Of a DNA stretch of 61,196 nucleotides, positions 1 to 61,196 are shown piece by piece; within the stretch, counting starts at the first letter, position 1; every line of letters starts with the position of its first letter. Source of the DNA: Planctomycetales bacterium (GTDB taxonomy: Bacteria; Planctomycetota; Planctomycetia; Planctomycetales; Planctomycetaceae); the NCBI GenBank assembly GCA_026400835.1, contig JAPLOA010000037.1:1-61196 (forward strand), given 5' to 3'. Both the position numbers and the translations under genes were made by a program. Below the pieces are notes generated by a model. It did not search any database. It saw only the letters and a program-made list of their open reading frames with translations, and had not been told where the DNA came from.

Positions 1-105
1 ATTCAAAGTATCCGTTGGCCTTCATGACTGAGACTCCATCCCGCACTCACAAACCACGGCAATCCAATTTGCCGCTTGACGAATGATGTCTCAATGCAAA
101 ACTAA

Positions 106-345
106 AGCCGAAAGGCCAACGCCGACATGCGATTGCCCTGGTCGGAGCGGTCCTTCGACGAGATCCAAAAAATGGGTGTATATGAGTGGGGAGACAGGAC
201 CGTAAGGGATCATCATGCGTACTACACAACGACTGCATTAAGGCGTTTCTGGTCAGAATACTTTGACGTCTTGGAGATCCGCGATCAGTTCAAGGATCAG
301 GATCACGTCATCATGCGCCGACGTGCGGGCGAGTCAATCGGTTAG
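106..345 (+). pseudogene. C-terminal fragment resembling a SAM-dependent methyltransferase
   Basis: An open frame, with a possible ATG at 127, encodes about 70 residues containing YYTTTALRRFWSEYFDVLEI and then QDHVIMRRR. This pattern of a Tyr-rich strand, an FW..YFDVLEI segment and a final strand ending in Arg resembles the last part of class I methyltransferases found in polysaccharide clusters. A stop at 103-105 blocks the frame upstream, and the 5' part of such a gene is not visible in the other frames of the first 100 bases. It is therefore either a short remnant or the end of a frameshifted gene beginning outside the window. The resemblance is from memory only, with no SAM motif present, so the call is weak. 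Confidence 0.35.
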
Positions 346-379
346 CCGTTGTCTTGGGTTCTCTTTTTTGAGTTGCGTC

Positions 380-1654
380 GTGGCAGAACAGCTTCAAGTC
401 TTCTACGTGGGCACGACCGGCGAGGTTGAGCATCATGCCGCGCCATTACGCAGCGTACTGCCTGTGAATGTCTGTCCGCCAGAGAGTTTGCCCAACACGG
501 TTCGGCCGGGTGATGTTTGCGTCTTCTACAATGAGTTTTTTGATCGATTCCGCCAAGCTGCGTCAGCAGTGCAACGTCTTGGCTGCTCCACGATTTATGC
601 GATCGATGGCATTCTCGAGTGGCGAAACAGTTGGGAATTTCCAAACAACGCCGGCGCTTGCCCATGGACGATGCGTCCAGTCCTGGCCGACAAGATCGCA
701 TGCATCGGTCGGTCCCAAGCGCGCATTCTGGAGTCGTGGGGGAATCTGGGAAAGTGCGAGATCGTCGGCGTGCCGCGATTCGATCGGCTGCTGGGACGGA
801 CTCCTCGGGATCCCGGCGGCAAGCCGTTCCGACTGTTGATCATGACGGCGAATACGCCCGGGTTCACACCCGAACAGATCGCGTGCGCTCGGAAATCGCT
901 GGCCGATCTGAAGTCCTGGATCGACCGTTATAACCTCGTGAATCTACGTACGATTCAGCCGCTCTGGCGGTTGACTGCCGGGCTGGATGCGGAGATCGGC
1001 GTCCCCAACGAACTGCGCGATACGACTGGGGCCGATCTAGCAACGGTTCTCGGTGACGTAGATGCCGTGATGACGACGCCGTCGACCACGCTGTTGGAGT
1101 CCATGCTGCATGGCCTGCCCGTCGCTGTGCTCGACTACACGAATTCCCCTCAATATGTGACTGCGGCCTGGACGGTGACCTGCCGGGAGCACCTGGATCG
1201 GGTGGTGGCGGAATTGATGTCGCCGCCAGAGTCAAAGCGGCTGCATCAGCGCACGCTGCTCCACGATCATTTGGAATGCCGGACGCCGGCTACACCGCGG
1301 ATGGTGACCTTGATTCAGGAAATGCTTCGCCTGGGCCACCAGAGTGACGGAGAGGTGTCATCGCCGCGCTTCCCGCGTCGCATTCTGGCGGACCCACAAG
1401 ACGAGCACCACATCCCGGAAGAGACGTTCGACTTGCAGCGTCTATTTCCCGATCACGCGGTGTTCCGAGACCTGGACATGGCGAAGCTGCAAGCGGAAGT
1501 GGGTCATCTTAGGCTTGAACTTCAGCGAAAATCGGCGGAGTTGCTTCCGTTTATCGTAATGATGCAGCGGTTGGAAGCAAATCCGTTGTCCCGGAACCTC
1601 CTCTGGCTACGCAGGCAGATCTATCGGTGGTTTCAGCCGGCCGGGCGTCGATAA
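380..1654 (+). CDS. Glycosyltransferase-like (GT-B fold) polysaccharide protein
   Basis: A GTG at 380 gives a 424-residue protein beginning MAEQLQVFYVGTTGE. The frame is open back to 263, but that stretch overlaps the preceding fragment and does not look coding. The body alternates strands and helices as in GT-B enzymes of the capsule or CDP-glycerol glycerophosphotransferase type. It includes a central IVGVPRFDRLL strand and a DAVMTTPSTTLLESMLHGLPVAVLDY segment (about residues 233-259), which resembles the nucleotide-sugar binding helix region of such enzymes. The last 60 residues are basic and helical. The stop overlaps the next ATG by one base (TAATG), so translation of the two genes is probably coupled. 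The substrate cannot be deduced. The protein probably acts in surface polysaccharide assembly, judging by its glycosyltransferase neighbours. Confidence 0.6.
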   Translation: MAEQLQVFYVGTTGEVEHHAAPLRSVLPVNVCPPESLPNTVRPGDVCVFYNEFFDRFRQAASAVQRLGCSTIYAIDGILEWRNSWEFPNNAGACPWTMRPVLADKIACIGRSQARILESWGNLGKCEIVGVPRFDRLLGRTPRDPGGKPFRLLIMTANTPGFTPEQIACARKSLADLKSWIDRYNLVNLRTIQPLWRLTAGLDAEIGVPNELRDTTGADLATVLGDVDAVMTTPSTTLLESMLHGLPVAVLDYTNSPQYVTAAWTVTCREHLDRVVAELMSPPESKRLHQRTLLHDHLECRTPATPRMVTLIQEMLRLGHQSDGEVSSPRFPRRILADPQDEHHIPEETFDLQRLFPDHAVFRDLDMAKLQAEVGHLRLELQRKSAELLPFIVMMQRLEANPLSRNLLWLRRQIYRWFQPAGRR

Positions 1655-3951
1655 TGTCGCCATCACGAAGCATGGTCGAGGGTATGCGGCACGTGTCGAA
1701 TTCACCGCCAGACGTTAGCGTGATCATTACCGCTCATCGCGAGGGGCTGTTGGCCCACCGGACGCTGCAGTCAGTACGCAGCGCAACGCGGCACGCAGAG
1801 GCCGATGGCGTTGCCTGCGAAATTCTAGTGATTCTGGATCGGCCGGATGAGGAAACCCGTTCTTACTTCCAGCGCGAGGGGGCGGGCTTGTCGATCCACG
1901 AGGTAGACTTCGGGGATCCCGCACCCGGTCGCAACTTTGGAATTCAATGCGCACGGGGCACGCTGGTCACCTGCATGGATGCCGACGATCTAGTGGACCA
2001 CCGCTGGCTGTTGATGGGCTGCCGGACGGCGCAGACGAACGACGCCCGAACCGCGGTCGTCCCGGAACTAGTGATTCGGTTTGGAGCGGACTGGTTCGTG
2101 TTTCGGCAACCCAATTCTGATGATGCGGCTGTGGACTTGCGGGGATTGATCGATGCCAACTTCTGGACCATGCCCTGCCTGATGCGGCGCGCAACCGCGT
2201 TGGAGATTCCCTACGCCGACACCCGCGGCGTGCGCGAGTTGGGCTACGAAGACTGGCATTGGTATGCGACCTGGCTGGCGGCTGGCGGCACCGTGAAGGC
2301 GGCACCGGAGACGTGTCTGTTCGTGCGCGACAAACCGCGAGACTCGCGCTCGGCGGCGCATCGTCGAATGCAGGCGGAAATTCCGCCGACTCCGTTTTTC
2401 GCCCCCCTGGAGTTTTCATGTCGATTTCGCGAATCGGCGCCGAAGGGAGTCCAACGCGGGCCCCGGTCTTCCGGCGGCGGGCTGGTACGCTTGCAGGCGA
2501 TCGGCCTGGAAATGGCACGATCAGGGGTCCGAATAATTCTGCGCCATTTTCCGCAGTTACGCCCACTGGTGAACGAACTCTATTTGCGATCGATCCGCTG
2601 GACTGCCTGGCCGTGGCGAAACAACGGGCTGCCGGAATGGTTGGAATCGACCTGGCGAAAGATGCATGAGATCGAGCCGCAACTCTATCCCGAGGCTCAG
2701 CCGCTGACGATGTTGAATCGCTGGCACATCTCAATGCCCGTGCTGGGCTCCGTATACGGTCGGATGTGTTCCGAGTTGACGTCCGCGCCAACCCACTTGA
2801 TCTTGGTTCCATGGCTGACGACCGGCGGTTCCGATCTCGAGACGCTGAATTACGTCCGTTATCTCACCGAGCAACAACCGCAGGCGCGCGTGGTGGTGAT
2901 CGCTACGGATCGGCCGCGTTCCCCCTGGGCCGAACGGTTGCCGGCGGCAGTCCCATTTGTCAATTTCGCGGCATTTTCCGAGACGTTGCTGGAGGAGGAG
3001 CGATTGCGACTGCTGGGACTGCTGCTGATTCAATGGCAGCCCAAAGTCGTGCATGTGATGAATTCCCAGCTTGGATTCGACGCCATTGAGCACTATGGAC
3101 CGGCGATCACGCGTACCACCAGGATTTTCGTTTCCGCTTTTTGCGAGGACGTCGCTCGGAACAGTCGAATCGTGGGACATGTGACGGACCGGATTCCTGC
3201 ATGCTTGCCCCACACCGCAGGGATCTTCGCGGACAACAGGCGGATCCTGAGCCTTCTCCGCGGCTGGTATGCGATTCCCGAAGATCGTCTCCACTGCCAC
3301 TATCAGCCGATGATGGGGACAGTTGAACGGAAACCGCCACGGGAAACGCGGCCAGCGCTGCACGTGCTGTGGGCCGCGCGGCTCGATCGGCAGAAGCGCC
3401 CGGACGTTCTCCTGCGGGTGGTGGAAGCAGCAGCTCAGCTACCGATCGTGTTCCACATTTACGGGAGCCAGGTGCTGTCGGATGTCCGGACTCCACGGCG
3501 ATTGTTTCGTCAACGGAACGTGCGCAATTGCGGACCTTTCGCGCGCTTCCAGGATCTGCCGCTCGACACATTCGATTTATTTCTCAATACGTCTCAATGG
3601 GAGGGTCTCCCGAATGTGCTGCTCGAGGCCGCCGCCGCCGGAATGCCGATCGTGAGTTCCGACGCGGGTGGGATTCCGGAGTTCTTGACTCATGAAGAGA
3701 CAGGTTTCTTGGTGAGTCCCTTCGATCATATTGCGGGTTATGTCGAGATTTTCCGGAGATTGATCCACCATCCGGAGGATCGAAATCGAGTCGCCGCTGC
3801 CGCCGCCGCACGTCTACACGAACGGCATTCGTGGCCGGCCTTCATCAAAGCACTCGAAGAGATCCCAGAGTACGGCGCTGTCGCCGACTCGAGCGTCAAT
3901 GTTGACGCTCCTGGGCGTGCGCTCGACCTGGGGGAAAGTTTCGTGCTATAA
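1654..3951 (+). CDS. Two-domain glycosyltransferase, GT2 fused to GT4
   Basis: The start chosen is the ATG at 1654, inside the TAATG overlap with the upstream stop; 1627 and 1684 are alternatives. The 765-residue protein has an N-terminal GT-A/GT2 domain (about residues 15-250) with VSVIITAHR, LVILDRPDEE-like strands and a metal-binding CMDADD motif. After a linker comes a GT-B/GT4 domain (about residues 380-720) with HVLWAARLDRQKRPDVLL, HIYGSQV and the E-x7-E motif in WEGLPNVLLEAAAAGMPIVS followed by DAGGIPEF. Two catalytic modules in one chain suggest it adds two sugars in sequence during polysaccharide synthesis. The gene is clearly more GC-rich than the glycosyltransferase genes after 4421. 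No membrane segment is seen, so it is probably cytoplasmic. Donor and acceptor are unknown. Confidence 0.88.
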   Translation: MSPSRSMVEGMRHVSNSPPDVSVIITAHREGLLAHRTLQSVRSATRHAEADGVACEILVILDRPDEETRSYFQREGAGLSIHEVDFGDPAPGRNFGIQCARGTLVTCMDADDLVDHRWLLMGCRTAQTNDARTAVVPELVIRFGADWFVFRQPNSDDAAVDLRGLIDANFWTMPCLMRRATALEIPYADTRGVRELGYEDWHWYATWLAAGGTVKAAPETCLFVRDKPRDSRSAAHRRMQAEIPPTPFFAPLEFSCRFRESAPKGVQRGPRSSGGGLVRLQAIGLEMARSGVRIILRHFPQLRPLVNELYLRSIRWTAWPWRNNGLPEWLESTWRKMHEIEPQLYPEAQPLTMLNRWHISMPVLGSVYGRMCSELTSAPTHLILVPWLTTGGSDLETLNYVRYLTEQQPQARVVVIATDRPRSPWAERLPAAVPFVNFAAFSETLLEEERLRLLGLLLIQWQPKVVHVMNSQLGFDAIEHYGPAITRTTRIFVSAFCEDVARNSRIVGHVTDRIPACLPHTAGIFADNRRILSLLRGWYAIPEDRLHCHYQPMMGTVERKPPRETRPALHVLWAARLDRQKRPDVLLRVVEAAAQLPIVFHIYGSQVLSDVRTPRRLFRQRNVRNCGPFARFQDLPLDTFDLFLNTSQWEGLPNVLLEAAAAGMPIVSSDAGGIPEFLTHEETGFLVSPFDHIAGYVEIFRRLIHHPEDRNRVAAAAAARLHERHSWPAFIKALEEIPEYGAVADSSVNVDAPGRALDLGESFVL

Positions 3952-4322
3952 CGGCTCCACTTACTTCATATCGCCAACAATCGACGCAACAAATCGGAGT
4001 TCAGAGGCGAACGCTGTGGAAACAGTTTCAGTATAGTCGAACACTCGATGGTTCGTTCTTTCATCGCGAATCACAGAAAGCTGGTCAGGCGGCAGCACGA
4101 GTAGCAGATATTGCAGGGGGTGATCATCAAGCTGTGGGTGCACTTCTGGGGCGGCAGTCTCACCTGCGTACACGCGGTCTCGCAAGGAATCATCGCGTCG
4201 CGGGAATTCTAGACATTATTCGTGAATTCATCACTGGACGGTATGGGCGTTACGCTCATGGCTGGAAGGCGTTTCTCACTGATCTCGCGGTACTCACCGC
4301 TGGCCCGAATAATTGCGGATGA
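3906..4322 (+). pseudogene. Start-less coding remnant between glycosyltransferase genes
   Basis: One frame stays open for about 138 codons after a TGA at 3903-3905 and ends at the TGA of 4320-4322. It has no credible ATG or GTG near its 5' end; the first GTG is at 4134. The conceptual peptide reads plausibly as protein: FQYSRTLDGSFFHRESQKAG, then AARVADIAG, then GILDIIREFITGRYGRYAHG and WKAFLTDLAVLTAG. The basic, aromatic end with GRYGRYAHGWKAFL resembles the tails of some GT2 glycosyltransferases, but this is only an impression. The best explanation is the 3' end of a gene whose front was lost when the GC-rich block ending at 3951 was joined to the lower-GC block beginning at 4421. It could also be non-coding. 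Confidence 0.35.
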
Positions 4323-4420
4323 AACCGAATATGGCCTGTTGAAAAAACTCTTCTGAGCCTCAATGGTTCAGGAAACAACCTTGAACGCACCAACTTCATA
4401 CAACGCCCCGATATGTCTTA

Positions 4421-5401
4421 ATGTATGCCCACCCTGGAAAGACCGGCTTTATTGGCGAGTGGATCGAATTGCACGTGACGAACCATAATGGCGATGGACG
4501 AACGCCCCTTCGGGCATCGGGGATTCAACCTGAAGTTGAAGTCTGGGTGATCCTGCTCAATTACATGTCACCAGACGATACGATCAAGTGCTGGTACTCG
4601 CTGAAATCTCTGGTGACACTCTGCCACGTTGTCGTTGTTGACAATTGTTCGCCTGACGATTCAGCGACTCGCATTCTTCAGCACGTTCCCGCTGAACAGT
4701 TTTTTGTGAATCCTTGCAATCGAGGGTTCGCGGCTGGAAACAATGCAGGAATTCAAAGAGCCATCGCTGCAGGTGCTCGATACGTTTGGCTGCTGAATAA
4801 TGACACAACTGTCGAGCCTGATACACTTGCATCGCTTCTTGTAACCATCGAACAGGATCCACTAATTGCCGTTGTCGGGTCAACGATCCTTGAAATGCAG
4901 GATCGTTCCACTCTGCAGTGTCGGGGTGGTGGCCGTATCAATTTGTGGAGCGGACATTCGTGGAATGTTCGGACGAAGAATGAAGAACCCATGTTTATCA
5001 CGGGCGCCAGCATGCTTCTTCGTGTCTCAGCTCTTGATAGTTCTTTGATCGATGAAGGCTTCTTCTTTCTGTGGGAGGATGTGGATCTGTGTCTTCGCCT
5101 GAAAGCTAACGGATGGAAGTTGGCCGTTTCAGATCGTTCGATTGTCTATCACCGCGGGGGCGGATCAGAACCAGTGATGAGTGCAAAGCGGCTTGAATGG
5201 CACAGTTTTGGACTTGTTCGGGTACTCCGGAGACATGGGAGATTTGCATTTATCTCCTCTCTCCCGATCTGGGTCTTCTATTTGATGAAGGCAGCTCAAT
5301 GTTGCTCTGTGCGTATGTTAATCGGCTGTATGTCGGGTTGGATAAAGGGGTGGCTTACACCGTTGCGAATTTCAAAGCCTCAATCGGATGGTGAACTTTA
5401 A
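4421..5401 (+). CDS. Family 2 glycosyltransferase (rhamnosyltransferase-like)
   Basis: The 326-residue protein carries a GT2 domain from about residue 38 (VWVILLNYMSPDDTIKCW). It has VVVVDNCSPDDS, the NRGFAAGNNAGIQRAI nucleotide-binding loop, the DxD-type LLNNDTTVEP motif, FITGASMLLRVSALD and the acceptor-side WEDVDLCLRLKANGWKL motif. This is the usual order in GT2 rhamnosyl- and related transferases (WbbL type). About 36 residues precede the domain, so a GTG at 4475 is an alternative start. A hydrophobic stretch near the end (FISSLPIWVFYLMKAA) may anchor it at the inner face of the membrane. It follows a decayed remnant and precedes a methyltransferase, all on the same strand. The sugar transferred is not identifiable. 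Confidence 0.85.
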   Translation: MYAHPGKTGFIGEWIELHVTNHNGDGRTPLRASGIQPEVEVWVILLNYMSPDDTIKCWYSLKSLVTLCHVVVVDNCSPDDSATRILQHVPAEQFFVNPCNRGFAAGNNAGIQRAIAAGARYVWLLNNDTTVEPDTLASLLVTIEQDPLIAVVGSTILEMQDRSTLQCRGGGRINLWSGHSWNVRTKNEEPMFITGASMLLRVSALDSSLIDEGFFFLWEDVDLCLRLKANGWKLAVSDRSIVYHRGGGSEPVMSAKRLEWHSFGLVRVLRRHGRFAFISSLPIWVFYLMKAAQCCSVRMLIGCMSGWIKGWLTPLRISKPQSDGEL

Positions 5402-5536
5402 AGCCGACTTCTCGAACATGCTGATCGGAATGATCTTGTGGCATAGAACTGAGTTACTTGTTCGAAACCATTCTATGCTTAACGAACGTTCAACTGTTTT
5501 CAGTAACCCTTTCAATGAACTAGACTGCAGACCTAA

Positions 5537-6493
5537 ATGAAGCAACTAACACTTGACGCACTTGCCAGCGATCTTGTCTGCCCAGTGTGTAAGGAGAGTG
5601 CTCTTCAGTGCCGCAAGGATCCGCAGGAAACGATACATTGCCGGACTTGCAACAGAAGTTTTCCCGTCTCGGCAGGGATTCCCAATTTCCTGTTACATGA
5701 GCTGCTCGACGAGACAAATCGCAACGAATTGGACGGAAATCATTATGACGTCAGCAATCAACAAGCTGTGGCCGCTGCAACGACCAAGCTGGATTGGTCG
5801 CCCGCATACATTCACAGTCTCATTTATGCGATGGAGAAAGTACGTGTTGGCATCCGCAAGCATGTGAGCTCGTCCTGCACCGAGTTGTGTAGTCTGGGTT
5901 CCGGAACCGGGTTTGAACTAAAGTGGCTTTGCCGTGAATTAAGTTTCTCTCGCGTGTACTCGTCGGATATCTCACCCTCTGCAGTGTCACTCGTGCCGGT
6001 GACGCTTGAAGACGTTCAACTCCCTGTCGGACTATTCGTGTCAGAGTTCCTTAACGTCCCTATGGCGAAAACAGAGAAGCGGCTGGGGCTTGTCTTCCAG
6101 GCACTCCATCATACCAGTGATATTCACATTGCGCTGGACTCTCTACTTCGGAATAACTTCTCAACACTTGTTGTGGTGGAACCGACGACGAACTGGCTCA
6201 TTGAGTTCCTTGCAAAATTCGGTCTTGCAAAGAGGGTCGAATATTCGGGACTGAACCCAAGCTGGCTCAAGCTGAGTGAAGCAAAGCGGATCGCCGACGA
6301 ACACCAGTGCGGGGTGAATATTAAGACATGGTGGGAGATTCCACCGTACTTGAGCACTCATTTTGATCGGCGTCCGATGGCACGCAAAATGCTAACCAAG
6401 TTCATGGACCTATTCAGCTCGCTAACGAACTTTTTCTCATTCGGGTCAATGAGCTGTGTCGTGTTTGTTCGGCACAACAAAACTGTTAAGTAG
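5537..6493 (+). CDS. Zinc-ribbon SAM-dependent methyltransferase
   Basis: The 318-residue protein opens with a Trm112-like zinc ribbon formed by CPVC (Cys15, Cys18) and CRTC (Cys35, Cys38), followed by SFPVSAGIPNFL, the usual end of that module. A class I methyltransferase domain follows. It has the SAM loop in ELCSLGSGTGFEL (about residues 115-127) and an acidic second strand VYSSDISPSAV. LVFQALHHTSD stands where motif IV is expected. It sits 9 bases before the next gene, inside the glycosyltransferase run. This suggests methylation of a sugar or lipid-linked glycan intermediate, though the substrate is inference. Its base composition matches the following GT4 gene and is lower in GC than the genes before 3951. 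Confidence 0.75.
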   Translation: MKQLTLDALASDLVCPVCKESALQCRKDPQETIHCRTCNRSFPVSAGIPNFLLHELLDETNRNELDGNHYDVSNQQAVAAATTKLDWSPAYIHSLIYAMEKVRVGIRKHVSSSCTELCSLGSGTGFELKWLCRELSFSRVYSSDISPSAVSLVPVTLEDVQLPVGLFVSEFLNVPMAKTEKRLGLVFQALHHTSDIHIALDSLLRNNFSTLVVVEPTTNWLIEFLAKFGLAKRVEYSGLNPSWLKLSEAKRIADEHQCGVNIKTWWEIPPYLSTHFDRRPMARKMLTKFMDLFSSLTNFFSFGSMSCVVFVRHNKTVK

Positions 6494-6502
6494 CTGCCAG
6501 CT

Positions 6503-7744
6503 TTGAGTATCGATCGCGAGGTTGTTTTCTCTTCATCACAGATCATCTATCTGCACCCTCATTTCGTTTCCGATGGCGGGGCGGGACGAATGGTACTTGA
6601 GACGGCTCGGCGTCTAGCGGATTGCGGGCATCAGGTGCATGTTGTTTGTATCTGGGCTGACTCCGCGATTGTTGGACAAGTCGGCGACAGGATTCAGTTC
6701 CACCAGATTGGCGGAACACTGTCTTCCAGCATTTGGTTCTGGATTCGATTTAATCACACTTGTCGACAGGTGTTAAAAGTCGTCGATGCCATAACGGCGA
6801 CTGCAGACGGAATGAAAACAGTCCTGTTTCCGCAGGTGTTCCCGGCAAACTGGTGGGGAGCGTTTATTGCCAGATACCGACCGCAATTCGCGAGTGTCTG
6901 GTACTGTCAGGAGCCATCCGCATTTATTCATTCCAGCGTCTGGAAGAGAAGTCTTCCCTGGCCGAAGAATTGGATCGCGATTCTTATCTCGCCTCTGATG
7001 GCGTGGCTTGATCGACGCCGTTGCAGGCGATTTTCCCGCGTGCTGGTGAACTCTGAATTCTCTCGCCGCAACGTCATTCAAGTTTACGGATTTCCAGACC
7101 AGGCGTGTCGCACTGCTTACCTTGGAGTTGACCATCAGCGATTCAAGCCTGACAGCAGTGCCATCCGAAAGCCCTGGGTGTGCGTGATCGCGAAGATCAC
7201 TCGCTTTAAGAACGTGGATGTGATCGTGAAGGCGATCGCGGAAATGGTTCGACGAGGACTCACGGGCGTTCATTTGCATGTCATCGGTGTCGGTGATGCA
7301 CTGGAAGAGTGCCGACACACGGCAGAAGCGGACAGTATCACCGAACACGTGACGTTTCACGGACGGCTGGGTGATGATCGCGTGGTTGAACTCCTGCAGC
7401 AGTCGCGAGTCTTCTGTCTCGCGTCGGCCGACGAACCCTTCGGACTTGTCGTGGTCGAGGCTCTGGCCTGTGGAACGCCGGTGGTGGCGATGGATAGCGG
7501 CGGTCCTCGGGAGATTCTTTATGATTTGCCGTGCGGCAAACTTTGTTCCTCTGTTGACGTAACACAAATTGCCAACGCTCTCGAGCATTTCCTCACGATG
7601 AACAAGGAGACTTTCGCAACGGTGTCGGACGCAGCAACACAACGCGCGAAGGGATTCTCCTGGGACAATGCGACGCAGCAGATCGAAGATGAACTGATGC
7701 AGGCGATTGCGGGTGCTGGTCTTCAAAAGCCGGTTCTGGGTTAA
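6503..7744 (+). CDS. Family 4 glycosyltransferase
   Basis: The likely start is a TTG at 6503, nine bases after the methyltransferase stop. No ATG lies nearby before the domain begins (IIYLHPHFVSDGGAGRMV). The N-terminal half has the Gly-rich DGGAGRMVLETARRL loop that binds acceptor and phosphate. The C-terminal half has VCVIAKITRFKNVDVIVKAI, HLHVIGVGDALEEC, VTFHGRLGDD and the E-x7-E donor site in DEPFGLVVVEALACGTPVVA followed by DSGGPREIL. This is a complete GT4 enzyme of 413 residues, close to the usual family length. It probably adds a hexose or mannose to a lipid-linked oligosaccharide on the cytoplasmic side. Neighbours suggest surface glycan assembly. Confidence 0.88.
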   Translation: MSIDREVVFSSSQIIYLHPHFVSDGGAGRMVLETARRLADCGHQVHVVCIWADSAIVGQVGDRIQFHQIGGTLSSSIWFWIRFNHTCRQVLKVVDAITATADGMKTVLFPQVFPANWWGAFIARYRPQFASVWYCQEPSAFIHSSVWKRSLPWPKNWIAILISPLMAWLDRRRCRRFSRVLVNSEFSRRNVIQVYGFPDQACRTAYLGVDHQRFKPDSSAIRKPWVCVIAKITRFKNVDVIVKAIAEMVRRGLTGVHLHVIGVGDALEECRHTAEADSITEHVTFHGRLGDDRVVELLQQSRVFCLASADEPFGLVVVEALACGTPVVAMDSGGPREILYDLPCGKLCSSVDVTQIANALEHFLTMNKETFATVSDAATQRAKGFSWDNATQQIEDELMQAIAGAGLQKPVLG

Positions 7745-7848
7745 ATCAAGTGCGGAACCCAGGTCTTCGCCAATGAAGCGGCGAGGGATCTTCATGGCCG
7801 GACCTAAGCGTCAGCCAAACAGAGAACGGCGAGAAGACATCTGTTTGA

Positions 7849-8012
7849 ACCGCTGATGAACGCCAATGAACGCTCATTAATGCAAAAAAAGGTGGAGAAA
7901 CAATGGCATCATCCGTATTGGACACTAAGGCCGTCATTGCTCGACGAGCTTCGGGGCGAGCAGCGGCTGGACCTCCGAAACCATTAGCGGTCATCAGTGT
8001 TCATTAGCGGTC
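7849..8012. repeat. Imperfect inverted repeat built on ACCGCTAATGAAC units
   Basis: Bases 7849-7882 read ACCGCTGATGAACGCCAATG and onward. The reverse complement of 7981-8012 reads ACCGCTAATGAACACTGATG and onward. Both arms consist of two to three degenerate copies of an (A)CCGCTAATGAAC-like unit facing each other across about 100 bases. The rest of the 7745-8079 gap between the GT4 and GT2 genes shows no gene. The structure resembles a short non-autonomous element or a decayed hairpin repeat. Confidence 0.55.
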
Positions 8013-8079
8013 TAAACAACTATTCCGATCCGCGCAATTCATTTCGCGCAGAACCCAAAAAGCCTGAGGCGGTTGCCCA

Positions 8080-8904
8080 ATGAATGCTGCACGGGTCTCT
8101 ATCGTGATGCCGACTCTGAATCAGCGGCGTTATCTGCGGGCGGCAATTGATTCGATTCTTGAGCAGTCATGCCACGCCGAAATCATCGTGGTCGACGGGG
8201 GCTCGACGGATGGGTCACTGCAGATTCTGGAGTCGTACGGGGATCGGATTCGATTTTTGTCCGAACCGGACGAAGGGCAATCTGATGCATTAAACAAGGG
8301 GTTGAGCCTGACCACAGGAGAAGTTATCGGCTGGTTGAATTCCGATGATGTTTATCAGCCTGCTGCGTTTTCGCATGTGCTGCGTATGTTTGACGACCCC
8401 AACGTCAAATGGATTTATGGAATGGTTGATGTCATTGACGAACAGGGGAATGAAATCCGAAAGTGGGTCACGAAGATCAAGAACCGCCGGCTGCCGAAGC
8501 TGACCTTCAATCATTTGCTGCAAACCAACTGGATTTCCCAGATGGGGGTCTTCTGGCGACGCGAGTTTCTCATTTCGGTGGGCGGACTTCAAACGAACTA
8601 TCATCTGGCCATGGATTACGATCTGTGGCTCAGGTTCTGGCGGGAATGTCCCGGCACTTTCCTCAACAGAACAATTGCAAGCTTTCGGATTTATGAAACA
8701 AGCAAGTCGGGCGGTCAGTATCGCCAACAACTTTCCGAAGCCTATGAGATTGCAAAGAGACACGCGGGCGAGCGTTATTCACTTGACCTTGCCCGGCATG
8801 CCGTTAATCGCCATGTGATCAGTTCGATGTACACTGTTCTGAGACTGCTGAGTCCCGGCAAAGTCAAATCGGGCGAAGATCGGATCAAAGCTTCAAGCGA
8901 ATAG
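8080..8904 (+). CDS. Family 2 glycosyltransferase
   Basis: The 274-residue protein starts directly with the GT2 fold: VSIVMPTLNQRRYLRAAIDS, EIIVVDGGSTDGSLQIL, FLSEPDEGQSDALNKGLSLT and the DxD-type motif in GEVIGWLNSDDVYQP. It continues with WISQMGVFWRREFLISVGGL and MDYDLWLRFWRE, the usual acceptor-side region. There is no membrane helix. The pattern matches the WcaA-like GT2 enzymes common in O-antigen and exopolysaccharide clusters. It is the last gene of the polysaccharide cluster and is followed 38 bases later by an intrinsic terminator. It lies 335 bases beyond the GT4 gene, so it may have its own promoter. Confidence 0.88.
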   Translation: MNAARVSIVMPTLNQRRYLRAAIDSILEQSCHAEIIVVDGGSTDGSLQILESYGDRIRFLSEPDEGQSDALNKGLSLTTGEVIGWLNSDDVYQPAAFSHVLRMFDDPNVKWIYGMVDVIDEQGNEIRKWVTKIKNRRLPKLTFNHLLQTNWISQMGVFWRREFLISVGGLQTNYHLAMDYDLWLRFWRECPGTFLNRTIASFRIYETSKSGGQYRQQLSEAYEIAKRHAGERYSLDLARHAVNRHVISSMYTVLRLLSPGKVKSGEDRIKASSE

Positions 8905-8942
8905 GCCAGTCAAGTATTCATCTCAACAAGGTGTTCTTCCAT

Positions 8943-8971
8943 GCCGGCAAGTGCGACTTGTCGGCTTTTTT
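8943..8971 (+). terminator. Rho-independent terminator of the glycosyltransferase cluster
   Basis: The stem GCCGGCAAG (8943-8951) pairs with CTTGTCGGC (8957-8965), including one G-T pair, across a 5-base loop. It is followed at once by six T. It lies 38 bases after the stop of the last glycosyltransferase gene. Confidence 0.85.
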
Positions 8972-9059
8972 CGTTTCGGGCTTTCACTCAGAACTCAGAA
9001 TCACTGTTGACCTAGCGCGAGCTACGCCCGCAACCCAAAGTTGTTAGTCACTCCGTGGC

Positions 9060-9220
9060 AGGAGTTTTATTCATTCTCCTGCCTTTATTCTTCTGCGTCT
9101 GCGATTCGATCGCCGTAGAGGTTCTGCTTCGAAAGCCGCTTCCGCTTCCATCTTTATCAGGCAGGAGGAGGGGTGATATGCAGGAGAATGAAGGCAGAAG
9201 AATGAATCGCAGCTATTCTT
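9060..9220. repeat. Shuffled inverted copies of a CAGGAGAATGAAGGCAGAAG-like repeat
   Basis: Bases 9181-9214 read CAGGAGAATGAAGGCAGAAG followed by AATGAATCGCAG. The reverse complement of 9066-9105 contains the same words, GCAGAAGAATAAAGGCAGG then AGAATGAAT, in a slightly different order. This is a degenerate intergenic repeat pair. No gene is visible in 8972-9832 apart from repeats. Confidence 0.45.
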
Positions 9221-9233
9221 ATCTTGCCTCATA

Positions 9234-9359
9234 AGGCGAGCGGCAGAATGAAAAGTACCGGCTGAGCCTGAGGCGCTAGCCGATTCGACAGCAGGAAATC
9301 GGCTAGCGCCTCAGGCTCAAGTAAGGTGGATGTGGTCAATTTGTTTCTGCCGCTCGCCT
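9234..9359. repeat. Nested perfect inverted repeats, 23 bp inside 15 bp
   Basis: The inner arms at 9263-9285 and 9297-9319 are a perfect 23-bp inverted repeat (starting TGAGCCTGAGGCGCTAGC) around an 11-base loop. The outer arms at 9234-9248 and 9345-9359 are a perfect 15-bp inverted repeat (AGGCGAGCGGCAGAA / TTCTGCCGCTCGCCT). No T-tract follows, and the element sits in a long intergenic region, so it looks like a palindromic mobile or structural element and not a terminator. Confidence 0.8.
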
Positions 9360-9832
9360 AAGAGCAGAAACAGACTACGGCATTATCCCAGAAGCCAGAA
9401 TGATGCGGAGATAACGGGCGCTGATTAATTTTACGTTCGGAAAGTGAATGGGAATTCACTGAAAAATCGCAAAACTTTCACAAAACGGTCACAGATTCAT
9501 CAAACATTAACAATTGGTTTCGAAACTACGCCAGTGAGTTCAGGCACGTGGTTTTGTTGGTTCAAAGCGGTCTTTACGTCTGTACCTTCAGATACGTCAC
9601 TTGCACTACGGTTGACGAGTTTTTGGCCATCCGCGGGAGATCTTTTCGTGGTCTGCGGGATTTGGTTGAGCTAGAGTTGGTCGAGGTCTTTCTGGCTTTT
9701 GTCGGTTGCTTTGAGAACGCTCGGATCTGATCTGAAGGGACAGCACTGAGTTTTCTCTGGATCTGTGTCTTTGATCCTCCTTATGTGTTGGCAAAGCAGC
9801 CGTTACCTTTTTTTGGAATGGAGAGTTTTTTG

Positions 9833-10975
9833 ATGAAGAAGTTCAGGTTCCAGTCGGCTCCGGTGAGCCCACGTCGTGGCTTTACTTTGATCGAACTGTT
9901 GGTCGTGATTGCGATCATTGCAATTCTGATCGCACTGCTGCTGCCAGCAGTTCAGCAGGCTCGTGAGTCTGCTCGCAGAACTCAGTGCAAGAACAACCTG
10001 AAGCAGATCGGGTTGGCTGTTCATAACTTTGAGAGCACTTACAGCAAGCTGCCTCATCCAGGCCAGTGCGACAGCACCGGCGGAGCGGCAACTGTCTACA
10101 TGACTCAGTCAACCCCAACTTTGCTGTTGCCTTACATTGAGCAGGCCAACGTTTATGCTCAGATGGACCATCAGTTGACCTACGCTCAGATGGGAACCAA
10201 GCCCACGCCGTACACATTGACGGCCACCCATCCGGATTCAATTGGTGCTGTGTATCATGACCCTGACTATCCGAATACTGTTGCTGCCGCAAAGACTCAG
10301 ATTGATGCATTCATCTGCCCCAGCACTCCAATTCCTTCCGGAACTCGATCTCCAGACCGTTACGGTGTGTGGGACTACATGTTCATCGCTGTTTCAGACG
10401 TTGAAGAAACTGGCGGTACAGGATCCGATTCTCCTGTCGGTACCCGTCCAATTTCTGGTACACGTCGCACAGCGATGACCCGCCAGGGTGCATTGTCATG
10501 CGAGAAGAAATGGGGCTTCGGAAGCATCACTGACGGAACATCGAACACGATTCTGTGTATCGAAGATGCTGGCCGTGCTCATCCGAATGCAGGAATTTTT
10601 GCCTCTTTGTCGTCACGTGCCGCAGTGATCACGAACGACACCGTTGAGTGGTCAGGTGGTACTTCTGGCGGACGACGTATGTACGCATGGGCTGACCCGG
10701 ATGCAAGCACCAACGGTCTTTCTGGCCCAAGCAACTCGACAGCGTCTAGATTACTTGCCATCAATCAGAATCGCACGCCTCAGGGCGGGCCGTCCACATG
10801 TACATGGCGAACCAACAACTGCGGTCCAAACGATGAGCCATTTAGCTGGCACATCGGTGGTTGCCAGGCAGTTCTCGCTGACGGTTCAGTGCGTTTCCTG
10901 AGCGAAAACATCGATTGGCGAATCCTGAAGTGGCTGGCCGCTTCACAGGATGGAAACGTGATCGGCGAATTCTAG
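9833..10975 (+). CDS. DUF1559 type II pseudopilin-like protein
   Basis: The ATG at 9833 is preceded by GGAGAG at 7-8 bases; ATG 9818 and TTG 9785 are in-frame alternatives. The 380-residue product has a prepilin N-methylation signal, [20 protein letters not shown], with cleavage expected between Gly and Phe, followed by [19 protein letters not shown]. This precedes the DUF1559 body, with the landmark [24 protein letters not shown] and a terminal H-x9-DG box in [20 protein letters not shown]. Such proteins are expanded in planctomycetes and are thought to form or decorate pseudopilus-like or envelope structures; the exact role is unknown. A terminator hairpin follows the stop by 45 bases, then a small lipoprotein gene. 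This DUF1559-lipoprotein order recurs as a decayed copy at 30.1-31.2 kb. Confidence 0.93.
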
Positions 10976-11020
10976 ATTGACCGGGTTCGTCCGAATGATC
11001 TGAAAATTGCTTAAAAAATG

Positions 11021-11052
11021 CGGGCCTGACAAACACAGTTTTGTCAGGCCCG
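11021..11052 (+). terminator. Hairpin after the DUF1559 gene
   Basis: Perfect 13-bp arms, CGGGCCTGACAAA (11021-11033) and TTTGTCAGGCCCG (11040-11052), enclose a 6-base loop. An A-run precedes it, giving a T-run only when read on the minus strand. It probably separates the DUF1559 transcript from the lipoprotein gene, although it lacks a plus-strand T-tract and may act mainly as a 3'-end stabilising hairpin. Confidence 0.7.
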
Positions 11053-11083
11053 TATGTCTGGATAGTCAGAAAGGTATGTTTGA

Positions 11084-11446
11084 ATGTTGCGTTCGTTTTG
11101 TTGTTTGATGGTCATGGGAGCGATCGTCGGATGTGGCGTCAGTGTCACTCCGACCGCTGCACGCGTTGCTGTGACTGGCACTGTTACACTCGCTGGACAG
11201 CCATTGACCGACGTCGACCTGAATCTTCAGCCTACTGGAGATGGGCTTCCTGCCGTACTTAAAGTGAAAGACGGTAAGTTTGAAGCGGAACTGGTTCCCG
11301 GGAAGTACACCTACTTTCTCTCACAAACATCGGGGCCGGCTGGTGCGAAAGCGATTGCTAAAGTTCCGGCCAATTGCCAAATAGGTGCAGCAGACCGAGA
11401 GGTTGAATTTGCAGGACCGGGGCCGGTTGAATTCGCGTTGAAGTAG
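11084..11446 (+). CDS. Small carboxypeptidase-regulatory-like lipoprotein
   Basis: The 120-residue protein begins MLRSFCCLMVMGAIVGCG, a short lipoprotein signal with lipobox AIVGC (acylated Cys17). After it comes a single beta-sandwich module typical of transthyretin/carboxypeptidase-regulatory-like domains: VAVTGTVTLAGQPLTDVDLN, KVKDGKFEAELVPGKYTYFL and the terminal strand VEFAGPGPVEFAL. Planctomycetes often place this kind of lipoprotein directly after a DUF1559 gene, as here with 108 bases between them. It is probably anchored in a membrane facing the periplasm or cell exterior. Its partner and function are unknown. A terminator-like hairpin lies 28 bases after the stop. Confidence 0.82.
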   Translation: MLRSFCCLMVMGAIVGCGVSVTPTAARVAVTGTVTLAGQPLTDVDLNLQPTGDGLPAVLKVKDGKFEAELVPGKYTYFLSQTSGPAGAKAIAKVPANCQIGAADREVEFAGPGPVEFALK

Positions 11447-11474
11447 ACCCTGGTTGATTGATGGTATTAAATCC

Positions 11475-11530
11475 AAACGGCAATGCTCAGGTACTTTTTC
11501 GAGAGTACGGAGGATTGCCGTTTCGCTTTT
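11475..11530 (+). terminator. Terminator after the lipoprotein gene
   Basis: AAACGGCAAT (11475-11484) pairs with ATTGCCGTTT (11514-11523). An inner GTAC/GTAC pairing lies in the loop, and a CGC then TTTTT run follows. Confidence 0.75.
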
Positions 11531-11655
11531 TACGGCGCTGAGGAACCCCATGTTGAATCCGGCCTACCAAGACTGGCGGCAATGATATGGACTTAGGCAC
11601 CAGCGAAAAAATAACCTACCCACCAACTCATGGCGAGCGGTTGGCGTGAGCCGAC

Positions 11656-11710
11656 CGGTATGCCGTTCTGCCGGCCGGTATGCCGTTCTGCCGGCCGGTT
11701 CACACCGGGC
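11656..11710. repeat. Short tandem GC-rich repeat
   Basis: Two adjacent copies of about 20 bases reading CCGGTATGCCGTTCTGCCGG are followed by a partial third. They lie in an intergenic stretch (11531-11812) with no visible gene. Confidence 0.7.
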
Positions 11711-11812
11711 CGCTCGCCAAGCTGGTATCTTATTTCTTTGCCGCTGCCTTAGCCAGCGGCCTGACGTTGGCGTCACATCTGACACAATTGTTGATTTTTA
11801 CTGCGGCGAGAA

Positions 11813-11885
11813 ATCACAACCCGAAACGTCAGTGAGGGATTTCTCTGCAAGGCACCGATCCCTCGCTTACGCGTCGGGTTGTGAT
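11813..11885. repeat. Dispersed inverted repeat family, copy A
   Basis: ATCACAACCCGAAACGTCAG followed by TGAGGGAT faces GATCCCTCGCTTACGCGTCG followed by GGTTGTGAT across about 15 bases. A further 11-bp inverted repeat, GCAGTTTTGCA / TGCAAAACTGC, follows at 11894-11949. Confidence 0.8.
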
Positions 11886-11974
11886 GGACTCGTGCAGTTT
11901 TGCATGTTTCAATCCTTTCGCGTCGCCAAAGACGCAACTGCAAAACTGCCGTTGCGTGGTAGAATGACTTTCAA

Positions 11975-12293
11975 TCAAGCCACCATCGACCTCAGATAGA
12001 AGTTTTGATAAGCATCCGGGACCCGCTGCAGATCGGCGTCGGGAAAAATGAACGAACCATCCAGCAGTTTTGTGTCGTGGTTGACGAGATCTGGATAGCG
12101 GACTCCCGGGACGACTCGCACAGCGACGATTTCCTGCACAGCGTCTTCGAATTTGACGAAGCCAAGGATCTGTCCTGTCTCGATTTGAATCGCTCAGGCT
12201 CCGCAGGTGCGATCCTGTTTTCGCTCGGTGATCGGGATGCCATTGAAGATGGCCGATTCACGAACCTGCGACAATCCTACAAAAGCAACCAGG
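11975..12293 (-). pseudogene. Remnant of a TIGR03032-family protein
   Basis: Read on the minus strand, one frame gives GLVAFVGLSQVRESAIFNG then IPITERKQDRTCGA, an in-frame TGA, and then AIQIETGQILGFVKFEDAVQ followed by EIVAVRVVPGVRYPDL. The intact TIGR03032-type protein at 39048-40490 has the matching FVGLSKIRETSVFGGVPIAE and VGVVDLITGRTVAVFQFL in the same order. Only the C-terminal part remains. The TGA falls where an aromatic residue or Gly would sit, which is consistent with a TGG-to-TGA change. The front of the gene is missing: at about 12300 the sequence passes into a plus-strand adhesin remnant. Confidence 0.75.
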
Positions 12294-12309
12294 CCACAAA
12301 AAAATCGAG

Positions 12310-12912
12310 GCCGCGAGTAAAGAATACTCAAACCACGTCAGGGCTTGTTATCAGTCGCAATTCGGCGGACAGTGTCGAGGTAACTCATTTCAGGATCACC
12401 AACATCACCGGCCGCTTGCTGTTCCGGAATGATGGAACGACGGCGATCGCCAATGGAGACTTTATCAACTTTGCGCAGGCGAATTCAGGGCTGAGGTTTA
12501 CGCCCGCAGTCAACTCCCTTGTGACCGGACACTTTACTGTTCAGGCTTCGGTCAGCTGGAATCGGGGAACGGTCGTGATAGTCTGAGCGGTGGCTCCGGA
12601 CTGGTATATTTTAAACGGCGGAGATGGCGAAGATATTCTGATCGCCGGATCGACGACCAGTGACAACAGTCTCAGCGTTTTCAACACGCTTCGCGCAGAG
12701 TGGATTTCTGCCGGCACATTGCTGTTCGCATTGCCAATCTGCAAGCGGGAGTCGGAAGACCGACGGTTTCCCTGAAGACGACCGTCAACGTGCTGAACGA
12801 CGCCGGTGAGGATGATGTGTTGACAGGGGGAGGAAACTCTGACTGGTTCTTCCGAGCCCTTGACTATGTCATCACCGATCTCGTGACCGGGGAGTTGATC
12901 GACGTGCTTTAG
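12310..12912 (+). pseudogene. C-terminal remnant of a large RTX/cadherin-like adhesin
   Basis: One frame encodes VEVTHFRITNITGRLLFRND then GTTAIANGDFINFAQANSG, a cadherin/Ig-like repeat of the kind that occurs in very long planctomycete surface proteins. After an in-frame TGA at 12584 the same frame resumes with WYILNGGDGEDILIAGSTTS, an RTX-like glycine-aspartate motif. Around 12710-12730 the homology moves to another frame, giving VRIANLQAGVGRPTVSLKTT, LNDAGEDDVLTGGGNSDWFF and a natural-looking end at 12912 (GELIDVL). At least one stop and one frameshift disrupt it, and only the last 200 or so codons of what would be a giant gene remain. It was once probably secreted, calcium-binding and cell-surface. 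Confidence 0.7.
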
Positions 12913-13020
12913 CCGTTGAGCCGCCTCCACCAAATTAGCCGCCTGCCCGTAGCCTGCCGCTGGTCTTCCCGTGGCAGGACGATAAGCTCTATTCTTCGGG
13001 CGGCGTCTTTTCGCCTCCCA

Positions 13021-13220
13021 CCCCAGGCTAAAGCTTTTGAAGTTGCGCGTTTGGGGACTGCGGAAGATCAGGGCGGCGAAAACACAGGGGATTATCATAA
13101 CCCGACGCGTGAGCGAGGGATTTTCCTGAACACCGCGTAAAGAGCAAAAGCACAATCCCTCGCTCACGCAGCGGGTTGGGATGGCAGCAAACGCGCAACT
13201 TCAAAAGCTGAAGCCTGGGG
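13021..13220. repeat. Dispersed inverted repeat family, copy B: a 200-bp double hairpin
   Basis: The outer arms 13021-13053 and 13188-13220 are inverted repeats of 33 bases with two mismatches, each containing AGCTTTTGAAGTTGCGCG. Inside them, CATAACCCGACGCGTGAGCG then AGGGATT (13097 onward) faces AATCCCTCGCTCACGCAGCG then GGTTGGGATG (ending about 13183). The remaining sequence from 12913 to 13555 shows no gene. Confidence 0.85.
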
Positions 13221-13555
13221 CTAAATGCTGCCGCAGCTACGCTGCGAAACACAACCCGAAACGGAGCGCCTCGGCGCGATTCGTCTCAAATCATAGCTGC
13301 CAGTTGTGTCCTCCCACGAGACAAGCTCGACGGAAGAACGCTGGACATCAATGAATTGCTTAAGTCCACGCCCTTGGGGACTAGCCCCAATGTGGCAAAT
13401 GAAGCAGTGTTCCAGAGCGGCCTCACCCCAGCCCAAGCCCCGATCTTTTTTTGCGAGAATGCTGCCATGTGACGCCACGCAGAATCCGCAAAACCGGGGG
13501 AGAAGGGGCAACATGGCACTATCCAGTGAGAATACCGCGGGCCCGCAGAACAAGT

Positions 13556-15871
13556 TTACGCCGTCTTTTGTCCCGGGTAGCGAACGCGACCGTGATGAGC
13601 CGCCAGCAGGGATTTGATCAGTGACTCTTCAACCATGCGAATCTCATTCATCCTGAGATTGCATTCGTCAAACTGTCCATCCAGCAGACGCTTCATCGTA
13701 ATTTCATGCACCAGCGACTGAATGCGGCGAGGCGTCGGTTCCTTCAGAGTTCGACTGGCACTTTCCACCGCATCCGCAAGCATCAGCACAGCGGTTTCGC
13801 GTGACTGAGGCTTCGGTCCAGGATAACGGAAGCTGGATTCATCGGCATCCGTTCGATGGTCTCCATCCTTCTTACGAGTTGCCTCGTGGAAGAAGTATTC
13901 CACCAGCGTAGTGCCGTGGTGTTGCTCGATAAACTCACGCAGTGGTTCCGGCAGATTATGTTCTTCGGCCAGCTCCATGCCGTCCCTGACGTGTCCGATG
14001 ATGATTAAAGTGCTCATCGCCGGAGCCAGCGTTTTGTGATGGTTTTCGGACCCTTCCGTCATGTTCTCGATGAAGTACTCCGCCTTCGTCATCTTTCCGA
14101 TGTCGTGAAAATACGCGCCGACGCGAGCCAGAAGTCCGTTGGCTCCGATCGATTCTGCGGCAGCTTCAGCAAGTGAGGCCACCGTCATCGAATGGTTGTA
14201 AGTTCCCGGAGCCCGGCGAGCCAATTCCAGCAGCAAGGGATGAGAGACGCCAGTCAATTCCAGCAGGCTGATATCCGTCACCACGCCAAAGGCCTGCTCA
14301 ATAAACGGCAGACTTCCAGCCACCAGATAACAGCATACGAGCGACCAGCCGGCAAACTTCAGAGCCGTCACGATCACTCCCATGTTTCGCCAGGCATCAT
14401 CCGCGCCGTGGGCCCGCATGACACCAACACCCCAGACGGCGTAAAAGGCGACGGCCGAAACCATAAAGCCAACCTTAATCATCACCAGTCGCGATTTGAT
14501 GCGTCGCAACGGGATGATTGATGTCACGCAGATCGTCATCAGAGACACGAAGTGACCGAGATCGCTGACGGTCGCCATGGAGATCATCAGCGATAAACAG
14601 AAGGCCGTCAGAATGGCGACGACCTGACTGTAGGCAATGGCCGTGATCATGACAGCTGCGAGCAACGGAACGATCTCCGCACGCCAAGGATCACGGCTCA
14701 TCAATGTGCCAAGGAACACGGTACCGATGCACATTCCCACAAAGATGACCAGACGGCTGGTTTCTTCGAGCATCTTCGGGGACGAGAACTTCAGGAATGT
14801 ACCAAACAAGATCACGAGGAGTACGACCAGCATTGCCGTACCGACGACTCGAGAAAATCGTTGAAATTTTGAAATGCTGGATTCATGAGCGAGATATTCC
14901 AGCCACAACAGCCCGAGCTGTTCGTCTGTTTCCGATAAAATCGTACCTTCAGGCACAATGACGGTGCCTTTGGTGTACTTGTCGAATTTTCGAGGAGCGG
15001 ATTCGCCGGCCAGCTTTAACTCCGCGTCGGTGGCGACAGGATCAAGTTTCAATTGATTGCGAAAATTCTGCTGTAGCCAGAATTCAATGACCTGTTGAAT
15101 CGCGGACAGATTCTGAAGGCTGGGCCAGGATTTCCCAAGACGACCGGTTTCCTGCAACTGGTCCAACAGCAGGACATCGGCAAGCACGCCGTTGTGCAGC
15201 ACAAGCCCGGCAGAATCCACGACCTTGATCGATCTTTTGCGGTTGGCAGCAGTCGTGACGTCTGCGTTGCCACCCAGAAGGCTGCGGGCCGAAGTGTTGT
15301 CGATCAATCCCAGGCTACGAGCATCCTTCGTCAGCAGTTCAAATTCACTCATCAACAGGTCAATGCGTTTGCCCTTCGACTCGTCGGCATCTCGCAACTG
15401 GTTCTTCAGCACGTTGAAAGATGTCTCCTGGGCTGTGGCATCCAGAGTCGTCAGACCGAATGCTGCCAGCGTCGGCAACTGGACCTGCTTCATCGATTCG
15501 GCGTTCGCAATTTCGCTGAGCTGATCGCGAAGTAATGACTGCAGGCGATCGACGATGGCAGATTCCTGAATAAGCACAAGCGGCGAGTCCTTGATGGCCT
15601 CATCAAGGTTAAGTTGCGTCTCGCGGACGTTCTCGACTTCGAAATCAACACGAGCCTGCACACCCACATCGGCAATCTGACCGGCTCGATATGTAAACCG
15701 AGATCGCCAGGCTTGAACGGATAACAACAGCCCCACGGTGGCAAACGTTGCGATCAGGACGTGCGTCAGGACTTTGTAGTCGCGAAACGCCGAAAGCGCA
15801 CGATCCCAAACGGACGGAGTCGGACGGAAAACACGCGTAGGACGTGATCGCCGGGTTCCAAAGAACGACAT
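13556..15871 (-). CDS. 7TM-HD family phosphohydrolase (PgpH/YqfF-like)
   Basis: The 771-residue protein has the family's full layout: a first membrane helix (VLIATFATVGLLLSVQAW, about residues 38-55), a long extracytoplasmic 7TMR-HDED region, seven closely spaced membrane helices (about residues 345-540) and a cytoplasmic HD domain. The HD domain shows ARRAPGTYNHSMTVASLAE, the HDIGK metal motif in ARVGAYFHDIGKMTKAEYF, and a later HHGTTLVEYF. Characterised relatives such as PgpH hydrolyse cyclic di-AMP; whether this one does is inference. It lies 199 bases downstream of phoH on the same strand, the order seen in many bacteria, where ybeY usually follows. No ybeY is visible after its stop. Confidence 0.9.
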   Translation of the reverse strand: MSFFGTRRSRPTRVFRPTPSVWDRALSAFRDYKVLTHVLIATFATVGLLLSVQAWRSRFTYRAGQIADVGVQARVDFEVENVRETQLNLDEAIKDSPLVLIQESAIVDRLQSLLRDQLSEIANAESMKQVQLPTLAAFGLTTLDATAQETSFNVLKNQLRDADESKGKRIDLLMSEFELLTKDARSLGLIDNTSARSLLGGNADVTTAANRKRSIKVVDSAGLVLHNGVLADVLLLDQLQETGRLGKSWPSLQNLSAIQQVIEFWLQQNFRNQLKLDPVATDAELKLAGESAPRKFDKYTKGTVIVPEGTILSETDEQLGLLWLEYLAHESSISKFQRFSRVVGTAMLVVLLVILFGTFLKFSSPKMLEETSRLVIFVGMCIGTVFLGTLMSRDPWRAEIVPLLAAVMITAIAYSQVVAILTAFCLSLMISMATVSDLGHFVSLMTICVTSIIPLRRIKSRLVMIKVGFMVSAVAFYAVWGVGVMRAHGADDAWRNMGVIVTALKFAGWSLVCCYLVAGSLPFIEQAFGVVTDISLLELTGVSHPLLLELARRAPGTYNHSMTVASLAEAAAESIGANGLLARVGAYFHDIGKMTKAEYFIENMTEGSENHHKTLAPAMSTLIIIGHVRDGMELAEEHNLPEPLREFIEQHHGTTLVEYFFHEATRKKDGDHRTDADESSFRYPGPKPQSRETAVLMLADAVESASRTLKEPTPRRIQSLVHEITMKRLLDGQFDECNLRMNEIRMVEESLIKSLLAAHHGRVRYPGQKTA

Positions 15872-16070
15872 GGCGATTATCCCGCGTTGAAATCGAAAGA
15901 CTGAACCGGCAACAACCGCATTGCCAGTTTATGAATCGAACAATCCAGATGAACAACACGAGAGTTCCGCAGTGGTTGCACTGAGGAACGTTCTTGCAGG
16001 GATGTGAACATGAAAGCAACGGCCGACGGATGTGCGTCCGTCGCGCTGGCTGGTGCCGGAAAACTCACAC

Positions 16071-17096
16071 TCAGGACCTTGATGAGTTCTGAATGGTGTC
16101 TGCTTCGTACGCCGAAACAATCTCCCGAACCAGCCGATGTCGGACAATATCCTGTCCAGTTAACTTCACAATGGCAACCCCAGGGATATGAGAAAGACGA
16201 CGAATGCCGTCCTGAAGGCCGCTCGCAACGCCTTTCTCGAGGTCAATCTGGGTTGCATCGCCCGTGACGACAATGCGGGAATTGAGGCCCATTCGGGTCA
16301 AAAACATCTTCATTTGCGTGGTTGTGGTATTCTGGGCCTCGTCCAGAATCATGAACGTATCATTCAGCGTTCGACCTCGCATAAAGGCCAGAGGCACGAT
16401 TTCGATCACGTCATTCGCCATGTATCGGCGGACTTGTTCATGGTCCAGCATGTCATTAATCGCGTCCAGCAACGGCCGCAAAAATGGATTCACCTTGGCA
16501 AACATGTCCCCTGGGAGAAACCCCAGCTTTTCCCCGGCTTCCACGGCTGGTCGCACCAGAACGATCTTTCGAACCTGCTCCGCCCGCAGGGCTTCCAGAG
16601 CCATTGCCACGGCCAGATAGGACTTGCCGGAGCCGGCAGGGCCATCACACAAGACGAGTTCGTGCTTGCGAATCGCCTCCATGTAAACTTTTTGCCCGTC
16701 CGTCTTGGCGCGAATCTGCCCGACTCGATCTTTACCGACTCCAGTTCGCATCTCCTGAACGGCTCGGTTCGGCGCAAACGTGTCGGCGGCCGAGTGGCTG
16801 CCGTGATGTCCTTCAGTATGTAACATTCTTTGAGATCCCGATGGCTCCGGCGCGAGAGAAATCTCGACGTCTGTTGGAGTCAGTTCCTGACTATTGAGAA
16901 GGATGTTCCGCCACCGATTCAGCAAATCCGTGCAATGGCGAACCTGCTCTTCATCCCCGGAAACGCGAACTTCGTTGCCTCGCAACACAACCTGAGCACC
17001 AGTGATTGAGCACAGTCGACGAAGGTTCTCGTCGCGAAACCCAAACAGAGCGCGGGCTTCGTCATGATGTGTCAACACTACTGTAGAGTCAGCCAT
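16071..17096 (-). CDS. phoH: PhoH family ATPase
   Basis: The 341-residue protein is a typical PhoH (YbeZ-like) P-loop ATPase. An N-terminal KH-like region (LCSITGAQVVLRGNEVRVSG) is followed by a linker and then the ATPase core with Walker A CDGPAGSGKSYLAVAMALEA, the PAVEAGEKLGFLPGDM family signature, Walker B FMILDEAQNTT, and the IVVTGDATQIDL sensor. The length is usual for the family. It probably works in RNA metabolism or ribosome maturation in the cytoplasm, together with YbeY in other bacteria. It is transcribed toward the HD-hydrolase gene and probably shares its message. The ATG start at 17096 leaves 580 bases upstream without a gene. Confidence 0.94.
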   Translation of the reverse strand: MADSTVVLTHHDEARALFGFRDENLRRLCSITGAQVVLRGNEVRVSGDEEQVRHCTDLLNRWRNILLNSQELTPTDVEISLAPEPSGSQRMLHTEGHHGSHSAADTFAPNRAVQEMRTGVGKDRVGQIRAKTDGQKVYMEAIRKHELVLCDGPAGSGKSYLAVAMALEALRAEQVRKIVLVRPAVEAGEKLGFLPGDMFAKVNPFLRPLLDAINDMLDHEQVRRYMANDVIEIVPLAFMRGRTLNDTFMILDEAQNTTTTQMKMFLTRMGLNSRIVVTGDATQIDLEKGVASGLQDGIRRLSHIPGVAIVKLTGQDIVRHRLVREIVSAYEADTIQNSSRS

Positions 17097-17243
17097 AGAT
17101 GGCTCGAAAGCGGCAACCAGAAAACAAAAGAGCCGTGATCACAAATGGAATCGTGATGGTTCAACAACGTTTACTCAACGACGTTTACAAACGCGTCATC
17201 GAACAGGTGTTGATTCAACCGTGCGAAATCAATTCTTATTCAT

Positions 17244-17292
17244 CGGCAAGCCGCAGGCGTCGTTGAGTACAACAGTCGCCTGCGGCTTGCCG
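17244..17292. repeat. Perfect 16-bp inverted repeat upstream of phoH
   Basis: CGGCAAGCCGCAGGCG (17244-17259) and CGCCTGCGGCTTGCCG (17277-17292) are exact reverse complements around 17 bases. It could be a terminator-like or mobile palindrome. The rest of 17097-17680 shows only a possible AGTCCCGAAA tail motif at 17302 and no convincing gene. Confidence 0.75.
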
Positions 17293-17680
17293 TTAAGGGA
17301 CAGTCCCGAAATAACTTCCGGCTTGAAAGGCTTCAGACTCATGCGGTGAGCCTGCGTTCGCTTAGGCTCACTTGTCAAACCCTACAAATCGCAACGTTAC
17401 CTATTGGAACGTTTTTCTGTAGGGTGTGACCAGTTCGCCCCAGCGAACGCGGGCACACCATTTTCGAATGTTGTTTCGGACCAGTTCCGAAGAAAAATCT
17501 ATGTCTCCATTTGTAGGAGACTTCGCGCTCCTGTTCAAGCAGGATGGTTTTTCTTTCGTGATCAACGTGCAGCGAGAAACGCTTTTTGCCGCGACACAGC
17601 CGCCGGGAAAAATGTTCGGAGCGTTCAATGAATGACCAGGAAAACAGATGAGAATTCGCTAAAGCTGAGAGCCCGGAAAA

Positions 17681-18163
17681 TCACTCTTCGCTGAGCCAGT
17701 CCATGATGAAATCATCTTCGCTGGCCGCGCGGCGAGTTTGTTTGCCTTTGTTCTCTGCCGACTTCCTGGCCGATTCAGGCATCTTGGTTTTCTGGCGGCT
17801 GCGCTCTACTTCCAGTCCGGCTTTTTCCATCAGACTGCGTGAGAACGTGCTTTCCTCTTCCGGAGGAGGGCCATCCCCCTCGACCGTGTATTCGATCGTA
17901 AACGAATGCTTGGCAATGGTAATCTTGTCGCCAGGGGAGAGGCACTTCGAAGGCGTTCGCTCGTCGTTCACCTTAATGCCGTTACTGCTGCCAAGATCGC
18001 GGATGTGCCAATGTCCTTCTTTCAACTCCAGTTCGCAGTGGTGCGACGACACATTCTGAAAGTCCAGTTTGATGTCGCACGACGAACGCCGCCCGATCAA
18101 CAATTTCGGGCTCATCAGTGGAATAGGGTCCCCACCGCCGACAGGAATAAGCTGACCCAGCAT
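17681..18163 (-). CDS. FHA-domain protein
   Basis: The frame is open to 18280, but the family-like start MLGQLIPVGGGDPIPL is at the ATG of 18163, giving 160 residues; a GGAG lies about 11 bases upstream. The FHA domain spans about residues 10-95 and shows the conserved phosphothreonine-binding residues in LIGRRSSCDIKL (Gly-Arg), NVSSHHCELEL (Ser-x-x-His) and DLGSSNGIKVND (Asn-Gly). A charged, probably disordered tail ends in DDFIMDWLSEE. FHA domains recognise phosphothreonine, so this is probably an adaptor for Ser/Thr kinase signalling, which is abundant in planctomycetes. No kinase is adjacent. It appears to be transcribed alone. Confidence 0.87.
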   Translation of the reverse strand: MLGQLIPVGGGDPIPLMSPKLLIGRRSSCDIKLDFQNVSSHHCELELKEGHWHIRDLGSSNGIKVNDERTPSKCLSPGDKITIAKHSFTIEYTVEGDGPPPEEESTFSRSLMEKAGLEVERSRQKTKMPESARKSAENKGKQTRRAASEDDFIMDWLSEE

Positions 18164-18497
18164 GTGAATGGCATCTCCGTTGTCGCTCAGATGCTCAACA
18201 TCCTCTAACGTCAGAGGAGTGATGCAGAAAGGTATTTCGCAATGATATCGCAATACAGAATCGATCGGCCTGTCGACCATTGAATCAAGACGACTTACGG
18301 CAGATTTCCTGCCAAAGTTTGAGCAGAATCAGGAAATCCCCTGCCAAACATTTTTTAAGGACGACAAGCCCCGGGGAGGGTACTGCCTTTATTTCCCCCG
18401 GTCAAACTCTTTGACGCGGGCCGACACAAAATTCAACAGCTCAAGGGTAAAAAAATCTCTCGATAAGATTCTGACGACTCTGATAGCTCGATCTGAC

Positions 18498-18900
18498 TAA
18501 GGAACAGTCCCGAAACAACATCCTGTTTTTGCTGCGGCGCGAAATCCCAACCCGCTGCGTGAGCGAGGGATTGTGCTTTTGCGCTTGCCGCAGTATTTCG
18601 GAAAATCCCTCGCGTACGCGTTTTGAAGTTGCGCAATTTAGTCCCTTCTCCCTCGCATCGGGGGAGAAGGTGGCCGTCAGGCCGGATAAAGGGGTTTACG
18701 GAAAGATGAAGTTCGAGAAAAAGCCCGCTCACCCTGCCCTCTCCCCCGAAATTCATTTGCGACTAAATGCAAACCTTTAACGACGAACCTTATTCGCAAA
18801 TGAATTGAGGAGAGGGGACATCATCAACAAAACGCGCAACTTCAAAACTTACACGTCGGGTAGTGATTTCGGGAACTTGTTTCGGGACTGGTCCTCAGCA
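18498..18900. repeat. Dispersed inverted repeat family, copy C, with an internal hairpin
   Basis: The region begins GGAACAGTCCCGAAACAAC, continues with CCCAACCCGCTGCGTGAGCG and AATCCCTCGCGTACGCG, then TTTTGAAGTTGCGCAATTT. It closes near 18840 with ACGCGCAACTTCAAAACTT and TTTCGGGACTGGTCC. Inside it is a separate 13-bp perfect inverted repeat, AATTCATTTGCGA (18750-18762) / TCGCAAATGAATT (18794-18806), flanked by CCTCTCC and GGAGAGG. Confidence 0.7.
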
Positions 18901-18915
18901 AAATGGCAACGAGTG

Positions 18916-18943
18916 TTGCGAATCCAATCAGGATCGCGACAAT
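18916..18943 (+). promoter_or_regulatory. Candidate sigma70-type promoter of rnpB
   Basis: TTGCGA (18916-18921) and GACAAT (18938-18943) stand 16 bases apart and end 8 bases before the predicted 5' end of RNase P RNA. Each hexamer matches the E. coli consensus at four of six positions. Planctomycete promoter preferences are less well known, so this is tentative. Confidence 0.45.
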
Positions 18944-18951
18944 GTCCAGCG

Positions 18952-19336
<385 letters not shown>

Positions 19337-19494
19337 TATTTCGCAGATATTCTGAACTGTTTAACGGCAAGACGCAGGCGACTGTGATCACTTGCCTCGG
19401 CGTCTCCGGCTTCGCGGTTAACAGATGCCTTCATGGATCTTCAATCATCCCGCAAAGAATCTTTTCCGCATTTATCGAATAGAGTCTTTCCATC

Positions 19495-20517
19495 ATGCTG
19501 CGTCATATCACGCTCCTGCTGGGGCTTGCTCTTCTGTTTCCAATGGCGACCAGCAGCCCCGGGCTAACAAGCCTCGCCGTGGCCGACGAAGCCAGGTCCT
19601 CAAAGAATGCCGCGGCGGCGGACGAAAGCGAAGACGACGGTCCTTTATTGTCGGTGGTGTTACTTCAGAAAAAGGTTCCGACTCTCTCAGAGAAGAGCAT
19701 TGCTGGCTCGATCGAGAAAGCATGGAAGCAGAAAGTCTCGATCGGTGACGACAAGAAAAAAGATGCCACCGATTTTGTGGTCAAAGGAGGTCCCGGCTTC
19801 ATCATTCAATGCCAGGACACATTCTGCATGATGATCCTCGCCAACAAACCTTATCTCGAAGCAGACGCACTCAAGGAAGTGCAGGAACTCCGAACCCGCA
19901 AGATGCTGCAGGAACACAAGGCGTGGTTCTCCCTGGACCTTGTCGGAGACATCAGCGAAAAGCCTGCCGCTAAACAGGACGCCGCGATGACGCGCATTAT
20001 TCGACTCGCGGCTGAAATGGTCGACAAGAACACCGTCGGGGTCCTGTTGCCTTCCGAAAACATCGTGCTGCCAATCAGCGATGACGTGATTACAGAGATG
20101 AAGGGGGCTGATGCCCTGAAAGCACTGCGGAAATCTTCGAATGCCGCCGTCATCGGCTCGTCTGATGATGATCCCAGGATGCTGGCCGCAACTGCTGAAG
20201 CTCGCCGAACCTGGCCGGAGTTCATAGAAGCCTTCCGCAACAAGCCGGAGAACTCCAAAAGCTTCTCGGCCAAATTTCCTTTCGACGCTCCAGATCAAAA
20301 AGAATTCATGTGGGTCGAAGTCGTCTCCGTCAATGGTGATACCGTCGTGGGCCGACTTGGAAATGATCCGGTCTGGGTTAAAGATCTTAAACTCGGCGAT
20401 GAAGTCAAAATGAAGGTTTCGCAACTGTCCGACTGGATGTACGTGAAAGATGGCGAGATCGTGGGCGGTTACACCGTCAAAGTTCTGATGGAGAAACAGA
20501 AGCAGGAAGAGAAGTAG
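19495..20517 (+). CDS. Secreted protein with C-terminal DUF2314-like domain
   Basis: The 340-residue protein starts with a signal peptide, MLRHITLLLGLALLFPMATS, with probable cleavage after SLAVA. A middle region (about residues 45-235; LLSVVLLQKKVPTLSEKSI, GGPGFIIQCQDTFCMMILA) resembles DUF4261-like proteins that start with a similar strand and discuss paired fold units, but this part is not certain. The C-terminal 75 residues (EFMWVEVVSVNGDTVVGRLG, NDPVWVKDLKLGDEV, QLSDWMYVKDGEIVGGYTVK) match the DUF2314 pattern closely. The function of these domains is unknown. The gene starts 158 bases after the end of rnpB on the same strand and is followed by 520 bases without a gene. Confidence 0.75.
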   Translation: MLRHITLLLGLALLFPMATSSPGLTSLAVADEARSSKNAAAADESEDDGPLLSVVLLQKKVPTLSEKSIAGSIEKAWKQKVSIGDDKKKDATDFVVKGGPGFIIQCQDTFCMMILANKPYLEADALKEVQELRTRKMLQEHKAWFSLDLVGDISEKPAAKQDAAMTRIIRLAAEMVDKNTVGVLLPSENIVLPISDDVITEMKGADALKALRKSSNAAVIGSSDDDPRMLAATAEARRTWPEFIEAFRNKPENSKSFSAKFPFDAPDQKEFMWVEVVSVNGDTVVGRLGNDPVWVKDLKLGDEVKMKVSQLSDWMYVKDGEIVGGYTVKVLMEKQKQEEK

Positions 20518-20779
20518 AACAAGGCGGGGCCTGTCTCATAAAGCCGCCTTAAGTATAATCCATTCTCGAAGCTGCCAGGTCGCCACACTGGAGAAACGCA
20601 CATCTCGAAGTTTGAAACGATCGCCTGCAGTTCAAGTTGACACCGGACCTTCAAGGGTGTTGTTGCGGATGGCTGTTAAAGTAGGTCCTTTCTGCCGGAA
20701 AGCACGTTCGCCGCAAGGCGAACAGGGCGTGCAATAGGCGTCTGCATACCGGCCGAGAACTTTGGTTTACGTGCACACA

Positions 20780-20836
20780 GGTCGCGGCAAGCCGCGAAGT
20801 CCTGCCCGGCAGGCAGGACCTACCGAAATCTGCGAC
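20780..20836. repeat. GTCCTGCC palindrome family, copy 1
   Basis: GTCCTGCC and GGCAGGAC (20799-20819) form a hairpin, preceded by a small GCGGC-AA-GCCGC hairpin and followed by CTACCGAAATC. On the minus strand this reads TTTCGGTAGGTCCTGCCTGC and onward, the same string as at 59910. The rest of 20518-21041 shows no gene. Confidence 0.75.
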
Positions 20837-21041
20837 TGCCCCCACGCTGTCCAATTCAGATTCGTCTGTTTGCAAATCCATTTTGCATTCGACAAACTGC
20901 TGACGCTGAGATCCAGTTGCCTGTCGAAGTGAAAACGCACATCGTCTGATGTCGACTGCCACTCGGCCATCCCCTGGTTCTTTCCGGCTGATCCCCGATT
21001 ATTCCTGCCTGCGCCCCGTTTTGCCTGCCTGAGATTGTTCC

Positions 21042-22253
21042 ATGATGAAACTTGTGATCACACTTGTGAGCCTGATGTTCATTGGCGATTGGCCTCAGTT
21101 TCGAGGACCGAATTCTGATGGACACGTAACGGGACCAGAAACTCCTCTGCAGTGGTCCGAAACAGAGAACGTCGTTTGGAAAGTTCCCGTCGCTGGGCTG
21201 GGTTGGTCCTCGCCGTCTCTGGCTGGTGGCAGAGTCTTTTTGACAACCGCGGTGCAGGAAGGCGATCAGCTTTCGTTGCGGGCACTCGCTCTTGATGCAA
21301 AAACGGGGCAGACAATCTGGGATCGCGAAGTGCGACGCATCGAATCTGTCCCATCGATTCATACGAAGAACAGTCATGCCAGCCCGACGCCAATCATCCA
21401 TGACGGCAGCGTCTTTGTGCACTTTGGTGCTCTCGGAATGGCTCGGCTGGCCGCGCAAGATGGCACCATCAAATGGTTAAACAATGAGTTACAATACAAT
21501 CCTCTGCACGGCAGTGGTGGCTCGCCGGTTCTGATGAATGGCAAACTTGTTGTCTCCTGTGACGGGACCTCCGATCCTTTCGTGACCGCAGTCGATGCCG
21601 AGACCGGGAAAATTGCGTGGCGAACTCCTCGTTCAGTGGCCGCTCGCATCACCCACTCCTTCGTAACGGCGGCTGTCGCCGTTGTCGCCGGCAAAGCGCA
21701 AGTCTTCGCACCGGGACCAGATCATCTCGCAGTTTACGATCTGGAGACAGGAACTGAAATCTGCAAAGTGCGTGCGCCGGGCTGGTCGGTGGTGCCTCAA
21801 CCCGCCATTGGGCACGGACTGGTTTTCTATAATCATGATTACGACAACCCGGAACTTATGGCGGTGCGTCTGGGCGGCACCGGAGATATCACCGACACGC
21901 ATGTGGCCTGGCGAATCAATCGCGGAGCACCAAGCACTCCTTCGCCGTTGCTTGTGGGTGATGAGCTCTATTTCGTCGCAGACAATGGGATCGCTTCCTG
22001 CGTTGATGCAAAGACCGGTGAGCGTCACTGGATGGAACGGTTGGGGGGAAACTTTTCGGCGTCGCCGGTCCTCGCGAACGGTCGTGTTCTGTTTCTGAAT
22101 GAAGCCGGAGTTGCGACGTGGGTCAAGACGGGCGTCAAATTCGAGGCACTCGGCCAGAACGAAGTCCCCGGGCGTACGTTTGCAACACCGGCCTTCGCCG
22201 ATGGCGCGATGTATCTGCGGACCGACACGACTCTGTACAAGATCGCGAAGTGA
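21042..22253 (+). CDS. Secreted PQQ-like beta-propeller protein
   Basis: The 403-residue protein opens with a short signal-like MMKLVITLVSLMFIGDWPQF and the sequence WPQFRGPNSDG, which almost always begins planctomycete PQQ-like repeat proteins. Successive blades carry the GKIAWRT/TGQTIWDREV-type WD-like signature: ALDAKTGQTIWDREV, AVDAETGKIAWRTPRS, VYDLETGTEICKVRA, CVDAKTGERHWMERL. This is the PQQ_2/BamB-like propeller fold. These proteins are periplasmic or outer-membrane associated. No calcium or quinone ligands for a real PQQ dehydrogenase were identified, so an enzymatic role is not claimed. It stands alone between two intergenic regions. Confidence 0.85.
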   Translation: MMKLVITLVSLMFIGDWPQFRGPNSDGHVTGPETPLQWSETENVVWKVPVAGLGWSSPSLAGGRVFLTTAVQEGDQLSLRALALDAKTGQTIWDREVRRIESVPSIHTKNSHASPTPIIHDGSVFVHFGALGMARLAAQDGTIKWLNNELQYNPLHGSGGSPVLMNGKLVVSCDGTSDPFVTAVDAETGKIAWRTPRSVAARITHSFVTAAVAVVAGKAQVFAPGPDHLAVYDLETGTEICKVRAPGWSVVPQPAIGHGLVFYNHDYDNPELMAVRLGGTGDITDTHVAWRINRGAPSTPSPLLVGDELYFVADNGIASCVDAKTGERHWMERLGGNFSASPVLANGRVLFLNEAGVATWVKTGVKFEALGQNEVPGRTFATPAFADGAMYLRTDTTLYKIAK

Positions 22254-22393
22254 CTCGAAGTTGCGATTTCGCTATTCGCATTTCACGGTTCGCATTTCAC
22301 AGTCCGCAACAACATCAAGGCCATGTTTTGGGCCGCTGCGGACTTAGATGAAGCAATTTGGGATTATCTCCAATGCGTTGATCGGCGACTGAG

Positions 22394-22867
22394 TCACAGC
22401 CCGGGGCGGCGTTTTTGATTTGACGTGAGTCTGGTCAGAAGGCGATCGAGTTGATTGGAGAAGTCCTGTTTATTTCTGGCACTGTAAGCAGCAGGACCGC
22501 CGGTCTCGAGTCCTGATCCGCGAAGCTCATCCATCAAATTTCGCGCGGCCAGACGTGAACCAACATTCTCTGCGTCCAGGACTTCACCACGAGGATCCAG
22601 GACTGTCGCTCCCCTGGCCACGGCGGCGGCGGCCAGGGGGATGTCGGCGGAGATGACCAGATCTCCGGCATTCAGCAGTTCTACAATTCGGCGATCGGCG
22701 ATGTCGGCTCCTGCACCGACCAGTTCGAAGCTGATCAGAGCTGATTTCGGAATCCACATCATCTGATTGGCGACCAGAGTCATCCGAATCTGCAGGCGTT
22801 TGGTGACTTTGTACAAAACCTCCTTGGCTTCCACCGGGCAGGCGTCGGCATCAACCCAAATCTCCAT
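22394..22867 (-). CDS. YaiI/YqxD family (UPF0178, DUF188) protein
   Basis: The 157-residue protein matches the UPF0178 family throughout. It starts with MEIWVDADACPVEAKEVLYK, continues with LVANQMMWIP and VGAGADIADRRIVELLNAGD, and has LVISADIPLAAAAVARGATV, LDPRGEVLDAENVG and the final DFSNQLDRLLTR. The acidic residues at its start and in GADIADRRI and DLVISADIPLA resemble PIN/NYN-like nuclease sites, so a nuclease role has been proposed for the family but is unproven. It is cytoplasmic and monocistronic in this window, convergent with the PQQ-like gene. Confidence 0.9.
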   Translation of the reverse strand: MEIWVDADACPVEAKEVLYKVTKRLQIRMTLVANQMMWIPKSALISFELVGAGADIADRRIVELLNAGDLVISADIPLAAAAVARGATVLDPRGEVLDAENVGSRLAARNLMDELRGSGLETGGPAAYSARNKQDFSNQLDRLLTRLTSNQKRRPGL

Positions 22868-23134
22868 GAAACCAAGGCCCCCTTCCTTAACACGAAGCTG
22901 AACTGCGTAAACCGTGAATTTAGCAAACGCGATTATCGGTAGCGCGACTGATGGATCGGATTCGAGAATTAGGGCTGGAAAGTCCCGAATCTGCCGGGAT
23001 TGCGGAATCTCACCGGCTGAAACTGAGATTCTTCGTCATCGAGATCGCTGACTCGGCCCGGGAATGTCGCTACAATCAACCCAATGAAGTGGGTCTCTTT
23101 ATCGCCAAGAATTCTTCAGTGACGAATCGTTTCA

Positions 23135-24550
23135 ATGTCCGACAAGCGAAATCTGTTCAACAAAGTCTGGGATCTTCATACCGTTCAGGATCTGCCTGGG
23201 GGCCAGACGCAACTGTTTATTGGGCTGCACCTGATTCATGAAGTCACCAGTCCACAGGCGTTTGAGATTCTGCGCGACCGAAAGCTGAAGGTGGCCTTCC
23301 CGGAACGCACGATTGCGACTGTCGACCATATCGTTCCGACCGCCAATCAGGCTCGCCCGTTTTTGGACGATCTGGCCGAACAGATGATGTCGGCCATCGA
23401 AAAGAACTGCAAAGATTTCGGCGTCACACTGCTCGACCTGAAAGACGACCGTCAGGGAATCGTCCATGTTGTTGGTCCTGAACAGGGATTGACTCAGCCC
23501 GGTATGACGATTGTCTGCGGCGACAGCCACACCAGTACTCACGGAGCTTTCGGAAGCATCGCCATCGGGATTGGTACCAGCAACGTGGCGGAAGTCCTGG
23601 CGACTCAGACGATGTTCCTGAATCGTCCAAAGGTTCGACGAGTTGTCGTGAATGGCGAGCTGCGGCCGGGCGTTTATGCCAAAGACGTGATCCTGTTCAT
23701 CATCCAGAAGCTGGGCGTTCAGGGCGGCGTCGGACATGCCTACGAATTTGCCGGCTCAACCTTCGACGCGATGTCGATGGAAGAACGCATGACAGTCTGC
23801 AACATGAGCATCGAGGGTGGTGCTCGTTGTGGATACATTAATCCTGACCAGAAGACTGTCGACTACCTGAAGGGCCGGCCATTTTCTCCACAGGGCGCGG
23901 ATTTTGATCGAGCAGCCGCGTGGTGGTTGAGTCTTGCGTCCGGTCCGGACGCTGAGTTTGATGATGTTGTGACATTCAATGCGGCTGATATTGAGCCGAC
24001 GGTCACCTGGGGCATCACACCAGCTCAGTCGGTCGGCGTCAGCCAGCCTCTTCCAAAGGTCAGCGAAGTGGCCGCAGAAGAGCAGCGATTGATCAAGGAA
24101 GCTCTTGAGTTTATGGGCCTGCAGGAAGGTCAGCCGATCAGCGGCACGAAGATCGACGTGGCATTTATTGGTTCGTGCACGAATTCGCGCATGTCCGATT
24201 TGCGTGAGGCAGCTCGCGTCGTCAAGGGCCACCATGTATCTCCGACCGTGAAAGCGATTGTCGTACCCGGATCTCAGTTGGTTCGTAAACAGGCAATGGC
24301 AGAAGGGTTGCACCTGATCTTTGAGGCGGCTGGTTTCGAATGGCGTGAAGCGGGCTGCTCCATGTGCCTCGCGATGAACCCGGACAAGCTGAAAGGTCGC
24401 GAAGTCTGTGCGTCCTCCAGCAATCGTAACTTCAAGGGACGTCAGGGAAGCCCAACGGGAAGAACTCTGCTGATGAGTCCGGCGATGGTGGCGGCCGCAG
24501 CCATCAAAGGGCACGTCACCGACATCCGCGAATTCCCTGCGGCTGTCTGA
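23135..24550 (+). CDS. leuC: 3-isopropylmalate dehydratase, large subunit
   Basis: LeuC with LeuD isomerises 2-isopropylmalate to 3-isopropylmalate in leucine synthesis. The 471-residue protein is full length and shows the aconitase-superfamily marks in order: [40 protein letters not shown], and the three [4Fe-4S] ligands Cys348 ([12 protein letters not shown]) and Cys408 and Cys411 ([10 protein letters not shown]), nearly the same numbering as E. coli Leu[13 protein letters not shown] near the end is also conserved. No leuD follows: a terminator and a repeat array lie directly downstream, so the small subunit must be encoded elsewhere. Confidence 0.96.
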
Positions 24551-24596
24551 CCGTTTTGACGATTGCAGCGAATTGAGCTGCGACGAAAACATTGAG

Positions 24597-24634
24597 AACG
24601 CTCTGGTTTCGAGAAGATCCAGAGCGTTTCTTCG
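24597..24634 (+). terminator. Terminator of leuC
   Basis: AACGCTCTGG (24597-24606) pairs perfectly with CCAGAGCGTT (24619-24628) around 12 bases and is followed by TCTTCGTT. It lies 46 bases after the stop. Confidence 0.7.
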
Positions 24635-24794
24635 TTGGTGGGGAGCTACTGCTTCCTCAGCCATGGAATGATGGGTGTAGGCCGAACCGAGCGGAGCGAG
24701 TTCCGGCTTGTTCTTACCTGAAGCAAGGAATTGTCGGAACTCGCTGGCGCTCGGTCTGGCCCGCGATATGATGAAGCAAGAGGACACCGCTGGA

Positions 24795-24990
24795 AGGACA
24801 ACGCTGGAAGTGGAAGGACAACGGAGTGGAAGGACAACGGTGCCATGCACCTTGAAGGGAGAAGCCCAAAGGACAACGGTGCCATGCACCTTGAAAGAGA
24901 AGCCCGTGAGTACACCGGTGCCATGCACCTTGAAGGGAAAAGCCCAAAGGACACCGGTGCCACGCACTTTGAAGGGAGAAGCCCAGCATG
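24795..24990. repeat. REP array left of the RAYT gene: 39-bp tandem repeats
   Basis: The hairpin core GGTGCCATGCACC recurs at 24839, 24878, 24917 and 24956, exactly 39 bases apart; the last copy is changed to GGTGCCACGCACT. Each core is followed by TTGAAGGGAGAAGCCCAAAG or close variants and then ACACCGGTG or ACAACGGTG. A shorter GGAAGGACAACG triplication precedes them from 24793. GGTGC-CAT-GCACC folds as a 5-bp hairpin with a 3-base loop. Read on the plus strand, the cores point toward the transposase gene. Confidence 0.9.
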
Positions 24991-25018
24991 ATTCTTCAGG
25001 CGTCTTTCCAAATTCACG

Positions 25019-26062
25019 TCAGCCCTGAGTGGTGGTGCGGTGTGAGCGGCGGCGGGAGGAGGCGAACTGGAGGGCTGCGGGAAGTCCGATCTCGACTCGA
25101 AAGCGTTTGCGGAAGTTCTTTACGAGATCCAGCCAGGTCTCCGCGCTGCACTGCAGGCGTTCGAGCATCGGATCGAGCCCCTTCGGGATGGAGCCGCGTT
25201 TGTCCGTTCTCAACTGACGACCGGTCCAGTCAAGCAACTGAAGATACTGATCCAGCGACATCGTCAGGCAGCCCTTGTTTGAGGCTCGCCGTGAACTGGT
25301 TTTCTCTCGAACCTTTTTGCGAGGCGGCTCCAGAGGAACCGGAGCTAACCAGCCAGCGTTCTCCCCATGTTCAATGCGAGCATCCTGGGCATCGGCCGAT
25401 GACACTTCGCCCGCCGACTGACGATCGGCCACTCGTTCCTTCACGCTGGTGAAATCACTCGCCTCCGGAGTCTTCGCGATGCCCGCTCGAATCGGATTCA
25501 AATCCACATACACCATGCAGGCGGCGATCGCCGTTTCGTCCAGAAGCGGCTGAGCCTTGAAGCGACCCTCCCAGAAATGGCCGGTCACTTTTTCTTCCTT
25601 GTTGCCCAGGCGAGCAATCGGCTCCGCAAGGCACTTCATGAACCATGAAACATTCGACAGACGCTTGCGTTTCTCCTTCATGCCGGATGCATCGTTGCGA
25701 ATCTGATTCAGTTCGTACTCGGTCGGTTCTTCAGCGGATCGATCCTTTCGACGTCGCTGAGGAAACAGGTGCCACCACCGCAGAGCCACCTCGTCATCCG
25801 ACCACGCTTTCACAAGATCGGGCCGCGTTCGAGCCACAGCATGCATGTGGTTACTCATCACGGCAAAGCTGAGCACATCAACCGCAAAAATCCCCGCGAG
25901 CTCTTCCAGCCGATCACGAATCCACTGCTTGCGATGCGAATAGTCTCGCCCAGTCTCTTCATCCCGCCCGCACAGATAAGTCCTCCGCACGCAGCGATTC
26001 ACCAGATGAAACACCTGAATCTCGTCGTCCGCAAAGATCTCAACCCGATTCACTCGTGGCAC
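25019..26062 (-). CDS. REP-associated tyrosine transposase (RAYT, Y1/HUH family)
   Basis: The preferred start is the GTG at 26062 (MPRVNRVEIFADDEIQVFHL), with GGGAG eight bases upstream; the frame extends to a TTG at 26080. The 347-residue protein has the Y1 transposase fold: FHLVNRCVRRTYLCG, a long AGIFAVDVLSFAVMSNHMHA stretch with the His-Met-His metal motif, a GHFWEGRFKAQPLLDE segment and YVDLNPIRAG, the RAYT-type core. The last 130 residues form a family-specific basic extension. These single-strand DNA transposases act on REP hairpins. GGTGC/GCACC hairpin arrays lie within 200 bases on both sides, which supports a RAYT-REP relationship. Whether it is still active is unknown. Confidence 0.88.
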   Translation of the reverse strand: MPRVNRVEIFADDEIQVFHLVNRCVRRTYLCGRDEETGRDYSHRKQWIRDRLEELAGIFAVDVLSFAVMSNHMHAVARTRPDLVKAWSDDEVALRWWHLFPQRRRKDRSAEEPTEYELNQIRNDASGMKEKRKRLSNVSWFMKCLAEPIARLGNKEEKVTGHFWEGRFKAQPLLDETAIAACMVYVDLNPIRAGIAKTPEASDFTSVKERVADRQSAGEVSSADAQDARIEHGENAGWLAPVPLEPPRKKVREKTSSRRASNKGCLTMSLDQYLQLLDWTGRQLRTDKRGSIPKGLDPMLERLQCSAETWLDLVKNFRKRFRVEIGLPAALQFASSRRRSHRTTTQG

Positions 26063-26325
26063 AACCGTCGCTCCCGTCAAACGTTATGAATCCCCGCCGA
26101 ACTCGCCGTTGGCGGCATCCTGAACAGCCGATCCTCCTCTGTCAAGTGCATGGCACCTGTATTTTGCAAGTGCATGGCACCTGTATTTTGAATCTCGTCG
26201 TCCGCAAAGATCTCAACCCGATTCACTCGTGGCACAACCGTCGCTCCCGTCAAACGTTATGAATCCCCGCCGAACTCGCCGGTGGGGCCATCCTGAACAG
26301 CCGAGCCTCCTCTGTCAAGTGCATT
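26016..26325. repeat. 173-bp tandem duplication over the 5' end of the RAYT gene
   Basis: Bases 26016-26152 recur at 26189-26325 with few differences; GTTGGCGGCATCC against GGTGGGGCCATCC and GATCC against GAGCC are the clearest. Each copy covers the first codons and upstream region of the transposase gene and ends in the GTCAAGTGCAT start of a REP unit. Only the inner copy is joined to the rest of the gene. Confidence 0.9.
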
Positions 26326-26390
26326 GTCAAGTGCATGGCACCTGTATTCTTGTCAAGTGCATGGCACCTGTATTCGTACCTGTATTCTGT
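26141..26390. repeat. REP array right of the RAYT gene
   Basis: GTGCATGGCACC occurs at 26146, 26170, 26331 and 26357, each preceded by TCAA or GCAA and followed by TGTATT. A truncated copy (GTCAAGTGCAT) is at 26314. On the minus strand these read GGTGCCATGCACTTGACA, the same hairpin core as the left array but pointing the other way, so both arrays face the transposase gene. Confidence 0.9.
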
Positions 26391-26578
26391 AAAATAGATA
26401 CTCTCCACAAGAGCTCGATTGAGGCCTGGAATTCGCGGGATACCTTCGGAGGATATCCTCATGTCGTGGCCAAGCACGAATAACTTCTGATCGGATTCAG
26501 AAGAGCCATTGGGTTTGAATCCGGTCCAACTCCGGACCACGGAAAGTTCGACCGGCGTCAGGAGGCGGAGCATACTAG

Positions 26579-28126
26579 TCAGGGTTTTTGACCCTTTCGG
26601 ATATACTCTTCCCGTGACAGTACCCCGTCCTTGTCGATGTCATACTTCTCGAATCGCCCTGCGGCAGTTTCAGCGTTGGATTGACTGGCGATGAAGACCT
26701 CGCGGGTGATCTTGCCGGTCTTCTTTTTGTCGAGGCGAAGAAACTTATCGGATCGTTCCTGTTCCTCGGGGCTCAGGGGAGTGATTTGCTTTTCGTCTGT
26801 CTTTGCTGGTACTTCTTCGCCGGACTTCTTTTTGGATTTGCTGTAATGGCGTCCGGTCCCGTCGCCGGTGTCGAGGATTCCGCCGGCCGGGTTGAGTTCC
26901 GTAAGCACTGCCGCAAGTCGAGTGCGGGCAGCTTTAGCAACAGTGTCTTCGCTGTCGGCGGGGATCGGGCTTTCCGTGAACGGAGCGCCGGTCATGTCGA
27001 AGAGTTCACCGCGTTCGTTGAGCTTCCACTGAGCATCGCGGACGTACCACATGCGAGCAAGCTGGTTGAAGACCCAATCACGCGGCTTGCCAACTTCACC
27101 TCGCAGTTGTGGGGCGAAGCTGTGGCCGTCGAAGATCGTGTTCTCCGGCAGTTTGCCGCCGCTGAGTTCGGTAAATGTGGCAAGCAGGTCTGTGGAATCA
27201 ATCAGGTCGGCAGAGACTTTTCCACCCGGGGTTTTGCCGGGCCAGTTGGCGATAAATGGGACCAGTCCGCCACACTCAAGCATAGTGCCTTTCACGCCGG
27301 ACAGATTGCGGCCGCCAATCGTGGAGAGCGGATCCTGACCTTTGCCGGTGCCATTGTCGCCCATGAAAATGATGAGCGTGTTGTTGCGCAGTTTCAGAAT
27401 CTCGAGTTCTGCAACCAGCTTGCCAACGAGCTTGTCCATATACAGAACATTGTCGCCGAAAAGGTCTTTGCTGTCCGGTGCGCTGTCGGGAGTCGGCTGG
27501 ATTTCGCCGTGGACATGCACCATGGAATAGTAAAGGAAGAACGGCTTGGTCTTGTTCTTTCGGATGAAGCTCATGGCCTGATCATGCATTAGATCGGGCA
27601 TGTACTCCTTGTCGGTGAGTTCGCGATCTTTGCGGTTGACTCGGTATGGCTCCGGTTTACTGGCTTTTTTGTTCCAGTAGACGCCGCTGCCGTTGAATCG
27701 CAGTGTATCGTCAAAACCAACTTCGTCCGGTTCACCAGGAAGCTGGCCGTACTTGCCAATCATTGCTGTGGCATAGCCAGCCGACTTGAACATTCTCGGA
27801 AGCAAAAGCTCCGATGGGTTCATCCGCATGCAGGCATCCTGATTTGTAGAACCGTTACGGAAGGCGTACCGCCCCGACATGATCATCGCTCGCGAAGGTC
27901 CACAGAGGGCTGCCGTGTAGGCGTGGCTGTACCGAATGCCGGTGCCTGCAAGCTTGTCGATGTTCGGGGTCTGATAGTTGTCCGAGCCGTAGCAGCCCAC
28001 GTTTCCGATCCCGAGATCATCGGCAAGAATGAAGACGATATCAGGAGTTGTGGCATCTGCCGCAAATGACGGAACAGCAAGCGTTACTGCGATGATAAGG
28101 AACAGCGTGGTACGATTGGTCACCAT
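26579..28126 (-). CDS. Secreted sulfatase with C-terminal EF-hand-like region
   Basis: The 515-residue protein has a signal peptide (MVTNRTTLFLIIAVTLAVPS, cleavage near SFA-AD) and a type I sulfatase domain. The domain starts at DIVFILADDLGIGNVGCYG, has the formylglycine site CGPSR (Cys75) in LCGPSRAMIMSGRY, and then FMGDNGTGKGQDP, which supplies metal ligands. An Arg/Lys-rich linker precedes an EF-hand pair at the end. The second loop, DIDKDGVLSREE, is complete, while the first (DKKKTGKITREV) has lost its acidic residues. It should hydrolyse sulfate esters, probably on sulfated polysaccharides outside the cytoplasm, after Cys75 is converted by a formylglycine-generating enzyme such as the one at 50009-51163. 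It is followed 155 bases upstream by a second sulfatase gene on the same strand. Confidence 0.93.
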   Translation of the reverse strand: MVTNRTTLFLIIAVTLAVPSFAADATTPDIVFILADDLGIGNVGCYGSDNYQTPNIDKLAGTGIRYSHAYTAALCGPSRAMIMSGRYAFRNGSTNQDACMRMNPSELLLPRMFKSAGYATAMIGKYGQLPGEPDEVGFDDTLRFNGSGVYWNKKASKPEPYRVNRKDRELTDKEYMPDLMHDQAMSFIRKNKTKPFFLYYSMVHVHGEIQPTPDSAPDSKDLFGDNVLYMDKLVGKLVAELEILKLRNNTLIIFMGDNGTGKGQDPLSTIGGRNLSGVKGTMLECGGLVPFIANWPGKTPGGKVSADLIDSTDLLATFTELSGGKLPENTIFDGHSFAPQLRGEVGKPRDWVFNQLARMWYVRDAQWKLNERGELFDMTGAPFTESPIPADSEDTVAKAARTRLAAVLTELNPAGGILDTGDGTGRHYSKSKKKSGEEVPAKTDEKQITPLSPEEQERSDKFLRLDKKKTGKITREVFIASQSNAETAAGRFEKYDIDKDGVLSREEYIRKGQKP

Positions 28127-28281
28127 GTTTGAAAGCTCCGAACTAAACTTAGCGAAAACGCGACAGCGTCCGGTTTACACTGTAAAACCACAGCAAAACA
28201 CAACCGTGGGTTAACGGTTTATTGATTTGATCATCCGCAGGGTGCTAGCCCCTTGCGGCTCACAATGCGCGGTTTTGAGGT

Positions 28282-30027
28282 TCACTTTCCCATCGAAACA
28301 AACTCATCTCGTGACAGTAAGCCATCTTTGTCCGCATCCCATTTTGTAAATCGTTCGGCTGCTGCTTCTGAGTCCGACTGTCGAGCGATGTAGAACTCGC
28401 GACTGAGCTTGCCAGTCCTGTCTTTGTCCAGCTTGTCAAATCGAGCACCTCGGTCGTCAGGGTCTCCAGGCGAAAAAGTGGCTTTTGACTGCTTGGATTT
28501 CTGCTTCTTGCCCTGCGAATTTTTTGGCTCAATTGCCGCCGAACCGACCGGTGGCAGATGTTTTGCTAAGGACTCCAGCAGAGCTTTATTTTCAGGCTTG
28601 CTGGCAAGGCTTACAGTTTCCGTCGGATCATTCTGTTCGTCGTAGAGTTCCGTGGCAACAATCGTTGGTCCATTGCGATCTCTCCAGAAGGTGGCACGCC
28701 AGCGTTGGTCGCGAATGCTGTAACCCATAAGTTGCATGCCCGTTGTGGAATCGTTTCGAGGATACTGACTGATGGCAATATCCGTCGCCGGGGCAGAAGG
28801 GTCGTCGATGAAGTTCTTCAGGCTGGTGCCATCAATCTTCGCCGGGGTCGGTAATCCACACAGATCGGCGAGCGTTGGGTAGACGTCGATGAACTCGACC
28901 GGTGCATCGCATGTCATGCCAGCCGTCTTTGAATTTGGCATACTAATCAGCAAAGGAGCACGCGTGGCAATTTCGAAGTTAGTGTGTTTGTGCCACAACC
29001 CGTGATCGCCAAGCTGCCAGCCGTGATCTCCCCAGAGGACGATGATGGTGTTGTCAGCGAGCCCTTCCTGATCCAATGCATCGAGCAACTTGCCAATTTG
29101 GGCGTCGGTGTAGCTGATGCACGCGTAGTAGCCATGTCGCAGTGTGCGAGCGAAATCAGCCGGGATTGGGTCGCCGTTGGGTACACCCGGATAATTATGC
29201 AGTTCGCTGTTGCTGTGCCCGGCGAATTCGGGACTGCCCTCTGGCAGATGGTCAGTCGTTGGCACAGAAATACGATTCGGATCGTAAAGATCCCAGTACT
29301 TCTTTGGAGCGACAAAGGGAAGATGCGGCTTTGCAAACCCGACCGCCAGAAAGAAGGGCTTTTCGCTCGACTTCAAGGCGAGAATTCGTTTCACAGCTTC
29401 GTTGGCAGCGGCTCCATCGGGAAGTTCTGCATCTGGCTTGGAGCTGACTTCGAAGGCCGGCCCCTTTTTGCCGCTCTTGCCGTCACTTCGAGAAGTAACA
29501 CCTGATAATTCCTTCACATACTCAGTGACACTCACATCGTGTTTCGTGTCAATCTGCCTCGTGAAGTCAATCAAATCCGTATCGACTGACTTACCGTTCG
29601 AATACCAATGCGGCTCGCTCCAGGATCGACCGTCCTCAAACCCCTTGTGGTAAATCTTGTTCAACGCCGCACAATGATAACCATTCGCTTTAAAGTGCTG
29701 AGGCAGCGTGATGCAATCCGGCTGAGCGACCCGGAAGTGCGTTTCCAGATCCCAGACTTTCGTCACATCAGGCCGAAGACCGGTCATGATCGCAGTCCGT
29801 GACGGACTGCAGACTGCCTGCTGGCAGTAAGCTTTGTTGAACACGATGCCCCGCGACGCAATTCGGTCAATGTTTGGCGTCCTGACAATTGTGTTGCCGT
29901 AACAGCCGAGTTCCGGTCGCAGGTCATCAACGGCGATGAACAGGACATTGGGTTTGTTGACAGCATATATCGACGATGGCAAACATAGCGTCAGATTGAG
30001 AGCAAGCAGAAGATTCTTCATGAGCAT
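28282..30027 (-). CDS. Iduronate-2-sulfatase-like sulfatase with C-terminal EF-hand-like region
   Basis: The start is the ATG at 30027 (an in-frame ATG follows at 30021). The 581-residue protein has a signal peptide (LLLALNLTLCLPSSIYA), then KPNVLFIAVDDLRPELGCYG and the formylglycine site CSPSR (Cys73). VDDLRPELGCYG and the later WGDHGWQLGDHGLWHKHTNF are typical of iduronate-2-sulfatase-type (IdsA/IDS) sulfatases. A Lys/Ser linker leads to an EF-hand pair near the C-terminus with a complete loop DADKDGLLSRDE and a degenerate partner. The EF-hand tail is shared with the neighbouring sulfatase, which suggests a recurring architecture in this genome. Its natural substrate is not known. Confidence 0.93.
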   Translation of the reverse strand: MLMKNLLLALNLTLCLPSSIYAVNKPNVLFIAVDDLRPELGCYGNTIVRTPNIDRIASRGIVFNKAYCQQAVCSPSRTAIMTGLRPDVTKVWDLETHFRVAQPDCITLPQHFKANGYHCAALNKIYHKGFEDGRSWSEPHWYSNGKSVDTDLIDFTRQIDTKHDVSVTEYVKELSGVTSRSDGKSGKKGPAFEVSSKPDAELPDGAAANEAVKRILALKSSEKPFFLAVGFAKPHLPFVAPKKYWDLYDPNRISVPTTDHLPEGSPEFAGHSNSELHNYPGVPNGDPIPADFARTLRHGYYACISYTDAQIGKLLDALDQEGLADNTIIVLWGDHGWQLGDHGLWHKHTNFEIATRAPLLISMPNSKTAGMTCDAPVEFIDVYPTLADLCGLPTPAKIDGTSLKNFIDDPSAPATDIAISQYPRNDSTTGMQLMGYSIRDQRWRATFWRDRNGPTIVATELYDEQNDPTETVSLASKPENKALLESLAKHLPPVGSAAIEPKNSQGKKQKSKQSKATFSPGDPDDRGARFDKLDKDRTGKLSREFYIARQSDSEAAAERFTKWDADKDGLLSRDEFVSMGK

Positions 30028-30118
30028 TCAGGTACAAGAGAAGATGTGGAGATTTTGTATCCGTGTCAACACTGGCTGTTTGGGGCTCAACACAGTTTGT
30101 TTCAGAGTAGACTGTAGT

Positions 30119-30546
30119 CAGACTTTTCCAGTTTAACGAATCCTGATCCAGAATGGTGCGAATACTACGAGCCATCGCGGTGGAATCTTTATAGCAAATT
30201 GCAGGTTGGCCTGATGGATGTCCGGGATGCTCTGGACAACGCCACTCAGCGGTTACTGCTACAGACACCAGTGAATGCTTTTCGCTGCCCATCCCATATC
30301 GCACCTGCAACCAATGATCATCGCCCTGTTCGAGGTCGAGCAGGAACCCGCTATCCTGTTGACACGTCCCATTATGTGGCATGGGACTCAGGTTCTCGTG
30401 GCTTCATTCCGGGTGAAGCGAGCGGCACCGGTGCAACTGCTGATCGAGCCGGATTCTTTACCATGAATCGGGCGACAGGATTCCGTGACTGCCCTGACGG
30501 ACTGAGCAATACGTTTATAGTCGGCGAACGAGCGTATAAGCAGTAA
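30119..30546 (+). pseudogene. Truncated DUF1559 pseudogene
   Basis: A stop at 30116-30118 opens a frame reading NPDPEWCEYYEPSRWNLYSK, then TPVNAFRCPSH, VDTSHYVAWDSGSRGFIPGE and FRDCPDGLSNTFIVGERA before ending at 30546. These match the middle of DUF1559 proteins (the CPS landmark, the SNYVG-like segment and the DG-x-SNT-x-x-VGE motif). The prepilin signal is missing and so is the terminal H-x9-DG box. Sequence after 30547 reads ISDREGPTFDFVAGDDVVFD in part, but is not clearly family material. Confidence 0.8.
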
Positions 30547-30854
30547 TGTCTCCAGATCCTGCTCGTGATCAATTCAGGAGTGAGATCAGTGACAGAGAAG
30601 GTCCGACGTTCGACTTCGTTGCTGGTGACGACGTTGTGTTTGACTACTTCCAGGATAGGTCTGCCAAATCCTGGTCGTCACCCCGGATCGCCATTTGAAA
30701 GTGTCCTTTCCTGGAGAGGACGAGTTTCTGCAGCCGCCTGCGGCTCATCATTGGGTGCCTGACTTCCACACTCGCATCAATTCATATCGTGCTGGAGAAC
30801 CCTATGGCTCAAGTCAACCAATTATCTGCCCGCGAACTCCGTGCGCATATGCGG

Positions 30855-31255
30855 AACGTTGTTGATTTCAATATCGCTAATCGGATGCTGAGGCGATGCG
30901 ACAGCCAACGTCAGTTCCGTTTCTGGCGTCGTCACACCCTTAATGGTATTCCGCTCTCTGGCGCATCGATCATATTACAGCCTCAGGAAGGCCGCCCTGC
31001 ATCAGGTGACACCGACGAGAAGGGTTATTACTGCCTGTCTTAATCGAAAAATCAATCCGGAGCCATTGTCGGGCCTTGTCAGGTGGTAGTTTCAACTGCA
31101 TTTGAGGGTGACGACGGGAAACTTCGCCGGACAAAGTACCAGCACAGCACCTCGAGCCAGGGGCATTCAATGCCGAAGTGAAGTCCGGGGCAAATGAGTT
31201 CAATTTCGATCTCACGATCAGTCGGGCGGGCGTTGTCGGTGAGGACCGTTGAACT
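30855..31255 (+). pseudogene. Decayed carboxypeptidase-regulatory-like lipoprotein gene
   Basis: Pieces of one such module can be read in turn from shifting frames: VSSVSGVVT (about 30910-30940), LNGIPLSGASIILQPQEGRP then ASGDTDEKGYY to a stop at about 31042, CQVVVSTAFEGDDGKLRRTK (31075-31140), and AEVKSGANEFNFDLTI (31170-31220). This is the same order as in the intact lipoproteins at 11084 and 57158, whose ends read VEFAGPGPVEFAL and SAESSEFKFDLVK. It follows the truncated DUF1559 gene, as in the intact pair at 9.8-11.4 kb. The signal peptide was not recognised. Confidence 0.65.
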
Positions 31256-31724
31256 TCATGCAATTCAACCTCCCGGATTGTGCGGTTCCCCCATTGCTGT
31301 GATCAGCAGTTGAACGCTGTGATTGTTCAGCGAAGAAATTCAAGCCGCAATAATAAAACCAGGACGGGCATCCTCACTTGATCGTTTATTGTGCTTTTTT
31401 TGTGTTACTGTCCGCCAATCCCGGTTTTCCTGGCTTGCGACGGCAAATTCATGGCGAACGAGTCTCAGTCATCCACCCTCGGGGCTCATCTCAGGCCGGG
31501 TTTTGCGGGCAGTGTCGTTCCTGTCGATTTGTGATTCTCCGAAATTCCAGATCTCGCAGTCATGTCGTGCGCCGAGGTTGCAGCGGGTTGTTTTCCTCTG
31601 TTTCTGAGTTGTCCCGGGCATTGGCCAGAAGAATTCCACGGAACCTTCTAAATCTGCTGGCGAAATTCTGACTGAGCGACGTACGATACACCAGAGTTGA
31701 CCTCACTCGTGAACAGGTTCCCGA

Positions 31725-32207
31725 ATGGCCGTTTTGCAGCCTTTTGATACTGCCGCAACGAAAGGTTCCAGCAATGATCGCTGCGAATCCCCTGTTGCGC
31801 TGCGCTGTTGCTGGAATGTGTTGAGGACGCTCGGTCGGTTGCTGCTGATTGTGGTTGTCGCCGCAATTTCATCCGATCGAGCCTTTGCGTCCTGCGGAGA
31901 CTATTTGCATACTCGGACGTCTTCTCCTGCTGTTTCGATGGCACATAACGCGGCGGAGGCGACGTTTGGAGAGCAAGGCGAACGCAAGCTTCCTTGCGCC
32001 GGGCCTCAGTGCCGATCGGTGCCTCGATCCCCGTCGATACCTCCTGTGGTACCCGGCGGCGTGGTGCGGAATCCCGAGTTGGCGATGGTAGACTTCGGAA
32101 TCCTGGTTGAATCGTCCTCTCCCCAAAACGCTTTTGTACGCGTCAGCAGCGCACGGGTCGCTCGAGGATTTCCCACGCAGATCGATGTGCCTCCGGAATG
32201 TGTCTGA
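31725..32207 (+). CDS. Hypothetical secreted cysteine-containing protein
   Basis: The 160-residue protein has an N-terminal stretch of about 30 residues, then a hydrophobic segment RTLGRLLLIVVVAAISSDRA followed by FASCGDYL, which looks like a signal peptide with a long polar front. The mature part carries the pattern PCAGPQCRSVPRSPSIPP and ends in a region rich in Ser and Arg. I recognise this as a planctomycete-type small secreted protein with a C-x-G-P-x-C-like motif but can assign no function. The ATG at 31725 is the earliest start. Codon use is in line with neighbouring genes, which supports a real gene, but the assignment remains tentative. Sequence 31256-31724 before it shows nothing. 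Confidence 0.55.
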   Translation: MAVLQPFDTAATKGSSNDRCESPVALRCCWNVLRTLGRLLLIVVVAAISSDRAFASCGDYLHTRTSSPAVSMAHNAAEATFGEQGERKLPCAGPQCRSVPRSPSIPPVVPGGVVRNPELAMVDFGILVESSSPQNAFVRVSSARVARGFPTQIDVPPECV

Positions 32208-32573
32208 CTCAGGTGTCGCTTACGACAGAGGTTGGTTCAGGGATCAGCTTGCGATCGATTTAACGGGAGATTTTTCTCGTTGAATCACGAGGTACTGCTC
32301 CCGTCGTGCTGATCTGCGACGACTGTGTCACCTGATTATTCCGTGTACTCTGGCGGCCGGATTTTTTTGAGTCCGGCAGCAGGCATGAGATGTCGCTGCG
32401 AATTTCTCGTCGGCGGGATGGCTTTCTTGAAACGAAACAGTGGACCTCTTTGGATGAGGTTCAAGCTGTTTGAGAACGATCTGCGGATAAGTCCCAGTCT
32501 TCTCCTGTCACTAAGTCACTCCCACTGCCTCACCATCACTTTCTCGCGTTATTCGATCACGAGGTCATTCGAT
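32208..32573. other. Upstream region of the cytochrome gene, nothing recognised
   Basis: No gene, terminator or repeat was recognised. The frame of the cytochrome is open here to 32325, but its residues lack protein character. Confidence 0.5.
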
Positions 32574-35474
32574 ATGACGGACCCTAAGACATCATCAGGC
32601 AATTCGGCCCCGGAAGGCATGGCAGCCAGTTCCGCAAGTTTGGGAAGTACCGCGCCAAAGAAGGTCGTTCGCAAAGCGATTGGGCCGAAGCTTCGGATCG
32701 TGTTCAATGTCGTGCTGGCGCTGCTCGCGTTAATTGGTGCAAATAGTGCTTATCTGGGTGGTGTCACTTTTCTGCAGTGGTGGACGTCGCAGACTTATGA
32801 GGATCTTTTTTATTCGTGGATGTTTCTGCTCCACAGCATGCTGGGACTGCTGATCGTTGTGCCTTTTCTGGTGTTTGGCGTGATTCACATGCTGAACACA
32901 AAAGATCGCAGGATTCGCCGTACCGTGATGATTGGCTACGCTTTGTTCGCGGTCTGTATCGTCGTGTTGATTTCCGGCTTTCTGCTGCTGCGAATCGAAG
33001 GCCTGATTGATCTCAAGAGCCCGGCGGCTCGCTCAGCCGTTTACTGGGCTCATATTCTCACGCCGATGATTGGCGGCTGGCTTTACTGGATGCATCGTCT
33101 GGTTGGGCCAAAGATGCGATGGAAACAGGGCCTGGTCTGGGCCGGACTCGCGGCCGCAGCGGCATTGGGAATGATCTGGTGGCAGGCGCAGGATCCGCGT
33201 GAATGGAACGTCGTGGGACCGAAGGAAGGCACGAAGTACTTTGAGCCTTCGCTGGCTCGCACTGCGACCGGAAACTTCATTAGCGCGGAAACGCTCGATA
33301 TGAACGACTACTGTCTGAAGTGCCATAAGGGTGCGCACGACGACTGGGCGAAGAGTGCTCATCGCTTCAGCTCTTTCAATAACCCGGCGTATCTGGCCAG
33401 TGTCGCGGAAACTCGCGAAGTTTCATTCAAGCGAGATGGCAACGTGCAGGGCTCACGCTTCTGTGCAGGCTGTCATGACCCGGTTCCGTTCTTCAGCGGA
33501 GCCTTCGATGATCCGAAGTTCGACATGCTGAATCATCCCACATCCCAATCCGGGATTTCGTGTACGGTGTGCCATGCGATTACGAATGTGAACAGCAATG
33601 TTGGCAACGCAGACTACACAATCGAAGAGCCGATTCACTATCCGTTTGCGAAGAGCGATAATACGGTTCTGCAGTGGATCAACAATCAGCTGGTGAAAGC
33701 CAAGCCGTCGTTTCACAAGAAGACCTTCCTGAAGCCGCTGCATAAATCGGCCGAGTTTTGTGGAGCGTGTCACAAGGTGAACTTGCCGTTCACGTTGAAC
33801 CACTACAAAGACTGGCTGCGAGGTCAGAATCATTACGACAGTTGGTTGCTGAGCGGTGTGTCAGGTCACGGGGCACGCAGTTTCTACTATCCGGAGAAAG
33901 CTCAGGTCGACTGCAATGGCTGCCACATGCCGCTGGAGGAATCGGCCGACTTCGGTGCGAAGTTCTATGATGAATCCGGAAAGCTCAAGACTCACAATCA
34001 CGTTTTCCCATCAGCGAATTCCGGACTGAACTGGCTGACAAACAATGATGACGCCATCAAAGCACATGACGAGTTTTTGAAAGGAACGATGCGAGTTGAC
34101 CTGTTTGGCGTTCGTGAGGGCGGCACGATCGAAGGCCAGTTGACTGCCCCCTTGCGCCCGAATGTGCCAACACTGAAGCCGGGCAATCGTTATCTGCTGG
34201 AGACGGTGATTCGCACGGTCAAAATGGGCCACCACTTTACTCAGGGAACGACGGATTCCAACGAAATCTGGCTGGAGGTGTCCGTCAACGCCGGCGATCA
34301 GCAGATCGGAGCAAGTGGCATGATGGAGGAAGACAACAGCGTCGATCCTTGGTCGCACTTCGTGAACAATTTCATGTTGGATCGGCACGGCAACCGCATT
34401 GATCGCCGAAATGCCCAGGATATTTTTGTGCCGTTGTACGTTCACCAGATTCCGCCAGGAGCGGGGCAGACCGTGCATTACAGTTTCACGATGCCGAACG
34501 AAGTCAAGGTCCCGGTGAAGGCTCGCGTTCGTTTGCTTTATCGCAAGTTCGACTCGATCTACATGGATTTTGTGGATCGAAAGACGAAGGAGCTGGGACG
34601 ACCAATTCGAGGTCACAAAGAGGGCGAGAAGTATCGCAATGAACTTCCGATTCTCGTCCTCGCCGAAGATGAAGTGACATTCCCGGTCGAAGGTGTCACT
34701 GCCGAAGTCACGAATGGGAAACGAGATATCCCCGAATGGCAGCGATGGAATGATTATGGGATCGGAATGTTCCTGAAGGGAAAGGCTGAGCTGAAGCAGG
34801 CGACGGAAGCGTTCACGAAAGTGGAAGAACTTGGTCGTTTCGATGGGCCGTTGAATCTTGCTCGAGTGCTGGTCGCGGAAGCGGGGCCGGGGCAGCTGGA
34901 TGCAGCAGCCGCTGCCGTACAACGGGCGGCGACTCACAAAGATCCTCCTGCGCCGCCATGGACGATGGCATGGCTGAGTGGTGTGATCAACCGTCAGCAG
35001 GGCGCTCTGGAACAGGCGGAGGCGAATTTCCGTCAGGTACTGGAGTATCGCACAGAGGAAACAATCAAGAAGAAGTTTGATTTCAGCAAAGACTACGAAG
35101 TCATCAATCTGTTGGGACAAACGGTGTTCGATCGAGCCTTACAGATTCGCGGTGATTCGCGAACAGAGGAACGAGGGACGAGACTCAAAGAGGCGGTGGA
35201 GATCTTCCAGAAGACGCTGGCCATCGATTCGGAGAACGTTGACGCCCATTACAACCTGAGCCAGTTGTATGCTCAGTTGAACGACAAAGAAAAAGCCGCC
35301 GAGCATCAGAAGCTTCACGAGAAGTACAAGATCGATGACACGGCTCGTGGAGAAGCTGTCAGCAAAGCACGTCAGAAGTATCCTGCGGCGGATTTCGCAT
35401 CGGAAGCATTGGTGATTTACGATCTGCAGAGGAAACAGAAAGTGGAACCTGCGACAGTTCAGGTGGAAGAATAG
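32574..35474 (+). CDS. Membrane-anchored pentahaem cytochrome c with TPR-like C-terminus
   Basis: The preferred start is the ATG at 32574 (MTDPKTSSGN); the frame runs back to 32325 but that part lacks protein character. The 966-residue protein has five membrane helices in its first 210 residues (for example NVVLALLALIGANSAYL, LHSMLGLLIVVPFLVFGVIH, WAHILTPMIGGWLYWMHRLV). Conserved His residues in helices 2 and 4 suggest a b-type haem or quinone interaction. Five CxxCH haem sites follow: CLKCH (Cys247), CAGCH, CTVCH, CGACH and CNGCH. This is the arrangement of cytochrome c554-like multihaem proteins. The final 250 residues are helical and TPR-like. It probably moves electrons across the cell envelope. 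The next gene, 349 bases on, encodes a CRTAC1-type FG-GAP protein. Confidence 0.87.
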   Translation: MTDPKTSSGNSAPEGMAASSASLGSTAPKKVVRKAIGPKLRIVFNVVLALLALIGANSAYLGGVTFLQWWTSQTYEDLFYSWMFLLHSMLGLLIVVPFLVFGVIHMLNTKDRRIRRTVMIGYALFAVCIVVLISGFLLLRIEGLIDLKSPAARSAVYWAHILTPMIGGWLYWMHRLVGPKMRWKQGLVWAGLAAAAALGMIWWQAQDPREWNVVGPKEGTKYFEPSLARTATGNFISAETLDMNDYCLKCHKGAHDDWAKSAHRFSSFNNPAYLASVAETREVSFKRDGNVQGSRFCAGCHDPVPFFSGAFDDPKFDMLNHPTSQSGISCTVCHAITNVNSNVGNADYTIEEPIHYPFAKSDNTVLQWINNQLVKAKPSFHKKTFLKPLHKSAEFCGACHKVNLPFTLNHYKDWLRGQNHYDSWLLSGVSGHGARSFYYPEKAQVDCNGCHMPLEESADFGAKFYDESGKLKTHNHVFPSANSGLNWLTNNDDAIKAHDEFLKGTMRVDLFGVREGGTIEGQLTAPLRPNVPTLKPGNRYLLETVIRTVKMGHHFTQGTTDSNEIWLEVSVNAGDQQIGASGMMEEDNSVDPWSHFVNNFMLDRHGNRIDRRNAQDIFVPLYVHQIPPGAGQTVHYSFTMPNEVKVPVKARVRLLYRKFDSIYMDFVDRKTKELGRPIRGHKEGEKYRNELPILVLAEDEVTFPVEGVTAEVTNGKRDIPEWQRWNDYGIGMFLKGKAELKQATEAFTKVEELGRFDGPLNLARVLVAEAGPGQLDAAAAAVQRAATHKDPPAPPWTMAWLSGVINRQQGALEQAEANFRQVLEYRTEETIKKKFDFSKDYEVINLLGQTVFDRALQIRGDSRTEERGTRLKEAVEIFQKTLAIDSENVDAHYNLSQLYAQLNDKEKAAEHQKLHEKYKIDDTARGEAVSKARQKYPAADFASEALVIYDLQRKQKVEPATVQVEE

Positions 35475-35534
35475 CGGCATTAACTTCGGCGAGCTGCAGG
35501 GCGTCAGCCCTCCGAGGGAATTTGTTCTCAGTAA

Positions 35535-35640
35535 GTCCTGCCTGCCGGGCAGCGGTGTTTTGTAGGTCCTGCCTGCCGGGCAGCGGTGTTTTGTAGGTCC
35601 TGCCTGCCGGGCAGGACTTCGCGGCTCGCCGCGACTTGAA
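35535..35640. repeat. GTCCTGCC palindrome family, copy 2, as 31-bp tandem repeats
   Basis: The string GTCCTGCCTGCCGGGCAG starts at 35535, 35566 and 35597, exactly 31 bases apart, with CGGTGTTTTGTAG between copies. The third copy is extended to a full hairpin (GTCCTGCC ... GGCAGGAC) followed by TTCGCGGCTCGCCGCGACTT. The rest of 35475-35823 contains no gene. Confidence 0.9.
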
Positions 35641-35823
35641 TGCATGTGATCCTTAAAAATCAGCCTTCCTGGTGTATCAGCTTTGCACAGGTTCGCCTTG
35701 CGGCAATACGAGAATCCTTTCCGGCAGAAAGGAACTGCATTGATTATCATCAACTTGCGCAGTTAATCCCAAAACGTCAAATTGATGCCATTCATCAAGT
35801 TCATAGACACGAATGAACCAGAC

Positions 35824-37683
35824 ATGAATCAGTCGACTGAAAATGAGTCCGAAGAAACACAAAATGACGAAGTCGTTGGTTCGGCGATCAAATGGTCGTT
35901 GGGGGTCTTTCTCGCGCTGGTGGCAGCCGGTGTATTGATCTGGCTGCTGACGAAAAAGCCGCCGGAAATTGTCGTGGAAAAGGCAGGACCGACGGAATTA
36001 CCCACGGAGCGAGTCAAACCAACTCTGGAGATCCCCGAAGTACTCTTCGCAGAGATCACTGACGAGGCTGGTGTGGACTTCGTTCATGAGAATGGTGCCG
36101 ACGGGGAAAAGCTGCTCCCCGAAACCATGGGCGGCGGCGGAGCTTTTTTTGACTTCGACAACGACGGCGATCAGGACTTGCTGTGCATTAATTCCAACGT
36201 CTGGCCGTGGGCCCAACAGCAACCGAAGACGCTTCCGACGTCTGCACTTTATGCCAATGATGGAACAGGGAAATTCACCAATGTCACGGCAGGTTCGGGA
36301 CTGGATGTCGCGATGTACGGCAATGGTGTCGCGTGTGGTGACTTCGATAACGACGACGATGTCGATGTATTTATCAGTTGCCTTGGACTGAACCACCTGT
36401 TTCGTAATGACGGTGCTGGCAAGTTTTCAGACATCACTTCTGACGCCGGTGTCGGCGGCAGTGAGACCGAGTGGAGCACCAGTTGCGGCTGGTTCGACTA
36501 TGACAATGATGGCGACCTGGACTTGTTTGTGGCTAACTATATTCAATGGTCGCGGGAACAGGATCTGTCCATGGAGTTCACTCTGAATGGCACTCTGCGA
36601 GCCTACGGTCGTCCCACCGATTTCACGGGTGCGTTTCCTTATTTGTATCGCAATGATGGAGAGGGTCGCTTTACGGACGTCTCGGAGCAGGCTGGCGTTC
36701 AGGTTCGCGATCCAAATACAAAGGTCCCTGCTTCAAAGTCACTGGGAACCACTTTCTGCGACGTGAATGCCGACGGGCGACTGGACATCATTGTGGCCAA
36801 TGATACGGTCCAGAACTTGTTGTTTGTTAGCCAGGCGGACGGTACGTTTCTGGAGTCCGCCGCAACCGCAGGGGTGGCCTTCGACAATGCAGGATTGGCT
36901 CGCGGAGCCATGGGGATTGATACGGGTTGCTTTCGAAATACAGATGCGATAGGTATCGCGATCGGGAATTTTGCGACGGAGATGACAGCCTTGTACGTGT
37001 GTCAGACTCCGGGGTCCGAGGTTCCTGTTTTTCGCGATGAAGCAGTCTCCAACGGCATTGGCCCGGTCACCAGAACAGACCTGAAGTTCGGCGTGCTGTT
37101 TCTGGATGCAGACCTTGACGGTCGACTGGATCTGTTTGAAAACAACGGGCATCTGGAAGAAGACATCAAAGTCGTTCAGGCCAGTCAGCAGTATGAGCAA
37201 CCTCCACACTTGATCTGGAATTGCGGCACTGAGTTCGATAACGAGTTTGTCATGCTGTCCGAAGCAAAGACCGGACCTGACTTCCAGAAGCGAATGGTCG
37301 GGCGCGGTGCCACGATGGCCGACATCGATCGTGATGGAGATCTGGATCTCGTGTTGTTCAGTTCAGGTGGGCGGCCTCGACTACTTCGTAATGATCAGAA
37401 GTCCGGGCATCACTGGATGCAGTTCAAACTGAAGGGCACAACGTGCAATCGCGATGCCATTGGAGCCGAGGTGAAAGTCACGTTGCCGGATGGAACCGTA
37501 CTGACTCGTCTGGTCATGCCGACCCGCAGTTATCAGTCGCAGGTCGAACTGCCTGTCACATTTGGACTCGGCAAAGTCGACTCAGTGAAAGACGTTACGA
37601 TCCACTGGCCGGATGGTACCACGCAAGCTGTTCCGGTGGCAAAAGTTGATCAGCGGCTGGACGTAGTGCAGAGTGCGAAGTAG
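35824..37683 (+). CDS. CRTAC1 family FG-GAP/ASPIC-UnbV protein
   Basis: The start is the ATG at 35824; the frame extends to 35782. A membrane anchor (WSLGVFLALVAAGVLIWLLT, about residues 24-43) is followed by FG-GAP repeats with calcium-binding DxDxDxDxDL loops: DFDNDGDQDLLC, DFDNDDDVDVFIS, DYDNDGDLDLFVAN, DVNADGRLDIIVAN, DADLDGRLDLFENN and DIDRDGDLDLVLFS. The protein ends in an ASPIC/UnbV domain, GHHWMQFKLKGTTCNRDAIG through GLGKVDSVKDVTIHWPDG. The 619-residue length is normal for the CRTAC1 family. Such proteins are probably extracellular beta-propellers, and planctomycetes often encode them beside multihaem cytochromes, as here. Its partner and ligand are unknown. Confidence 0.9.
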   Translation: MNQSTENESEETQNDEVVGSAIKWSLGVFLALVAAGVLIWLLTKKPPEIVVEKAGPTELPTERVKPTLEIPEVLFAEITDEAGVDFVHENGADGEKLLPETMGGGGAFFDFDNDGDQDLLCINSNVWPWAQQQPKTLPTSALYANDGTGKFTNVTAGSGLDVAMYGNGVACGDFDNDDDVDVFISCLGLNHLFRNDGAGKFSDITSDAGVGGSETEWSTSCGWFDYDNDGDLDLFVANYIQWSREQDLSMEFTLNGTLRAYGRPTDFTGAFPYLYRNDGEGRFTDVSEQAGVQVRDPNTKVPASKSLGTTFCDVNADGRLDIIVANDTVQNLLFVSQADGTFLESAATAGVAFDNAGLARGAMGIDTGCFRNTDAIGIAIGNFATEMTALYVCQTPGSEVPVFRDEAVSNGIGPVTRTDLKFGVLFLDADLDGRLDLFENNGHLEEDIKVVQASQQYEQPPHLIWNCGTEFDNEFVMLSEAKTGPDFQKRMVGRGATMADIDRDGDLDLVLFSSGGRPRLLRNDQKSGHHWMQFKLKGTTCNRDAIGAEVKVTLPDGTVLTRLVMPTRSYQSQVELPVTFGLGKVDSVKDVTIHWPDGTTQAVPVAKVDQRLDVVQSAK

Positions 37684-37689
37684 TGGTGT

Positions 37690-39051
37690 TTAACGACGAT
37701 TCCCCGCGCAACAAAGCAAGGCGTTCTCCAGACATCGAACTTCCGCCGGATCATCGAACAACACCGCTGATTGAGCTGCAATTCGAGCCCGAATTGCCTG
37801 CCTGAAAGCCTGATCTTTGGCCAGCCGTACGGCTAGTGCAATATACTCGTCTGTCGTGTTGACAATGCAATTAATCATCTGCATCTTGCGATAGAGGCCA
37901 GCCGTGATGCGGCCTCGCAAAAATGGACTGGGCAGCGTGATCACAGGAGTTCCCATCGCCAGAGCTTCGTAGCTGCTGTTGCCGCCGCCGAAATGCAGAG
38001 GATCCAAAATCACGTCGCAGATCCGTAATAAACGCAGATAATCATTGTTCGCAATCGCGGGCAAAAATACGATTCGATCTTGGACGTCTGCCAGTGTCTT
38101 TTGCCAGCGTGAACGCAGTCGTTTCGTCCACTCCGGAACTCGACCTTCAATAACAACGATGCGGCCCTGAGGATCGGCTTTCAGGATTCCGCGGAGCACA
38201 ATGTCATCGTCAGGATGAAATTTAAACAACGACTGCGGGCAACCATAAATTGGTCCCGAGCCTTCGAGTCCTGGCAGTCGGCGGATAGATTCCGGATCGG
38301 CAGGTACCTGTGGACGCTCGTAAGACGTCCCGGTGAGTGGCATTCGCACAAGCGTTTCCGTGTAGTGTTCCTGAGCATATGGTTCGTCCAGAAGTTCGCT
38401 CGACAGAAAGTAGTCCATCGTCGGGCTACCTGTCGTTTCCGGATGTCCCCATGTCACACACTGAACCGGAGCCATTCGCGAAAATGCAAGCGTTGAGCAC
38501 AACGCATCCATCCCGACGTCGGCAAATAGCAAAACATCCAGCTCTAATTGTCGCAGCGCGGCGATCGCCGCTTTAACGTCGCGAGGAATTACGACGTACT
38601 CATCCGCTCCGTTCTGAAACCGTCGGCTGAATTCGTCGTCAGAACTTGAGGCTGCACAAACAGTCACATGGAATCTGGATCGATCCAGTTTCTCGATCCT
38701 GCCGATATTCAGGCGACCGATCGTGTGATTGCGGAAGTAGGCAGACAGAAACCCAACACGAATTCGCCTGTCCGACGATTCTCCGTTCGGTCGCTCATTC
38801 GCGATGCTTTGCAAATTCGCTTCCGCTGAGCCCACAACGATTCGACCTCGCAATGCCATGGCCTGGCTGTCATTCAGCCCCTGATAGGCCCAGAAGAAAG
38901 CTGTCGGGACAAGCTGCGATGTGGCGTCAACAGAGACGCCTTCTGCGGCCATCGTCTCAAGAGCTGAATGCTGTTCCAGACGCCAATGCTGCAGGTCTTC
39001 CCGCGATTGATATACGACCGGCAGGACCGAAGTCGCCAGCAGTCGGTTCAT
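37690..39051 (-). CDS. GT41 (O-GlcNAc transferase-like) domain, 3' part of a split gene
   Basis: The isolated frame from ATG 39051 encodes 453 residues with the GT41/SPINDLY-type C-terminal domain: RVGFLSAYFRNHTIGRLNIG, DVLLFADVGMDALCSTLAFS, PVQCVTWGHPETTGSPTMDY, CPQSLFKFHPDDD, and the donor-site DVILDPLHFGGGNSSYEALA then MGTPVITLPSPFLRGRITAG. Related enzymes transfer GlcNAc or another sugar to Ser/Thr or Asn. Normally such domains sit after TPR repeats. Here the missing TPR part and a TIGR03032-type domain are in the upstream gene, and removing one copy of an 11-bp duplication at 39116-39137 joins them in one frame. The stop is at 37690, seven bases from the convergent CRTAC1 stop. It may be non-functional as it stands. 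Confidence 0.85.
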   Translation of the reverse strand: MNRLLATSVLPVVYQSREDLQHWRLEQHSALETMAAEGVSVDATSQLVPTAFFWAYQGLNDSQAMALRGRIVVGSAEANLQSIANERPNGESSDRRIRVGFLSAYFRNHTIGRLNIGRIEKLDRSRFHVTVCAASSSDDEFSRRFQNGADEYVVIPRDVKAAIAALRQLELDVLLFADVGMDALCSTLAFSRMAPVQCVTWGHPETTGSPTMDYFLSSELLDEPYAQEHYTETLVRMPLTGTSYERPQVPADPESIRRLPGLEGSGPIYGCPQSLFKFHPDDDIVLRGILKADPQGRIVVIEGRVPEWTKRLRSRWQKTLADVQDRIVFLPAIANNDYLRLLRICDVILDPLHFGGGNSSYEALAMGTPVITLPSPFLRGRITAGLYRKMQMINCIVNTTDEYIALAVRLAKDQAFRQAIRARIAAQSAVLFDDPAEVRCLENALLCCAGNRR

Positions 39052-40490
39052 CGGAGAAGGATTGATGGCCAGAAGTTCGCGGTAGACATCGCGAGCCTTT
39101 TCCGGGAAGCCCTGATTAAATAAAAGTTAAATAAAAGATATCCGAGATTCTGCCGTGCGGCGGACATGCGAGGATCAGCCTCGACTGCTCGCTCATAGCA
39201 CACCAGAGCCTCCGGCTGACGATTTTGTTCCTGCCGAAGATTACCAAGTGTGATCCAACTGGCGGCGTCCTTTGGGTTCAGAGCCAACCAGTCTTCGAGA
39301 CTCAAAGGCTGCGGTTCCGTCGATCGTTGAGAACCAGCAACGGGAGACGCCGTTCGAGCAGTATCCACCACGGCTGACGTTTCTGAAACAAACCATGGAA
39401 GCCCCGCTGTGACAGAGGGCAATGATCCCGGCTGTGGCACGATCCAGACGTCGTGTTCTTTGCCCTCGGAACTGGCCCCGGCCACATACGGACATGCCGC
39501 CCCTTGAGCGGCTTCGACGGCAAAAATCTCTGTCACACCGGACAGAAACTGAAATACCGCGACCGTTCGCCCTGTGATGAGATCCACGACGCCCACGCCG
39601 CATTTTAGTTCATTGCGGCGTTCAGCAATTGGAACTCCACCGAAGACGGACGTTTCGCGTATCTTCGACAGTCCAACGAACGCAAACTGGCCTGCGAAAC
39701 TGAGTCCTCGAGTATATCCGGGGAATGTTTCAACAGTTGTAAACTGCCCGGTCGCAGGATCAATCGTTCCGAGTGCTCCGCGACCAGAATCCAGAACCCA
39801 CAATTTGCCGTTGTACCATCGTGGTGAATGGGGCATCGCGAATCCGCGAGCAACCGTTTCGCCGGAATCCACATGCATGACAACCCCGCTGGTCGCCTTG
39901 GTGGGACGCCAGCCTGCCGCCGTATCGGATTCTGCCATCGCTGTCACAAAACCCGGACGGCCATCCACTAACGCCAGACCATTCAGATGACAACGGTCCT
40001 GATCAATCAACTGGCTGATGAAACGAGGTTTCCATCGCGGCACAAAGCTGTAATCTTCATGCAGAGTCGACAAGCAGGAAAACAGAGTATTTACGACCCA
40101 CAGTCCTTCCGTTCCCCACGCCAGATCATGCCCATGGATACTACCGGTCCAGGTCGAAGTCCGTGGAACATAGCACACGTCCCAGGTGTCTGCTGGATCC
40201 ACCGACCCGGCGACATCACGATTGCCTGCGAGAAAATTCATCTGTTTGCGAGTGCCGATGGCAAGCCGATCGCCATCAACGGCCAGCCCCATCGGCTGAT
40301 CGTAGTTCGAGAATGAAATCTTTAAGGTCCCGTTGTGAACACCCAGCACCAGTAGTTTCCCCGCTTGATACGTCGTCACCATCAACGAACATTTCAGGTG
40401 ACTCAGAATATCGGCCAGGATTGGCGTAAACTCATAACGCACCTCGAGGACGCGTTCTGTTTTCGACTCGCCATCTTCCGGGGTACTCAT
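39048..40490 (-). CDS. TIGR03032-family propeller plus TPR start, 5' part of a split gene
   Basis: The preferred start is the ATG at 40490 (MSTPEDGESK), with GGAAAG at 5 bases; earlier in-frame ATGs at 40508 and 40622 exist. About 390 residues form a TIGR03032-type domain: LKCSLMVTTYQAGKLLVLGV, WGTEGLWVVNTLFSCLSTLH, HLNGLALVDGRPGFVTAMAE, FAMPHSPRWYNGKLWVLDSG and FVGLSKIRETSVFGGVPIAE. A TPR unit follows: ALNPKDAASWITLGNLRQEQ, then ALVCYERAVEADPRMSAARQ. After an 11-bp duplication the frame runs into about 25 unrelated residues and stops at 39048. Repaired, it would continue into the GT41 domain for a 929-residue protein. TIGR03032 proteins have no established function. Confidence 0.86.
   Translation of the reverse strand: MSTPEDGESKTERVLEVRYEFTPILADILSHLKCSLMVTTYQAGKLLVLGVHNGTLKISFSNYDQPMGLAVDGDRLAIGTRKQMNFLAGNRDVAGSVDPADTWDVCYVPRTSTWTGSIHGHDLAWGTEGLWVVNTLFSCLSTLHEDYSFVPRWKPRFISQLIDQDRCHLNGLALVDGRPGFVTAMAESDTAAGWRPTKATSGVVMHVDSGETVARGFAMPHSPRWYNGKLWVLDSGRGALGTIDPATGQFTTVETFPGYTRGLSFAGQFAFVGLSKIRETSVFGGVPIAERRNELKCGVGVVDLITGRTVAVFQFLSGVTEIFAVEAAQGAACPYVAGASSEGKEHDVWIVPQPGSLPSVTAGLPWFVSETSAVVDTARTASPVAGSQRSTEPQPLSLEDWLALNPKDAASWITLGNLRQEQNRQPEALVCYERAVEADPRMSAARQNLGYLLFNFYLIRASRKRLAMSTANFWPSILLR
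39116..39137 (-). repeat. 11-bp tandem duplication that splits the TIGR03032-TPR-GT41 gene
   Basis: On the plus strand TTAAATAAAAG stands twice in direct succession (39116-39126 and 39127-39137). On the minus strand the coding sequence reads GGATATC then TTTTATTTAAC twice. With one copy removed the frame is GYLLFNQGFPEKARDVYREL then LAINPSPMNRLLATSVL, a normal TPR helix pair. With both copies the frame shifts and ends within about 25 codons. Confidence 0.93.
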
Positions 40491-40954
40491 GAGTTCTTTC
40501 CGATTCATTTCTTTACTGTCGCTGTGAGACCACGGAAGATTCAGCGTGTTTCGCATTTGCCATGCAAGCGACGCAAACACATCTTTGCACATTGTGAGTC
40601 GTTCTTCCGAAAAGGCAAACACTCTCGTGGACTGCGGCAGCCCGCTGCCGCTTTGGTGCAGGCTGCATACTGCCGAAACTCGAGCCTGAAGCTACGCTGG
40701 AAATCGTTATCCACAGCAGTTTGTGAAGTCGAAAGCTGCAGCGGTCTGCCGAAGTCCTGAGGGGCGTGATCCAAAGTCTGCCCTGAGCGCTTTTGATGGT
40801 GCCATGAAATCCCGAACCGCTTGCAATGCGGCAGGCGCCCCGATAACTTTTCGTGGGCTTTGCTTCCGCAGTGGTCGTTGCCATTGCAAATTCCACCGGC
40901 TGCGGCCTTTCTTTGGGCCCGGCGTTCCTTTGTTTTGCAGTTCAGGAAGTCTCC
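40491..40954. other. Divergent intergenic region, nothing recognised
   Basis: This gap separates the divergently transcribed TIGR03032 gene (minus) and the TIM-barrel gene (plus), so it must hold promoters for both. No strong promoter hexamers or repeats stand out. Confidence 0.5.
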
Positions 40955-41779
40955 ATGAAGGGAAATATTCGGCACTCTGTTGTGTTCTGGTGCTTTAACA
41001 TCGCCGGAGACATGTGGGATATCGACAAGACCTGTGAAATCGCCAAAAGTCTGGGTTGTGAATCCGTTGAAATCTGCGGTCCTGCAGAATTTCCAACGAT
41101 CAAAAAGCACGGCCTGACTTGTGCCCTCGCCGCCAACGGGATGCCCGGCGCTCCGTTTATGAAGGGCCTGAATAATCTGGCCTATCATGCTCAGGTGATT
41201 GACGTTACCACGAAAATGATTGATGAATGTGCTAAGTATGGCATGCCGAGCGTTATTGCTTTCACGGGCTACAAGTGGCGGGATGCGGAAGATCCAAACA
41301 GCGGTGAGATTTCGCTCGAAGAAGGTGCGGATAACTGCGTCGCTGGTCTCAAGAAGCTGGCTGTTCATGCAGAGAAAATGGGCGTCACGATCTGCCTCGA
41401 ACACCTGAACACTCGGGATGGATCTCACCCGATGAAGGGTCATCCGGGTTATCAGGGCGACGATATTGATTATGTAGCGAACATCGTTCGTCGAGTCGGC
41501 TCGCCACGCGTCAAACTTCTGTTTGACATCTACCACGTGCAGTTGATGAACGGCGACGTGATCCGGCGACTGGAAGAGAATATCGACGTGATCGGCCATG
41601 TTCACACCGCGGGTAATCCCGGCCGATGTGAACTGGATGAGAATCAGGAAATCAACTTCCCACCGATCCTGCGAAAACTGGTGGAACTGGGATACAAGGG
41701 TTTTGTCGGACACGAATTCATACCGACGCGTGATCCTCTGGAAGGCCTGAAGCAGGCCGTTCAGGTGTGTGACGTCTAA
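40955..41779 (+). CDS. TIM-barrel sugar isomerase (hydroxypyruvate isomerase-like)
   Basis: The start chosen is the ATG at 40955, preceded by AGGAAG at about 6 bases; the frame extends to 40853 but the extra residues have no homologous character. The 274-residue AP endonuclease 2-like TIM barrel begins MKGNIRHSVVFWCFNIAGDM. It shows the metal and catalytic residues expected of the Hyi family: Glu in TICLEHLNTRDGSHPMKGHP, Asp and His in VKLLFDIYHVQLMNGDVIRR, His in IGHVHTAGNPGRCELDENQE and Glu in KGFVGHEFIPTRDP. Hydroxypyruvate isomerase converts hydroxypyruvate to tartronate semialdehyde, but related proteins handle other sugars. A strong hairpin terminator follows the stop. Confidence 0.85.
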   Translation: MKGNIRHSVVFWCFNIAGDMWDIDKTCEIAKSLGCESVEICGPAEFPTIKKHGLTCALAANGMPGAPFMKGLNNLAYHAQVIDVTTKMIDECAKYGMPSVIAFTGYKWRDAEDPNSGEISLEEGADNCVAGLKKLAVHAEKMGVTICLEHLNTRDGSHPMKGHPGYQGDDIDYVANIVRRVGSPRVKLLFDIYHVQLMNGDVIRRLEENIDVIGHVHTAGNPGRCELDENQEINFPPILRKLVELGYKGFVGHEFIPTRDPLEGLKQAVQVCDV

Positions 41780-41801
41780 GCTGTAGTTTCGCGAAGTCTG
41801 C

Positions 41802-41849
41802 ACAAGCCATGCTCGTGATTTTTTCAGAGCATGGCTTGTGGCATTTTGG
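41802..41849 (+). terminator. Terminator after the TIM-barrel isomerase
   Basis: Perfect 14-bp arms CACAAGCCATGCTC (41802-41815) and GAGCATGGCTTGTG (41827-41840) enclose an 11-base loop that contains T-rich sequence, and GCATTTTGGG follows. Confidence 0.8.
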
Positions 41850-41850
41850 G

Positions 41851-42120
41851 TCATCATAACCCGAAACATTAGTGAGGGATTGAGTTGTGAATTGTCAACG
41901 GCGTCCCGCAGATCCCTCGCTGGCGCTTTTTGAAGTTGCGCATTTGCGTCTATCCCAACCCGCTGCGTGAGCGAGGGATTGTGTTTTAGCGTTTGAGGCA
42001 GTGTTTCCGTAAATCCCTCGCTGACGCTTCGGGTTATGATAAACCCCAGGGTTTCTGCGCAAGTGAACAACCTCAGCGCCGAAACGCGCAACTTCAAAAC
42101 TGGCGCTTCGGGTTACGATG
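41851..42120. repeat. Dispersed inverted repeat family, copy D, compound
   Basis: The stretch holds two successive hairpin halves: CATAACCCGAAACATTAGTG then AGATCCCTCGCTGGCGC, TTTTTGAAGTTGCGCATTTG, CCCAACCCGCTGCGTGAGCG then AAATCCCTCGCTGACGCTTC, and finally ACGCGCAACTTCAAAACTGG. No gene is seen in 41850-42244. Confidence 0.8.
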
Positions 42121-42244
42121 TTATCTTAATATTTCAGTGAAATACGTGTCGTACTTCGCGATCCGCACGTTGATACAGAGTCCCGAAACTACGGTCGACT
42201 GAGTTCATTCCATTTCCGTTTTCAGCAGGCCAATCTTCTCAGAC

Positions 42245-43180
42245 ATGTACGACATTATCGGTGACATTCACGGCCATGCTGATGAGCTGGTGGAACTGCT
42301 GCACAAACTGGGCTACTCGGAAGAGTCCGGTGAATTTCGCCATGCCGAACGCAAAATGCTGTTCTGTGGCGACTTTATTGATCGAGGTCCGCGGATTCGT
42401 GACACCATCAATATCGTGCGCGGCATGTGTGAATCCGGCGCGGCTTCTGCTGTCATGGGTAACCATGAACTCAATGCATTGGCGTTTCACACGCCGCATC
42501 CAACAAAGCCCGATGAGTTCCTGCGACGGCATACGGAACACAATCTCAAACAGCATTCTGCGACTCTGAAACAATTGGATGCGGGGGATCTCGAAGCTGC
42601 GTTGAACTGGTTTCGAACGCTGCCTGTTTCTCTTGATCTGGGCACCCTGCGAGTCGTCCATGCGTGCTGGGATGATCGAGATCTGCGGACACTTGCTGAC
42701 GCGTCTGCTCAGTACGGCCATATGTCGGCGGAGTTCCTGTTTCATGCGACTCAGTCCGGGAATCCAGTGCTGCGTGCGGTTGAGCGATCCATGAAAGGCC
42801 CGGAGATGAAGCTTCCGGAAGGAAGTTTTCTGGTCGACCGCGAGGGGGCTCGGAGGGAGAGGACCCGAATTCGTTGGTACGATCCTCCGGAGAAGCACAC
42901 GCTCGCGTCGTATTCCTGGCCGGCGATGGAGGATCCGACGCTGGCTTCGTTGCCGGTTCCGCCGACAGTGCGTCCGGCTGTGTATGCCCCGACGAATCCG
43001 CCAGTCTTCATTGGGCATTACTGGCTGTTTGCAGACTCGCCGGCGCCGCTCGCGGTCAACGTGGCTTGTCTGGACTACAGCGTCGCCAAATACGGAATGT
43101 TGACGGCCTATCGACATCAGGGCGAAAAAATCCTGCGTCCCGATCGTTTTGTGACCGTCCCTTCCCGCGCTCGCAGTTGA
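42245..43180 (+). CDS. Calcineurin-like metallophosphoesterase (PrpE/ApaH type)
   Basis: The 311-residue protein carries the metallophosphoesterase motifs in order: YDIIGDIHGHADELVELLHK (D-x-H), MLFCGDFIDRGPRIRDTINI (GD-x-x-DRG) and SAVMGNHELNALAF (GNHE), then LRVVHACWDD and FIGHYWLF for the later His ligands. The spacing of the first three matches the bis(5'-nucleosyl)-tetraphosphatase/PrpE-like group of serine/threonine phosphatases. Its substrate could be a dinucleoside polyphosphate or a phosphoprotein; the sequence does not decide. The enzyme is cytoplasmic, as there is no signal. It starts 65 bases before a cluster of inverted repeats ends and is followed by dnaX after 187 bases on the same strand. 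Confidence 0.88.
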   Translation: MYDIIGDIHGHADELVELLHKLGYSEESGEFRHAERKMLFCGDFIDRGPRIRDTINIVRGMCESGAASAVMGNHELNALAFHTPHPTKPDEFLRRHTEHNLKQHSATLKQLDAGDLEAALNWFRTLPVSLDLGTLRVVHACWDDRDLRTLADASAQYGHMSAEFLFHATQSGNPVLRAVERSMKGPEMKLPEGSFLVDREGARRERTRIRWYDPPEKHTLASYSWPAMEDPTLASLPVPPTVRPAVYAPTNPPVFIGHYWLFADSPAPLAVNVACLDYSVAKYGMLTAYRHQGEKILRPDRFVTVPSRARS

Positions 43181-43367
43181 TTCGCGGGGAATCCCCTGCG
43201 AAACCGGGACTACTGATCGAAATGCCAATCATTGGCCGGGCCAGGGTGGATGATTCAACTCAATTGCTGCACAATACGGCGCAGACGTCGAATCCGGGGG
43301 TGCGTCGTGGTTCGGCGACCAGATGGACTGGCGGATGACATCATTTAACTGAATTGAGTACATCGCA

Positions 43368-45551
43368 GTGACGACAGGTTCCCATTACACCGTTTTGGCT
43401 CGACGTTTTCGGCCTCAGGCGTTTGACGACGTCGTCGGGCAGGAACATGTTTCGCGAGCACTTCGGAATGCCATTCGTGCCGGCCGAGTTGCTCATGCCT
43501 ACATGTTTACGGGGGCTCGCGGAGTCGGAAAAACGTCGACCGCCCGAATTCTGGCGAAGGCATTGAATTGCCCGAATGTGGTGGATGGGGTTCCGTGTAA
43601 TCAGTGTGAAATCTGCGACGGAATCTCTGCCGGAAACGACGTCGACGTGCTGGAGATCGACGGTGCATCCAATCGCGGGATCGATGATATTCGATCGCTC
43701 CGCGCGAATGTTGGCGTGAGATCGATGAGGACTCAGTTCAAAGTCTACATCATCGACGAAGTTCACATGTTGACCAAAGAAGCCTTCAACGCGCTGTTGA
43801 AGACTCTGGAAGAACCGCCGCCGAATGTGAAGTTTGTATTCTGCACGACAGAACCAAATAAAGTCCCCGACACGATCCTGTCGCGATGTCAGCGGTTTGA
43901 CTTTTCCAGCATTAACGATCGCTCGATTGGTGATCGATTGCGCGAGATTGCCAAAGCGGAAGGGTTCGAAGTTGACGAAGATGCTCTGGAACTGGTGGCT
44001 CGCCGAGCCCGTGGTTCGATGCGTGATAGTCAGTCGCTGTTTGACCAATTGCTGGCTTTCAGTGACGGGACCGTTTCTGCCGACGATGTGCATCGCATGC
44101 TGGGAACGGCGGGCGATGAACGGCTCGTTGAATTCTTCGACGCCATCATTGAACATCGGCCCGGCGAAGTGCTGACAAATCTGGATACGGCTTTCGGTCT
44201 GGGTGTCCAGCCCGGCGAATTGATGGATCAGTGTATTGGCTATGTGCGCGACCTGATGGTGACGCTGTCGGGAGGCACTGAGGTTCCTCTGTGCAGCGTC
44301 GCCAATCGCCATCGTGACATTCTCATGCGACAGGGGACTCGTCTTGGCATGCATTCTGTCATGGCGGCGTTTCAGATTCTGTCCGATGCCAAGAACCAGA
44401 TGTTTCGCAGCACGTTTGCTCGAACCGTTCTGGAAATGGCGATGGTCCAACTCAGCCTGCTCGAAAATCTAACGGCTATCAGTGATCTGCTGTCAGGGCG
44501 ATTGCCAACACTGCCGGAGTTACCTGCACCGTCGAATCTATCGACGACGTCATCTGCAGGGGCTGCGTCGGCTCAGGCCTCGGCAGCGCCTGTGAGCGAA
44601 AAAAAAAACACTGAATCCCTGACGCGGGCCTCGTCGCCGATCGCTCCGCCGGATGCCTCAGATAGCGGTGAAGAGGAATCCAGCGACTTTGATTTGGACG
44701 AATCCGATGACGATTTGCATGAGCTTCGCGCGACGCCATCGGTAGCGACAGCACCCATGCTCGCCGCAACACCAGCCACTCCCGTTGCTTCGGAAGCTGT
44801 TGGTGCGTCGCACATTGCTTCTTCAGCTCCTCCTCAGTCGGACAGTCCGGCAGGCACGACTGCAACGATGCACATCCAGCCAGCGGTTGTGACGCAAGCC
44901 GAACAGGTTCCAGTGCCGCTTACGCCTGTGACTGCTTCATCCACTCCACCTGCCCCGGCGATCGAGAAGCCTGCACCGACAGCGAAGAGTGAACCTGTGT
45001 CGTCATTAACACAGGCGGATTGTCCACGATTGTTTCAGGAGTTACTAAAGACCGTCGGGTTGACGATTTCCGCGGGGCTGAAGATGGCGTCGGATCTCGT
45101 CCTTGTCGCGCCAAATCGGCTGGAGATCCATTTAGACAGCTCCTACGACTTTGCAAAAAAGGTGCTCGATCAGCCGGACAGTCGCGGTCGGATTGAAGCC
45201 GAAATCCTGAAGCTGACTGGAGAACCTTTTACGGTCAATCTGCGACTGGTGGCGTCTACTCGGCCAAAGCCGCAACCTGTGGTTGAAAAGCCCGCAGATC
45301 CTCCCGCCGCAGCAGGAGCGAAAAACAACAAGGCTTCAGGAGGCACGTCGCAGGCCACCGAATCTGCTCCGAAACCTGCCGCGCGAACTGTCGAGGCAAC
45401 GCCTCCACAGCGAAACCTGCTGGGCGAAGTGGATCCGTCACGCGATCCTTTCGTGCGTCAGGTGATGGAAGTTTTTGGAGCAACCGTGGTCAAAGTGACC
45501 GTCGCTCCGGCCGTTAAGGTTGCTGAAACAGAGGCTGTGGCCGACCATTAG
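43368..45551 (+). CDS. dnaX: DNA polymerase III subunits gamma and tau
   Basis: DnaX is the clamp-loader ATPase of the replicative polymerase. The GTG start at 43368 gives a 727-residue tau. The AAA+ core includes YTVLARRFRPQAFDDVVGQE, Walker A FTGARGVGKTSTARILAKAL, a zinc site (CPNVVDGVPCNQCEIC), Walker B VYIIDEVHML and CTTEPNKVPDTILSRCQRFD. A Pro/Ala/Thr-rich linker and a C-terminal tau-type domain follow (DCPRLFQELLKTVGLTISAG). At 44599-44608 ten A occur in a row at the start of the linker. A -1 slip yields two or three Lys, His and then TGA, giving a gamma of about 415 residues. YbaB follows 44 bases after the stop. Confidence 0.96.
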   Translation: MTTGSHYTVLARRFRPQAFDDVVGQEHVSRALRNAIRAGRVAHAYMFTGARGVGKTSTARILAKALNCPNVVDGVPCNQCEICDGISAGNDVDVLEIDGASNRGIDDIRSLRANVGVRSMRTQFKVYIIDEVHMLTKEAFNALLKTLEEPPPNVKFVFCTTEPNKVPDTILSRCQRFDFSSINDRSIGDRLREIAKAEGFEVDEDALELVARRARGSMRDSQSLFDQLLAFSDGTVSADDVHRMLGTAGDERLVEFFDAIIEHRPGEVLTNLDTAFGLGVQPGELMDQCIGYVRDLMVTLSGGTEVPLCSVANRHRDILMRQGTRLGMHSVMAAFQILSDAKNQMFRSTFARTVLEMAMVQLSLLENLTAISDLLSGRLPTLPELPAPSNLSTTSSAGAASAQASAAPVSEKKNTESLTRASSPIAPPDASDSGEEESSDFDLDESDDDLHELRATPSVATAPMLAATPATPVASEAVGASHIASSAPPQSDSPAGTTATMHIQPAVVTQAEQVPVPLTPVTASSTPPAPAIEKPAPTAKSEPVSSLTQADCPRLFQELLKTVGLTISAGLKMASDLVLVAPNRLEIHLDSSYDFAKKVLDQPDSRGRIEAEILKLTGEPFTVNLRLVASTRPKPQPVVEKPADPPAAAGAKNNKASGGTSQATESAPKPAARTVEATPPQRNLLGEVDPSRDPFVRQVMEVFGATVVKVTVAPAVKVAETEAVADH
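44599..44614 (+). promoter_or_regulatory. Probable dnaX slippage/frameshift site
   Basis: The zero frame reads GAA AAA AAA AAC ACT GAA. Ten consecutive A form a slippery run; in the -1 frame AAA AAA CAC TGA follows, placing a stop at 44612-44614 directly after it. In the +1 frame a TGA comes after four more codons (AAA ACA CTG AAT CCC TGA). A comparable A-rich slip makes gamma in E. coli and Thermus. The run lies at the domain boundary, where gamma ends in other bacteria. Confidence 0.7.
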
Positions 45552-45595
45552 CGGATTTCTCGTCGGAGCTTACCTCCTGTTCTTCGGAGTTTGAT

Positions 45596-45955
45596 ATGTT
45601 TGGTGGACTCAAGAATCTTGCAAGCATGGCCAGCATGATGAGCCAGGCCGGTGATATTCAGGCCAAAGTGGCTGCGGCGAAAGAACGCATCGGTCGCCTC
45701 ACGGTTGAAGGCACGGCTGGCGGCGACGCGGTGACGGTTCGCATGACCGGCGACTTTCAGGTCAGCGGCGTGGACATTCATCAGTGGCTGATCGAAGCGA
45801 AGAATCGGGAGTTGATGCAGGAACTTGTCGCTACCGCGACTAACCACGCCATTCAGAAAGCCAAAGAAGCGGCCGCAAGGGAGATGGCCGACATCGCCGG
45901 GGGAATGAATATCCCCGGCTTGCAGGATGCCCTGTCCAAAATGGGGATGAGCTGA
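45596..45955 (+). CDS. YbaB/EbfC family nucleoid-associated protein
   Basis: The 119-residue protein has the YbaB fold and length: a helix with MFGGLKNLASMASMMSQAGD, then AKERIGRLTVEGTAGGDAVT, VRMTGDFQVSGVDIHQWLIE and a long C-terminal helix NHAIQKAKEAAAREMADIAG. YbaB proteins bind DNA as dimers and form tweezers-like structures. It follows dnaX on the same strand with a GGAG seven bases before the ATG, the standard dnaX-ybaB pair. In most bacteria recR comes next, but here a repeat-rich gap follows. It probably shares the dnaX transcript. Confidence 0.93.
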   Translation: MFGGLKNLASMASMMSQAGDIQAKVAAAKERIGRLTVEGTAGGDAVTVRMTGDFQVSGVDIHQWLIEAKNRELMQELVATATNHAIQKAKEAAAREMADIAGGMNIPGLQDALSKMGMS

Positions 45956-46091
45956 TCTACTCGTGCCGCGAGAGCGGCTGTGGCCCGCCGAAGCTTGAAA
46001 TTGCGGCGACAGACCCTCGCAGCGCAAGCTCGTGAAGACCCGATGCACTTTTGCATTCCGCTGACAGGAGGGACTGTTGATTTAATGTGCT

Positions 46092-46350
46092 TTCACAACC
46101 CGAAACGTGAGTCAGGGATAAGATCTGCCGCCTTTTTCGAAAACAATCCCTCGCTGACGCGTTTTGAAGTTGCGCTGTTCAAGAATGGGGAAGATCAACG
46201 GGACGAAAACAAGGGAATCATCACAACCCGACGCGTCAGCGAGGGATTCTTGGAGACATTGGTAAAACGGGAAATCGCAATCCCTCGCTGACGCGTCGGG
46301 TTGTGATAGCCGCAAAATGCGCAACTTCAAAACTTACGCGTCGGGTTGCG
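46092..46350. repeat. Dispersed inverted repeat family, copy E
   Basis: CACAACCCGAAACGTGAGTC, then CAATCCCTCGCTGACGCG with TTTTGAAGTTGCGCTGTTC, then ATCACAACCCGACGCGTCAG and CAATCCCTCGCTGACGCGTC, ending with GCGCAACTTCAAAACTTACG, are arranged as in copies B, D and F. Sequence 46351-46720 shows no gene. Confidence 0.8.
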
Positions 46351-46720
46351 ATTAAATCAACAGCCTGAGGAAATCCCGGCGCACCGCACGACGCGGTACC
46401 ATTGAACCACCAAAACACTGACATGACGGGCGATTAAATCATCATGACACGCTCAGGTGGACCTTGACGATCAGACAGTCCATGAAAGTCGCATGGCGGC
46501 AGTTTTTGCCGAATTCCAGCGGCTGTAGAATACCGCATTTTCGTTGTTCGGGCTGCAAAATCCGTCCATTTTAACTGACCGGCCCGACACACTCTGAATC
46601 GCCGAAACGATAGTTGCGATCCTCAGAATCGCCCGGCGGCTTATCCGAAACCTTCGTCACAGACATTGCAGGTTCTATGTTCATCATGTCCCGCAGGACA
46701 CGAGATCAGGATCGCACTTC

Positions 46721-48160
46721 GTGGCTCAAGCATTTCAATGGTTCGGAAAGTCGGCAAAGCCGGTAAGCAAGCAGGAGAGAACGTCTCCTGAGTTGCCTAC
46801 CGCTGCAGGCGATTCGTCTTCAATCCGTCCGCAGCTTTCAAGTTGCGGCTTCTCGGAGCGCATCGATCAAGCGGCCGGGCTTCTGGTCCAGCCATCTGCA
46901 GGCAGGTCGCGGGTGGCTCAACGCAGCAGTCTCTTCGCAAAGTTGTTTGTAGCCGCGTTAGTTTGTGCCGCACAGACGCTGTCAGCCCACGGTGACAACA
47001 GCAACGTCGTTACATCAGCCAGAGAATCCGCCGGCGATCAGGCTGTTGCTTCAAGTGCCCCCAGAAGACCAGTCAGTACATGGCTCGACCCGCTTCGCCA
47101 GTCGAAAAGCAGGAAGTCCGACGCGTCAAAGTCCGGAGAACAACCAGGCGACGCTGAAACTGCAGGGGACTTTGATCTTTCGGAATACTCCCAGGCTCCG
47201 GACGCCAGGTCGTCAGTCGTCAACATGCCCGCTCAGGGAGCGATCAGAACGACAGCGCACACCCGGGAACAAGCCGAGCCCATAAGCGGTGAAGAGCAGA
47301 TTGTCATTCCTGAGTCGCAAACGGAGCAAGCCTTTTATCCGGCCATGACGCCGGACGCGGTTTTCTCTGAGTATCCGCAGACTCACGAACAACATCTCTG
47401 CTGGCAACTACTTCCCAACGGATTGCTCTACAAAACCTACATCGCCGGTGAAAAAGAAGCGAGGATGCAGCTTGTGTCATTTTACGACACCAGGAGTAAA
47501 CGCAAGATCTGGGAAGCAGTGCTTGGCGGTCGGGTCGGCTTGATTCGCCTGTCAGATCCGTCAGTCTCTAATAGCGACGCATTTCAGTTGGACCTCGAAG
47601 GCGCCGTGTTTGCCCGTGTTCTGCCCGAAGAGGTGAGCGCGATGCTGGAGGGATCTGACTATCGCGTTGGTTTGTATGGCACATGGAAGTTCGATCGACT
47701 GTCGTACCGAGCGGGCTATTATCACATCAGCTCACATGTGGGCGATGAGTACCTGATTGCGAATCCGCTGTTCAATCGCATCAACTATGTACGAGACTCC
47801 CTGCTGTTGGGCACGGCTTACGATCTCAATGATGTCTCGCGCATCTACGGAGAGATCGGCTACGCTCTGGGTATTGAGGGTGGAGCAAAGCCACTTGAGT
47901 TTCAGTTCGGTGCCGAGTACACACCTCTCCCGACAACTCAATTCACGGGCGCTCCTTTTGCGGCCGTGAATACCCATCTCCGTGAAGACTTCGATTTTAA
48001 CGGCGGAGTGAATGTCGTAGCCGGCTGGGGCTGGCAGGGCGAGCATTCTAAACGCCGGCTGCGTCTTGGTCTGAACTATTACAACGGTCCATCATTGCAG
48101 TACGAATTCTTCGACCGTTGGGAGAATCTGGTCGGTGGCGGTATCTGGCTGGACTACTGA
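46721..48160 (+). CDS. DUF1207 family protein
   Basis: The GTG at 46721 (MAQAFQWFGK) is the earliest start. About 70 polar residues precede a hydrophobic signal-like segment (LFAKLFVAALVCAAQTLSAH), a pattern frequent in planctomycete envelope proteins. The C-terminal 260 residues form the DUF1207 domain: LLYKTYIAGEKEARMQLVSF, IWEAVLGGRVGLIRL, FARVLPEEVSAMLEGSDYRV, YRAGYYHISSHVGDEYLI, and the final HSKRRLRLGLNYYNGPSLQY with FDRWENLVGGGIWLDY. The many aromatic, alternating strands and terminal aromatic residue suggest an outer-membrane-type beta-barrel, which is inference. The function is unknown. It converges with the TPR lipoprotein gene: the two coding ends overlap by seven bases. Confidence 0.85.
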   Translation: MAQAFQWFGKSAKPVSKQERTSPELPTAAGDSSSIRPQLSSCGFSERIDQAAGLLVQPSAGRSRVAQRSSLFAKLFVAALVCAAQTLSAHGDNSNVVTSARESAGDQAVASSAPRRPVSTWLDPLRQSKSRKSDASKSGEQPGDAETAGDFDLSEYSQAPDARSSVVNMPAQGAIRTTAHTREQAEPISGEEQIVIPESQTEQAFYPAMTPDAVFSEYPQTHEQHLCWQLLPNGLLYKTYIAGEKEARMQLVSFYDTRSKRKIWEAVLGGRVGLIRLSDPSVSNSDAFQLDLEGAVFARVLPEEVSAMLEGSDYRVGLYGTWKFDRLSYRAGYYHISSHVGDEYLIANPLFNRINYVRDSLLLGTAYDLNDVSRIYGEIGYALGIEGGAKPLEFQFGAEYTPLPTTQFTGAPFAAVNTHLREDFDFNGGVNVVAGWGWQGEHSKRRLRLGLNYYNGPSLQYEFFDRWENLVGGGIWLDY

Positions 48161-49560
48161 ACCGACGAGTCGGGGTTGAAGCCTTCCGCCGTGCTTGTGT
48201 CGCGAGCGGCTGCAGGCTTCTCAATCATCGCTTCGCGAATTTCTTTGGCGCGAGCCTGATCTTCATCGGCTTCTGTGGTCGCACCGGCCGCACGCTGTTT
48301 TTCTGCACGCTGTTCATAAGCGACCGCGACCTGTTCATCAAAGCGTTTCGCCGATTCAAAGTCAGCAATTGCAAGGTCAAGATTCTCCAGTCGCAGCCAT
48401 AGATCGCCTCGCAGGGAGTAGGCTTCCAGCGACGGATTCGCGACGATCGATTCATCACAGTCGAGCATCGCCTTCTGGTAGTCGCCGGTTCTGACCCACG
48501 CCACTGCACGATCAAACAGAGCCTGGGCATTGCCCGGACTTACGGTCAGAGCGCGATTGAAGTCCTGAATCGCGGCGTTGTACTGTTGGCCGTCCATCAG
48601 ATGCTGGCCGCGAACAATCCAGGCACGGGGATCACGGGCATTGCGTCCGGCCACCTGTGTGAGATTAGTCAGTTGGTTGAGCCATTCGATCTTGTTGGCG
48701 TCTGTCTGCGCTTCTGCAAAGCGATTCTGCTTGATCAGTGCGGCACGGTGGTGATTGACCCAGCGGGCATCCATGGGATCAAGTTCCATAGCCCGGGCGA
48801 ACGACTTTTCAGCGTCTGCAAATTTTTCCTGTTGCATGGCCACGAGGCCGCAGTTATTCCAGGCGGTGACATAGTTTTCTTTGATATGCAAAGCCTGTTT
48901 GATATCGGCCATCGCTTTATCAAGCTCATTGAGTTTCATCTGAGCGAAACCGCGATTGTTCCATGCGTCTGAGAGGTTTCGATCGGCTTCAATCGCCAAA
49001 GAAAAATCAGCAATCGCTGCTTTGTAGTCCTTGCCAGCCAGAGCCAGTAATCCTCGATTGTTAAGTGCGGCCCCGTGTTTGGGGTTGATCGAAATGGCTT
49101 TGTCGAAGTCAGCCCGAGCTTCAGCACCGAGGCCCTGACCCATCAGAAAATAACCACGGTAGTTGTAAAGATCCGGATCGTTTGGGGAAAGTCGTACGGC
49201 AGTACTGAAGTCTGCACGAGCATTGGCGTTCTCTCCCTGCAGGGAATAGACATCGGCACGCATGCGAAACAGTGTTGCGTCTTCCGGAGTGATCCCGATG
49301 GCCTGACTGAGCGACTCAATAGCCACTCCATTCAGCCCGGACGTGACGGCAGTATTGGCTCTCTGAAGCAGTTGTTTAACGGCTGATGAATACTGATCGA
49401 TGGTCTGAGCATTAGCGTTCGCAGAGACCTTCGCGTCGGGACTTTGATTTGGAATTGACAACGGAATTCCAGCCGACTTGGCTTCGCCGTTTTTGGCATC
49501 TGAACCGCCACACCCGACAAGTGCAAATCCCGCAAGCAGTGTGATGGCAGTTCGACGCAT
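48154..49560 (-). CDS. TPR-repeat lipoprotein
   Basis: The 468-residue protein begins MRRTAITLLAGFALVGCGGS, a lipoprotein signal with Cys17. From about residue 60 onward it consists of roughly ten TPR units, for example AGIPLSIPNQ spacer then NPDLYNYRGYFLMGQGLGAE-like helix pairs: KHGAALNNRGLLALAGKDYK, NLSDAWNNRGFAQMKLNELD, DPRAWIVRGQHLMDGQQYNA. Such repeats bind other proteins. The last 60 residues are charged (AEDQARAKEIREA-like) with no TPR. It is probably on the periplasmic face and serves as an assembly or scaffold protein; the partner is unknown. It is transcribed alone, opposing the DUF1207 gene. Confidence 0.88.
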   Translation of the reverse strand: MRRTAITLLAGFALVGCGGSDAKNGEAKSAGIPLSIPNQSPDAKVSANANAQTIDQYSSAVKQLLQRANTAVTSGLNGVAIESLSQAIGITPEDATLFRMRADVYSLQGENANARADFSTAVRLSPNDPDLYNYRGYFLMGQGLGAEARADFDKAISINPKHGAALNNRGLLALAGKDYKAAIADFSLAIEADRNLSDAWNNRGFAQMKLNELDKAMADIKQALHIKENYVTAWNNCGLVAMQQEKFADAEKSFARAMELDPMDARWVNHHRAALIKQNRFAEAQTDANKIEWLNQLTNLTQVAGRNARDPRAWIVRGQHLMDGQQYNAAIQDFNRALTVSPGNAQALFDRAVAWVRTGDYQKAMLDCDESIVANPSLEAYSLRGDLWLRLENLDLAIADFESAKRFDEQVAVAYEQRAEKQRAAGATTEADEDQARAKEIREAMIEKPAAARDTSTAEGFNPDSSVQ

Positions 49561-50008
49561 TATTCGCTCCTTCGAAGTTCAGTTCGGGCAGCTCTTTTCC
49601 GGTGAATTCTCAGAAAAGACCTCGTCGGATGCACGCAGCCCTGCGTTTAATCCGATCCTCATTGACTTTTAGCTCGAATCGCTTGTTGGTGTCAATTCGA
49701 CTTTTCTTCCGATCCTGATGATGACAGAAGAATCACGGCATTTCATGGGGTTCAACGCGAAATCATGTGCGTGAGCGTAGCAAGTGGAGCGTCCTGCGAT
49801 TGATCCTGAAAGTATGGCAGACAGGAGCCGGTCGTAGCGCTGCGCTGACCACCAGCTACCCGCTTGACCCGCTTCGCGGTGAATCACAACAAGCTTTCAC
49901 GGAGCGTGGGGAAAGCTGCGGAACCGTTCGGTTGTCAAGTTTATTCCTCCCGCCGTGTCCTGTGCGATCGCACCATGTGCTGCCCTAAGAATAGCGAGAA
50001 CCTGATGC
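49561..50008. other. Intergenic stretch, nothing recognised
   Basis: No credible gene, terminator or repeat was seen between the TPR lipoprotein start and the FGE gene end. Confidence 0.5.
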
Positions 50009-51163
50009 TCAATCGGCTTTGACTTCCTTCACGCAACGAAAACCCACATGGTTGCTGGCGGTTCGAACTTCTCCTTTGCCCCGAGTCCCTACCATGTAAC
50101 GGGTGCAATAGAGATCAGTACACAGAAATGAACCGCCCCGATGAACTCGCTTCTTCTCAGTTGGTTCTACTGGATCAAAGGGAACATCGGGCCCCTTTGG
50201 ATTTCGAGCGACCTCACCAGTTTTTGCCAGCGTTGCATAATAGTCATGGCGGTACCAGTCACGAGTCCACTCCCAGACGTTCCCACCGACATCGTACAAC
50301 CCGAAAGGATTGGCCGCATACTGCTTCACCGGAGCGATGCCCTGAAACCCATCAGCACCGGTATCCTTGCCTTCGACCGGGAATTCTCCCTGATAAATAT
50401 TGGCCTGAAACTTCCCCTCCGGCTGCAATTCATTTCCCCATGCATAAAGATCGCCCGAACGTCCTCCCCGCGCGGCGAATTCCCATTCTGCTTCGGTCGG
50501 CAATCGCTTGCCGGCCCACTTCGCATAGGCCTCAGCATCCTCAAACGCAACTTGCACAACTGGATAATCAGCGTGATCGTCGATGCTGCTGTCTGGTCCC
50601 TCTGGATGACGCCAGTCGGTTCCGCCAATGTAACTCCACCATTGAAAGTAATTGTTGAGCGGCACGGATTCCTTCGTGGGAGAGAATACGGTCGAACCAG
50701 CAATCAGATTCTCCGGCGGTGCCGTGGGAAACTCTTCCTGAGTTGGTTTCCGCTCCGCTACCGTGACGTAACCAGTGGTTGCAACGAAGTCCGCGAACTG
50801 CCGGTTAGTGACTTCCGTTTCATCCATCCAGAAACCATCGACGTACACTCGATGAATTGGCACCGAATCCTGTGTGACGCCCGGCAAGCTGCAGAGAGAT
50901 TCGGCGGATGAATCACTTCCCATAGAAAACTCACCGCCCGGAATCCAGACCATGCCCGCGGGCGGTGTAACGTCCGGGGCTCCCTGCTTGTTCAGAGTTG
51001 TCGCCCCGAATCCGCTTTGGTCAACGGTTGCTTTTGATGCGTCTGCTGCGGGAAACTCGGTTTCAGGCGATGATGTTTCAAGCTCTGAATTCAAAGCGAA
51101 AAGAAACAGGCCAAGCGAAGCGATCAGGATCAAGAGACCAGCAAAGATTTGTAATCGAGGCAT
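50009..51163 (-). CDS. Formylglycine-generating enzyme (FGE-sulfatase domain)
   Basis: The 384-residue protein has an N-terminal membrane anchor (FAGLLILIASLGLFLFALNS) and then the full FGE-sulfatase domain from GMVWIPGGEFSMGSDSSAES. Landmarks are DETEVTNRQFADFV, the WRHPEGPDSSIDDHADYPVV segment, KRLPTEAEWEFAARGG, GLYDVGGNVWEWTRDW and NHVGFRCV. The copper-binding active-site pair of true FGE is present: Cys348 and Cys353 in HRGGSFLCTDLYCTRY. Many relatives called FGE lack these cysteines. It oxidises the cysteine of the CxPxR motif in sulfatases to formylglycine, and the two sulfatases in this window (CGPSR and CSPSR) are possible clients, although 20 kb away. The anchor suggests activity on exported substrates. 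Confidence 0.93.
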   Translation of the reverse strand: MPRLQIFAGLLILIASLGLFLFALNSELETSSPETEFPAADASKATVDQSGFGATTLNKQGAPDVTPPAGMVWIPGGEFSMGSDSSAESLCSLPGVTQDSVPIHRVYVDGFWMDETEVTNRQFADFVATTGYVTVAERKPTQEEFPTAPPENLIAGSTVFSPTKESVPLNNYFQWWSYIGGTDWRHPEGPDSSIDDHADYPVVQVAFEDAEAYAKWAGKRLPTEAEWEFAARGGRSGDLYAWGNELQPEGKFQANIYQGEFPVEGKDTGADGFQGIAPVKQYAANPFGLYDVGGNVWEWTRDWYRHDYYATLAKTGEVARNPKGPDVPFDPVEPTEKKRVHRGGSFLCTDLYCTRYMVGTRGKGEVRTASNHVGFRCVKEVKAD

Positions 51164-51673
51164 GATGAATTCTGAAAGATAGATTCACGAACAGAAACGA
51201 AGATGCCACGCAGGACATAAAGAATAATTCAAGCGGTCCGCACTGAGAGTCACCGAATTCGTGACGACCCCGATGTCTTCTACCCGGGCGTCGTAAACTT
51301 TCACCAATCCGGCAACAGCGAGGAATCTCGCTCCGCCTCCACAAGTATAGTTCCGGTTCAATCATTAATGAAGCACGAGAGTCTGGCTGCCGAACACCGA
51401 ACGCGATAGCTTCCGAAAAAGAATCCAGCCGCGGAAAACCTGCCGCAATCTTTACGATGAATCCAGATTCCCCGAAACGAAAAGAGTCACTAAGTCTCGC
51501 TGATGCAGGCTTTGACAAAACCGGTGAAGGCCCCTTGCAAGTCACTTTTTGTCGTGATTTCCCTGGCTTTGCAGGAGCAGAGCTCTGCGGCATTCAGTCC
51601 AGGGTTCGCGAGATATCCTGGTGCTCGGTCCGGCCTACGAAACACAACTCCTCAATTCACGGCCGACAAAGCA
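51164..51673. other. Intergenic stretch, nothing recognised
   Basis: No convincing gene, terminator or repeat was found upstream of the FGE gene. Confidence 0.5.
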
Positions 51674-54229
51674 CTAATCGACGTAAACAAACTCATTCAG
51701 GTTCAGCATGGCTCGGCATAGGCCTGCGAATGAAATCCTCATGCGACTTTCCTGATTACCGTCTGACAACTTTGCCTGTTCATTTTGCAGATGTTCGGCC
51801 GCCATGGTTTGTTCTTCGGTCGAGGGCGGGCGATTCAAAGTGAGCTGAAATAATCGCTCAATCAATGCCCGTTCCCGTTTATCACTCGTCTCAGAAAGAT
51901 GAACCGTGTCGCGCAGTATTCGGTCGGCCAAGGCTTCTGCATAACGGATTCCCTCGGGGCTGTTCAACAGCATCAAAGCCTGAGGAGCCACGACGGTCGT
52001 ATCTCGCCGCGCACAGGATGTTGTGGAATCCGGCAAATCAAAGGACTGCAAAAAAGGAATCGGCAGGCATCGCTTGCGGATCAGATACAAACTGCGAACA
52101 TCGGTCTGCTCGGGTGGGTCCGTGTACCAGCCCTGCATTCGTCCACCGTCGCCGTCCTTGATCGCTTCCAGAATCGCGGGCTGTGCATGAGTCAGCTCTT
52201 CCGGTACATCCGGCCAAAGCGGACGGCCACCTTGTGTTGGCAACAACAGGCCTGAAACCATCAGCAGCGAATCACGCAATGTCTCGGCATCAAGTCTTTG
52301 CATGTTCTGACGCCACAAGAGCGAGTTGCCCGGATCAGTCTCGGGAATCGATTCAGTGAGAGAACTCTGCTGGTAAGCTTCAGACAATACGATCCAGCGA
52401 TGCAATTTTTTGATTGACCAGCCTTCAGCAACAAATTCGTTCGCCAGCCAGTCCAGAAGTTCCGGATGAGTCGGACGTGCTCCGCTGAAACCAAAATCGT
52501 TCGCAGTCGCCACAAGGCCTGTTCCAAAATGCTGCTGCCAGATTCGATTCACAATGACTCGAGCCGTCCACGGATTGGAGTCTGAAACAATCCAGTTCGC
52601 CAAAGCCAGTCGCCGGCCCGTGGAATTCTCACGAGCTTTCTCAATCTGCGCGGGGCCGGGGTAAAGGACCGTGACATATCCGGGCGAGACTTCTTCGCGA
52701 GGCGAAGCGAAATCACCCTGGTAGAGAATGTGGGTTGCCGGCACTTCGCTGCCAGAATCGATAGCGGCCATTGTGACTTCCGGGCTCCTGCGAGATGCTT
52801 CCAATTCCTGAATCTGTTTTTCTAATGCCTCGCGCTGTGTCTTTGTCGATTCAGAGTCGTCGGTTAATGGCTCCAGTTGCTTTTTGAATTTCGCAACTTG
52901 CTGATCGATCATCGTGTTGTGGCTGTCGATCGCGGTCTGTTCCTCAGGCAACGAAATGCTCAGATCATCTTTCGGAGTAACCCCGGCAAAGAACGCTCGC
53001 AGGCGAAAATGATCCGCCTGAGTCAGTGGATCGTACTTATGGTCGTGACATTGACAGCAGGACATCGTCAGTCCCAGAAATGCGGAGGCCGTTGTGTTGG
53101 TCAGATCCGCCATCTGCTCGGCTCGGAGGCGATCCTCTTCCTGAAAAATAGCGGCCGTGCTGTCCCATTGACCGAGGCGAAGATAACCGGTCGCAATCAG
53201 GGCATCGGCGTCCTCAGCATTTTGCGGCACGCCGGGAACGAGTTCATCTCCTGCCAATTGTTCCCGGACAAACTGATCAAAGGACTTGTCCGCGTTGAAT
53301 GCGCGAACAACATAATCGCGGTACTTCCACGCCAGCGGCCGGAATTCGTCGCGTTCATAGCCGTGGGTATCAGCGTAACGCACGACGTCCAGCCACAAAC
53401 GAGCTTGTCGTTCGCCATAATGCGGTGAGTTCAACAGTCGATCAACGACCGAATCGAATGCCTCGCCCGACGAATCGGATTCAAACGCCGCCACTTCTTC
53501 AGGAGTCGGCGGCAAGCCTGTTAAATCAAAGGTGATACGTCGAATCAAAGCGCGACGATCTGCAGGTGCTGACATCTTCAGGCCGGCGCTCTCCAGCTTC
53601 TGATTGAGAAACGCGTCGATGATTTCTGAAGGTCGCTGCCGGTCTGCATTGCTAATTCCGTCCGGCGGCGTCACCGATGACTTCCTGAGAGACCACAACT
53701 TCAATCGTTCTTCGCCAAACAGTTGCCGAACAGGATTCTTCTCATCGTGAAATGCATCTCCCATCGGCTCGCCAGAGCCGGCTTCTGAAGACTCGGCGGG
53801 CCAAGCCGCTCCGCCCTGAATCCATTGCTTGAGAACCGATATTTCTGTGTCCGACAACTTCTGTTGGGGCGGCATCTGCAGATCAGGATCAGCAAATGTG
53901 ATGGCCTTCACGAACAAACTGTTTTCGGCGTCACCCGGTACAATCGCCGAGCCCTGATCGCCGCCCTTGATTGCGTCGCCCAGTGAATCCAGACGCAGCC
54001 CGCCTTCCTGCTTTTCCGGCCCGTGGCACGTTATGCAGCGTGAGCGCAGAAGTGGCAGAACCTGCTTTAAAAATACCGTGGCCTGACGATCCTCGGTGGC
54101 TTCAGTCCCGGTGGCTTCACTCGCTGTCGCGGGCTCGTCCGCGATGACAAGCTGGCCACGCACGCACATCGCGATAGCCAGGCTTGCCAATACGACACGG
54201 TCGATCGTCATCAGCGAGTTGCGAATCAT
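51674..54229 (-). CDS. PSCyt1-DUF1549-DUF1553 secreted protein
   Basis: The 851-residue protein has a signal peptide ([20 protein letters not shown]) and a PSCyt1 (cytochrome-like) domain with one haem motif, [20 protein letters not shown]. The DUF1549 (PSCyt2) domain follows: [40 protein letters not shown]. Then comes the DUF1553 (PSD1) domain: [40 protein letters not shown] and [20 protein letters not shown]. Its length is toward the short end of the family. These proteins are widespread in planctomycetes and expected to be periplasmic, but their function is unknown. The start codon overlaps the stop of the oxidoreductase gene upstream by four bases (ATGA), so the two are translationally coupled. 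Confidence 0.93.
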
Positions 54230-55569
54230 TTTAACTCCCAGCCCTTGCGGTACTGGCGCTTAATGAACTGGTCTGCTTCCGGAGCATTGGTCGCCTTCAT
54301 GTTCTCGGCATCCCATTCCAGCTTCTTGCCGACTCGGTAAGCCACGTTGCCCAGGTGATTCGCTTCGGTCAACCAGCCTGCGTACTCAAAGTTGCAGGTC
54401 GTTGGATCACCGGTTTTGCACGCATGAATCCACTCCTGATGATGACCAATGGATTGCGGTATGAACGGTTCAGGGCGTTTAAAGTCTTTGAACTTATCTT
54501 CCGGCAAGAGCAGGTGCTTGCCGTAGTCAGACAGCAACATGCCTTTGTCGCCAACGAAGAGAACTCCGCTGTCCCATGCTGGAACGTCGCCGCGGGATAG
54601 AATTTCCGGCTTGTGAGTTCCCTGGTACCACGTCAGAGCAACCTCGGGCTGATCGCCGATCGGTGCATATTCGTAGCGAACGTGCATTGAGGCCGGAGCA
54701 ATTTCCTTATGGGCCGGGCCGCCGAAGGGCTCGATCGTTTTGGGATACTTCAACTTCAACGCCCAGAACGGAAGATCAACCCAGTGGCTGCCCAGGTCGG
54801 ACATCGTGCCGTTACCGAAGTCCCACCAGCGGTACCACTTTGGTCCCGGGAAGTAGACGTTGTTGTACGGCCGATCCAGTGCAGGACCGAGCCACAGATC
54901 CCAGTCAAGTTCTGCTGGAACCGGATCTGCGGTTGCCGGTCGTTCCTGCACGGAAACAATGTCGCCGTGCTTTTTTGCTTCTTCCTCAGACTGCAATCCC
55001 CACGCTCGACTGACCCAGACGTGGCATTCGGAAACCTTGCCGATGGCTCCTGTCTGAATTAATTCGACGACTCGACGATAGTTGTTCTCCGCATGAATCT
55101 GAGTTCCCATCTGAGTCGCCACGCCGGCAGTCGCAGCGGCTTCTCGAATTATGCGAGCTTCATAAATATTGTGAGTCAAGGGTTTTTCACAATACACATG
55201 CTTGCCCAATTGCAATGCCGGCAGCGTGGCAAACGCATGAGTATGTTCGCAGGTGCTGACCACAACCGCATCGAATTCGTTGGCGTGATCGAAGATGCGG
55301 CGGAAGTCCGTATTCTTGCGAGCACCGCTATGTGTCTCCGCCGCGCGATTGAGATTGTTCGCGTTCACGTCGCAGAGGGCGGCGATATGTTCGGAAGAGA
55401 CGGATTGCAGATTGCCGCCGCCTCGACCGCCACAACCGATCACGGCAACGCGCAGTTTGTCGAAACGTGACGTTGGGCGAGCGTTCGCAGTGCCTGCGTA
55501 GAGCCCTGCGGCAATGGCGGACGTGTTCTTCAGGAACGATCGTCGGCTGGACTTTCGTGGAGAATTCAT
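54226..55569 (-). CDS. Tat-exported Gfo/Idh/MocA oxidoreductase
   Basis: The start is the ATG at 55569, preceded by GGAG at 9 bases; the frame extends to 55752. The 447-residue protein opens with a Tat signal, [20 protein letters not shown], with the twin arginine. A Rossmann fold follows, [17 protein letters not shown], then [18 protein letters not shown] and [20 protein letters not shown], the E-K-P motif of the Gfo/Idh/MocA family. A C-terminal domain ([20 protein letters not shown]) completes it. Such enzymes oxidise or reduce sugars or related polyols with tightly bound NAD(P). Its ATGA overlap with the PSCyt1-DUF1549-DUF1553 gene suggests they work in one pathway, perhaps breakdown of a polysaccharide in the periplasm. 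Confidence 0.93.
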
Positions 55570-55828
55570 CAGGCGGGGCTCCATGTGAGCTGAAAGAAAA
55601 GCGGAAGGAAAGTTCGTGTGCGGGCATTTGGGAGAATGCTGAGCGTTCGAGGTATACCCTCCCGCATTGCGGAACGTCAACCAACGCGAGTTGCCGGGAC
55701 AGGAGTGATGGCTCTTATGCTTCAAGATGAATTGGACAAGCCAGTTGCACAAGAAAGGGCGTGGGACCTCGCGCCATTACCAACTCGAGGCGACAGCCCG
55801 ACAAAGTGACCGAAATCCCAGGCTGCGC

Positions 55829-56222
55829 TTTTTGAAGTTGCGCGTTCGCGGCTATCCCAACCCGAAACGTCAGTGAGGGATCGCGATTTCGCGTCTGGAC
55901 ATTTCTGTCCCCAAATCCCTCGCTCACACTTTTTGAAGTTGCGCATTTTGGCGCTGAGGTTGTTCACTTGCGGAGAAACAAAGGGATTTATCACAACCCG
56001 ACGCGTCAGCGAGGGATTTACGGCAACCCTGCGTAAAACGCAAAAGCACAAGACCTCACTTACGTTTCGGGTTGGGATGACCACAAACGCGCAACTTCAA
56101 AACGCGTCAGCGAGGGATTTACGGAAACACTGCCTAAAACGCTAAAACACAATCCCTCGCTCACGCAGCGGGTTGGGATAGACGCAAATGCGCAACTTCA
56201 AAACTCTCACTTAGGGTTGTCA
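55829..56222. repeat. Dispersed inverted repeat family, copy F, compound
   Basis: The longest copy. Several head-to-head modules follow each other: TTTTTGAAGTTGCGCG, CCCAACCCGAAACGTCAGTG, CAAATCCCTCGCTCACAC, ATCACAACCCGACGCGTCAG, and ACGCGCAACTTCAAAACGCG, then CAATCCCTCGCTCACGCAGC and GCGCAACTTCAAAACTCTCA. Each module pairs with another in the opposite orientation. No gene is seen in 55570-56495 otherwise. Confidence 0.85.
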
Positions 56223-56495
56223 TGAAGTCCTGTATTTCTGGATGTTTCGATGAGTTTGAGCTGCTGTCAGCATTCGCTCGCAAACAAAAGCCTGTGTAGT
56301 GAGAGGCCCCGGCATTTTGGGAGTTGTGTCCAGAGCCGTGCAAGACGCGGAAAATCGGAAAAATCAAAAAAGTCATCCCAGTCGTTAAAGTTTAACATCC
56401 CGGAAGCCGATCTCTGAAGACACGCCTTGGTTCAGGCTTCGAAGCGAAGTTGTTGCTTCTCTGGACTCAGGCTGAATGTCTTGGGAAGCAGAAGA

Positions 56496-57140
56496 ATGAT
56501 TCGGCAGAACTTGCTGGTGCTGGGGCTCGCACTAATCACTGTTACAGGTTGCGCATCGACCATGTCGCAGAATTGTGGCAGTCATTGTTCTGTCGGCAAG
56601 CAGTGTCGGCATCAGCAGCATCATGGTCGTTCTGCTCGTTGCCGCTGCAATCAGGCCGGGCCGTTATTTCCCGGCGATGCCTGGGGCCAGCCAGCTGGTG
56701 CTTATCCAATGGGCGATCAGTGGGCCATGGGATCGGAATTCGGCGGCTGCTGTGATTCAGGCATGATGGACAGTGGATGTTCCAGTTGCGGATCTGACAT
56801 GTCTGGCATGATGATGCCGGCACAAGGTTCTTCAGGCTGTAATTGCGGTGGTGATCATTCCGGTGGGATGCATTCGTCTCCGATGATGATGAGCCCACAA
56901 CCGCAGTCTCAACCTTTTATGAACGGAACGCCCGCGCCGATGCCTCCCGCTGTGTTTGAAGCTCCGGGAAATGCTCCGGCCGAGCAGAATCTTCCTCCGG
57001 TTCCAAATGACGCGGCTCCACCTGCAGGGCCGATGGTTGATCCGGTGAGCTGGGAAACGCCAGTTTTCTTCCCTTCAAACAGTGCCCCGCAACAATCAAA
57101 CATCCCGCTTCGAAGAGCACAGCCAGTGCCGGTGCGGTAG
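56496..57140 (+). CDS. Cys/Met/Gly-rich lipoprotein
   Basis: The ATG at 56496 starts a 214-residue protein, MIRQNLLVLGLALITVTGCA, with a lipobox at VTGC (Cys19). Residues 20-130 are unusually rich in Cys, Met, Gly, Ser and His: CGSHCSVGKQCRHQQHHGRS, GGCCDSGMMDSGCSSCGSDM, SGCNCGGDHSGGMHSSPMMM. The remaining part is Pro- and Ala-rich and probably disordered. Such composition suggests binding of soft metals such as copper in the envelope, but no named family is recognised and this is inference. It is preceded by a long repeat region and followed by a second lipoprotein-like gene on the same strand, about 120 bases later. Confidence 0.7.
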   Translation: MIRQNLLVLGLALITVTGCASTMSQNCGSHCSVGKQCRHQQHHGRSARCRCNQAGPLFPGDAWGQPAGAYPMGDQWAMGSEFGGCCDSGMMDSGCSSCGSDMSGMMMPAQGSSGCNCGGDHSGGMHSSPMMMSPQPQSQPFMNGTPAPMPPAVFEAPGNAPAEQNLPPVPNDAAPPAGPMVDPVSWETPVFFPSNSAPQQSNIPLRRAQPVPVR

Positions 57141-57157
57141 GTGTTTTTAGATCGTCA

Positions 57158-57625
57158 GTGGGCTGTCTCGATTCAGGGCTGAGAAACAGCCCTGCGACGG
57201 CCTTCGATGACAACACAACGCTGGCGTTCCTGAATTCCGTGGACGACTTCCACGTCTCAACCATGTCAGCTGGTTGTTCTCAAACTTCAACAATTCCCAA
57301 AACGGTGGAAGTCAGCGGAACCGTGACTCTGGACGGTAAACCTCTGACGGAAGGCACCGTCAATTTTTCGTCTTCGTCCACGGGCGATGCCGCGATTGCG
57401 GAGTTAAAGGAAGGCGGAAGATTTCTGTTTGGCAACGGAGTACTTCCGGGGACCTACCGTGTGACGGTCACCGGTCCAGTGAACAACACGCCGCCCGCTG
57501 AAGGTGTAACTCCGCCAGTGCTGAAGTTTATTATCCCTTCAAGGTACATGGATCCAGCCAGCACAGATTTGAAGGCTAATGTCTCAGCGGAAAGTAGTGA
57601 ATTCAAATTCGATCTGGTCAAGTGA
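57158..57625 (+). CDS. Carboxypeptidase-regulatory-like protein, N-terminus possibly decayed
   Basis: The frame is open from 57158 (GTG) to 57625. The C-terminal part (from about 57263; SAGCSQTSTIPKTVEVSGTV onward) is a transthyretin-like module: TLDGKPLTEGTVNFSSSSTG, ELKEGGRFLFGNGVLPGTYR, VTVTGPVNNTPPAEGV and SAESSEFKFDLVK. The intact copy at 11084 has the same order. The SAGC string sits where a lipobox would be, but no hydrophobic signal segment precedes it (upstream reads FDDNTTLAFLNSVDDFHVST). Either the export signal has been lost or the true start is unclear. A terminator follows 71 bases after the stop. No DUF1559 gene precedes it. Confidence 0.6.
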   Translation: MGCLDSGLRNSPATAFDDNTTLAFLNSVDDFHVSTMSAGCSQTSTIPKTVEVSGTVTLDGKPLTEGTVNFSSSSTGDAAIAELKEGGRFLFGNGVLPGTYRVTVTGPVNNTPPAEGVTPPVLKFIIPSRYMDPASTDLKANVSAESSEFKFDLVK

Positions 57626-57696
57626 TCGGGGCGATGGAAATCATTCAGGGTCTCTGAGTCTGATACTGGCGTTGTTCTCACAACTCTAAACCTCAC

Positions 57697-57752
57697 AAGC
57701 AGGCGTACGTTGGCGTTCCAGAAACGTCGGCGTGTCGCCTGCTTTGCTTTTT
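57697..57752 (+). terminator. Terminator after the lipoprotein-like gene
   Basis: AAGCAGGCG (57697-57705) pairs with CGCCTGCTT (57736-57744), with ACGTTGGCGT against ACGTCGGCGT inside the loop, followed by TGCTTTTTG. Confidence 0.75.
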
Positions 57753-57828
57753 GCATTGAAGAAAAAAACAGAGGGAAGAACCGAACGCCAGCGGTCTGTT
57801 GACTTAACTCCTCAGCACGACCCAACTC

Positions 57829-57935
57829 GCAAGTTTTGAAGTTGCATTGGTCAAGACTACCGGAGATCAACGGAGCGAAAAGAAAGGGAATCATCCTAAC
57901 CTGACGGGTCAGCGAGGGATTTACGGAGACACTTT
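57829..57935. repeat. Dispersed inverted repeat family, copy G, degenerate
   Basis: The region contains AGTTTTGAAGTTGCATTGG and then ATCCTAACCTGACGGGTCAG followed by CGAGGGATTTACGG. The opposite arm is not clearly seen. Confidence 0.6.
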
Positions 57936-58147
57936 TGAAACAACGCCCCACTGCCAGACTTCGATTGTTCATCGAACGAAAGCATTATGGGCAAGAGAAT
58001 GATTGGGCAAAAAAATGGCTAGTATTTTTGCCCAATCATTTTCTTGCTCCAAAACGGCTTACTTCTGCAACGCGGCACGGACGGTGCGCTCGCCGGTATT
58101 TCTGGGCTTAGCCTTGCAGCGGGCCGTTGTTGTAGAACGCTAAATAT

Positions 58148-58232
58148 CAATCCCTCATTGACGTTTCGGGTTGTGAATTCTCGCCGCAGCAAAAAACAAG
58201 ATGCTATTTCGGGACTGTTCCTTAATGCTGGA
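58148..58232. repeat. Dispersed inverted repeat family, copy H, with a terminal AGTCCCGAAA motif
   Basis: AATCCCTCATTGACGTTTCG then GGTTGTGAATTCTCGCCGCA is followed by AAAAAACAAGATGCTATTTC then GGGACTGTTCCTTA. On the minus strand this ending reads TAAGGAACAGTCCCGAAATA, as at the start of copy C (18498). The rest of 57936-58406 shows no gene. Confidence 0.65.
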
Positions 58233-58406
58233 AACCACATCTTCGGGAAGTACCGTAAAGGTCCAACAGAGGTAGTCCCGTCTGGGATGCAGGTAATCCG
58301 ACTGTTTTCGCGGATAAGATCGCGGCAGGAGCGCCATGGGAATGCTCAACATTCAACCCACATGACGCTGTCCAGTGATGCCGCCAACACAGTGCGGAAA
58401 CGGGGT

Positions 58407-59762
58407 TCAAGCCTTTGGACGCTGGTCAACAATCTCGGCCGAGAACCCGGAGATCTTGTTGTCAGCGATTGCGACTTGCCCAACCTTCTCCGCAATGCGG
58501 ATGCCAACACGTTTTGCAGCACCTCGAGTTTCCGTAATGGTGTTGCCGGACAGTCGAATATCTTTTGTCTGGCCGGTCACTTCGATTGCAGCGCCGTCTT
58601 CACCGCCGTTGTTTTCGATGATGTTGTTCTCGATCACATTGCGGTTGGCCCAGAAGTCGATACCTCGGTTTTCATCACGGAACAGAATTCCAAACTTGCC
58701 GCTGTTACGAATCTGGTTGTTTCGCATCACATTGTCAGTGTCGTTGTGACCGATCGACACACCGTACAGGTTGTTGCCGTCAATGACGTTGTCTTCTGCC
58801 AGTCCATACTTGACACCCCAGCACCAGAAGATGCCCTGACTATTTCGTTCAAGTCGGTTTCCGCGAATGATCGGCCGTTGAGACCCTGAGCCGGGATGAA
58901 CTCCGAGATCCGTGTTGTCATGGCTGTGACAGTTCTCGACGATGACATCGTGACAGATCTGGAAACTGATACCATCGCCGTTGTAGTTACATGCTTCGAC
59001 ATTGCGGAAGACGTACCGATTACAATCCTGCAGAAAGACGCAACCTCCGTAGTTGCCATTGAAGTTTTCGCAATTCGCGCGATTTCCGTCGAGCGTAATG
59101 TTCTCGATCAATACGTCTGCCGTATGTTCGCTGGTCAGGAGTGGAAACAAAGATGCGCAGGTTGGCTTGCCGCTGGTCCAGAGATTTTCGCGAAGTCCGT
59201 CGTTCAGCTTGAAGCGATTGCCATTGCGAGCCACCAGAGTTCTCTTGATGACCGTGGCACCGTTGTTATGCGGATTCGTCGCCTGCAGGACGATGCCGTC
59301 ACCGACCTGGAAAGCACTCGCATCTTTGACGGTGATTTCCTGATCGTACCAGTCAGAGTCGGCTGTCACTTCGGTTCGTACCGACGCACCTCGGGTAATA
59401 ACCGAATCTGCTCCACTGCCCAGCAGGCGAACTCGGGAAGGCAACCACACGGCATTGCGAAATGTATAAGTCCCCGGCAGCACTTTCACCGTTCCGCCAC
59501 CAAGACGAGCCACATAATCCAATGCCGCCTGAATGACTCGATCACTATGACCAATCATGTCCCCCGATTTTTCGCCAACTGAAATCGTGAGCCGCTCGTC
59601 CCAGTTCGGCTCAAAGCGTTCATCCCCATCAGTTGCTCGAGGGTTCTTCACGAGGGGAGGATCACTGGCCTGAATCCCCGGGAAAATCCCTGCTCCAGCA
59701 ATAGCAGCGGCGGCAGCGGAAAGAAATCGGCGGCGTCCCGCCATGGGTCGAATATTGAGCAT
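58407..59762 (-). CDS. Tat-exported right-handed parallel beta-helix protein
   Basis: The 451-residue protein opens with a Tat signal in AGRRRFLSAAAAAIAGAGIF. A first part of about 190 residues (VIQAALDYVARLGGGTVKVL, PGTYTFRNAVWLPSRVRLLG) is the start of a pectate-lyase-like beta-helix. Then come many short turns of about 22 residues with Asn ladders: VLIENITLDGNRANC, RYVFRNVEACNYNGDGI, VIVENCHSHDNTDLG, IIRGNRLERNSQGIF, NVIENNIIENNGGEDGA. This is the NosD/PbH1-type right-handed helix. It could be a polysaccharide lyase, but no catalytic residues were identified. It is secreted, and the neighbouring intergenic regions hold repeats. Confidence 0.85.
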   Translation of the reverse strand: MLNIRPMAGRRRFLSAAAAAIAGAGIFPGIQASDPPLVKNPRATDGDERFEPNWDERLTISVGEKSGDMIGHSDRVIQAALDYVARLGGGTVKVLPGTYTFRNAVWLPSRVRLLGSGADSVITRGASVRTEVTADSDWYDQEITVKDASAFQVGDGIVLQATNPHNNGATVIKRTLVARNGNRFKLNDGLRENLWTSGKPTCASLFPLLTSEHTADVLIENITLDGNRANCENFNGNYGGCVFLQDCNRYVFRNVEACNYNGDGISFQICHDVIVENCHSHDNTDLGVHPGSGSQRPIIRGNRLERNSQGIFWCWGVKYGLAEDNVIDGNNLYGVSIGHNDTDNVMRNNQIRNSGKFGILFRDENRGIDFWANRNVIENNIIENNGGEDGAAIEVTGQTKDIRLSGNTITETRGAAKRVGIRIAEKVGQVAIADNKISGFSAEIVDQRPKA

Positions 59763-59909
59763 GAAATCACTCCGGTAAGTTACAGCGATCGAGCAGATCT
59801 GGACTTAAGCAAACAGGTGGGGGTGTTTCAGGAGCGATGATTTCTATCCGAAAATGCCGGCTGTCAGTAGCGTGCGGAGATGGGTCTTAAAGGACGGGTG
59901 CAGTCGCGG

Positions 59910-59934
59910 ATTTCGGTAGGTCCTGCCTGCCGAG
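59910..59934. repeat. GTCCTGCC palindrome family, copy 3, truncated
   Basis: GATTTCGGTAGGTCCTGCC then TGCCGAG matches copy 1 at 20780-20836 on the other strand, then ends. The rest of 59763-60134 shows no gene. Confidence 0.7.
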
Positions 59935-60134
59935 CTCATCTTTACGCGGAAAAAATTACAAGTGGGAGCATAAGCTACAAAATTAATTGACGGTGAACGT
60001 TGAAAACGGCGTGTTTTTCAGGGGAGATTTCATCTGGCCTTCGAGTTGCTGTAGGTCCATGAATTGCCGCTCAGGGATGGAGGGCCGAAACGCCATGATG
60101 GGGGTTGGACGGATTCTGATCGGGAGCCCCTCGG

Positions 60135-61196
60135 ATGACATCACTGATTGAGTTGGAGCCTGCTGTGTGGAGTGAAAAACAATTTGGTGCTTGTGAGCTT
60201 GGCGACACGCGGAGGACTCAACGGCTGGTGCGCTACGCGCAGCAAATGGCTGAAAAGCCTGACGCCTCAACGCCGCATCAGACAGAAAGCTGGGGTGACT
60301 GCAAAGCCGTGTATCGCCTCTTCGAACGGCCCGAAGTGACCTTCGAATCTGTCACGGCTGCACATTATCAGAACACGCGAACTCTGCCGGCAGGCCGTTA
60401 TCTTGTCGTCAGCGATACCACCGAAATTGACTATGGCTACGAGAGCAAGCGGAAGGGGCTGGGGCCGCTCACGGCCACTCATCGGCGAGGTTTCTTTCTG
60501 CATTCCGCCCTCGTGATGCATGCAGAAAGTCATCAGGTCATGGGGCTCGGGATGCAGGAACTCTGGGCCCGCGCTGCGGGAAAGAAGAAGCGGGTTCATC
60601 GGGTGAAAGGTCGCAGGCGGAAGACGGAGCACGAAGTCTGGGGCCGAGTGATTGATCGTGTGGAGGCCATCGGGCCAAACGTGGCGTTTATCCACGTGTG
60701 TGATCGCGGCGCCGATAACTTCGACGTTTTTGCTCATCTGCATTTGAAAGGCGATAGCTGGGTGATCCGCGCGGCGCAATTGAAACGCAAGCTTCGTGCG
60801 GCTGACGGAGTCATTCGGAAGCTGGATGAGATTCTTCTCGACGCGACACTGCAGGGAAGTTATCAAATCCGGGTCAATGCGAACAAGAAGCAGGCCGCGC
60901 GCTGAGCCCAGGTGGAAGTTCGCAGTACTTCGGTGACGATGGTACGTCCGCGCGAGGGCGCGACGGCCTTTGTGATGGACAATAATATTCGCGAGGTTCC
61001 AACCCATGTCATGGAAGTGCGGGAGGTGAATGCTCCGAAGGGGTCTGATGCACTTCACTGGGTGCTGTACACGAAGGAAACTGTTGCGTGATATGAGGAC
61101 TGTTGGCGCGTGGTTGAACATTATGAGCAGCGTCCGATGTTGGAAGAATTTCACAAGGGTCTGAAAACGGGTTTGCAGATTGAAGGTCGCCAATAT
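60135..61196 (+). pseudogene. IS4-family (Tn5-like) transposase pseudogene, cut by the window end
   Basis: The frame begins MTSLIELEPAVWSEKQFGAC, a Tn5/IS4-type N-terminal DNA-binding region (RTQRLVRYAQQMAEKPDAST). Catalytic acid residues are present in YLVVSDTTEIDYGYESKRKG and HVCDRGADNFDVF. A TGA at 60903-60905 interrupts the frame after KKQAAR. The same frame then continues AQVEVRSTSVTMVRPREG, with a second TGA at 61089-61091 followed by YEDCWRVVEHYEQRPMLEEF, where the Glu (Y-x-x-R-x-x-x-E-E-F) completes the DDE site. Both stops could be CGA-to-TGA changes. The C-terminus lies outside the window. The element is inactive as read unless the stops are suppressed. Its terminal repeats could not be defined from this window. 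Confidence 0.85.

Follow-up and report, generated by a model that had tools for sequence, protein, structure and literature searches.

The minus-strand gene at 37690-40490 is most likely an allele that was frameshifted recently; the conserved gene from which it derives is a single one and encodes a predicted TIGR03032 beta-propeller, a GT41 domain and, between them, a short TPR stretch. The broken gene itself is ordinary, and it is the intact fusion, present in many related bacteria, that offers the first clue to the role of TIGR03032. What is new here is a predicted TIGR03032 propeller that is fused to GT41, GT4, GT9-like or GNAT domains and often encoded beside ELWxxDGT genes. The window, i.e. 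the whole stretch of 61,196 nucleotides that was analysed, corresponds to contig C11 in its entirety; the genome measures 7.58 Mb and is split into 112 contigs. By gene sequence, the closest named records of the window are planctomycete metagenome assemblies. The features referred to below are the following:

39048..40490, minus strand: first piece, TIGR03032/DUF4915 domain and start of the TPR region, 480 aa
39447..40433, minus strand: TIGR03032 domain, predicted beta-propeller (profile match, structure model and Foldseek)
39168..39266, minus strand: TPR unit of the first piece (TPR_1, residues 453-485 of the 524-aa ORF)
39116..39137, no strand: exact frame-shifting 11-bp tandem duplication, TTAAATAAAAG x 2 (copies 39116-39126 and 39127-39137)
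39048..39051, minus strand: ATGA overlap of first-piece stop and second-piece ATG, from the ORF coordinates
37690..39051, minus strand: second piece, putative GT41 (O-GlcNAc-transferase-like) catalytic region, 453 aa, open frame
12068..12307, minus strand: degraded TIGR03032 fragment, profile positions 248-327, one TGA inside

The two pieces lie in minus-strand ORFs of different frame (39048-40622 and 37690-39051). Within the former, the ATG at 40490 was taken as the start of the first piece, because the homologous ATG of the orthologous locus L003 sits directly after a stop codon. The final 29 of the 480 residues run from the start of the repeat onward and end at the stop TGA (39048-39050). 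The first piece scored 410.4 bits with the TIGR03032 profile (curated cut-off 251.5) and 402.5 bits with DUF4915, PF16261 (cut-off 35), and the second piece scored 86.3 bits with the GT41 profile PF13844 (cut-off 25), placing each piece in its family. The two frames share 79 nt (39048-39126), in which programmed ribosomal frameshifting could join them; this is hardly credible, as no canonical slippery heptamer in phase was seen by eye in the overlap and the relatives need no frameshifting.

The fused gene was present in seven of the 18 genomes of the genus, namely that of the window and G004, G005, G006, G012, G015 and G017, and it formed one open frame in all six others (the copy of G012 ends at a contig end). 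The fused form that the first-pass annotation had proposed to look for in related genomes was thus found, with 931 aa in L003 (G015) and 929 aa in L004 (G004). Both loci (L003/L032 and L004/L033) are syntenic with the window, sharing the same convergent ASPIC/UnbV gene. When the window's pieces were compared separately with these orthologues, not as one joined frame, the GT41 piece was 92% identical to L003 and 91% to L004, the TIGR03032 piece was 94% identical to L003, and both pieces mapped onto one continuous frame in either orthologue. At the junction, no length difference was seen other than the extra 11-bp copy, so that the frame is broken relative to the orthologues, as in a pseudogene. 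The claim that one minus-strand gene was split by an exact 11-bp tandem is therefore confirmed: relatives carry a single frame and no repeat. Separate genes in close relatives would have spoken against it; the syntenic single-frame orthologues instead rule out two separate ancestral genes. No close second intact copy was found elsewhere in the genome; the window's was the only close GT41 copy detected, the other match being 24% identical.

The break falls after codon 451, where the intact orthologue's model has a helix (443-455), which by our reading would be the first helix of a second TPR. This is a small correction to the earlier description of a TPR helix across the join. Promoter- and terminator-like sites around the fused gene were no commoner than in shuffled sequence. 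The fused gene adjoins an ASPIC/UnbV FG-GAP gene (35782-37683, plus strand) and a multihaem cytochrome/TPR gene (32325-35474, plus strand). Both types of gene are also found near the fused gene in L059, the ASPIC gene alone in L060, and in L116, L117 and L123 the pair lies next to a TIGR03032 gene that stands alone.

The ATGA overlap invites the idea of a functional fission, in which both pieces are made, coupled through the overlap, and act as two proteins. The second piece indeed retains its catalytic region and its constraint (see below), and two loci elsewhere (L084 and L091) have separate TIGR03032 and GT41 genes side by side, in divergent orientation. We consider a fission very unlikely: no clear ribosome-binding site was seen by eye before the second-piece ATG, and the break interrupts the predicted TPR helix, after which an off-frame tail follows. 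Moreover, in L003, L004 and L006, which are fused, this ATG corresponds to an internal Met with Asn as the next residue; such a pair always reads ATGA, so the overlap is not a designed feature. It might nevertheless allow some restart.

As a mutation, this short duplication is ordinary. Its doubled 22-mer is found at a single place in the 7.58-Mb genome. In a survey of the window and 20 stretches of the same genome (343,167 bases), 19 exact tandem duplications with units of 9-60 bp were found, 11 of them with units of at least 11 bp, an about sixfold excess over the average of 3.2 obtained from five first-order resamplings. From this excess it follows that the 11-bp repeat is real as sequence, yet not exotic; together with the uniqueness of the 22-mer, it rules out a chance repeat. 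A microhomology-driven duplication was also considered and rejected: the array is exactly 22 bp and matching stops at the edges of the two units, so that no flanking microhomology is visible. As for other repeats of the window, a dispersed element with the core CGTCAGCGAGGGATT occurs at 19 places (for example 42012-42026, 46234-46293 and 56004-56165; 19 matches with up to two mismatches, 0.16 expected), often in inverted pairs whose starts are spaced by about 46 bp. A 31-bp unit in 2.7 copies lies between two genes at 35531-35614, and a full-length match to bacterial RNase P RNA class A was detected at 18955-19337 (plus strand).

The extra 11 bp were absent from the junction in all seven relatives printed there (L003-L009). 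An on/off switch, in which slipped-strand mispairing between one and two copies toggles the enzyme, had been suggested for this locus. Glycosyltransferases are classic phase-variable genes, a perfect tandem copy could in principle be lost again, and constraint after the break is kept. Still, an evolved switch is not supported, because the repeat has just two copies and is missing from all seven relatives, unlike the multi-copy tract kept across relatives that phase-variable genes have. The unit does not lie within a longer tract either, and the break site falls inside a predicted TPR helix; we therefore regard a switch as quite unlikely. Were reads to show that the 11-mer varies in copy number, the locus would also be a natural example of such an enzyme being switched on and off.

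Among the changes unique to one of three genomes (window, L003, L004) in the half after the break, the window had 22 synonymous and 9 non-synonymous ones, a ratio resembling those of L003 (40.5 and 12.5) and L004 (41 and 20). Likewise, dN/dS was 0.148 for the window and L003, 0.180 for the window and L004, and 0.142 for L003 and L004. This is not the relaxed constraint expected of a pseudogene, and it fits a very recent break. Neutral drift along the whole window branch would predict about 66 non-synonymous changes, against the nine seen; by a rough estimate with the synonymous count held fixed, at most about 7-15% of the branch was unconstrained. If the duplication were as old as the branch, the copies would still be identical with a probability of 0.04-0.17 (for an assumed dS of 0.15-0.08). 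From the constraint kept after the break, it can be inferred that the break is very young, that the second piece is working, that the two-copy state is unfixed, or that we are dealing with an error. Kept downstream constraint is equally expected of a still-functional split gene.

The last of these, a sequencing, assembly or strain-mixture artefact in a genome whose dominant real form has one copy, appears unlikely to us. The frame downstream shows no decay, and a genome in 112 contigs may be a metagenome assembly, both of which would suit an artefact. Conversely, short exact tandem duplications are not rare here (19 in 343 kb), some of them possibly errors too; a 22-bp array is far below usual read lengths or assembly words, and we know of no platform for which an exact 11-bp duplication is a typical error. 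The break is probably recent and ordinary.

According to the favoured reading, that of a recently frameshifted allele, the propeller and TPRs of the intact enzyme would recruit a protein to which the GT41 domain would add a sugar, ELWxxDGT surface proteins being candidates for the recruited protein. The duplication would have arisen through a local error of replication or repair, late on the branch leading to the window, and would have uncoupled recruitment from catalysis in this genome. The cell would make the propeller with a truncated TPR, and restart of ribosomes at the ATGA overlap might yield a little free GT41 domain, with substrate recruitment by the fused enzyme lost or impaired.

Five further TIGR03032 loci were present in the genome, all degraded: the window fragment listed above and copies on contigs C18, C27, C35 and C52, which are cut short or lack residues. 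In this genome, members of the family are therefore commonly lost. When tandem units of 5-60 bp were sought at the latter four copies (the window fragment being left out), only units of 5-6 bp were found, the closest to the C18 junction lying about 25 bp away; since none of the four carries a long tandem duplication, the mode of breakage is not shared.

The fusion had been thought unusual, which our counts contradict. Named genomes were scanned with two peptide patterns derived from the six fused relatives, both inside TIGR03032, and the best 80 of 87 loci were kept, a selection that favours fused ones. TIGR03032 and GT41 shared one open frame in 24 of the 80 (L062 and L081 reach a contig end), including that of the isolate Lacipirellula limnantheis (L083), and L069, with one in-frame stop, brings the fused loci to 25. 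This stop is at 2110-2112, and the metagenome assembly that contains it is described in its record title as being of very low coverage. One locus (L095) gave no TIGR03032 profile match; 54 of the remaining 79 were not fused to GT41 within the sequence fetched (L087 and L089 being cut by a contig end). In the order as a whole, a single match spanning both parts was found in at least 12 of 170 genomes, the split window copy not counted; the figure is a minimum, since only five candidates were scored per genome. On a tree of the 80 TIGR03032 domains (one FastTree run with midpoint root and some weak nodes, the contig-cut L087 and L089 counted as alone), parsimony gives seven changes of the fused state.

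In cyanobacteria of the Microcystis order, many TIGR03032 matches fall within long frames. Of eight loci hand-picked for frame length, five encode GT41 within the TIGR03032 frame itself (L184, L185 with two GT41 stretches, L186, L187 and L189), and L190 had a separate GT41 gene within the locus. A Pfam scan of seven proteins from six of these eight loci revealed other partners in one frame with TIGR03032: a GNAT acetyltransferase in L190 and L185, GT4 in L191, and a weak GT9 match, just above cut-off, in L188. Domain databases may well have such fusion partners on record already.

For TIGR03032 or DUF4915, neither NCBIfam nor Pfam gives a function, and in open-licence full texts no paper was found under the names TIGR03032, DUF4915 or ELWxxDGT. 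Large ELWxxDGT-repeat proteins are often encoded beside TIGR03032 genes, in Planctomycetes, Nocardioides and some Cyanobacteria. With a neighbour defined by two or more motifs in the flanking sequence of loci L059-L138, an ELWxxDGT gene was present at 37 of 79 TIGR03032 loci (6 of 25 fused, 31 of 54 other), and 42 had none within the flank examined. Of these neighbours, 33 lay within 300 bp (between stop-to-stop frames) and 30 were on the same strand. All seven neighbour proteins scanned exceeded the cut-off of TIGR04534 (ELWxxDGT), and four of them also matched cadherin, Ig-like, RTX, Calx-beta or dockerin domains. Two controls yielded no ELWxxDGT gene: 269,869 bases taken from the genome to which the window belongs, and 22 GT41 loci with short flanks from other genomes (84,514 bases). 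The window contains none; those of its genome are located at least on C27, C28 and C35, and on C27 and C35 they adjoin the degraded TIGR03032 copies.

In 118 Nocardioides genomes (TIGR03032 above cut-off, ELWxxDGT at E up to 0.001), 11 had both, 4 and 11 had just one of the two families, and 92 had neither (P = 6.7e-7); by the listed positions, the pair lay within about 1.1 kb in ten of the 11 genomes with both, though not in G195. Co-occurrence as a universal rule is rejected, because Nocardioides fits it but 148 cyanobacteria of the Microcystis order (16 both, 68 only TIGR03032, 11 only ELWxxDGT, 53 neither; P = 0.47) do not, and the window's genus shows only a weak trend (18 genomes; for the fused gene and ELWxxDGT 6, 1, 5 and 6; P = 0.11). 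In Synechococcus elongatus, TIGR03032 was present and no ELWxxDGT match was found.

Gene order thus ties TIGR03032 to ELWxxDGT repeats, neither family having a stated function, and gene fusion ties it to OGT-like glycosyltransferases. The functional link between TIGR03032 and GT41 put forward in the first-pass annotation can be inferred from this, and we propose that TIGR03032 may recruit substrates for protein modification. More tentatively, the propeller could recognise the substrates of the fused GT41, GT4, GT9-like or GNAT enzymes, with ELWxxDGT surface proteins as a main class, and the window gene could be their dedicated glycosyltransferase, switched off by a fresh duplication. A direct, testable hypothesis follows on the modification of giant surface proteins in Planctomycetes and other bacteria.

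As for structure, an AlphaFold2 model of the window's TIGR03032 region (residues 1-360; pLDDT 88.3, pTM 0.87) resembled the beta-propellers of kelch, LRP and nidogen proteins in Foldseek (TM about 0.5 over the query), and beta-propellers dominated among the matches listed; TIGR03032 is accordingly predicted to be a beta-propeller. PDB sequence matches of the first piece (best 60 of 66) all lay within its TPR part. The intact orthologue was modelled too (931 aa, mean pLDDT 85.3, pTM 0.59), and this model matched human OGT, fly OGT, SPINDLY, TtOGT and XcOGT, with E down to 4.5e-32 and about 20% identity to the OGT/SPINDLY structures in structural alignments. The His of the NHT motif and the Lys at the K341 position of TtOGT, presumably the active-site Lys (the structure 5djs is TtOGT carrying K341M), align with a His and a Lys of the second piece, which are invariant across six fused relatives (H585 and K753). 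An OGT-type fold, seen in the intact orthologue's model rather than in the window piece, and the conserved Lys and His are thus present. By profile, predicted fold and these two residues, the second piece would be a GT41 glycosyltransferase with putative sugar transfer activity.

Several known systems can be compared with the window gene. Phase-variable simple-repeat genes are alike in having a perfect tandem within the gene, in a unit not divisible by three; they differ in that the repeat described here has only two copies and was missing from every relative compared. The fusion family represents a variant form of the GT41 enzymes: human OGT, XcOGT, TtOGT and SPINDLY share the TPRs and the GT41 catalytic fold with the fused protein, which adds an N-terminal TIGR03032 propeller and has few TPRs. 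HMW1C and related N-glycosyltransferases, which to our knowledge are without a propeller, are a weaker sequence match (3q3e, E 8e-17), and the 71 bits scored with the NGTferase model fall far short of the 1000 bits that NCBIfam sets as its cut-off. The role that we propose for the fused enzyme resembles by analogy that of HMW1C, by which a large adhesin is glycosylated before its export.
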